This document shows positions 1 to 23,301 of a stretch of DNA of 23,301 nt, piece by piece. Numbering within the stretch: the stretch's first letter is position 1; the number at the start of each line of letters is the position of its first letter. A program made the translations under genes and the position numbers. Origin of the DNA: a virus; IMG/VR virus record IMGVR_UViG_3300036884_000010, positions 1 to 23,301 of that record; one strand, 5' to 3'. The notes beneath the pieces are model-generated. The model made no database searches. It was not told where the DNA came from and saw nothing but the letters and a program-made list of their open reading frames with translations.

Positions 1-101
1 TTACATGTTATGATTGTTTTGATAAGCTGAGTCTTGCGAAAAAGGCAATCTTGAAATATTCCAGAAAATACGAAATTGTAGAAAGTTCCGACAATGCGTA
101 A
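1..101 (+). CDS. C-terminal end of an unknown protein (5' end outside window)
   Basis: A reading frame is open from base 3 to the TAA at 99-101 and runs off the left edge, leaving 32 residues. The visible tail starts with a Cys-Tyr-Asp-Cys (CxxC-type) pair followed by a Lys-rich stretch, as at the end of a small zinc-binding protein. Its stop overlaps the upstream candidate start (ATG at 94) of the next gene, as in the tight gene packing further right. The function cannot be assigned. Confidence 0.5.
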   Translation, partial: TCYDCFDKLSLAKKAILKYSRKYEIVESSDNA

Positions 102-162
102 AATACCACTATTTGACGAAGTTCTTGTTATAGTAAGAAATAATTTATCAAAGGGGAAAGCT

Positions 163-384
163 ATGGAAAGCATATTTGGTTATACAGTTAAAAATTTACA
201 CAACAATATTGCAGGAGAAACAGCGTATAAATTGACCGGCAAGCGCGGTGCCGTATATTCACTTATACGCCATCAAAAGCAACCTGATAAAATGTACGTT
301 GTTAGCAGTAACATGACTATTTGTAGCATAAAAGGCAATTATACTTTTAGTGACAAAAAAGGCTATTTAGAGGCGTTATCATGA
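163..384 (+). CDS. Hypothetical phage protein, 73 aa
   Basis: I do not recognise this gene. The frame is open from an ATG at 94 (96 residues), but that start has no convincing ribosome-binding site. The internal ATG at 163 is preceded by AAAGGGG at a six-base spacing, the same leader type used by neighbours at 1000 and 4332, so I prefer it. The shorter product is basic and soluble, with no membrane segment. Its stop overlaps the next ATG (ATGA at 381-384), which implies translational coupling. If the 94 start is used, 23 N-terminal residues are added. Confidence 0.6.
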   Translation: MESIFGYTVKNLHNNIAGETAYKLTGKRGAVYSLIRHQKQPDKMYVVSSNMTICSIKGNYTFSDKKGYLEALS

Positions 385-539
385 TACCTGAGGAACTTTT
401 AGATCACAAAACAGATTGTTATTGTTTTAAATGTCAAGCCTATTTCGGGCACAGTAGATGCGGCGTTATGGGTTATGATGAACGTAACCCATTAAATACA
501 TGGCGTGGATTTTTAGCGATTAAATACGGAAAGGATTGA
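381..539 (+). CDS. Small Cys-containing hypothetical protein, 52 aa
   Basis: A 52-residue frame starts in an ATGA overlap with the preceding stop. Four cysteines (a CYCFKC cluster near residues 13-18 and one at 27) and histidines at 9 and 24 suggest that a metal ion may be bound, though the spacing is not a classic zinc ribbon. The tail (NPLNTWRGFLAIKYG) is not one I can place. It sits in a plus-strand run with the genes on either side. Function unknown. Confidence 0.6.
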   Translation: MIPEELLDHKTDCYCFKCQAYFGHSRCGVMGYDERNPLNTWRGFLAIKYGKD

Positions 540-544
540 TACCG

Positions 545-736
545 ATGAAAAAATATCTTTACATGTATTTATACATTTTGCTAGTTATCGCTTTTGAATA
601 TGTCACTACTGTTTATATTTGTTCTTTAAATTTTAGTTACAATATGGGTTTGATAGTTTTGTTTGTATCAATAGGTATATTGGCACCTGTTTATATTTGG
701 TTGTTTTGTAAGTTGTTTAAAATCACTATATTCTAA
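545..736 (+). CDS. Small integral membrane protein, 63 aa, two TM segments
   Basis: The protein starts MKKYLYMYLY and has two hydrophobic stretches (roughly residues 5-25 and 33-57) separated by a short polar turn, so it is probably a two-pass inner-membrane protein. ATG 545 is chosen because GGAAAGG lies about ten bases upstream; a TTG at 536 overlapping the previous stop would add three residues. A perfect inverted repeat follows directly, so this may end a transcription unit. Small membrane proteins are common in phage early regions (holin-like, superinfection exclusion or host takeover), but nothing here separates these. Confidence 0.65.
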   Translation: MKKYLYMYLYILLVIAFEYVTTVYICSLNFSYNMGLIVLFVSIGILAPVYIWLFCKLFKITIF

Positions 737-740
737 TTAT

Positions 741-782
741 CATATATTCAAAGTTCGATATGTTTTGACCTTTGAATATATG
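741..782. repeat. Perfect 13-bp inverted repeat (AT-rich hairpin)
   Basis: CATATATTCAAAG at 741-753 is exactly complementary to CTTTGAATATATG at 770-782, with a 16-base loop. It begins four bases after a stop codon. The stem is AT-rich and only a short TTTT follows, so it is a weak intrinsic terminator at best; a protein-binding site is the alternative. Confidence 0.6.
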
Positions 783-839
783 AATGTTTTAATGTAATTA
801 CCATTTAAACTGATTTTTAAATTTAAAACTATTAGCTAA

Positions 840-923
840 TTAACTGCCGTCACTTACCTATTAACTGCGATTAGTTGCTTTAACTGCCGATAGTTGTTTT
901 AACTGCATTAACTGCATTAACTG
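840..923 (+). repeat. TTAACTG array, six copies
   Basis: TTAACTG begins at 840, 861, 880, 899, 908 and 917, giving steps of 21, 19, 19, 9 and 9 bases, close to one or two DNA turns. All copies are on the plus strand, and five of them are followed by C. The array ends eight bases before a -35-like TTGACA, so it could be an operator or upstream element for that promoter. It is the densest cluster of a heptamer found throughout 840-12765. Confidence 0.85.
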
Positions 924-930
924 CCTTAAA

Positions 931-961
931 TTGACAACGTAGTAATAAAGAGTAGTATAGT
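931..961 (+). promoter_or_regulatory. Sigma70-like promoter for the 1000-onward operon
   Basis: TTGACA at 931-936 is followed after 16 bases by TAGTAT (953-958), or after 19 by TATAGT (956-961). It lies immediately downstream of the six-copy TTAACTG array and about 40 bases ahead of the first gene of a run of plus-strand genes. The -35 is a perfect match; the exact -10 is uncertain. Confidence 0.55.
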
Positions 962-999
962 AATTAAGTTTACTAACTAAAGTATTGAAAGGGGACGTT

Positions 1000-1182
1000 A
1001 TGAAAAACTTATTTGCACAAGTAGCAGAATTAAATAAAAACCTATATCACGCTTGCGATAGTTGCGGAAAAATTACAGAATTAAGACCTTACAACAATAA
1101 TGAATTGACGGATCACAATGATAATTTATGGCACTTGTGTAAAGACTGTTATCCTAAAAGTATTGAAAGGGGGACGTTATGA
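1000..1182 (+). CDS. Zinc-ribbon-like small protein, 60 aa
   Basis: The start is ATG 1000, with GAAAGGGG at good spacing; in-frame codons to 985 lack a better site. Two pairs, CDSC near residue 18 and CKDC near 46, make a four-cysteine metal-binding module typical of small phage zinc ribbons. The last seven residues (SIERGTL) are encoded by the ribosome-binding cassette of the next gene, and the stop overlaps that gene's ATG. The role may be nucleic-acid or protein binding, but the partner is unknown. Confidence 0.75.
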   Translation: MKNLFAQVAELNKNLYHACDSCGKITELRPYNNNELTDHNDNLWHLCKDCYPKSIERGTL

Positions 1183-1184
1183 AA
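1159..1184 (+). repeat. Duplicated RBS/start cassette (copy 2; copy 1 at 981-1005)
   Basis: The stretch from AGTATTGAAAGGGG to ACGTTATGAAA occurs at 981-1005 and again at 1159-1184, with one extra G in the second copy. Each copy places a strong Shine-Dalgarno before an ATGAAA start. The second copy lies inside the coding sequence of the upstream gene. Confidence 0.75.
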
Positions 1185-1319
1185 GTTTATATCACAGCAC
1201 GTGCATTGTACGCAGTAGAAACAAAGGATAGAACTTTAGTCACGTTTAACACTCTGATTAATGCTAATAGCTTTATACGTTCGCAAAATGAAGTTCCTGT
1301 TTATACTTGGTTTAATTAA
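1179..1319 (+). CDS. Hypothetical small protein, 46 aa
   Basis: This frame begins MKVYITARAL at ATG 1179 after AAAGGGGGACGTT, a strong ribosome-binding site, and overlaps the previous stop. It looks like a small alpha/beta fold with hydrophobic strands near residues 2-12 and 19-30. It has no cysteines and no membrane segment. I do not recognise the family. It is supported by the RBS and by close packing between two other genes. Confidence 0.6.
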   Translation: MKVYITARALYAVETKDRTLVTFNTLINANSFIRSQNEVPVYTWFN

Positions 1320-1354
1320 ATAACCATACCTACAAATAAAGGAGATTGCCTACA

Positions 1355-1612
1355 ATGAAAGTTATAATTGAAAATTTAAGACTCTGCCAAGATTGCACGC
1401 TAGCCGCTGTTAATGATGATTATTCAGGTCTTGACTATTACCTGAATGAAGCAGAATCACTTGAACGTCAAAAGGAAATTGTCGCAGGTCTTGAAAGTCT
1501 CGGATTAGGTCTTGTTTGTGGGGATGATACGGACGAATTTTCAACCAGAAAATGCGATTGTTGTGGTACTAGGTTAGCCGGTGAACGTACTTTGTTTAGT
1601 GTTATAGGTTAA
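1355..1612 (+). CDS. Conserved phage protein with CQDC and CDCCG cysteine motifs, 85 aa
   Basis: ATG 1355 follows AAAGGAG; a TTG nine bases upstream is less likely. The product has an N-terminal CQDC (residues 11-14), then an acidic middle with several Asp/Tyr, and a C-terminal KCDCCGTRLAGERT motif near residues 69-80. This layout matches, from memory, a family of unknown function in many phages of Gram-negative and actinobacterial hosts, where an aromatic-polar stretch precedes a CxCCGxxLxGxR signature. The cysteines suggest metal binding. No enzymatic residues are evident. Confidence 0.75.
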   Translation: MKVIIENLRLCQDCTLAAVNDDYSGLDYYLNEAESLERQKEIVAGLESLGLGLVCGDDTDEFSTRKCDCCGTRLAGERTLFSVIG

Positions 1613-1641
1613 TCAATTAAATAACTAAAAGGGGTAATATT

Positions 1642-1827
1642 ATGTTCAGCGTGCATTTAATAAATTCAAACGGTCAAGGCTCATATTTATCGGTCAAGAG
1701 TAAAAGCGAATGGAAAACAAAAAGAACTGCTGTTAAACACGCTAACGATATTAAAGCATGTAAGCACATGCCGTGGAATACAATGACTGTAGAAGTAGAA
1801 AATGAGTTTGGGGAGGTGTTAAAATGA
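1642..1827 (+). CDS. Hypothetical protein, 61 aa
   Basis: The start ATG 1642 has AAAAGGGG at good spacing. The protein is basic in the middle (SEWKTKRTAVKHAND) and acidic at the C-terminus, with a strand-like VHLI start. Its stop overlaps the next ATG (ATGA at 1824-1827), so the pair is probably translated together. The layout (short strand, helix containing KHAND, strand with TMTVEVENE) is compatible with a small alpha/beta fold. I do not know a function. Confidence 0.65.
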   Translation: MFSVHLINSNGQGSYLSVKSKSEWKTKRTAVKHANDIKACKHMPWNTMTVEVENEFGEVLK

Positions 1828-2069
1828 AAATGACAAAAGAGCATTATAAACACATTGAACAAGCCATTGATGCAATACCTGTAAAACTACGTCAATCGCA
1901 TTTTGCAAGTCTCCAGCTTGACAACCGTGTAAAAGATATTGACAAGCGTTTCCGCTGGGATTGTTTTAACTACGCAGGATTGACACAATTCGCTTGTGAT
2001 ATGCTGTATAAATATCTTGACGATACGCACATTGATACGGCTTTAAAATCCATTATGAAAGGCAAATAA
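1824..2069 (+). CDS. Conserved phage protein of unknown function, 81 aa
   Basis: The sequence has the pattern MKMTKEHYKHIEQAI at the N-terminus, VKDIDKRFRWDCF in the middle and YLDDTHIDTALKSI at the C-terminus. I recall this as a widespread small phage family, especially in proteobacterial phages, where the ending YLNDTHIDTAL is nearly invariant. No biochemical role is established that I know of. It is mostly helical and soluble. Start and length fit the family, and it is coupled by ATGA to the gene before. Confidence 0.8.
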   Translation: MKMTKEHYKHIEQAIDAIPVKLRQSHFASLQLDNRVKDIDKRFRWDCFNYAGLTQFACDMLYKYLDDTHIDTALKSIMKGK

Positions 2070-2070
2070 A

Positions 2071-2205
2071 ATGATATTCACTCACGCGCTATATACTCCA
2101 GACGGTCAATTAATCAGCCGTCACAAGTCACTAGAAAAAGCAACACTAGCTGCGAAGTATTGCAAAACGTGTATTCCTACAATTAAACCTATAAAGGAGA
2201 ATTAA
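2071..2205 (+). CDS. Hypothetical small protein, 44 aa
   Basis: This short frame starts one base after the previous stop. The product begins MIFTHALYTPDGQ and contains a Cys-x2-Cys (CKTC) near residues 31-34. The final residues (IKEN) come from the AAAGGAGAAT ribosome-binding site of the following gene, a recurrent economy in this region. There is no strong RBS of its own, so expression would depend on re-initiation. Function unknown. Confidence 0.5.
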   Translation: MIFTHALYTPDGQLISRHKSLEKATLAAKYCKTCIPTIKPIKEN

Positions 2206-2209
2206 GACA

Positions 2210-2485
2210 ATGACAAAATCAGACTTGAAATATCACGTTTCACAAGGTACAGATTCGCATTTCTTTGAACGTAGTTCTATGAAATTCTTTGGTGATACGA
2301 TGGCTAACTACGGTGTACGTTCTACCGTTATAATCTCAAATTATGACAGTGACGGCAACTATCATAGTGAAGGTGTAAAGCGCGAAGTATGGGAATTATA
2401 CCGTAAACGTGCTGTAAAGCATGGATTGAAAAACAATAGCTATTTTGACAAGGTTACATATTCAAGGGTATTTGAGAAATGCTAG
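2210..2485 (+). CDS. Conserved phage hypothetical protein, 91 aa
   Basis: ATG 2210 has AAAGGAG upstream. Features are HFFERSSMKFFGDTMANYGV near residues 17-36, then a beta-rich middle, then WELYRKRAVKHGLKNNSYF near 61-79. I have a general memory of this pattern (a conserved SSMKFFGDTM segment) in Gram-negative phage and plasmid proteins with no known role. It is soluble with one terminal cysteine. Its 3' end overlaps a microprotein gene by seven bases. Confidence 0.7.
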   Translation: MTKSDLKYHVSQGTDSHFFERSSMKFFGDTMANYGVRSTVIISNYDSDGNYHSEGVKREVWELYRKRAVKHGLKNNSYFDKVTYSRVFEKC

Positions 2486-2544
2486 TAACTGGCGGTATTC
2501 TCTGTCTATTGTGGGCATTATATGACATGTCACAAGGTAATTAA
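2479..2544 (+). CDS. Membrane microprotein, 21 aa (copy A of duplicated module)
   Basis: A 21-residue frame starts inside the end of the preceding gene. It is a single hydrophobic helix ending LLWALYDMSQGN. A second frame at 3369 ends LLWVIYDILQGN, so the two share sequence while the genes around them do not. Both stops sit inside a TTAACTG heptamer, and both are followed by near-identical leaders. Conservation of protein and leader together argues that it is translated. It could be a leader peptide controlling the next gene or a small membrane effector. Confidence 0.55.
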   Translation: MLVTGGILCLLWALYDMSQGN

Positions 2545-2580
2545 CTGCCGTGTATTGCCTTAACTGTTAACACTTAACTA
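2541..2580 (+). repeat. TTAACTG leader array (19/14 spacing)
   Basis: TTAACTG at 2541 and 2560, then TTAACTA at 2574, just before the AAAAGGAG of the gene at 2600. The TAA of the upstream microprotein is bases 2542-2544, inside the first copy. The spacing is the same as in the leader at 3434-3473. Confidence 0.8.
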
Positions 2581-2599
2581 TTAAAAGGAGATTTTATTT

Positions 2600-2887
2600 A
2601 TGAGATGTATTGGCTTGTTTCAAGCGGTAAAACTGCTAAAAGAAAACAATGTAATTTTTGACAATGCGTATGAAAACAAGTTTTTCAATAAAAATTATTT
2701 TGGTGATATTATTTCATATTCAAAAGGTATTCACATTTATTTTAACAATGGTTTTTCTGAAAATATTGCATACTATACACCGGAGACGCAATGCCTGATA
2801 ATTTTTGGCACTGCTAGGGTAGATGGAACACCGCAAGAAAACAGAATGAATGTTGATATCAATTTTACAAGCGAGGTTATATTATGA
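2600..2887 (+). CDS. Hypothetical protein, 95 aa
   Basis: ATG 2600 follows AAAAGGAG in a TTAACTG leader. The protein is rich in Asn, Phe and Tyr with alternating strand-like segments (IHIYFNNGFSENIAYYT near 45-61), suggesting a small beta-rich fold. I do not recognise a family. The stop overlaps the next ATG (ATGA at 2884), so the two are probably co-translated. AT-rich codon use drives much of the Asn/Ile/Lys content. No signal peptide or membrane segment is seen. Confidence 0.65.
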   Translation: MRCIGLFQAVKLLKENNVIFDNAYENKFFNKNYFGDIISYSKGIHIYFNNGFSENIAYYTPETQCLIIFGTARVDGTPQENRMNVDINFTSEVIL

Positions 2888-3375
2888 GACAATCAATGGA
2901 AGAAATAAAGGAATTAGCTACAACAAACGGCAACAATGATGCCATTTACAAAATAGCTACGGATGCCATTGAATCTGATAATAAAGAGCGCAACAAGATA
3001 CGTTTTGACCGTATTAATAACGACGTTAACGGCAACCCACGTTATGTAGTACATTTCCTACAATGCCGTCCTAACGATCAATATAGTTATGGTGATACTT
3101 GCAAGCTAATGAATAAAATAGGCGGTAGGGAGTATCATAATAAGTCATACGGTGGCGGTATTGTGTTTCAATCTTATTCATTAACTGAACTTGAAAACAG
3201 TATTAATGAATTAAAACACGTCATTAACAACGAAAAGGAAATTAACTACAATCTGTTTAAAGGCATTCAATCCGTTATTAAAATTAATGACGTTATAACA
3301 GGTAATGACGGTATTAAATATCGTATTACAGCCAAAACACAAGGTAAGCTTTTTGCGGTAACTGTATCATGTTAA
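2884..3375 (+). CDS. Conserved phage protein with DVNGNPRYVVHF motif, 163 aa
   Basis: The central segment reads RINNDVNGNPRYVVHFLQ (about residues 43-60), followed by a helix with KLMNKIGGREYHNKSYGGG and a strand IVFQSYSL. I recall this block in many phage and plasmid hypothetical proteins of roughly 80-110 residues, with unknown function. This copy carries an N-terminal helix and a C-terminal extension (about 112-163) ending in a strand-rich segment, so it is longer than usual. It starts by ATGA overlap and its 3' end overlaps the second microprotein frame. Confidence 0.75.
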   Translation: MRQSMEEIKELATTNGNNDAIYKIATDAIESDNKERNKIRFDRINNDVNGNPRYVVHFLQCRPNDQYSYGDTCKLMNKIGGREYHNKSYGGGIVFQSYSLTELENSINELKHVINNEKEINYNLFKGIQSVIKINDVITGNDGIKYRITAKTQGKLFAVTVSC

Positions 3376-3437
3376 TGCAAATAGCAGGAGCAGCATGTTT
3401 ATTGTGGGTAATATATGACATATTGCAAGGTAATTAA
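3369..3437 (+). CDS. Membrane microprotein, 22 aa (copy B of duplicated module)
   Basis: This frame starts at ATG 3369 (a second ATG lies at 3375) in overlap with the preceding stop. It encodes a single hydrophobic helix ending LLWVIYDILQGN, matching the 2479 microprotein at 10 of the last 12-13 positions or by conservative change. The stop TAA is inside TTAACTG (3434-3440). The pairing of microprotein and leader at both places is the best evidence that it is a real gene. Confidence 0.55.
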   Translation: MLMQIAGAACLLWVIYDILQGN

Positions 3438-3473
3438 CTGTCTTGTATTGCCTTAACTGTTGACCGTTAACTA
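3434..3473 (+). repeat. TTAACTG leader array (19/14 spacing)
   Basis: TTAACTG at 3434 and 3453 and TTAACTA at 3467, followed by GAAAAGGAG before the ATG at 3494. The layout equals that at 2541-2580, and the bases between the first two copies (TCTTGTATTGCC here, CCGTGTATTGCC there) are also nearly the same. Confidence 0.8.
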
Positions 3474-3493
3474 TTGAAAAGGAGTGCCAAACC

Positions 3494-3691
3494 ATGAAAT
3501 TTGACGCTAAAATTGTACTTATTGACGGCAAAGAATATAAACTTGGTTCTTTATGTTCAGGAACTATAAACAGCAAAACCGGCTTTAATTATTATGTTTT
3601 AAACGATAAAGGCCAAAATTTTAGAATTGTTAACGCTTACCCAAAAGGAACAAAAGTTTTTACAAGTGGTGAACATTTAGAATTTAAATAG
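3494..3691 (+). CDS. Hypothetical small beta-rich protein, 65 aa
   Basis: ATG 3494 lies after AAAAGGAG. The product has short alternating strands with turns at DGKE, NSKTG and NDKG, resembling a small SH3- or OB-like barrel, and has a single cysteine. It contains no catalytic-looking motif. Twenty-six bases downstream of the SD is the gene start; sixteen bases after its stop another well-placed RBS gene begins. The family is not recognised. Confidence 0.65.
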   Translation: MKFDAKIVLIDGKEYKLGSLCSGTINSKTGFNYYVLNDKGQNFRIVNAYPKGTKVFTSGEHLEFK

Positions 3692-3707
3692 AAAGGAGTT
3701 ACAAACC

Positions 3708-3926
3708 ATGAAAATTATATATCAGAAAGAAAGCGAAACTATTCGGCAGATGCCAGAAAATTATCTAATTGCACATAAATCAAATGGTTCTTGGAAAAGT
3801 GAACCTGACTTGGCAGCAAATCTGGAAATTTGTGTAAAGGTTTATAGAACTATAAACCATTCACATGCTAATAAATACATTGCTACAGGTGAGCAAATTA
3901 TAGAAATGGCGTTAAAACTTCAATGA
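3708..3926 (+). CDS. Hypothetical protein, 72 aa
   Basis: ATG 3708 follows GAAAGGAG. The protein is soluble and mixed alpha/beta: an N-terminal strand (MKIIYQ), a polar middle, and a C-terminal helix (GEQIIEMALKLQ). It ends in an ATGA overlap with the gene at 3923, so the two are likely coupled. I do not recognise it and see no metal-binding or catalytic signature. Confidence 0.65.
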   Translation: MKIIYQKESETIRQMPENYLIAHKSNGSWKSEPDLAANLEICVKVYRTINHSHANKYIATGEQIIEMALKLQ

Positions 3927-4069
3927 TTAAAATTACATTCATTCGATACAATAACAAAGATTTTCAAGGTATTGTTTTTGCTGAAACTGAAAAGCAAGCG
4001 GAAATAATTATTGACGGATTAAAGCAATTAAAACATATATCAAATATTAAAAGTGAGGTTATATCGTGA
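3923..4069 (+). CDS. Hypothetical small protein, 48 aa
   Basis: This starts in ATGA overlap with the previous stop and ends in GTGA overlap with the next start. The product MIKITFIRYNNKDFQG then TEKQAEIIIDGLKQL reads as strand-turn-strand-helix. Being flanked on both sides by overlapping start/stop pairs supports translation in one coupled series of three genes (3708, 3923, 4066). Function unknown. Confidence 0.6.
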   Translation: MIKITFIRYNNKDFQGIVFAETEKQAEIIIDGLKQLKHISNIKSEVIS

Positions 4070-4203
4070 AACGTCAAAATATTTCAGGTTTTGAATTTAA
4101 GCTTTTCGGTTATACCGTTGAAATTGTAACTGTATATCATTTTCCGGTATGTATAGCGGTATGGAAATGTGCAAAACTTGTAAAACGCTATGAAATAGCA
4201 TAA
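4066..4203 (+). CDS. Hypothetical small protein, 45 aa, GTG start
   Basis: The GTG at 4066 overlaps the preceding stop (GTGA) and has AGTGAGG about eight bases upstream. The product is short, with a hydrophobic stretch (about residues 17-33) that could be one weak membrane segment, and a basic tail. It is the last gene before a GC-richer, hairpin-forming gap, so it may end the coupled series that starts at 3708. Not recognised. Confidence 0.5.
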   Translation: MKRQNISGFEFKLFGYTVEIVTVYHFPVCIAVWKCAKLVKRYEIA

Positions 4204-4216
4204 AACCGGCTTCACA

Positions 4217-4296
4217 GAATGTCCTAGGAACGCCAAACGACAAGCGGCCAAGGGGATAGCATAGGGTAAAACCTTGACCGCTTAGAGACGATATTC
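4217..4296 (+). ncRNA. Candidate structured RNA element (unknown class)
   Basis: AAGCGGCCAAGG (4242-4253) pairs with CCTTGACCGCTT (4272-4283), a 12-base stem with one mismatch and an 18-base loop. An outer helix is possible between GAATGTC (4217-4223) and GAC plus ATTC (4287-4289, 4293-4296) across a 3-base bulge. The patch is visibly richer in G and C than its surroundings, carries no reading frame of note, and lies between the 4203 stop and an RBS at 4312. It could be a leader element of the 4332 gene, a small RNA or a processing site. No known riboswitch consensus is recognised. Confidence 0.4.
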
Positions 4297-4331
4297 AGAA
4301 TTTCATATATTTAGGAAAGGGGATGTTATTT

Positions 4332-4427
4332 ATGAGAAATTCAAAAAGAGCATGGAGAAACGATTGCAAAAACTTGAATGCTATTAACATTGAAGAAACT
4401 TTTATTAAACTGGCTGTTAACTGTTAA
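4332..4427 (+). CDS. Hypothetical basic microprotein, 31 aa
   Basis: ATG 4332 follows TAGGAAAGGGG, one of the stronger ribosome-binding sites in the window, although the spacing to the ATG is long. The 31-residue product is basic at the N-terminus (MRNSKRAWRND). Its last codons (gtt aac tgt taa) are made from a TTAACTG heptamer. The candidate RNA structure just upstream may control it. It might be a leader peptide rather than an effector. Confidence 0.5.
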   Translation: MRNSKRAWRNDCKNLNAINIEETFIKLAVNC

Positions 4428-4484
4428 GCATTGCTACTTAACTGCCTTGACTTGCTACTTAACTGCCACTAATTACATTAACTG
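4417..4484 (+). repeat. TTAACTG array, four copies (21/21/19 spacing)
   Basis: Copies begin at 4417, 4438, 4459 and 4478. The last is followed directly by AAAGGGG, the ribosome-binding site of the gene at 4498. Two of the intervals contain GCTACTTAACTGCC, a local duplication. Confidence 0.85.
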
Positions 4485-4497
4485 AAAGGGGTTTACA

Positions 4498-5046
4498 ATG
4501 AGAACTGAAACGACAACAAGAAACCTTTATACTTTCGATGAACTGTCAGAAACGGCTAAAGAGAATGCTATAAATCAACTATCAAATATAAACGTAGATT
4601 ATAAATGGTGGGAAAGTGAATATGAGGACGCCGAACAAGTTGGAATAACTATCACAAGTTTTGACTTGGATAGAAATCGACACGCTTGTGCTGATATTCC
4701 AAATTGCCAGGAAACAGCCGAATTGATTTTAAGCAATCACGGTGAAGAATGCGAAACGTATAAAACAGCTAAAACTTTTCTTGACCAGTATTTGCCGATT
4801 AAAGAAAAACGCGATAAATGCGACGATATTTATTCACGTAACAAATACAGAAAATGTTTGTCAGATACACTTGACAGTTTAAAATCTGACTTGGAAACCT
4901 TGACAGAAGATTTTAAACAATCAATAACTGAAGATTATTCTATTATGCTTCAGCATCAATACGAATATCTCTGTTCAAGTGAAGCAATCGAAGAAACCAT
5001 AAAAGCTAATGAATACGAATTTGCTGAAGATGGAGAACTTGCTTAA
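4498..5046 (+). CDS. Conserved phage hypothetical protein, 182 aa (YTFDELSETAKE family)
   Basis: The N-terminus (about residues 10-31) reads LYTFDELSETAKENAINQL, followed by NVDYKWWESEYEDAEQVGI. I recall this start from many phage hypothetical proteins of about 150-200 residues in Gram-negative hosts, without assigned function. The rest is helical and strongly acidic, with predicted coiled-coil character around 108-150 (charged heptads). No catalytic motif is visible. Its TAA stop is embedded in TTAACTG at 5043, and a TTAACTG leader precedes it too. Confidence 0.75.
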   Translation: MRTETTTRNLYTFDELSETAKENAINQLSNINVDYKWWESEYEDAEQVGITITSFDLDRNRHACADIPNCQETAELILSNHGEECETYKTAKTFLDQYLPIKEKRDKCDDIYSRNKYRKCLSDTLDSLKSDLETLTEDFKQSITEDYSIMLQHQYEYLCSSEAIEETIKANEYEFAEDGELA

Positions 5047-5068
5047 CTGTCTTGTGTTACCTTAACTG
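5043..5068 (+). repeat. TTAACTG pair (19-base spacing)
   Basis: Copies begin at 5043 and 5062. The first contains the stop codon of the preceding gene (GCT TAA CTG). The 29 bases from 5043 differ at only a few positions from the leader at 3434, and an AAGAAAGGA ribosome-binding site follows. Confidence 0.8.
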
Positions 5069-5098
5069 TCACTTATTACCTACAAAGAAAGGAATGAT

Positions 5099-5470
5099 AT
5101 GTACATCTGCGAAGAATGCCATAATAAACGTCAAAACCGAAAAGCTTTAGAAAGTCAACCGCTACAATTCATTTACGGTATAAACGAAACATTTACACAT
5201 TCGTGCCCTGAATGCGGTACACGTAAGAAGCAAAAGGCTTTTCAATATCTAAATGCTTATGAGTTAGTTATGGAATTAGAAGAGCTAAAAGAGAAACATG
5301 AAAAACTTGTTGTCCCTGATAGTTTCCCCGTTCAAGGGTATCATTCAGCACAAGACCTGTTTGACCGGTCGAAAGTGTTTCCCGCAATTCTGAATGATGC
5401 TGAAGCAATGCAAAATGCCTTGCAATATGCTGCTGAAATAGAATCAATACTTGAAGAGGTGCAACCATGA
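5099..5470 (+). CDS. Zinc-finger-containing hypothetical protein, 123 aa
   Basis: Two pairs, CEEC (residues 4-7) and CPEC (36-39), form a four-cysteine zinc ribbon at the N-terminus. A helical remainder (about 50-123) with many Glu, Leu and Ala includes a charged stretch MELEELKEKHEKL. ATG 5099 follows AAGAAAGGA; the stop overlaps the next start (ATGA at 5467). The layout, ribbon then helical tail, suits a DNA- or protein-binding adaptor, but I cannot assign a partner. Confidence 0.7.
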   Translation: MYICEECHNKRQNRKALESQPLQFIYGINETFTHSCPECGTRKKQKAFQYLNAYELVMELEELKEKHEKLVVPDSFPVQGYHSAQDLFDRSKVFPAILNDAEAMQNALQYAAEIESILEEVQP

Positions 5471-5787
5471 GCAAACTATCTAAGCTTGATACAACAATCC
5501 AAGAAAAAACAAAAGTAATATTTCGCAAATTTCCAGATGGTGAAATAATAGCTCTATTCCCTGAATTGCCAGGAACTAACAGTGTAACGAATTGTCTTAA
5601 CTACATGCACAACGGCCAGCATGGAAGCGGTAAAGCTACTTGCGAAGGTACAAAGCCAGTTGATAAAGACTGGAATGGAGCATTAAAGCGGGAGTTAACT
5701 GCAATCGGTTACAACTTAACTGTTGTTACTCGCTTTTCATATCAAATGGATCAAAAGAGAATTGCTTTAATACGTGGTACTAAATAA
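5467..5787 (+). CDS. Conserved phage hypothetical protein, 106 aa
   Basis: The core reads [20 protein letters not shown] (residues 17-36), then [13 protein letters not shown] near 43-55, and a C-terminal segment with a helix and a strand pair. I recall similar proteins in many bacterial and phage genomes (a motif of the type FPDGxVIALFP followed by C..Y.H.GQHG), annotated only as hypothetical. The His/Gly cluster is conserved in memory but no activity is known. TTAACTG occurs twice inside the coding sequence, at 5695 and 5716, 21 bases apart. Confidence 0.75.
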
Positions 5788-5815
5788 AACTCAAAACCAA
5801 AAGGAGAATTACAAA

Positions 5816-6421
5816 ATGAATATCAAAAATCGTTATACAAATGAAATTATTGCAGAAGGTGAAACGGTCAAACAAATAGCAATTAATAATAAAACTAACC
5901 TTCGCGGCGCTGACCTTCGCGGCGCTAACCTTTACGGCGCTAACCTTTACGGCGCTGACCTTTACGGCGCTGACCTTTACGGCGCTGACCTTCGCGGCGC
6001 TAACCTTTACGGCGCTGACCTTCGCGGCGCTGACCTTTACGGCGCTGACCTTTACGGCGCTGACCTTCGCGGCGCTGACCTTTACGGCGCTGACCTTTAC
6101 GGCGCTAACCTTCGCGGCGCTAACCTTTACGGCGCTGACCTTCGCGGCGCTAACCTTCGCGGCGCTAACCTTTACGGCGCTGACCTTCGCGGCGCTAAAT
6201 ATGGCAACAACGAACTTCTTATTAAATACTTAACTATCGGGCCTATTGGTTCGAGAAATGATTATCTACAAATATTCATAACTGACAAACAAAAACTTGT
6301 TAAAACTGGCTGTTTTTCAGGATCAATTGAAGAGCTTAAACGAGCTGTTAACAAAACTCATTCAGGCAATGACCACGCAAAACATTATAACTTAGCAATT
6401 GCTTTAATTGAGGTTATGTAG
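5816..6421 (+). CDS. Pentapeptide-repeat protein, 201 aa
   Basis: The start is ATG 5816 with AAAAGGAG upstream. A 27-residue leader with a [13 protein letters not shown] segment is followed by 20 uninterrupted (D/N)L(R/Y)GA units (about residues 28-127), which should fold as a right-handed quadrilateral beta-helix of about five coils. The C-terminal domain (about 130-201) includes [14 protein letters not shown] and KTGCFSG, a segment I have seen attached to other phage pentapeptide proteins. Related rods (Qnr, MfpA) mimic DNA and bind gyrase; whether this one does is unproven. The repeats are nearly identical in DNA. Confidence 0.9.
5897..6196 (+). repeat. 15-bp tandem repeat, 20 units
   Basis: Each unit is (G/A)ACCTT(CGC/TAC)GGCGCT. 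Leu, Gly and Ala use a single codon throughout (CTT, GGC, GCT), and only two places vary: GAC/AAC and CGC/TAC. Such uniformity shows recent expansion or homogenisation, and the array is far more GC-rich than the DNA around it. Confidence 0.95.
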
Positions 6422-6422
6422 T

Positions 6423-6447
6423 TTAACTGTCTTAACTATCTTAACTG
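6423..6447 (+). repeat. TTAACTG/TTAACTA array at left flank of TnpB element
   Basis: TTAACTG at 6423, TTAACTA at 6432 and TTAACTG at 6441, each nine bases apart. It lies between the stop at 6421 and the left end of the TnpB element, so it is the likely insertion target. Confidence 0.8.
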
Positions 6448-6497
6448 ACTTTTATATTTTTCTTGCTTTTTAGATAAAGGCGCGATATTCTCAAAAC

Positions 6498-7634
6498 ATG
6501 ATTAAGAAAAGTTACAGATATAGGATATATCCAAATCAAGCACAAATCGTTTTGCTAAACAAGCATTTCGGAGCTACCCGTATGATTTACAACTGGGGTT
6601 TGTCTGAAAAAACGCAATCTTATCAAGAAACCGGAACCTCGTTAACACGCTATCAACTTCAAGAAAGATTGCCTGAAATGAAACAAACTGACAAACCTTG
6701 GTTAGGAGAAATTAATTCTCAATCACTTCAAGCTTCCTTGCTTAATCTTGACCGAGCATTTTTAAACTTTTTTAAACATAACAGCAAATTTCCCAAATTT
6801 AAAAAGAAAAATCACAGACAATCGTTCCAAGTACCTCAAGGTGGTAAAATAGATTTTAAAACTGAAAAGTTATTTATACCAAAGTTTATTAGGGGTATTA
6901 AGTGCAAAGTTTCTAGAAAATTTGAAGGTGTTGCTAAAACATTCACAGTTTGCAAAACAACAACGGAAAAGTATTTTGTTTCTGTTATTGTGGAAACTCT
7001 TGACACAATCCAGAATAAAAAACCAATTTCGTTTGAAACAACCATTGGAATAGACGTAGGTATAAAGGATTTTTGCACACTATCAACAGGTGAGAAAGTT
7101 GAAAATCCCCGCTATCTGCGGAGCGAACTAGCTCGGTTGAAGATACTTCAGCGTAGAGCAAGTAAAAAGAAAAAAGGAAGTGCAAACCGAAAGAAAGCTG
7201 TAATGAAGGTCGCGTTGTTGCATGAAAAGATAGCAAACCAAAGAAAAGACTTCCTACACAAATTGACAGACAGGTTGACTAGCGAAAACCAAGTTAACAG
7301 CCTAGCCGTGGAAGATTTGAATATTGCAGGAATGTTGAAGAACCGCCGCCTTGCCCAGGCAATCTCGGATGTTTCTTGGAGCGAATTTTACCGACAACTT
7401 GAGTACAAGGCAGAGTGGAACGGCGTAAACCTTCTTAAGATAGGTAGGTTTGAACCGAGTAGTAAAATGTGTTCTTGTGGTGTAATAAACAGTCAATTAA
7501 AACTAAATGATCGTAAATGGACTTGTTCATCTTGCGGCCAAACTCACGACCGAGATATTCTAGCAGCAAATAACATCAAACGGTTTGCTTTAGCGAACGA
7601 TAATTTGAAATATCATCTGCGGTGCGCAGAGTAG
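6498..7634 (+). CDS. tnpB: RNA-guided endonuclease TnpB, 378 aa
   Basis: This is a full-length TnpB. The N-terminal helix-turn-helix-like region begins YRYRIYPNQAQ (residues 6-16); the RuvC active site is present with D186 in GIDVGIKDF, E272 in AVEDLNI and D353 in HDRDILAANNI; the zinc ribbon has C325, C327, C343 and C346. All catalytic residues are intact, so it should be active as an RNA-guided DNA nuclease using an omega RNA made from its 3' end. The start has no good ribosome-binding site, typical for the family. The length is normal. It is an insertion in a phage operon, with its guide expected from the right flank. Confidence 0.95.
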   Translation: MIKKSYRYRIYPNQAQIVLLNKHFGATRMIYNWGLSEKTQSYQETGTSLTRYQLQERLPEMKQTDKPWLGEINSQSLQASLLNLDRAFLNFFKHNSKFPKFKKKNHRQSFQVPQGGKIDFKTEKLFIPKFIRGIKCKVSRKFEGVAKTFTVCKTTTEKYFVSVIVETLDTIQNKKPISFETTIGIDVGIKDFCTLSTGEKVENPRYLRSELARLKILQRRASKKKKGSANRKKAVMKVALLHEKIANQRKDFLHKLTDRLTSENQVNSLAVEDLNIAGMLKNRRLAQAISDVSWSEFYRQLEYKAEWNGVNLLKIGRFEPSSKMCSCGVINSQLKLNDRKWTCSSCGQTHDRDILAANNIKRFALANDNLKYHLRCAE

Positions 7635-7696
7635 AGCTTCTGGAGGTGCGCTGTTGCAATGGCGGCCTGCGAAGGAAGAAGCGTTGAAATTGACGC
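7624..7696 (+). ncRNA. Candidate omega RNA scaffold / right end of TnpB element
   Basis: The region overlapping and following the tnpB stop is GC-richer than its surroundings and can fold: GCGCA (7624-7628) with TGCGC (7647-7651), and GCGT (7681-7684) with ACGC (7693-7696). In this family the guide RNA scaffold spans the end of tnpB and the right end, and the guide is the DNA just beyond. The 5' limit and exact right end are not determined. Confidence 0.5.
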
Positions 7697-7740
7697 AGTA
7701 CAACTGACTTCATTTACCTACAATAAAGGAGATTAAAGCT

Positions 7741-7872
7741 ATGAAAGTATTTCACGAATTGACTGTTGACGAAATGAAACTAGAAGGTTTCGGAGTTAAT
7801 GACATTACGCCGGGTCAACTTGAATCTGATAAATTGTTTGTAGATTATCAGTGTCAAGGCGGTGCAAAATGA
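7741..7872 (+). CDS. Hypothetical small acidic protein, 43 aa
   Basis: ATG 7741 follows AAAGGAG in the leader that I infer was split by the TnpB element. The acidic product begins MKVFHELTVDEMKLEG and ends near a CQGG. Its stop overlaps the next start (ATGA at 7869). It is the first gene of a short series running to 8863. Not recognised. Confidence 0.6.
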   Translation: MKVFHELTVDEMKLEGFGVNDITPGQLESDKLFVDYQCQGGAK

Positions 7873-8102
7873 CACTATGCAAACGAGTTAAAACAGCTTC
7901 AGGTAACAAGCGTCATTATACATTTCCTAATGGTGAATTAGTTGTATATGTAGGTACTAAGAAAGCTTGTCTATTCCTGATTGACGGTTTAACCTACTTA
8001 ACTAAGGCTATTGACAGAAAACTAGCAGCCAATGCTTTAAAACAGCTAAAACGGGAATGTAAAGGTGTTACTAGTGATGAAGTAATACAAGGGGAGGTTT
8101 GA
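7869..8102 (+). CDS. Hypothetical basic protein, 77 aa
   Basis: ATG 7869 sits in ATGA overlap with the previous stop, with AAGGCGG upstream; an in-frame GTG at 7851 is less likely because it would lie deep in the previous gene. The product is basic in its middle, with strand-like LVVYVGTKKACLFLIDG (about 22-38) and a helix KAIDRKLAANALKQLKREC. It has no recognised domain. A TTAACTA variant lies inside at about 7999. Confidence 0.65.
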   Translation: MTLCKRVKTASGNKRHYTFPNGELVVYVGTKKACLFLIDGLTYLTKAIDRKLAANALKQLKRECKGVTSDEVIQGEV

Positions 8103-8103
8103 A

Positions 8104-8226
8104 ATGTTAGTTCTTGATTTTGGATTTGTAGCTAACAAAGAATCGGGTAAGTGTGTTGCTATTAACGTCGGTTTAAAGTATTATTTAATATGGCTTGACG
8201 AATGGCAAAATCAAGGCGGTGAATAA
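8104..8226 (+). CDS. Hypothetical small protein, 40 aa
   Basis: This frame starts one base after the preceding stop, with a strong GGGGAGG about seven bases upstream. The product begins MLVLDFGFVANKE and contains a hydrophobic strand pair and a C-terminal WLDEWQNQGG. It may be a small beta-hairpin protein. The good RBS and tight packing support it; I cannot name a family. Confidence 0.6.
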   Translation: MLVLDFGFVANKESGKCVAINVGLKYYLIWLDEWQNQGGE

Positions 8227-8227
8227 C

Positions 8228-8278
8228 ATGCTAATCCTAATAATCATTCTGCTAGTACTTTTGTTTATATTACATTAA
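8228..8278 (+). CDS. Membrane microprotein, 16 aa
   Basis: A 16-residue frame, MLILIIILLVLLFILH, starts two bases after the preceding stop. It is one uninterrupted transmembrane-length hydrophobic helix. The stop TAA lies inside TTAACTG (8275), the same arrangement as the microproteins at 2479 and 3369. AAGGCGG upstream can serve as RBS. Short size means chance occurrence cannot be excluded, but the composition and position are suggestive. Confidence 0.45.
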   Translation: MLILIIILLVLLFILH

Positions 8279-8295
8279 CTGTCAACAGGTGAAAC

Positions 8296-8652
8296 GTGAA
8301 ACAAGCAATGCAAAATAAACTAATTGAAGTAAAGCAACAAGCGGCTATTAACTGGCCTTGCTTGACTAAGCGGTATCAATTCAAAAAGGCAAAGCTAATA
8401 TTTGCCGATGAGCTTGAATCCTGGGGTTTGTGTTGGCTTGCTTCAAATACAATTGAAATTAACATGCAGTGTGCTATAGCTGATCCTGAAAGAACATTAA
8501 CTGAAGTTGTCGGGCATGAACTTTGCCATATTTTAACGCCGCTGCTTTATCCTGGCGTTGGCTTTACTTTTGAAGATGCTCATGGTAAAGAATGGCAAGC
8601 TATTATGAAAGCTATGAGTCTTGCTATTGATCCGATTGACTTGATTGTTTAA
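8296..8652 (+). CDS. SprT-like zinc metalloprotease domain protein, 118 aa
   Basis: Residues 74-78 are HELCH, the HExxH zinc-protease motif, with a third candidate ligand H96 in DAHGKEW, as in SprT/Spartan-type proteins. The N-terminal part has the usual strand pair (KAKLIFADEL, then NTIEINMQCA) ahead of the catalytic helix. In cells Spartan degrades DNA-protein crosslinks; phage copies are small and their targets unknown. The start is GTG 8296 after CAGGTG; ATG 8308 is an alternative. The stop codon is inside a TTAACTG at 8649. The protein lacks an obvious C-terminal zinc ribbon. Confidence 0.8.
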   Translation: MKQAMQNKLIEVKQQAAINWPCLTKRYQFKKAKLIFADELESWGLCWLASNTIEINMQCAIADPERTLTEVVGHELCHILTPLLYPGVGFTFEDAHGKEWQAIMKAMSLAIDPIDLIV

Positions 8653-8682
8653 CTGCAACCGCTTAACTATCTTGCTTAACTG
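8649..8682 (+). repeat. TTAACTG array (14/13 spacing)
   Basis: TTAACTG at 8649 (holding the stop of the SprT-like gene), TTAACTA at 8663 and TTAACTG at 8676, directly followed by GAGAGGA, the ribosome-binding site of the gene at 8696. Confidence 0.8.
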
Positions 8683-8695
8683 AGAGGAATTACTT

Positions 8696-8863
8696 ATGAA
8701 AAGATTATCAGGTTTTGCAATACTCGTAATTTTAATATTTGCAATAGGTTTGGTTATGGCGTTCGCTTTAAACTTTAACTGGATTGCTTTATTTTGTATA
8801 ATTGGAGCAGCTTGTTTAATTACAGCTTTGCTCTATTTTGCTTTGTACTTAATACATTCATAA
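8696..8863 (+). CDS. Small membrane protein, 55 aa, two TM segments
   Basis: ATG 8696 follows GAGAGGA. Two hydrophobic segments (about 5-24 and 29-50) are separated by a short Asn/Phe/Trp turn, giving a two-pass membrane protein with a basic N-terminus (MKRLSG). Its last six bases overlap the end of the convergent minus-strand primase gene. A TTAACTG copy lies inside at 8775. The function is unknown; holin-like or host-membrane roles are possible. Confidence 0.65.
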   Translation: MKRLSGFAILVILIFAIGLVMAFALNFNWIALFCIIGAACLITALLYFALYLIHS

Positions 8864-11239
8864 CTGCATTCCAGAAATAACATAAAGTTTTGCCCTGTCT
8901 GTGAGATTTTTTGATTTTTTGTCAAGGGGTGATAACTCAACTATCTCCCCACAATCTGCAAGACTTTTAATAGCAATACCAATTGCAGGAACCGGCCCCA
9001 AACGATCATTCTTAAAACTAGCACGTTGTCTACAACAAGCTGTTATGTAGGAATGAGGGATAATCTTTAACTGAAACAGAATCTCCGAACATCCGGCATA
9101 CTTTTTAACATCATCCCATGAACCGGAAACGTATTTCTTAATCACTTTCTTAATGTCTGTTGCTTGATCGTTCTGAACATTGTTAACACCAATTTCACCA
9201 GATTCAAAACGGCCTAGCAAGTTTAAAACATCCTGGGTAATTAACTGCAATGCCCAGGTTGCACATTCAACATTGATAACCGGCTGAATGCAGTTAACTC
9301 CGACTGCTAGTAAGGCGGCAAGCTTCAGAACCTTCATATGGGCGCGAGTCCATAATTCAGCACTAACTGAATCACCTGTGTTAACTTTATGGTCGCACCA
9401 AACATCAAATTCTTTAAATAACTTTTGGGCAGCTTCGTCTGTTCCTACATTAATAACATTATCACCATTGTTTAACTGCAACGCATAGGCGCATAAAGCT
9501 GAAAACCGATCTGTTAACTGTTGAGAAGGGGTTGCGTTGTGGTGATTATCATTTGTAGGCACTCTGTCACCTTTATATTCAATAATAGTACAACGTGGTA
9601 GTAAACCTTCATTTATCATATCTTTGGAAAGTAGTTCATAAAACTTTTCAGGGGTTGCTTCACCTAATACGGAAAATGCAGGCGCTCTTGTAACAGCAGT
9701 ATTTTTATCTTTGTCTGAATAGATTAAACTTCCTAAAACGTCGTCGTGGCCTGACTGATTGTATAAGTCAAGCATTGCAATTCTAACGCCTTGCTGAACT
9801 GGATTACGACTATCATTTGACATCTTTTTTAACGTATCTGCAAACTCACCCATGATTGAAACAAAGCTTTGAGAAGACTTTGAAATGTACTTCATAAGTG
9901 CTTCAGGTGATGCAATTTTAGCTGGCCCCATAAACGTATGAGCTTTTTCAACTGACTTAACTGTCGCTCCTAGCAATTTATTTATACAACGTCGCATTGC
10001 CTCCTTTCCTCGACCTGTTTTAGCAATTAAGAAAGTATAAGTATTAAGGCCGGTGCCGCTAACGTTGTAAGCCCGCCCACAAACACCTGACATCAAACCT
10101 AAAGCTCCAGCAATGGCTATTTCCTTAACTGGCCGTGGTGCTGCGGCGTAAATAAATTGTGCGATATCGCCACAAAGTCCAGGTGGCAAGCTATATTCAA
10201 AGTTCTGTATATTTGAATCTTTAGATATATGACTATACTTATGTTTCTTAACTGCTGCTGGTTGCTGAGGCTGCACAGGAGCATCAACGGGTATAACTGG
10301 CGGCAAGGGGCTTAACTGCACCGGCTGAACGCTCTCAGCCTTAACTGCGGCGAGCTGAAGCTGTAGATTTGCGTGGAGAGCGTCGAGATTGAGGGGCGGG
10401 TGCATTTTGTCAAAACTTTTGTCAAGCATACCCCATTCAGGATGCTCAAAATAGTCTTCCCGTTGGGCTTTCTTGCGTTGTCCGATGACACTTGAACGAA
10501 AGATACGTTTAATCTGTTCTCTGTTCTGTGTGTAAAAACTAATGAGGTTTACTAAAGCTTGATCGGCCTGATTGCAGCTTTCTTCCTTATGTGCTTCTTC
10601 AGGAAAGTATTGCTGCCAGCGACCCTCGAAAATGTCGATAAATTTCGTGCCGTTAGAGGCGCTTGACGCTTGACTTAAAATTTCATAATCCGTAAAAACT
10701 TCAGGTGTGTCAAGACGCGGCCCAATTTCGTTTTGAGGCTTCGCTTCCATCTCACTCCATAATAAATCGGCGAGTTCTTGATAATCTTTAATTGGTAAAT
10801 CCCTACAACAATTGCCCGTAAAAGTCATGTAATGACCCGCTGTATACATCTCAACCTTGGCGCGATTGCGATTTGTTGGAACCTTGGCACGTATCCAAAT
10901 ATGGCACCCCAATCCAGAAGGGCTAATTTCTGAATACGACTCAAAAGCCGCAAAAATACCTTGCTGCTTCTGCCGTGTGGCTTCGTCAGGAGCATCGTCA
11001 AGGTCAATGCACAGGTAAGGGTCTGATGGCGATATGACAAAGCCTATGCCTGAACAATACTGAGAAACGGCAACAGCTTCTTCAAACGATCCCCAATGAA
11101 CAGGATTTGTTGGGCTTGCTTTATATCCATTGTGGGGATTGTACGGCATTTTAGTGACTTTGCCGGTTTCGTCAATTTCTACTTTATAAACTATCCATTG
11201 GCGCAAGGCTTTTAGTTCGGCTGGTATTTTTGAGTACAC
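8858..11239 (-). CDS. Primase-polymerase fused to a DUF3987-type ATPase/helicase-like domain, 793 aa
   Basis: The N-terminal domain (about 1-170) matches PrimPol-type primases: RQWIVYKVE, KMPYNPHNGYKAS, GIGFVISPSDPYLCIDLDD with the acidic catalytic pair, SEISPSGLGCHIWI and GHYMTFTG. The C-terminal part (from about 345) has the DUF3987 pattern LPPGLCGDIAQFIY, a Walker A-like AKTGRGKEA near 402-412, and IMGEFADTL. Such proteins prime and probably help load or unwind at phage origins. The start is GTG 11239. A Pro/Gln-rich linker (about 300-335) joins the domains. Nine TTAACTG copies lie on the opposite strand across this gene. It is transcribed with the methyltransferase, against the flanking genes. 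Confidence 0.9.
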   Translation of the reverse strand: MYSKIPAELKALRQWIVYKVEIDETGKVTKMPYNPHNGYKASPTNPVHWGSFEEAVAVSQYCSGIGFVISPSDPYLCIDLDDAPDEATRQKQQGIFAAFESYSEISPSGLGCHIWIRAKVPTNRNRAKVEMYTAGHYMTFTGNCCRDLPIKDYQELADLLWSEMEAKPQNEIGPRLDTPEVFTDYEILSQASSASNGTKFIDIFEGRWQQYFPEEAHKEESCNQADQALVNLISFYTQNREQIKRIFRSSVIGQRKKAQREDYFEHPEWGMLDKSFDKMHPPLNLDALHANLQLQLAAVKAESVQPVQLSPLPPVIPVDAPVQPQQPAAVKKHKYSHISKDSNIQNFEYSLPPGLCGDIAQFIYAAAPRPVKEIAIAGALGLMSGVCGRAYNVSGTGLNTYTFLIAKTGRGKEAMRRCINKLLGATVKSVEKAHTFMGPAKIASPEALMKYISKSSQSFVSIMGEFADTLKKMSNDSRNPVQQGVRIAMLDLYNQSGHDDVLGSLIYSDKDKNTAVTRAPAFSVLGEATPEKFYELLSKDMINEGLLPRCTIIEYKGDRVPTNDNHHNATPSQQLTDRFSALCAYALQLNNGDNVINVGTDEAAQKLFKEFDVWCDHKVNTGDSVSAELWTRAHMKVLKLAALLAVGVNCIQPVINVECATWALQLITQDVLNLLGRFESGEIGVNNVQNDQATDIKKVIKKYVSGSWDDVKKYAGCSEILFQLKIIPHSYITACCRQRASFKNDRLGPVPAIGIAIKSLADCGEIVELSPLDKKSKNLTDRAKLYVISGMQL

Positions 11240-11275
11240 GTAATCCCGCCTTGTATATTAAATTGAATTTTAAAG

Positions 11276-12044
11276 TTAAACGATGTCGTTAGCTATCAGA
11301 ACTTCGTGATTCTGAATGCGAGCAACTGCTTTATCGGCATATTCTTGAAGCTGTTCAATACATATCCATTTTCGGTTTGTATTTTCACAGGCAATTGCTG
11401 TAGTACCGCTACCGGCACAGTTATCAAGTACAAGTTCACCTTCATTTGTATATGTTTTGATTAGGTATTCAAACAGAGCTGCTGGTTTTTGGGTTGGGTG
11501 AATAGAACCTTTACGAACTTTATCAAAAGTTATAATTGTAGTTGGGTTCTTTTCATCATACGTCTTTTTAAAGCCTTCAACTTTGTAATTATCAAGTGTT
11601 GTCGATTCGGCGTTTAACTTCTTTTGACCACCTGATTTTATAGGTTTGTCGCGTTTAATCATTTGCGCGTTATATAATACTTTGTTTTTTGAAAATACGT
11701 TCACGTCTTCATGTTGGCGCATAGGTTGAAATCTAGCATAGCTCATTCCACTAGGAATTACCTTATCCCAAATCCATTGATACCTAAACAATTTAATATT
11801 AGACGTTATCATTACAGACGTAAATGGTTCGCTAGAAGTAAGCGCCGTTATCTTTAATTATACGTTCGTATTGTAACCACAACGCTTCAAAAGGAATTAT
11901 ACTATCCCACTTACAAGCTGTAGTTCCATAAGGTAAGTCGCAAAGTATCATGTCAACTACACCATCAGGTATTTGCTTCATAACTTCAAGGCAATCACCT
12001 AAGTAAAATCTGCCGTTCTTTATGTCTTGGTATGGATGTGTCAT
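11276..12044 (-). pseudogene. DNA adenine/cytosine-N4 methyltransferase, beta-class, broken by a frameshift
   Basis: The first frame (12044-11832, 70 codons) has the start MTHPYQDIKNGRFYLGD and catalytic motif DLPYGTT; it stops at TAG after NGAYF. The rest lies one base on: SEPFTSVMITSNIKLFRYQW, then PMRQHEDVNVF, HPTQKPAALFEYLIK and the SAM-binding LDNCAGSGTTAIACE. Motif order (DPPY-type before FxGxG-type) is beta-class. In homologues as I remember them five residues stand between NGA and SEPF; here only seven bases do, which fits an 8-base deletion. An ATG at 11812 could restart the second part. It may be dead, split, or a sequencing error. Confidence 0.75.
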
Positions 12045-12232
12045 ACTACCTCCTGAATAATCAACGCATTACACTTACTATTAGAGCAATATCGCCGCGA
12101 CGGATCAGCACCAACAACAGTCGGCATATTGCAAACATGACAACGTTCGCCGTCAAACGTGTAATCCGCTTCAATTGTTATCTTTTCACGAATAACGTGA
12201 AACTGCATTAAGTTGCTTGCCAGTTTGGTCAT
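12041..12232 (-). CDS. Zinc-ribbon protein, 63 aa
   Basis: Four cysteines in CHVC (31-34) and CSNSKC (49-54) form a zinc ribbon behind a helical N-terminus. It starts in an ATGA overlap with the upstream gene and its stop overlaps the methyltransferase start, so it is an integral part of the minus-strand operon. Phage ribbons of this size often bind nucleic acid or the host polymerase, but that is general knowledge, not shown here. Confidence 0.75.
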   Translation of the reverse strand: MTKLASNLMQFHVIREKITIEADYTFDGERCHVCNMPTVVGADPSRRYCSNSKCNALIIQEVV

Positions 12233-12435
12233 ATCTTCAGCTTCTTTTGCGTCAAAAATTCATAAAGAGTGACAACTCTATCGCTACGTGAGTCTAATTC
12301 ATTACCTCTCGCCTGGAAAGATTTTAACCAAGCGAACGGCAGAGTCGTCTTCTCAGAAATGTCTTTCAATGTAATTTGTGGGGAGCGATTCTTGAGCAAA
12401 GCTACTGTAATTACTCGTAAATTGTCGTTTATCAT
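12229..12435 (-). CDS. Small helix-turn-helix-like protein, probable regulator, 68 aa
   Basis: I start at ATG 12435 (MINDNLRVITVALLK), which has AAAGGCGG at proper spacing; a longer frame reaches 12486 but lies over the promoter. The segment TLKDISEKTTLPFAWLKSFQARG (about 23-45) reads as helix-turn-helix with a recognition helix, followed by RVVTLYEFLTQKKL as a final helix. Similar short proteins occur in phages as Cro-like or HTH proteins. It is the first gene of the minus operon, next to a divergent promoter region with palindromes, so autoregulation is plausible. DNA binding is inferred. Confidence 0.7.
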   Translation of the reverse strand: MINDNLRVITVALLKNRSPQITLKDISEKTTLPFAWLKSFQARGNELDSRSDRVVTLYEFLTQKKLKI

Positions 12436-12464
12436 GTTGCCGCCTTTAGGTGAGTTTCGAGCGA

Positions 12465-12493
12465 ACCATAAACCGTGTTTACACAATTGTCAA
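12465..12493 (-). promoter_or_regulatory. Sigma70-like promoter for the minus-strand operon
   Basis: On the minus strand TTGACA (12493-12488) is followed by 17 bases and TATGGT (12470-12465). A perfect -35, ideal spacer and a start about 30 bases upstream of the HTH gene make this the best promoter in the window. Palindromes ACAATTGT and GTGT-TT-ACAC overlap the spacer and -35, which could be operator half-sites. Confidence 0.7.
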
Positions 12494-12528
12494 GCGCAAA
12501 ATAAATCGCAAGGGGCTAAAGATTTCAC

Positions 12529-12557
12529 TTGCAATTGCTAAAAACTTAATGTATTGT
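12529..12557 (+). promoter_or_regulatory. Sigma70-like promoter for the plus-strand replication operon
   Basis: TTGCAA (12529-12534), 17 bases, TATTGT (12552-12557), then the RBS AAGAAAGGA and ATG 12591. The palindrome GCAATTGC (12531-12538) overlaps the -35, resembling the ACAATTGT palindrome at the divergent promoter. The promoters diverge with their -35 boxes about 36 bases apart, a switch-like layout. Confidence 0.5.
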
Positions 12558-12590
12558 TCCGTCACCGAAAACAAGAAAGGAATATTAACA

Positions 12591-12773
12591 ATGCAAACCG
12601 GCACAAAAGTACGACATAAGAAGTTTGGACTTGCAACGGTTGAAGAACTTAACGAAGTTCTGCACCCTCACCATAGAAAAGCAGGTTTGTGTTTTATTAA
12701 ACTTGACGAGAAACCGGCAGGCTTTTCAGTAGATGTTATTGAAGCTTTTGTTGACGAGTTAACTGAAATATAA
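12591..12773 (+). CDS. Hypothetical protein, 60 aa
   Basis: ATG 12591 has AAGAAAGGA upstream; frames reaching further left have no RBS and cross the promoter. The product starts MQTGTKVRHKKFGLATVEEL, a small basic beta-rich start reminiscent of KOW/SH3-like or CarD-like strand patterns (GTKVRHKKFGxATV), followed by a C-terminal acidic helix. I hold that resemblance loosely. A TTAACTG copy, the last in the window, lies at 12759 just before its stop. First gene of the long plus-strand operon. Confidence 0.65.
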   Translation: MQTGTKVRHKKFGLATVEELNEVLHPHHRKAGLCFIKLDEKPAGFSVDVIEAFVDELTEI

Positions 12774-12988
12774 TGTCAGCACCAGTTTGGATGTACTTTA
12801 AATGCGGCGGTTGCAACAAAGTTCGCAAAACGCAAATACAAGTTGAAAAGATAACTGTCTGCGGGAGCTGCAATCACAAACAAACAGTAACTAGAAATGA
12901 TCGTATAACTGGAATAAATAGCGAAACAACAGGCAAACCGTTTCAAGGTGAGTGTAATAGAGTAAATGGTAGATTTGTTAAATTTTAA
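12773..12988 (+). CDS. Zinc-ribbon protein, 71 aa
   Basis: It starts in a TAATG overlap with the previous gene. CGGC (11-14) and CGSC (30-33) form a four-cysteine zinc ribbon; the remainder is polar and basic (TRNDRITGINSE). It is the second gene in the plus operon. The likely role is nucleic-acid or protein binding. It resembles several other ribbons in this window only in the cysteine pattern, so they are probably not close paralogues. Confidence 0.7.
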   Translation: MSAPVWMYFKCGGCNKVRKTQIQVEKITVCGSCNHKQTVTRNDRITGINSETTGKPFQGECNRVNGRFVKF

Positions 12989-13003
12989 TTCAAGGAGCAC
13001 TAA

Positions 13004-13096
13004 ATGAAAGAAATAAAAACACAAATTGAAGAACGCGAAGCATTTGAACTGAAGTTTGGATTTGCTAAACCTGCCGCAAAGGGGAAGAAGAAATGA
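13004..13096 (+). CDS. Small charged microprotein, 30 aa
   Basis: ATG 13004 follows AAGGAG. The product MKEIKTQIEEREAFELKF then a basic tail KPAAKGKKK is highly charged and helical, with no cysteine. It overlaps the next gene by ATGA (13093). The good RBS and coupling support it despite its length. Function unknown. Confidence 0.55.
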   Translation: MKEIKTQIEEREAFELKFGFAKPAAKGKKK

Positions 13097-13467
13097 AACT
13101 TGAAGAACTCGAAACTCTTAGCGACGGAGCTAAAACTTGGGGCAACAGCAAGCGCGACGACAAAGAGTTGTTTGCCCCAGGCGCAAAAGGTATCATTACA
13201 CCTCACGAATGCAAATGCAACGCAAACAGCGGCTCATTAGACCTTTTCATGTTCACGACGCTACTTGCTCAGGAAATATCCAGAGCTGACGAGAAGCATG
13301 GTGATTGGATTGGTATGAATCCCGAATGGATGATTGCACAAATAAACGGCGAGCTTAATGAAGTTGACAAGGCAATTGACTTCAACGACATTAACGGCGA
13401 ACACGGCATGAAAGCAGAGCTGATTCAAGTTGCTTGTACTGCCTACAAGATGTGGAGGGCTTTGTAA
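13093..13467 (+). CDS. MazG-like nucleotide pyrophosphohydrolase candidate, 124 aa
   Basis: The C-terminal half contains RADEKHGDWIG, then INGELNEVDKAI, and HGMKAELIQVACTAYKMW: helices with Glu-rich faces in the order of all-alpha NTP pyrophosphatases (MazG-like), whose conserved ExxE/ExxD pairs bind magnesium. The N-terminal 45 residues include CKC and are not part of the domain. Phage MazG-like enzymes are thought to hydrolyse (d)NTPs or ppGpp-like nucleotides; here this is a family-level guess. It is coupled by ATGA to the preceding microprotein. Confidence 0.55.
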   Translation: MKLEELETLSDGAKTWGNSKRDDKELFAPGAKGIITPHECKCNANSGSLDLFMFTTLLAQEISRADEKHGDWIGMNPEWMIAQINGELNEVDKAIDFNDINGEHGMKAELIQVACTAYKMWRAL

Positions 13468-13468
13468 G

Positions 13469-13945
13469 GTGTCTTGTTTCGTGCTACAGGTCACGCCGGT
13501 TATTGACCATAGCGTTCGGGCCTTGTGCGTGAAGCCTTACCCGCTACATCCGAAAGGCTGTCCTAACTTTACGAAATGTGATAGATGTCCTCCGAAAGCA
13601 TTACTGTACGATCAAAAGTACAATTTATCAAAACCTGTTTACGCAGTCGTGAACGAATACGATTTAGCAGCACATGTTGGCAAAATGAAAGTTAAGAATC
13701 CAGCGTGGAGCGAGCGGCAATTATATTGTGTTTTGTACTGGCAAAATGCAGCAAGAAAACAGCTTGACAATAAATTGCAAGAAATAATTAAAATTGGTTT
13801 GTGCGGTTACGAAATCGAAAAGACACCTGAAGCGATGGGCGTGAATATAACAGAAACACTTTTGAATGCTGGAATTGAATTAGAATGGCCTCCGAAACAA
13901 ATTGCAAGACAAATAGCTTTGTTGGCAATTCCAAAAGGAAATTAA
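13469..13945 (+). CDS. Cysteine-rich phage protein (CVKPYPLHPKGCPNF type), 158 aa
   Basis: GTG 13469 begins two bases after the previous stop; the frame extends further upstream but would overlap the MazG-like gene. The N-terminal third has a cysteine cluster: CVKPYPLHPKGCPNFTKCDRCPP (about residues 21-43 with four Cys and conserved Pro/His). I recall this motif in phage and bacterial proteins of unknown function, sometimes called metal-binding. The rest is helical with WSERQLYCVLYWQNAARKQL. It may bind an Fe-S cluster or zinc; which one cannot be told from sequence. Confidence 0.65.
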   Translation: MSCFVLQVTPVIDHSVRALCVKPYPLHPKGCPNFTKCDRCPPKALLYDQKYNLSKPVYAVVNEYDLAAHVGKMKVKNPAWSERQLYCVLYWQNAARKQLDNKLQEIIKIGLCGYEIEKTPEAMGVNITETLLNAGIELEWPPKQIARQIALLAIPKGN

Positions 13946-13946
13946 A

Positions 13947-14306
13947 ATGAATCACAATGAGAAACTACAAGCTTGCCGCGCCATATTCAACACATGCCTC
14001 GAAGTCTTGGACGCTAAAGGTCGTGACTATTCCGGCACTGAAGATGGAATGGGTAACTTCAAAGACTTCGGCTGGAAAGGTATTGTTGTTCGCTTGGGCG
14101 ATAAGTATCACAGGCTGAAGAATTTAACTAAAGCTGAAGCCGCTGTTAATGAAAGCGTCGAAGATACGCTTTACGATACAATTAATTATGCTGCGTTGAC
14201 TTTGGTGATGAAGATGATTGAAGATGCAGGTATGAAAGAGATGCAATTTATAAGCAAACAGCAAGTTGAAAATATTTATTTGAACATTGCAAAAGAATTA
14301 CCTTGA
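13947..14306 (+). CDS. DUF1599-like (nucleotide-modification-associated) protein, 119 aa
   Basis: Key pattern: LDAKGRDYSGTED (21-33), NFKDFGW (37-43), VRLGDKYHRLKNL (48-60), then VEDTLYDTINYAAL (71-84). This matches the small helical DUF1599/Nmad family found in phages, which some analyses link to nucleotide modification and a MazG-like fold. The acidic residues of the VEDTLYDTINY helix and the earlier DYSG are probably functional. It follows the previous gene after one base and precedes a predicted promoter. Product chemistry unknown. Confidence 0.7.
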   Translation: MNHNEKLQACRAIFNTCLEVLDAKGRDYSGTEDGMGNFKDFGWKGIVVRLGDKYHRLKNLTKAEAAVNESVEDTLYDTINYAALTLVMKMIEDAGMKEMQFISKQQVENIYLNIAKELP

Positions 14307-14331
14307 CAATCAAAACGTAGTATGCGATAAA
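14303..14331 (+). promoter_or_regulatory. Sigma70-like promoter within the replication operon
   Basis: TTGACA (14303-14308), 17 bases, GATAAA (14326-14331), about 30 bases upstream of ATG 14361. It shares the blocks TTGACA, ACGTAGTA and ATAAAGA with the promoter region at 931. It overlaps the end of the upstream gene. Confidence 0.5.
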
Positions 14332-14360
14332 GAATCATCTTGAATGTGAAAGGGTTATTT

Positions 14361-14525
14361 ATGAAAGAGTTTGAAGTTTCAATGTTGCCATTTAGACAGT
14401 TCTTAATTAAAGCTGAAAGCATTAAAGAAGCTTGCCATCTTTCAATTGAAAAGTGGTTTATGAATGAAACCTCTGCAACACCTTTAGCTCAAATTGCAAT
14501 GCTTGTACGTGAGGTGGTAAAATGA
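14361..14525 (+). CDS. Hypothetical small protein, 54 aa
   Basis: ATG 14361 follows GAAAGGG; an in-frame TTG at 14340 lies in the promoter and is unlikely. The product is helical with EVSMLPFRQFLIKAESIKEA near residues 5-24 and a final LAQIAMLVREVVK helix. Its stop overlaps the ligase start (ATGA at 14522), so it is a coupling partner of the ligase. It resembles no family I know. Confidence 0.65.
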   Translation: MKEFEVSMLPFRQFLIKAESIKEACHLSIEKWFMNETSATPLAQIAMLVREVVK

Positions 14526-15445
14526 AACCAATGAAGCCGGTAACAGTTGAAAACGGCGATCTTGAAAAGCTGAAGTTCCCGCTTTATGCCTCAAAAAAAT
14601 TAGATGGAATTAGATGCGTAATAGTTGACGGTGAACCGCTGTCTAATACTTTGAAGCGTATTCCGAATGAGTTTGTGTATAGTCAATTGAAAGATATTTC
14701 GTACAGTCTTGACGGCGAATTGTTGCTTGAAAACGAGGATGCTCCAAATCAACCAGGATTACACAACTTCAACGACGTTCAATCAGCGATGATGAATCGT
14801 TCAGGCGAGCCTAAGTTTGTATTGTGGGTATTCGATCTTCACGCCGAAACCGTTGACTTCAGTTGCCGCAACGATCATATTATGCGAATTTTCAATCAGC
14901 ATGGTAACGCGGGGTGCATCAAACGCCTCCCCCAAGTCCTCTGCAACAATCTCGAAGAACTAATGGCTTTCGAGGAACAAGCCTTGACAGCCGGTTACGA
15001 AGGGATTATGCTACGCTCCCTTACTGGCACCTACAAGTTTGGTCGTTCTACCTTCAAGGAGCATTATCTGCTTCGTCGTAAGCCTTTTGTTACTGAGGAA
15101 TGCAGAATTGCGGACTTTGTTGAAAAAATGACAAATACAAATGAGGCTTACAAGAATGAGTTAGGTCATACCAAACGTAGTTCAGCTCAAGAAGGTTTAG
15201 TGCCAGCGGGAACTCTTGGGAGTTTCATTGTTAAGAATAAAAAATGGGGTCAATTTACTCTTGGTTGCGGCAAACTTACTCATGCTGAACGCAAGTTTAT
15301 TTGGGAAAATCAAAACGCACATTTGGGCAATATTGCTACTTTTAAGTACCAAAGCATAGGATCAAAAGAAGCTCCCCGCATCTTAACCTTTCAACACTTT
15401 CGCAATCAGGCCGATATGACAGCTGAACAATTGGAGTTGCTATGA
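14522..15445 (+). CDS. ATP-dependent DNA ligase, 307 aa
   Basis: The motifs of nucleotidyltransferase ligases are visible: KKLDGIR at residues 25-31 with the nucleophile lysine K26, DGELLL near 64-69, YEGIMLR around 159-165, and a C-terminal OB-like part with GTLGSFIVKNKKWG. It seals nicks by forming a lysyl-AMP and adenylated DNA intermediate. Length is about that of T7-type phage ligases, which also lack extra domains. Its start overlaps the preceding gene and its stop overlaps a Cys-rich gene. A likely job is joining fragments in phage replication and recombination with the nearby exonuclease and endonuclease VII. Confidence 0.93.
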   Translation: MKPMKPVTVENGDLEKLKFPLYASKKLDGIRCVIVDGEPLSNTLKRIPNEFVYSQLKDISYSLDGELLLENEDAPNQPGLHNFNDVQSAMMNRSGEPKFVLWVFDLHAETVDFSCRNDHIMRIFNQHGNAGCIKRLPQVLCNNLEELMAFEEQALTAGYEGIMLRSLTGTYKFGRSTFKEHYLLRRKPFVTEECRIADFVEKMTNTNEAYKNELGHTKRSSAQEGLVPAGTLGSFIVKNKKWGQFTLGCGKLTHAERKFIWENQNAHLGNIATFKYQSIGSKEAPRILTFQHFRNQADMTAEQLELL

Positions 15446-15576
15446 CCTGCGACAAATGCAATCAAAACCAAACCTGCGGCAAGTGTGCTAATTGCATGAC
15501 GAACTGTACTGACTTAACGCACGATAAATGCTGTTTACCTGATGGCGAATGCCTGTTTAGTGGGAGTGAAGAATGA
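15442..15576 (+). CDS. Cysteine-rich small protein, 44 aa
   Basis: A frame beginning ATGACCTGC in overlap with the ligase stop encodes 44 residues with nine cysteines in pairs (CDKC, CGKCANC, CTD, CC, GEC). The density is metallothionein-like or that of a double zinc knuckle, but no histidine pattern fits a known family. It ends in an ATGA overlap with the next gene. Its place between the ligase and a helical protein hints at a zinc-binding accessory to replication. Confidence 0.65.
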   Translation: MTCDKCNQNQTCGKCANCMTNCTDLTHDKCCLPDGECLFSGSEE

Positions 15577-15827
15577 GTTACCAATATGAAATCGAAAAGC
15601 AAAAACTGTTTACTGATGAAGGTCAACGTCATTTTCTTAAAGTGCGTGATAACGTTAAAGAATTACTTGCAACAGCAGGAGCCTTCAGAGTTGATAAGGT
15701 TCTTTCGGGTAATTCTTGGTTCTGTTTAGCTTGCGTTGACAGAATGGTTGAACTTGGTGAACTTGAAGAACTTACTGGTAAGCAAGTTGCAGGACAAGAC
15801 AGAGTATTTGTCAAAGGACGTGGTTAA
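15573..15827 (+). CDS. Conserved phage hypothetical protein, winged-helix-like, 84 aa
   Basis: It starts in ATGA overlap. The pattern RHFLKVRDNVKELLATAGAFRVDKVLSG then WFCLACVDRMVELGELEEL then DRVFVKG looks like a small winged helix: three helices and a beta hairpin at the end. I remember similar phage proteins, annotated as hypothetical. A DNA-binding role is plausible but not demonstrated. The length fits one compact domain. Confidence 0.65.
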   Translation: MSYQYEIEKQKLFTDEGQRHFLKVRDNVKELLATAGAFRVDKVLSGNSWFCLACVDRMVELGELEELTGKQVAGQDRVFVKGRG

Positions 15828-15828
15828 T

Positions 15829-16038
15829 ATGCGAAAGCAAGTGACCGAATATACCTGCGACGTTTGCGGTTGCGAAGTTGACGAAAGTATTTTGATACCG
15901 AATGTTATTGAATTTGGAAATCACAAAAGCGACTTAGTTGATATCGAAATTGACTTAGAAGCGAGCGGTGATGTTTGCATTTACTGTTTCATCAAAGCTG
16001 TTAACAAACTTGACACACGACCAAAGGCGGCAAACTAA
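15829..16038 (+). CDS. Zinc-ribbon protein, 69 aa
   Basis: ATG 15829 lies after AAAGGACG and one base after the previous stop; an earlier in-frame ATG at 15736 would overlap the upstream gene and has no RBS. CDVCGC (10-15) and CIYC (51-54) form the metal site; between them is an acidic, isoleucine-rich strand segment. It overlaps the start of the RecA-like ATPase gene by one base. Function unknown, probably an accessory of the adjacent recombination genes. Confidence 0.65.
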   Translation: MRKQVTEYTCDVCGCEVDESILIPNVIEFGNHKSDLVDIEIDLEASGDVCIYCFIKAVNKLDTRPKAAN

Positions 16039-16883
16039 TGAGCAATTTTCTATCCCAAGTTACCCACACAACGCAAAGTTCAACAGGCATTCGCATAGTT
16101 GTCTACGGCGCAGAAAAAATTGGGAAATCACATTTATGTTGCGGAGCGCCGAACGCACTATTGATACCCCTTGAACAAGGTTATGTGAGCATGAACTGCA
16201 ATAAAACTTCAATGCTGAAGACTTATGAAGAAGTAATGTCTTTGCTTGATGAAATTATTGATTCAGCCCAAAAGAAAACGTTTAAGCATCAATGCCTTGT
16301 GTTTGACAGCTCTACAGCCCTCGAACGCTTGATACATCTAGCGACGTTGCAAAAAGACCCGCTTTACAAAAACGGTAATCCGAAGGGTCTTGTTGTAGAT
16401 AGTGCTTTAGGCGGCTACGGCAAAGGTTATGATTATGCAAATGGTCTGTTTGCTGCGTTCTTGGAAAAGTGTGATTTACTCGTAGAACACGCTGGAATTA
16501 ACATCATATTGCCCACACATGCGTTTGCTAATAAGATACTCGATCCGTCCGTCGGAGAGTACAGTTCTTGGGATTTACTTTTGCATTCACCTAAGAAAGA
16601 TAACAAGTACGGTAAACGTGAGATGCTTTTGCAATGGTGTGACGTTGTTGGATTCTTGCATGAACCAATTTACGTTAGCAAGAACTCTGACAACTTTGTT
16701 CAAGGAATAAGCGCGAACAAAGGCCGAATCTTAGGACTTGAAAGAACGCCTGGATATATTGCCGGTAACAGACTTAACATTAAAGGCGAAATTTCAATAC
16801 CTTTTTCTCAAAGTTGGAATTACTTAGCCGACGCAATTTTTCAAGCATGTGGACGAGACTTGTATAACAGAGAACTTAAATAA
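16038..16883 (+). CDS. RecA-like ATPase, Sak4/AAA_24-type recombination protein, 281 aa
   Basis: Residues 24-31 GAEKIGKS are a Walker A motif, and QCLVFDS (with D90) is Walker B. The gap between (LIPLEQGYVSMN) and the later HLATLQKDPL, DYANGLFAAFL and INIILPTHAF segments agree with the phage AAA_24/Sak4 group, minimal RecA/Rad51-like single-strand-annealing ATPases. It would act on ssDNA with the DUF669 protein at 17977 and the exonuclease at 19113. The start overlaps the preceding stop by one base. The length is typical. Sak4 assignment is inference from motifs and neighbours. Confidence 0.82.
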   Translation: MSNFLSQVTHTTQSSTGIRIVVYGAEKIGKSHLCCGAPNALLIPLEQGYVSMNCNKTSMLKTYEEVMSLLDEIIDSAQKKTFKHQCLVFDSSTALERLIHLATLQKDPLYKNGNPKGLVVDSALGGYGKGYDYANGLFAAFLEKCDLLVEHAGINIILPTHAFANKILDPSVGEYSSWDLLLHSPKKDNKYGKREMLLQWCDVVGFLHEPIYVSKNSDNFVQGISANKGRILGLERTPGYIAGNRLNIKGEISIPFSQSWNYLADAIFQACGRDLYNRELK

Positions 16884-16898
16884 AAGGAGGAATCACAA

Positions 16899-17225
16899 AT
16901 GAACGCATCAACATTGAGCGCAATCGCAGCACTAGCTGGAAGCATGCCAAATCTTAAAGATTTGCAAAGTTTCAACGAGCCACAAAGTCACAGCAGACAT
17001 GGTAAACGAATGAAAGTCGAACGGCTTTATTCGGCGCAAGTTCCAAAAGACAAAGCTGGAAACGTAATGAAAAACGTTCGAGTTTTGCCGTCCGGTTCAG
17101 CGTATCAGGTACACGCTTCAGGTGCTTGGATTTGTATCAAGCATCCTCAAAATAAACATGAAAGGAATAAGGCCAAAGCGATTGCTGCATTTGAAGCTGA
17201 ACACGGCAGAGCAATTAAACATTAA
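16899..17225 (+). CDS. Hypothetical basic protein, 108 aa
   Basis: ATG 16899 follows AAAGGAGG. The product has an Ala-rich N-terminus, then a basic stretch SRHGKRMKVERLY, a strand-turn-strand with VRVLPSGSAYQVHASGAWICI (about 62-82), and a basic C-terminal helix (KHERNKAKAIAAFEAEHGR). Overall it is strongly basic, so nucleic-acid binding is possible. It sits between the ATPase and the acyl carrier protein. I do not recognise the family. Confidence 0.65.
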   Translation: MNASTLSAIAALAGSMPNLKDLQSFNEPQSHSRHGKRMKVERLYSAQVPKDKAGNVMKNVRVLPSGSAYQVHASGAWICIKHPQNKHERNKAKAIAAFEAEHGRAIKH

Positions 17226-17242
17226 TTAAAGGAGGTTACACA

Positions 17243-17458
17243 TTGAACATTGAACAAAGAGTAAAAGAAATTGCAGCAGAACTGTTCGGCGTTGAGGTAA
17301 CTAACGAAACAGCACTTCAAGACAGCCTTCAGTTAATGCAATTTGTATTAACACTTGAAGACGAGTTCAATATTGAAATTGAAGACGAAGCCGCTGAACA
17401 GCTTGACACGATTCAAGGGTTTGTTGATCTTGTGACTAACCTGAAAGGAGCTGAATAA
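17243..17458 (+). CDS. Acyl carrier protein-like, 71 aa, TTG start
   Basis: Translation must start at TTG 17243 because there is no ATG near; GGAGG sits seven bases upstream. The acidic 4-helix product contains the DSL triad (D27-S28-L29), where a phosphopantetheine arm is attached to Ser, and then the helix QLMQFVLTLEDEFNIEI that helps binding partner enzymes. Length is close to the 75-80 typical of ACP. It has no fatty-acid genes nearby. Phage ACPs are known in some genomes but their role is not established. It overlaps the next gene by one base. Confidence 0.88.
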   Translation: MNIEQRVKEIAAELFGVEVTNETALQDSLQLMQFVLTLEDEFNIEIEDEAAEQLDTIQGFVDLVTNLKGAE

Positions 17459-17952
17459 TGATCGAACTTGGCAGCTACGTCACTGACGAAGCAACCGGCC
17501 TTGACGGAATGGTCGTTAATCTTCAGATTGAAATGGATTTGAGCGAGTTTTATTACTTTCAGCCTCGCGGTTTGAATCCCAAATCGTTGCAACCGACAGA
17601 GGGTATGTGGCTAGTCGAAAAACGGCTGTCAGGCGGCAAACGCATCGCTTCACCTGATCTTCCAACTCACGTTCTCGGAACGCTTGTTGAAGATGACGCG
17701 AGCGGCTTCAAAGGCATTGCCGTTTCAATGGTTTATCATATCAACGGCTGTGTCCATTTTAACGTTCAAGCAAAAGGCTTGCAGGATACCGGCGCTCCAA
17801 TTCAAACATGCAACTTTGACATTCGCCGTCTGAAAGGCAGATTAATACTACCTATGACAAAAGAAGAACAGAAGAAAGATGAAGTTAAAAATCCATCACC
17901 GGCAGGTAACAGCAGTTACAAACCAGCTACTCAAAACAGCGTATCCCGCTGA
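17458..17952 (+). CDS. Tandem-domain phage protein of unknown function, 164 aa
   Basis: Two similar units stand in tandem: LGSYVTDEATGLDGMVVNL (4-22) and LGTLVEDDASGFKGIAVSM (about 73-91), each followed by a strand containing Gly/Phe/Cys and a C-terminal LxEKRL/DIRRL piece. I recall the unit (LGxxVxDxxTGFxG...GC) as a small beta-barrel found in many phages, normally once, with no known role. The C-terminal 30 residues are low complexity (KKDEVKNPSPAGNSS). The start overlaps the ACP stop. Internal duplication is visible directly in the protein. Confidence 0.72.
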   Translation: MIELGSYVTDEATGLDGMVVNLQIEMDLSEFYYFQPRGLNPKSLQPTEGMWLVEKRLSGGKRIASPDLPTHVLGTLVEDDASGFKGIAVSMVYHINGCVHFNVQAKGLQDTGAPIQTCNFDIRRLKGRLILPMTKEEQKKDEVKNPSPAGNSSYKPATQNSVSR

Positions 17953-17976
17953 ACTACAACACAAAGGAGTTTAACC

Positions 17977-18618
17977 ATGTCATTCCAGTTCCCACAAGCA
18001 TTTGATGTCAATTCAGTCGCACCCGCAACAGGCGGCGGTAATCAGCTTCCCGTTTCCGATTCAAAAGGCCATTTGGTAGTAATTACCGAATCCGAAGTTG
18101 TACCTGTCGCCAACAAACCAAACGCAGCTTACATTAAGTTTGACGTTCGTATCATTGAAGGTGAACATGCAGGCGCTGAAGGTATCTACCGCGTAAACTA
18201 CTTCTCTGACAGCGAACAGGCTGCAAATATTGCCAAAGGTCAGTTGTCGGCTCTCGGTCATGTTTGCCACGTACAGCAGCTTGCTAATACGGCGCAATTG
18301 CATAACGTGCCGTTTAGAATGGTTGTTAAACCGCAAAAAGGCGCTGAAGAAGCGGCTAAAGGGTATACCGATATTGCTTACGTCTTGAACGCAGACGGCA
18401 GCAAAGCCGGTTCAGCACCAGGATCAGCAGCGACAGCGGCTCCTGCTGCTCCACCTGTTGCCCCGCCAGCACCTCCTGCCGCTGCTGCACCGGCAGCGGG
18501 TCAATGGGGCGCTCCTGCGGCTCCTGTTGAAGCTGCACCTCAGCCACCAGCTTGGGGCCAGCCTGCGGCTGCTGCGGCTCCCGCTGCGAGTCCTCCTTGG
18601 GCGACCAAACCTGCTTAG
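17977..18618 (+). CDS. DUF669 protein (probable ssDNA-binding/recombination partner) with Ala/Pro tail, 213 aa
   Basis: Residues 1-147 carry the DUF669 pattern: PVSDSKGHLVVITESEVVPVA, AAYIKFDVRIIEGEHAGAEGIYRVNYF and AQLHNVPFRMVVKPQK. DUF669 proteins are common next to Sak4- and RecT-type genes and are thought to bind ssDNA or act as annealing partners. The last 65 residues are almost only Ala, Pro, Gly and Trp, encoded by GC-rich codons unlike the neighbouring genes. This tail resembles the flexible tails of single-strand-binding proteins, but without an acidic tip. ATG 17977 follows AAAGGAG. Confidence 0.8.
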   Translation: MSFQFPQAFDVNSVAPATGGGNQLPVSDSKGHLVVITESEVVPVANKPNAAYIKFDVRIIEGEHAGAEGIYRVNYFSDSEQAANIAKGQLSALGHVCHVQQLANTAQLHNVPFRMVVKPQKGAEEAAKGYTDIAYVLNADGSKAGSAPGSAATAAPAAPPVAPPAPPAAAAPAAGQWGAPAAPVEAAPQPPAWGQPAAAAAPAASPPWATKPA

Positions 18619-18623
18619 ATATT

Positions 18624-18655
18624 GAGTCGGCGGCGTTGGCAACAGCGCCGTCCTC
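18624..18655 (+). terminator. GC-rich hairpin (terminator-like, no U tract)
   Basis: CGGCG (18628-18632) pairs with CGCCG (18646-18650) and GAG (18624-18626) with CTC (18653-18655) across a small internal loop. Inside, GTT/AAC closes a further short stem. It lies between the DUF669 stop and the next RBS. No run of T follows, so it is more likely an RNA-processing or attenuating hairpin than a full intrinsic terminator. Confidence 0.4.
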
Positions 18656-18685
18656 TGAGTAGCTAAGACGTGAAAGGAGCCTGCT

Positions 18686-18880
18686 ATGAATGATGAACAG
18701 AAATTAATGTGGATGTTCGAGCAAGTGCATGGCAAAATAACAGGTGCTTGCTATACTGAATTGGTTCTTGATGATGGCGAGAATCCAATAGCCGTAGAGG
18801 TAAGAAAGAATGGCAATCTTTGTTGGACTGCTACGAAACTGGATTTAGTATTTGACTATCTTACAAAACATCTTGAGTAG
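18686..18880 (+). CDS. Hypothetical protein, 64 aa
   Basis: ATG 18686 has GAAAGGAG upstream. The acidic product includes WMFEQVHGKITGACYTELVL and a C-terminal helix DLVFDYLTKHLE, giving a helix-strand-helix impression. It follows the GC-rich hairpin and precedes another small gene, both in the plus operon. Not recognised. Confidence 0.65.
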   Translation: MNDEQKLMWMFEQVHGKITGACYTELVLDDGENPIAVEVRKNGNLCWTATKLDLVFDYLTKHLE

Positions 18881-18894
18881 CCAGGGGGTTATGA

Positions 18895-19116
18895 ATGAAA
18901 GAATATGTAAAAGTTCCAGTTCTCGTAGGATTTAACACAGACATTCAAATAGGAACTCTCGAAGTTTTAAAAAGTAGCCTTCCGTCAACCCCTGAGTTTG
19001 TATTTACAATTGGGTATAAAACTGCCGAAGGTGACAAACCTTTTGAACTGAAAGCCGTTAGCATATCTACGGATACAGAGTTTCTTGCCTATCTGAAAGA
19101 GCAAGGTGCTGCGTGA
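18895..19116 (+). CDS. Hypothetical beta-rich protein, 73 aa
   Basis: ATG 18895 follows CAGGGGG. The product shows strands VKVPVLVGF, IQIGTLEV and EFVFTIGYKT, then a closing LAYLKEQG, so it reads as a small beta sandwich or barrel. Its stop overlaps the GTG start of the exonuclease gene (GTGA at 19113), suggesting coupled translation with that enzyme. It could be an exonuclease partner. No family recognised. Confidence 0.65.
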   Translation: MKEYVKVPVLVGFNTDIQIGTLEVLKSSLPSTPEFVFTIGYKTAEGDKPFELKAVSISTDTEFLAYLKEQGAA

Positions 19117-20126
19117 TTGACCTCACCACTCCAGGCGCACTAGCGCAACTGTCGCGGCAGATTAAGGACGAAATTGACGCAAGTTGTATTTGCAAGGGCG
19201 ATGAAGGGCCAAGAAGTCATTTAGGAGCTTCTGAAATAGGCCATAGTTGTAGCAAGTATTTGTGCTTTAAATTCAGACACGCTATTTATAAAAAATTTGA
19301 TGGTCGAATGTACAGATTGCTAAACAGAGGTCATTTTGAAGAACCTCGTTCGCTTGGTTATCTTGAAGCTATTGATTGTAAAGTCAGAATGTTTGAAAAG
19401 GTCTTGCTTTATCATCCTGAAAGTGAAAGTTATTTTTACGGCAACATTGAAGAAGATAACCCTGACGGTCTTGTTGAAGAAGTTGAAGGTATTCCGTATC
19501 ACGAAGATAAAGCTAAAGAACTTGGAATTTGGCTTGAAAAGGGAAAGAGGCAGCTCCGTATATCAGCTTGTAAGGGTCATTTTGGAGGTTCACTTGATGC
19601 TGAAATCGAACTGCCTACAAGATATGGTATTGTGGGTAGAATGTTGTGCGAGCTGAAAACTCAGGGCAACGGTAAGCAGGGCAACAAAATAAGTAACTTT
19701 GCAAAGTTGGTTAAAGATGGCGTTAAGCTTTACAAGCCTGTTCATTGGGCGCAGCAATGTATATACGGCTATAAGCGCGGTCTTGATTATAGTTTGTATA
19801 TGTCAACTTGCAAGAATGACGACGAACTTCATATTGAAGTTATAAAATTAGATCATTTTTTGGGGGCTTCTCTTGAGAGAAAGGCCGAACTAATCATATT
19901 TGCAGAAACACCTCCTTCGGGTGTAAGTATGAGTCCTGCCTTCTTCGAGTGCCAGTGGTGCGATGCTTGCGATGTATGCCATAATGGAAAAGAAGTTTTA
20001 AAGAACTGCCGTAGTTGTAAAATGTGTGAACCTGTTGAAGATGCGAATTGGTATTGCCACAAGTGGAACTCTGTAGTTCCCAAAGAACATATTGCAGCTT
20101 GTCCTGAATGGATTTCTTACTTTTAG
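19113..20126 (+). CDS. PD-(D/E)XK exonuclease (Cas4/RecB-like), 337 aa
   Basis: The GTG at 19113 overlaps the preceding stop. Active-site candidates are D162 in GGSLDAEIE, and E180 with K182 in CELKTQ, matching the D...ExK core, with HFEE (74-77) as the upstream acid. The C-terminal 60 residues contain a dense cysteine set: CQWCDACDVC, CRSCKMC, and single Cys further on, consistent with a zinc or 4Fe-4S cluster as in Cas4/AddB nucleases. It would resect DNA ends for annealing by the Sak4-type ATPase and DUF669 protein. Which polarity it has is not known. Confidence 0.82.
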   Translation: MIDLTTPGALAQLSRQIKDEIDASCICKGDEGPRSHLGASEIGHSCSKYLCFKFRHAIYKKFDGRMYRLLNRGHFEEPRSLGYLEAIDCKVRMFEKVLLYHPESESYFYGNIEEDNPDGLVEEVEGIPYHEDKAKELGIWLEKGKRQLRISACKGHFGGSLDAEIELPTRYGIVGRMLCELKTQGNGKQGNKISNFAKLVKDGVKLYKPVHWAQQCIYGYKRGLDYSLYMSTCKNDDELHIEVIKLDHFLGASLERKAELIIFAETPPSGVSMSPAFFECQWCDACDVCHNGKEVLKNCRSCKMCEPVEDANWYCHKWNSVVPKEHIAACPEWISYF

Positions 20127-20129
20127 TTC

Positions 20130-20158
20130 TTGACTTCACAGGTTTTTTGTGAGATACT
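20130..20158 (+). promoter_or_regulatory. Sigma70-like promoter with an inverted repeat in the spacer
   Basis: TTGACT (20130-20135), 17 bases, GATACT (20153-20158), just after the exonuclease stop. TCACA (20136-20140) and TGTGA (20148-20152) form an inverted repeat inside the spacer, a possible operator. It would drive the structured region at 20184-20270 and the endonuclease VII gene. Confidence 0.5.
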
Positions 20159-20183
20159 TCCTCCTACATAAATTAAACGTGTC

Positions 20184-20270
20184 GAGCAGGACGCGTTACG
20201 CTGGTTACGGTTGCTTCGGCTTCCGTTGCAGTAAAGCCTCATTCGGACTGCTCTCCGTTTGAGGCTTTAC
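20184..20270 (+). ncRNA. Candidate structured leader or small RNA upstream of endonuclease VII
   Basis: A UUCG-capped hairpin is formed by ACGG-TT-GC (20207-20214) and GC-TT-CCGT (20219-20226). A second, 11-base-pair hairpin follows. GAGCAG (20184-20189) is complementary to CTGCTC (20248-20253) in the loop of the second hairpin, which would make a pseudoknot. Together with the promoter at 20130 this could be a free small RNA of about 110 bases or an attenuated 5' leader. No known class is recognised. Confidence 0.45.
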
Positions 20271-20279
20271 TTATTTATT
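20231..20279 (+). terminator. 11-bp hairpin followed by T-rich stretch (terminator or attenuator)
   Basis: GTAAAGCCTCA (20231-20241) is fully complementary to TGAGGCTTTAC (20260-20270), with an 18-base loop, and TTATTTATT follows. The stem and T-rich tail suit a Rho-independent terminator, though the tail is broken by A. It sits 12-22 bases upstream of ATG 20292, so it would need read-through or opening for the next gene to be made. Confidence 0.6.
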
Positions 20280-20291
20280 CAGGAGATTTTA

Positions 20292-20972
20292 ATGTACGAA
20301 ATTGAATCAAATATACCAATGCCGGAGGTAATAAAAATGCCTAGAAAATTAAAAGGTCGTTATATCAAACCTCCTGCTGAAAATTTTGATAGCAAAGGAT
20401 TGCCTACTTCTAAAAAAGAAGCTGAACTAATAGGGAGTACAACTTATATTACAGGGAATCCTTGTGGAAGAGGTCATATTAGCGAACGAAATACTAAAGG
20501 TGGCGCTTGTATCGCTTGCATCCGAATAGCGAGAGATTCAAACCCCGACCATAGAAATCGCTCTGCTAAAAATGCAGAATTAGCAAGAACAGCGAAAGCG
20601 ACGGGTATAACAACATTCGTACCTGAAAAACCTTGCAAGTTAGGTCACAACCTTAGATTTATAGCTTCAAATAATTGTGTCGAATGTTCCAATATAATGC
20701 GTGAGAAACATAAGCTGGCAACCAAACATTATAGAATTAAAAAAATATATGGTTTGGATAAAGACGCTTATTTAAAAATGGTAAACGATCAAAACAGCAG
20801 TTGTTTGTTATGCGGAACTTATGTTGAAGATTGCTACAATTTGCACATAGATCATTGCCACGATACCAATAAGGTTAGAGGTTTGCTTTGCGGTAAATGC
20901 AATCAAGGTATAGGTTTGTTAAAACATTCCCCTGACTTACTTCGCAAAGCCGCTGCGTATTGCGAGGCTTAA
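20292..20972 (+). CDS. Recombination endonuclease VII-like nuclease, 226 aa
   Basis: The C-terminal half holds the endonuclease VII/HNH signature: CLLCG (about 178-182), HIDHCHDTNKVRGLLCGKCNQG (about 192-213). The preceding part repeats a smaller module twice: NPCGRGHI..GGACIACIR and KPCKLGHN..NNCVECSN, probably zinc-binding, giving DNA-branch or substrate contact. Enzymes of this family resolve Holliday junctions and branched DNA before packaging. Two starts are possible: ATG 20292 after AGGAG, or ATG 20337 after GGAGG; both have good sites. It is immediately upstream of the helicase. Confidence 0.85.
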   Translation: MYEIESNIPMPEVIKMPRKLKGRYIKPPAENFDSKGLPTSKKEAELIGSTTYITGNPCGRGHISERNTKGGACIACIRIARDSNPDHRNRSAKNAELARTAKATGITTFVPEKPCKLGHNLRFIASNNCVECSNIMREKHKLATKHYRIKKIYGLDKDAYLKMVNDQNSSCLLCGTYVEDCYNLHIDHCHDTNKVRGLLCGKCNQGIGLLKHSPDLLRKAAAYCEA

Positions 20973-22634
20973 ATGAACTTTCATCCGATAGTTCAAAACA
21001 GTTTGCGCGACTTCCAGCTTGAGGGAATTTCAGCATTATATGACTACTTTGCTACTACAGACGGCAATCCGTTATTATGTTACCCAACTGGTACGGGCAA
21101 GTCCTACGTTAACGCAGGTATCGCAATAAACGTACTTACTGAGTTTCCAAACCAACGTATAATTATGCTCACTCATGTTAAAAATCTTATTGAACAAAAT
21201 CTTGAGAAGTTGCTCAAACTTTGGCCTAATGCACCTGTCGGTATATATTCAGCAGGACTTAATCAGCGCGACACGGCACACCCGTTAATCTTCGGCGGCG
21301 TTGCTTCGGTTGTAAACAACGTTGAGGCATTCGGGCATCGTGATCTTTGTATTATTGACGAGGCCCACCTAGTTTCCCCACAAGAAACTTCAATGTATCA
21401 AGACATTATAAAGCGCCTACGCGTTATAAATCCAATGCTTAAAATAATCGGCTTGACGGCTACCGCGTTTCGTTGTGGGCAAGGCATGTTGACTGAAGGC
21501 GATAACCCTATATTTGACGACATTTGTTTTGATCTTACCGGCGTTCATCCGTTCAATCGCTTTATTGCAGAAGGTTATCTTGCACCATTAATACCAAAGC
21601 AAACAAGAGTTGAAGTTGACACTTCTTCGGTAAAGATTATCAACGGAGATTTTGCCAAGAACCAGCTTGACGAAGTTACTGAAAAAATACTTTATGAAGC
21701 TTTAAAGGAAACCGTCGAACGAGGCTATGATAGAAACTGTTGGCTTGTATTTTGCTCAGGAATCAAAACAGCAAATCACGCCGCTGAGATACTACAAAGT
21801 TTTGGAATTTCCGCTGCTGCAATACATTCTAAACTTTCAGACGCAGAGTGCGACAAACGCTTTGAAGCTTTCAAACGCGGTGAGTTACGGGCTATTTGCG
21901 GTAACAATAAATTTACAACAGGATTTGACTTTGCGCCGATAGATTTGATAGCAATGTTGCGCTCAACCGCTTCGCCTGGATTATGGGTGCAAATGCTTGG
22001 ACGAGGGACAAGACCTTATGACTTTAATAATCCTGAAAAGTATGTAAAAGGTTTTGAATATGTAAAACGTAATTGCTTGGTGTTGGACTACGCAGGAAAT
22101 TGCCGTAGGCTCGGCCCCATAAACGACGTAGTTTTACCGCGTAAGAAGGGTGACAAAACAGGCGATGCTCCAATTAAGATTTGCGACGCATGTGGTCTTT
22201 ACAATCACGCCTCAGCGCGACATTGCGGAGGCAAACCATACCCAACTGATGAAGGTTGTGGTGCAGAGTTCTTATTTAAAACTAAACTTGTGCGAACTGC
22301 CGGAACTGACGTACTAATTGCAGGCGACGAACCCGTTGTAGAAAGTTTTGAAGTTACTCGCGTAATCTATCACAAACATAATAAAGTAGGCTCCATGCCT
22401 AGCATGAAAGTAAGTTATTATTGCGGGCTACAAAGATTCAGCGAGTATGTATGCCTTCAGCACTTAGGAATGGCTAAAACTCGCGCACGTAGTTGGTGGC
22501 AACAGCGCCACGCGTCACCACCACCTGAAACTGTAGACGAAGCGTTACTTTATTCAAGTCAGTTAAGATGTCCTAAAAGAATCAGCGTTGTGACTTCCAG
22601 CAAGTTTCCTGAAATTGTCAGCACAGAATGGTAA
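20973..22634 (+). CDS. Superfamily II DNA/RNA helicase, 553 aa
   Basis: Motifs in order: RDFQLEGI (Q-like, 12-19), Walker A YPTGTGKS (about 37-44), IIDEAHLVS (DEAH box, near 129-137), GLTATAFR (motif III), LVFCSGIK, then the C-terminal ATP-binding FTTGFDFAPIDLIAML and QMLGRGTRP (motif VI with arginine finger). The C-terminal 150 residues have CDACG, CGG, CGAE cysteines, a probable zinc binding site. It is RecG/UvsW-like in layout and probably remodels recombination or replication intermediates. ATG 20973 begins right after the endonuclease stop. Confidence 0.92.
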   Translation: MNFHPIVQNSLRDFQLEGISALYDYFATTDGNPLLCYPTGTGKSYVNAGIAINVLTEFPNQRIIMLTHVKNLIEQNLEKLLKLWPNAPVGIYSAGLNQRDTAHPLIFGGVASVVNNVEAFGHRDLCIIDEAHLVSPQETSMYQDIIKRLRVINPMLKIIGLTATAFRCGQGMLTEGDNPIFDDICFDLTGVHPFNRFIAEGYLAPLIPKQTRVEVDTSSVKIINGDFAKNQLDEVTEKILYEALKETVERGYDRNCWLVFCSGIKTANHAAEILQSFGISAAAIHSKLSDAECDKRFEAFKRGELRAICGNNKFTTGFDFAPIDLIAMLRSTASPGLWVQMLGRGTRPYDFNNPEKYVKGFEYVKRNCLVLDYAGNCRRLGPINDVVLPRKKGDKTGDAPIKICDACGLYNHASARHCGGKPYPTDEGCGAEFLFKTKLVRTAGTDVLIAGDEPVVESFEVTRVIYHKHNKVGSMPSMKVSYYCGLQRFSEYVCLQHLGMAKTRARSWWQQRHASPPPETVDEALLYSSQLRCPKRISVVTSSKFPEIVSTEW

Positions 22635-22657
22635 ACTACATCCGAACGGAGCTTCAA

Positions 22658-22867
22658 ATGACAGAACGCGAAGATTCAATAAAAAAATTGTCTGAAGAAT
22701 TATGCAAGCAACTTATTTTTATACTTGACACAAACTTACGTTCGTGTTTAAATTGCACTAGATTTAACGAAGAACGTGAAGTTTGTATTTTGTACGATCA
22801 ACGACCACCTGCGAAGATAATTGCTAAAGCTTGTGAACGTTGGGAAAGTATTGAATTACCTTTCTAG
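22658..22867 (+). CDS. Zinc-binding small protein, 69 aa
   Basis: ATG 22658 follows CGGAGC; an in-frame ATG at 22628 lies inside the helicase end and has no RBS. The product has four Cys spaced C-x2-C-x9-C-x15-C (CLNC, VCIL, KACERW), a plausible zinc site, after an acidic helix (EREDSIKKLSEELCKQ). Similar short CxxC...C...C proteins are known in phage replication regions. Role unknown. Confidence 0.65.
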   Translation: MTEREDSIKKLSEELCKQLIFILDTNLRSCLNCTRFNEEREVCILYDQRPPAKIIAKACERWESIELPF

Positions 22868-22876
22868 GAGATCAAA

Positions 22877-22975
22877 ATGGAAGATTTAAAATACTTGCTA
22901 TTTTCAATGTTTATATTACTTTTTATAATTTGCATATTTGTAATTGAAATAGCATCATTGTTGAGGAAACGATAA
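22877..22975 (+). CDS. Single-pass membrane microprotein, 32 aa
   Basis: ATG 22877 has TAGGAG upstream. The product has an acidic N-terminus (MEDLKY), one hydrophobic helix (LLFSMFILLFIICIFVIEIA, about 7-26) and a basic end LLRKR, so it probably lies across the inner membrane with its C-terminus in. Its stop overlaps the ATG of the clamp gene (TAATG). It is an odd neighbour for replication proteins and could be unrelated or link the replisome to the membrane. Confidence 0.6.
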   Translation: MEDLKYLLFSMFILLFIICIFVIEIASLLRKR

Positions 22976-23301
22976 TGGCAAAAGCACCCCGCAAAACTAA
23001 ATCAGTAAGCAAAACCTGCGAAGGTTTAATCAACGCTTTACACTTCATTTCACCAGCTCAAAAGCCTGAAGACGACGCGCCGTATAAAACTCATTGCGTT
23101 TTGCATAACGGTTGGGCTATGGCTTTTAATGGTACTATTACAGCCGGTGCAAAGATTGAGGAAACTCTTGAAATTGCACCCAACACTTACAAATTGATTG
23201 CTGCCCTGGAACGCACGACAAAGGATGTTTCAATTACTGAGCTTGAGGGACGGCTTGCTGTGCGGTCAGGCTCGTTTTCGTGCTTCGTGCCATGTTGGCA
23301 T
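22975..23301 (+). CDS. Sliding clamp-like protein (DnaN-like), 5' part only
   Basis: The frame runs off the window at residue 109. After a basic leader (MAKAPRKTKSVSKTC) it reads LINALHFISPAQK, HCVLHNGWAMAFNGTITAG, and LEIAPNTYKLIAALERTT with DVSITELEGRLAVRSGSFSCF, which follow the first-domain pattern of bacterial beta clamps (strand-helix-strand with a phased GRLAVRSG). Phage clamps of this type are encoded next to helicase and polymerase genes and tether the polymerase. Only domain I is visible, so the assignment rests on pattern similarity. Confidence 0.75.
   Translation, partial: MAKAPRKTKSVSKTCEGLINALHFISPAQKPEDDAPYKTHCVLHNGWAMAFNGTITAGAKIEETLEIAPNTYKLIAALERTTKDVSITELEGRLAVRSGSFSCFVPCWH

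What the first reader, a model, noticed from the sequence alone, without database searches (positions are those of the whole stretch)
6423..7740. TnpB element inserted into a TTAACTG leader
The element sits between a TTAACTG/TTAACTA array and the leader of the 7741 gene. Cutting it out at AACTGACTT (6443 and 7702) gives TTAACTG..CATTTACCTACAATAAAGGAG, nearly the leader seen at 5062. The motif is therefore older than the insertion and may be its target: TnpB target-adjacent motifs are short T/A-rich sequences, and TTAAC or TTTAAC would fit. If so, the phage carries dozens of candidate target-adjacent motifs for this nuclease, raising self-cutting or homing-like behaviour.
Basis: inference. Interest (0 to 1): 0.7.

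Follow-up and report, generated by a model that had tools for sequence, protein, structure and literature searches.

The report
Solo TnpB nuclease in phage leader
A phage carries one apparently intact copy of a well-known RNA-guided DNA-cutting gene (tnpB) inserted into a repeated leader sequence of its own, which is an ordinary kind of mobile element; the proposed link between the leader repeat and the enzyme's cutting signal remains possible but unproven, and no sign of self-cutting was found.

Summary
A complete tnpB (6498-7634; RuvC residues and zinc finger intact) lies between a TTAACTG/TTAACTA array (6423-6447) and the leader of the next gene, bounded by an exact 9-bp direct repeat, AACTGACTT (6443-6451, 7702-7710). 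Joining the flanks restores a phage leader module.

TTAACTG is a phage-lineage motif, independent of the element: a related phage (G001) has the same leaders and no TnpB, while the closest TnpB (L002, 83% identical, unrelated phage) has no TTAACTG.

The target-adjacent motif (TAM) idea is only partly plausible. Cousin elements insert after TTTAA (13 of 13 copies) or TTTAT (3 of 3), so CTTAA|C here would be a variant. But L002's left flank is AATAA, not TTAAC; the left end cannot be fixed; and outside the heptamer TTAAC is at chance frequency.

Self-cutting is not supported: at 126 TTAAC sites at most 6 leading guide bases match, and no second site in the window exceeds 16/20.

The 9-bp repeat needs no target-site duplication: 12% of leader pairs share as much.

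Best reading: an IS200/IS605-type solo TnpB whose guide, read from the leader, matches only the empty allele, giving retention or homing-like spread. New member of a known kind.

The parts
6423..6449 (+). TTAACTG/TTAACTA/TTAACTG array, 9-bp units: phage leader, left flank of the element
   Evidence: sequence; heptamer enriched; same motif in leaders of relative phage G001/L082
6443..6451 (+). left copy of the direct repeat AACTGACTT
   Evidence: exact match
6453..6497 (+). left part of the element: AT-rich stretch plus promoter-like TTGCTT (6463-6468), 17 nt, TATTCT (6486-6491), conserved with L002; true left end uncertain (6445-6453)
   Evidence: alignment with L002; promoter reading by eye, not called by the consensus scan; no significant hairpin in the window
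6498..7634 (+). tnpB, 378 aa, RuvC D186/E272/D353 and CxC..CxxC zinc finger intact
   Evidence: Pfam, NCBIfam NF040570 over its cut-off, PDB ISDra2 TnpB 7e-73, alignment
7615..7701 (+). right end / presumed guide-RNA scaffold, strongly conserved with L002; terminal hairpin GCGTTGAAATTGACGC at 7681-7696 preceded by AGAAG
   Evidence: alignment; hairpin read from the two sequences; whole-segment folding not better than shuffles
7702..7710 (+). right copy of the direct repeat AACTGACTT
   Evidence: exact match
7702..7724 (+). presumed guide-encoding flank, starting at 7702, 7704 or 7705 depending on the true right end
   Evidence: end of homology with L002; right ends of cousin elements; no second match in the window
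7711..7740 (+). remainder of the leader of the 7742 gene, with ribosome-binding site
   Evidence: sequence; same layout as leader 5062-5098

Best explanation
This is a solo IS200/IS605-type TnpB element of about 1.25 kb that landed in an intergenic leader of a phage lineage which uses TTAACTG repeats upstream of its genes. Shown: an intact TnpB gene; a right-end/guide-scaffold segment conserved in an unrelated phage at another site; no TnpA in this 23-kb fragment; leader sequence on both sides; the leader motif in a relative lacking tnpB. Inferred: the transcript through tnpB and the right end is processed to a guide RNA whose last 16-20 bases are copied from the right flank ((AAC)TGACTTCATTTACCTAC). 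TnpB then cuts only the empty leader allele in sister or co-infecting phage genomes, and repair from the occupied copy keeps or spreads the element. The occupied allele is spared because AGTACAA(C) replaces the sequence that precedes the target in the empty site. TTAACTG serves the phage, not the element; the TTAA within it may have served as target-adjacent motif.
For: TnpB domains and catalytic residues. Close relative L002 (83% aa) in an unrelated phage, sharing DNA from about 6453 to 7703 and nothing outside. No Y1 transposase in the record, with positive controls ringing. Related phage G001 has the same leaders without tnpB. The joined flanks fit the leader module. The guide is unique in the window. 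Published mechanism: the guide comes from the sequence following the right end, the TAM from the site before the left end, and the empty donor site is cut (PMC8612924); TnpB acts as a gene drive in plasmids (PMC11870625).
Against: No empty site of this leader was found, so the insertion is reconstructed, not observed. The left end lacks a recognisable IS605-type left hairpin. The guide-scaffold segment does not fold better than shuffles. Only one close relative exists in the collections searched. No expression or cleavage data.
Confidence: 0.72

Rival explanations
1. One reading: TTAAC(TG) itself is the insertion target and TnpB target-adjacent motif, so the element is adapted to this phage's repeats, with dozens of potential sites raising self-cutting.
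For: Cousin families use TTTAA (13 of 13 Oceanirhabdus copies) or TTTAT (3 of 3 methanogen copies) at the left flank. A characterised TnpB accepts NTTAA. CTTAA|C precedes one possible left boundary.
Against: L002 has no TTAAC; its flank under the same phasing is AATAA. TTAAC outside the heptamer is at chance, 85 against about 82. At 126 TTAAC sites the longest contiguous guide match is 6. The boundary is ambiguous by up to 9 bp inside a TTAAC-rich array.
Confidence: 0.3
2. The element inserts with a short target-site duplication (9 bp here, 7 bp in L002), that is, by a staggered break or a transposase other than the IS605 single-strand enzyme.
For: Exact repeats AACTGACTT in the window and AATAAAT in L002 start at the same place, directly after CAGYAC. 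Chance of the L002 repeat is about 0.01-0.02.
Against: In the window 138 of 1190 leader pairs share 9 or more bases, so the array alone can explain the repeat. In L002, 5 bases separate the repeat from the conserved left part. IS200/IS605 elements insert without target duplication (PMC8612924).
Confidence: 0.15
3. Not a mobile element now but a resident phage gene (regulatory or counter-competitor TnpB) carried vertically, its ends decayed.
For: No tnpA and no IS605-like left hairpin. Phage-encoded TldR proteins of the TnpB kind are known regulators (PMC13418256, listed).
Against: All three RuvC residues and the zinc finger are intact, unlike nuclease-dead TldR (general knowledge). The same unit sits at unrelated loci in two phages. 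Related phages lack it.
Confidence: 0.12

Closest known systems
IS200/IS605-family TnpB (ISDra2 TnpB, PDB 8bf8; NCBIfam NF040570 and NF038281)
   Same: Domains, catalytic residues, zinc finger, tnpB followed by a right-end hairpin and a flank-derived guide
   Different: No tnpA; left end lacks a recognisable IS605 hairpin; 392 bits against NF038281, under its 425 cut-off
Methanosarcinales TnpB elements (L085, L117, L118, about 50-53% aa)
   Same: Nearest multi-copy relatives in the tree; right-end hairpin with short tail
   Different: Left flank TTTAT, a long left end with its own hairpin, right end TTCAC
IMG/VR locus L002 (3300020045_005239)
   Same: Same subfamily: 83% identical TnpB, same left part and right end, also between two genes
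   Different: Unrelated phage, no TTAACTG, 7-bp flanking repeat AATAAAT
Sulfolobus islandicus TnpB (TTTAA/NTTAA TAM, PMC11043419; solo copies TTTAT, PMC10640517)
   Same: T-rich motif ending TAA/TAT; the sequence after the right end is the guide
   Different: Right end TTCAC, against AGTAC(AA(C)) here

Membership tests
TnpB RNA-guided nucleases | OrfB/TnpB domains (HTH_OrfB, OrfB_IS605, TNB zinc finger) | tested here: met
   Pfam PF12323, PF01385, PF07282; NF040570 336.9 bits against cut-off 100
TnpB RNA-guided nucleases | Catalytic RuvC D-E-D residues | tested here: met
   D186, E272, D353 line up with the active-site motifs
TnpB RNA-guided nucleases | Guide-RNA scaffold at the 3' end of tnpB running into the flank | tested here: inconclusive
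   Strong conservation with L002 up to the right end, but no folding excess and no RNA data
TnpB RNA-guided nucleases | Guided cleavage next to a target-adjacent motif | not testable with these tools
   No biochemical data; motif TTAA(C) undecided
IS200/IS605 elements | TnpA (Y1) in cis, or trans-mobilisable ends with left and right hairpins | tested here: inconclusive
   No Y1_Tnp in the record; right hairpin present; window left part without significant hairpin; the record is a fragment
IS200/IS605 elements | Insertion 3' of a fixed short T-rich target, without target duplication | tested here: inconclusive
   Cousins TTTAA/TTTAT; window CTTAA or other, L002 AATAA or other; 9- and 7-bp repeats unexplained or by chance
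Homing-type (gene-drive) nuclease | Cuts the empty allele and not the occupied one | tested here: inconclusive
   Guide is unique in the window and the occupied allele lacks TTAA(C) before it; no empty allele in hand and no activity data

The most novel reading that the evidence does not exclude
A TnpA-independent TnpB subfamily (window plus L002) that inserts with a 7-9 bp target duplication, possibly at breaks of its own making, and whose guide is taken from a phage-specific regulatory repeat, so that it homes between sibling phages through their shared leaders.
Probability: 0.07. Interest if true: 0.75.

Novelty: new member of a known kind. Interest (0 to 1): 0.3.

Why it matters
It is a clean case of a solo TnpB unit in a phage whose guide would match a lineage-specific leader, so retention or homing between sibling phages could be tested directly.

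Tried and rejected
Empty-site search through neighbouring genes 4498, 8296 and 8858 and through the L002 neighbour gene: no usable relatives. More copies of the subfamily in phages, plasmids, GTDB contigs and 398 genomes of one phylum: none closer than about 53% except L002. 'Nothing found' is weak there: collections were sampled, the exact-pattern scans are short-sighted, and one search used a strict cut-off. A 9-bp target-site duplication as the main reading was set aside, because leader arrays give the same signal in 12% of leader pairs. Self-targeting was rejected: no second guide match. Rfam found no RNA family at the locus. Failed searches were input errors and carry no evidence.

Full report
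Observation. The region was read directly. The array TTAACTGTC-TTAACTATC-TTAACTGAC occupies 6423-6449, tnpB 6498-7634, and the exact direct repeat AACTGACTT lies at 6443-6451 and 7702-7710. TTAACTG occurs 41 times against 5 +/- 2 in shuffles, 37 times on + and 4 on -. Many copies form modules TTAACTG-N7-TTRC (12 of 37, against 1.3% of positions). It does so whether one or two copies of the 9-mer are kept, because the flank is itself a 9-bp array.

What the element is. The protein has all TnpB domains, matches NCBI's guided_TnpB model over its cut-off and ISDra2 TnpB at 7e-73. D186, E272, D353 and the zinc-finger cysteines are present. The nearest relative by far is L002 (83%), in an unrelated phage; the next are at about 50-53%, mainly methanogen elements. 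In a maximum-likelihood tree the window and L002 form a fully supported pair next to the methanogen elements (weaker support, 83/70). No Y1 transposase lies in the record, with positive controls; the record is a fragment, so one elsewhere in the phage is not excluded.

Ends. Window and L002 DNA are alike from TATATTTTTCTTG (6453) to CAGTACAA (7703). The right end has the usual layout: AGAAG, a hairpin largely kept between the two through changes at paired bases (one pair is broken in L002), and a short tail. Cousin tails end TTCAC, or AGCAC/AGCCC in most Paracaedibacteraceae copies, so the right boundary lies between 7701 and 7705. The left side is only a promoter-like segment before the ATG. 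The consensus scan did not call it and it has no significant hairpin, so the left boundary (6445-6453) stays open.

Direct repeats. L002 has its own flanking repeat, AATAAAT, directly after the right end. By shuffling or by random segment pairs its chance is 0.01-0.02. The window's 9-mer looks rarer by that test (0.0004-0.002), but among leader modules of this phage 138 of 1190 pairs share 9 or more bases. A target-site duplication is therefore possible and not established.

Is TTAAC the target-adjacent motif? In favour: all 13 Oceanirhabdus copies inspected follow TTTAA, three methanogen copies follow TTTAT, published work shows TTTAA with tolerance at the first base, and in the window CTTAA precedes a possible boundary. 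Against: L002 shows AATAA under the same phasing and otherwise shares no left motif; the boundary is ambiguous by up to 9 bp inside a TTAAC-rich array; and TTAAC outside TTAACTG occurs at chance.

Is the motif older than the insertion? Probably, as far as relatives show. G001, related through its helicase (64%) and primase (58%), has 18 TTAACTG on one strand, nearly all in leaders, and no tnpB. It is too distant to provide the exact empty site.

Self-cutting. With three possible phasings of the guide, no second site in the window or in the first 10 kb of G001 matches more than 9 leading bases or 16 of 20. At the 126 TTAAC sites the best contiguous seed is 6, reached at two sites, one of them the element's own left flank. 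A published seed of about 10 bases in a relative makes cutting at these leaders unlikely. Only 23 kb of the phage is in hand.

Mechanism. The most economical model is the published one: the guide records the insertion site, the nuclease cuts element-free copies and repair restores the element. In a phage this would amount to retention during replication and homing into co-infecting siblings. This step is inferred, not shown.

Noticed in passing
window 840-10347: TTAACTG is strongly strand-biased (37 + / 4 -) and also occurs 9 times inside the antisense primase gene (9067-10347), though nearly absent from 10.4 to 23.3 kb. Spacing of 19-21 bp, TTAACTG-N7-TTRC, looks iteron- or operator-like; its function is unknown.
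   Followed up: partly
L121 139-217 (record G005): Three TTAACTG sites lie in the same middle part of the primase gene in a second relative, so the motif may also be a DNA-level element within that gene.
   Followed up: no
window 5816-6421: Pentapeptide-repeat protein encoded by near-identical 15-bp DNA units.
   Followed up: no
window 11276-12044 (-): An N6/N4 DNA methylase appears split into two ORFs (11276-11812 carries the Pfam match; the 11832-12044 piece has methylase-like sequence by eye but no Pfam match).
   Followed up: no
L009, L010, L011, L020: A separate viral TnpB family with right end GATTCCAA; L010, and perhaps others, has a divergent small ribbon-helix-helix-like ORF directly upstream (read by eye).
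   Followed up: no
L002 882-1550: A serine recombinase (Resolvase domain) lies about 0.7 kb upstream of the L002 tnpB.
   Followed up: no
L042-L046, L068, L088, L092, L094, L098, L101, L105, L108 (Oceanirhabdus sp. W0125-5): About 16 near-full-length tnpB copies, plus fragments, in one genome; all 13 inspected copies have a TTTAA left flank and, where read, a TTCAC right end.
   Followed up: yes

Follow-up and report, generated by a model that had tools for sequence, protein, structure and literature searches.

Organization of the leader locus

In an uncultured phage, a gap of 165 bases separates a Cas4-domain exonuclease gene (5′) from an endonuclease VII-type gene (3′), which raises the question of whether a structured RNA is produced from this site and, if so, which genes it governs. 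The window, i.e. the whole stretch of DNA analyzed, is a complete IMG/VR virus record (23,301 bases). Among isolates, the closest counterparts of its exonuclease (approximately 42-44% identity) are from Pseudomonas, Stenotrophomonas and Xanthomonas phages. The early region of the window contains TTAACTG-carrying repeats of up to 84 nt and 86% identity (834-933, 2503-2586, 3396-3479, 4432-4498, 5043-5082 and 8265-8284). A gene encoding an IS605-type TnpB (6498-7634; Pfam OrfB_IS605 and Cas12f1-like_TNB) and one encoding a protein built from 15-nt repeats with a pentapeptide pattern (5774-6421) are also present.

The initial annotation of the gap described a promoter-like pair with an inverted repeat in its spacer, a UUCG-capped hairpin and a terminator-like hairpin with a T-rich tail, and all of these parts are found in the sequence where it had placed them (Table 1). 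It also pointed out that GAGCAG is complementary to the loop of the terminator-like hairpin (H3), which we confirmed. What it missed is that GAGCAG constitutes an entire loop of 6 nt, closed by the 8-bp stem of a further hairpin, H1, with the sequence AACGTGTC(GAGCAG)GACGCGTT; CTGCTC, the exact reverse complement, is the entire 6-nt loop of H3. Because GAGCAG is itself a complete loop, the H1-H3 pairing would be loop to loop, i.e. a kissing contact. H3 is made up of 11 bp, a TT/TT internal loop, 4 bp and the loop. A simple terminator scan did not list this hairpin, probably because of its internal loop.

Table 1. Positions of the leader parts and neighboring genes in the window.
Feature	Position	Strand	Basis
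Cas4-domain exonuclease gene, upstream context	19113-20126	+	PHROG 1990, E 8.4e-75
Sigma-70-like promoter TTGACT-17-GATACT (hexamers 20130-20135 and 20153-20158, 17-nt spacer)	20130-20158	+	Sequence; kept in place in 6/6 copies
Spacer inverted repeat TCACA/TGTGA	20136-20140 / 20148-20152		
ACATAAA, inferred RNA 5′ end (+1 near 20166)	20166-20172	+	Identical 7 bases in 5/6 copies, ACATGAA in L261
Hairpin H1, 8 bp, loop GAGCAG 20184-20189	20176-20197	+	Predicted fold; both-side changes at 6/8 pairs
Hairpin H2, UUCG cap	20207-20226	+	Predicted fold; both-side changes at 6/8 pairs; loop not conserved
Terminator-like hairpin H3, loop CTGCTC 20248-20253, predicted to kiss the H1 loop	20231-20270	+	Predicted fold; kissing-helix covariation
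T-rich tail TTATTTATT after H3	20271-20279	+	Sequence; 6-10 T per 14 nt in each of 6 copies
Shine-Dalgarno (SD) AGGAG	20281-20285	+	Sequence; purine-rich SD after H3 in 6/6 copies
Endonuclease VII-type gene behind leader	20292-20972	+	Pfam PF02945, E 1.1e-18
Helicase gene, next in operon	20973-22634	+	Pfam PF04851 / PHROG 16

The predicted 113-nt RNA (20166-20278) has a folding energy of -47.5 kcal/mol (z -6.8), and none of 200 shuffled sequences folded as well. Over both strands, the window contains a single case of two strong hairpins whose 6-nt loops are fully complementary, and none was seen in 40 dinucleotide-shuffled windows; the same criterion returned 2 uninspected matches in 3.37 million strand-bases of other loci. 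Two observations would fit a chance arrangement, or a palindrome acting at the DNA level without any RNA function: the promoter match alone does not exceed chance (5 found versus 5.2 expected), and the fold predicted for the minus strand over 20160-20285 is almost as good (z -6.2). Against such an origin, the paired loops belong to two separate hairpins, not to one palindrome.

Conservation of the leader in related phages

The exonuclease survey comprised 85 related loci, some of which represent the same record twice. A helicase gene lies downstream in 80 of them, with a gap of at most 27 nt in 54 loci and an insert in 26. The insert of L147 (contig G001, 62 kb; exonuclease 55% identical) has the layout of the window copy, i.e. 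TTGACA, 17 nt, TACTAT, ACATAAA, H1 with the loop GGGCAT, H2, H3 with the loop ATGCCCC, then AGGGAGG and GTG as the start codon. This copy was recognized by eye after a fold scan had flagged its H3 stem. Phage 73, which came up together with the relative in L147, is classified as Septimatrevirus. The junction between the exonuclease and helicase genes is a hotspot for insertions: 26 of the 80 loci have additional genes there or, in the case of L020 (5891-7207), an apparent helicase intein. In the same slot of a close relative (L021, 3862-3948), inspection by eye revealed a promoter-like TTGACT-17-TAGTAT within a long inverted repeat, CATATCTTTCCTTGA...TCAAGGAAAGATATG.

R1, a covariance model derived solely from the window sequence, scored the L147 copy at 23 bits (E 6.6e-4) and had a second match in contig G001 (L226; 39.2 bits, E 1.7e-7), placed at 6166-6275 between the genes for the small (terS) and large (terL) terminase subunits. 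A DNA pattern that fixed only the first loop base (the open-loop pattern) led to a fourth copy (L250, 1867-1982), again between terS and terL, on a contig other than G001. A terL protein search then yielded seven loci, six of them close relatives and one (L262) distant. Model R2, based on the window and L226, detected copies in L261 (28.1 bits) and L259 (25.9 bits) with its filters switched off, and missed both with default filters. In L259 the leader is located approximately 500 nt after terS and is followed by a GIY-YIG-like gene and terL. In L261 the preceding gene encodes a phosphoesterase, no terS was recognized, and an HNH-like gene lies between the leader and terL (both endonuclease-like genes were named by eye). 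The leader thus occurs in four of the six close terL loci; L257 and L258 are without it. The terS-terL gap of L258 (1568-1650) holds a different structured stretch, noticed by eye, in which the helices AGCGGC/GCCGCT and AGGTATCCG/CGGATACCT are interleaved and would form an H-type pseudoknot. The terL gene of L226 (6283-9180) is split by a long insert that has a LAGLIDADG-like match and is apparently an intein.

Altogether six copies were collected, one in the window and five in related uncultured phages; two follow an exonuclease gene (window, L147) and four stand upstream of terL. All six share the same order of parts: promoter-like site, H1, H2, H3, T-rich tail, SD and gene. In each copy TTGAC lies 35-38 nt upstream of ACATAAA (or its L261 variant), the -10 hexamer has 4/6 matches at a spacing of 16-17, the hairpin stem of H3 is present, and a purine-rich SD follows, with the start codon 15-25 nt past H3. 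The 14 nt that run from within the 3′ arm of H3 into the tail contain 6-10 T residues, interrupted by other bases, and the weakest tracts are those of L226 and L250. Each of the six RNAs is predicted to fold with a z score of -4.8 to -7.0, unequaled by any of 200 shuffles per copy. The H2 loops vary, and neither the spacer inverted repeat nor the UUCG tetraloop was seen in the sequences of the five other copies; a role for either element is not supported.

Covariation of the paired loops

The loops of H1 and H3 are perfectly complementary in every one of the six copies despite their changed letters: GAGCAG/CTGCTC in the window, GGGCAT/ATGCCC in L147, GGATAG/CTATCC in both L226 and L250, CTGCCA/TGGCAG in L259 and TGGCAG/CTGCCA in L261. 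The L261 pair consists of the L259 letters with the partners swapped. The number of distinct loop sets is five instead of six because L226 and L250 have one in common, and this shared set accounts for the only match between the H1 loop of one copy and the H3 loop of another. Loop complementarity played no part in finding or confirming the five relatives with R1, R2 and the open-loop pattern; covariance models do not use pseudoknots.

A MAFFT alignment of the copies misplaced H3, and the alignment was therefore laid out by hand on the structure. In this alignment, whose construction favors the stems in pair counts, 92.6% of cells are paired (70.3% in shuffles) and both-side changes occur at 25 of the 36 pairs (shuffle mean 11.9); the observed values were reached by none of 500 shuffles. 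For the kissing helix, where the count rests solely on which bases form the loops, all 36 cells are paired and both-side changes are seen at 6/6 pairs, which are included in the 25. Versions of the alignment that had been slid out of register were only 33-43% paired. Compensating stem changes in relatives, to which the initial annotation had looked for corroboration, are therefore present. Loop pairs that are exact and yet change in five relatives, together with this number of both-side changes, speak strongly against a chance arrangement or a DNA palindrome; we regard that explanation, the least probable of all considered, as disproved by the covariation, provided that the alignment is correct.

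When the RNAs were cut at the H3 loop, pairing of this loop with that of H1 was predicted in three of the six copies, and no alternative antiterminator helix common to the six copies was found.

Searches for further copies

Sequence searches with the gap gave no match, either in phages (601-base query) or in plasmids. At E values up to 10, the phage search returned 35 records with stretches of at most 28 bases among the matches listed, which were taken as chance. A match in phage DTL (33 bases, 88%) lies inside a gene. An exact 14-base pattern was found in at least 120 stretches, and on checking these for an upstream GAGCAG or for outer pairing none was convincing. A pattern requiring the letters of both loops found nothing, as is to be expected in hindsight because the loops covary. 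Comparison by eye of the regions preceding 17 endonuclease VII relatives did not reveal a copy.

Loose kissing-loop descriptors gave many chance matches (477 in 1.68 Mb of loci; 57 with a promoter filter, among which the window and L147 copies recurred), and inspection by eye left only the window and L147. A stricter descriptor recovered five of the six copies, with 3 matches in 4.57 million strand-bases outside the member loci; it missed L226, in which H3 contains internal mismatches. The open-loop pattern matched seven viral stretches, i.e. the two copies of G001, the new copy L250 and four others (L248, L249, L251 and L252) that were judged chance on inspection. Its sole match in genome contigs, L255, was likewise attributed to chance, with no H3 within the 221 bases read.

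Run over 64 sources with default filters, R2 detected the window, L226 and L147 (duplicated as L228); L164/L245 (E 0.73) was rejected by inspection. Over 40 whole records R2 matched two records, and in one of them it missed the L147 copy. Model R3, applied to 40 records at E values up to 1, matched six, five of which hold all six copies; the sixth (G034, E 0.15) and additional matches in G043 and G044 that overlapped or lay on the opposite strand were judged chance. In a further 11 sources, including 5 isolate phages, R3 had no match with an E value below 1.3, and no convincing copy was found.

Predicted role of the leader in gene expression

The promoter-like site, the terminator-like end and the loop pairing support the discrete structured RNA of about 110 nt suggested by the initial annotation, and this conserved folded leader probably controls the amount of the following operon that is made. 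We favor, at a probability of roughly 60%, a cis-acting 5′ leader in which the kissing contact governs read-through past H3 into the following genes. From the order of the parts we infer that host RNA polymerase would start near ACATAAA and that the nascent RNA would fold successively into H1, H2 and H3, the last of these resembling an intrinsic terminator whose whole loop could pair with the whole loop of H1, transcribed approximately 60 nt earlier. The kissing helix would serve as the regulatory handle: as it could form while the 3′ arm of H3 is still to be transcribed, it would meet the terminator hairpin during the formation of the latter and would shift termination in one direction or the other. 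The fraction of polymerases passing H3 would set the expression of the downstream operon, i.e. endonuclease VII and helicase in the window and terL in the relatives. The proposal that the leader is used late in infection gains from the location of four copies upstream of terL.

Action in cis is suggested by the fixed placement between promoter and gene, and control of read-through by kissing is favored because the contact can precede the 3′ arm of H3 and because the RNAs cut at the H3 loop pair their loops in three of six cases. Points that weigh against the leader reading are the interrupted, modest T tracts, the failure to find a shared antiterminator pairing, the omission of H3 by the simple terminator scan, the small number of copies, with two of them sharing their loops and none found in the isolate phages tried, and the bias of the hand-made alignment towards stems.

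A free-standing small RNA gene offers another explanation: transcription would normally stop at H3, and the resulting RNA of 105-115 nt would act in trans. This would agree with the very stable fold and with the possession, in all six copies, of an own promoter-like site and a terminator-like end. The SD and start codon, however, always follow directly on the same strand, at the short distance from H3 given above, and action on the next gene therefore fits better. Moreover, the loops are occupied by internal pairing and differ among the copies, so that no common trans target is visible. We consider such a trans-acting RNA improbable.

More tentatively, and with less confidence than an even chance, the copies may represent a new class of cis-regulatory phage RNA: a hairpin of the leader would capture the loop of the intrinsic terminator hairpin on the same nascent transcript, and this contact between RNA loops alone would determine whether transcription ends in a short RNA or continues into late or replication genes. 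As the loop pairs of different operons do not match, there would then be no cross-talk among the copies. Phage leaders that steer RNA polymerase, such as the nut, put and Q sites, have taught much about termination. A covarying RNA in which the terminator-like hairpin is one half of a kissing pair asks whether intramolecular kissing makes or breaks intrinsic termination, and the naturally swapped loop pair of L259 and L261, along with the other loop sets, provides ready-made compensatory variants. The leader may also reveal how these uncultured siphophages time their terminase and replication operons without a recognizable Q protein.

Relationship with endonuclease genes

The initial annotation suggested, as an alternative to a discrete RNA, a leader that decides on endonuclease VII expression. 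Its position upstream of that gene stands, while a special link with endonuclease VII is not supported, since only one of the six copies precedes such a gene. Three copies nevertheless lie directly in front of endonuclease-like genes (endonuclease VII in the window and the genes of L259 and L261 named by eye; the L259 protein has a NUMOD3 match just below the cut-off, the L261 protein has no Pfam hit), as would be expected if the leader were part of a homing-endonuclease cassette and moved with its gene. The other three copies have no endonuclease behind them: terL follows immediately in L226 and L250, and a 39-aa ORF in L147. On this distribution the cassette reading is scarcely credible, and the leader seems instead to belong to the operon, with endonuclease-like genes having settled behind it in three cases. 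The endonuclease-like proteins of the window (20292-20340) and L261 (1650-1700), otherwise different, have similar N-termini, MYEIESNIPMPEV and MYEILNVPIPEV.

A local promoter and an RNA structure precede several phage T4 endonuclease genes (I-TevI, mobE and segB), according to PMC2988022. Following the I-TevI logic described there, RNA reading through from the exonuclease gene would hide the SD, and RNA from the local promoter would leave it open. The mean pairing of the SD core in the window is consistent with this, being 0.83 for an RNA starting 40 nt upstream versus 0.26 for one with the local start (compare the fold of 20160-20285), and the window copy may behave in this manner. A clear change from low to high SD pairing was, however, predicted in one copy of six, i.e. 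that of the window; in L261 the SD is hidden in both forms, and the other four show no change or a partial one. SD sequestration was therefore rejected as a general mechanism. As a translational regulator of the I-TevI type would also leave the kissing loops unexplained, we find this account very unlikely.

Comparison with known regulatory systems

The window had no match in Rfam 15 at the gathering score. At E values up to 10, all matches of the window, L261 and L250 copies were far under gathering, e.g. PyrG_leader at 26.9 of 65 and, for the L261 copy, COG2827 at 20.5 versus 49.1. The literature searched, a partial collection, held no description of such an element.

Attenuators usually have their terminator hairpin placed shortly before the SD, and a classical one would have an alternative antiterminator pairing. 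Like intrinsic-terminator attenuators and transcriptional riboswitches, the RNA described here is a 5′ leader with a terminator-like hairpin just before the SD; unlike them, it has no conserved antiterminator that we could see, and its terminator loop forms one half of a loop-loop helix. The late leaders of lambda-type phages (pR′-tR′ with Q) comprise a promoter, a short leader and a terminator before the late genes. A similar succession of promoter-like site, short leader and terminator-like end is found here, four times upstream of terL, although to our knowledge the lambda leader is not known for a kissing pair. Q proteins of families PF06530 and PF03589 were detected in none of nine records (controls positive), these records being fragments in which unknown Q types would escape detection; PF06323 was also absent from the nine, in a search that gave no control signal.

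With the T4 hairpins, the window shares an endonuclease gene fronted by a local promoter-like site and an RNA structure. It differs from them in that hiding of the SD is clear in one copy of six and the element stands before terL as well.

The put RNAs of phage HK022 (putL and putR) are approximately 70 nt long and composed of two stem-loops, are located near phage transcript starts, occur twice in HK022 and require no phage proteins, as stated in PMC9378689. The leader resembles them in being a phage cis RNA of stem-loops at the predicted transcript start, directly after a promoter-like site in all six copies, and in occurring more than once per genome (contig G001 has two copies, the other records one each). 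A put-like role, in which the RNA would bind RNA polymerase, as put does through the beta′ zinc-binding domain, stay on it and make it ignore distant terminators, H3 merely looking like one, is accordingly the main rival to the read-through leader. It would suit the position of the element at the very start of the transcript and in front of terL, its use by two operons of one phage (L147 and L226 in G001), and the lack of Q-type antiterminators of families PF06530 and PF03589 in the nine records. The leader is nevertheless unlike put in its size (approximately 105 nt), its three hairpins, the 6-bp kissing helix and the T-rich tail, and a terminator-like hairpin immediately before the SD in 6/6 copies would be unexpected for a put site. 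Classification as put was thus rejected on size and hairpin number, and a put-like function is unlikely, although we rate it above the other alternatives to read-through control.
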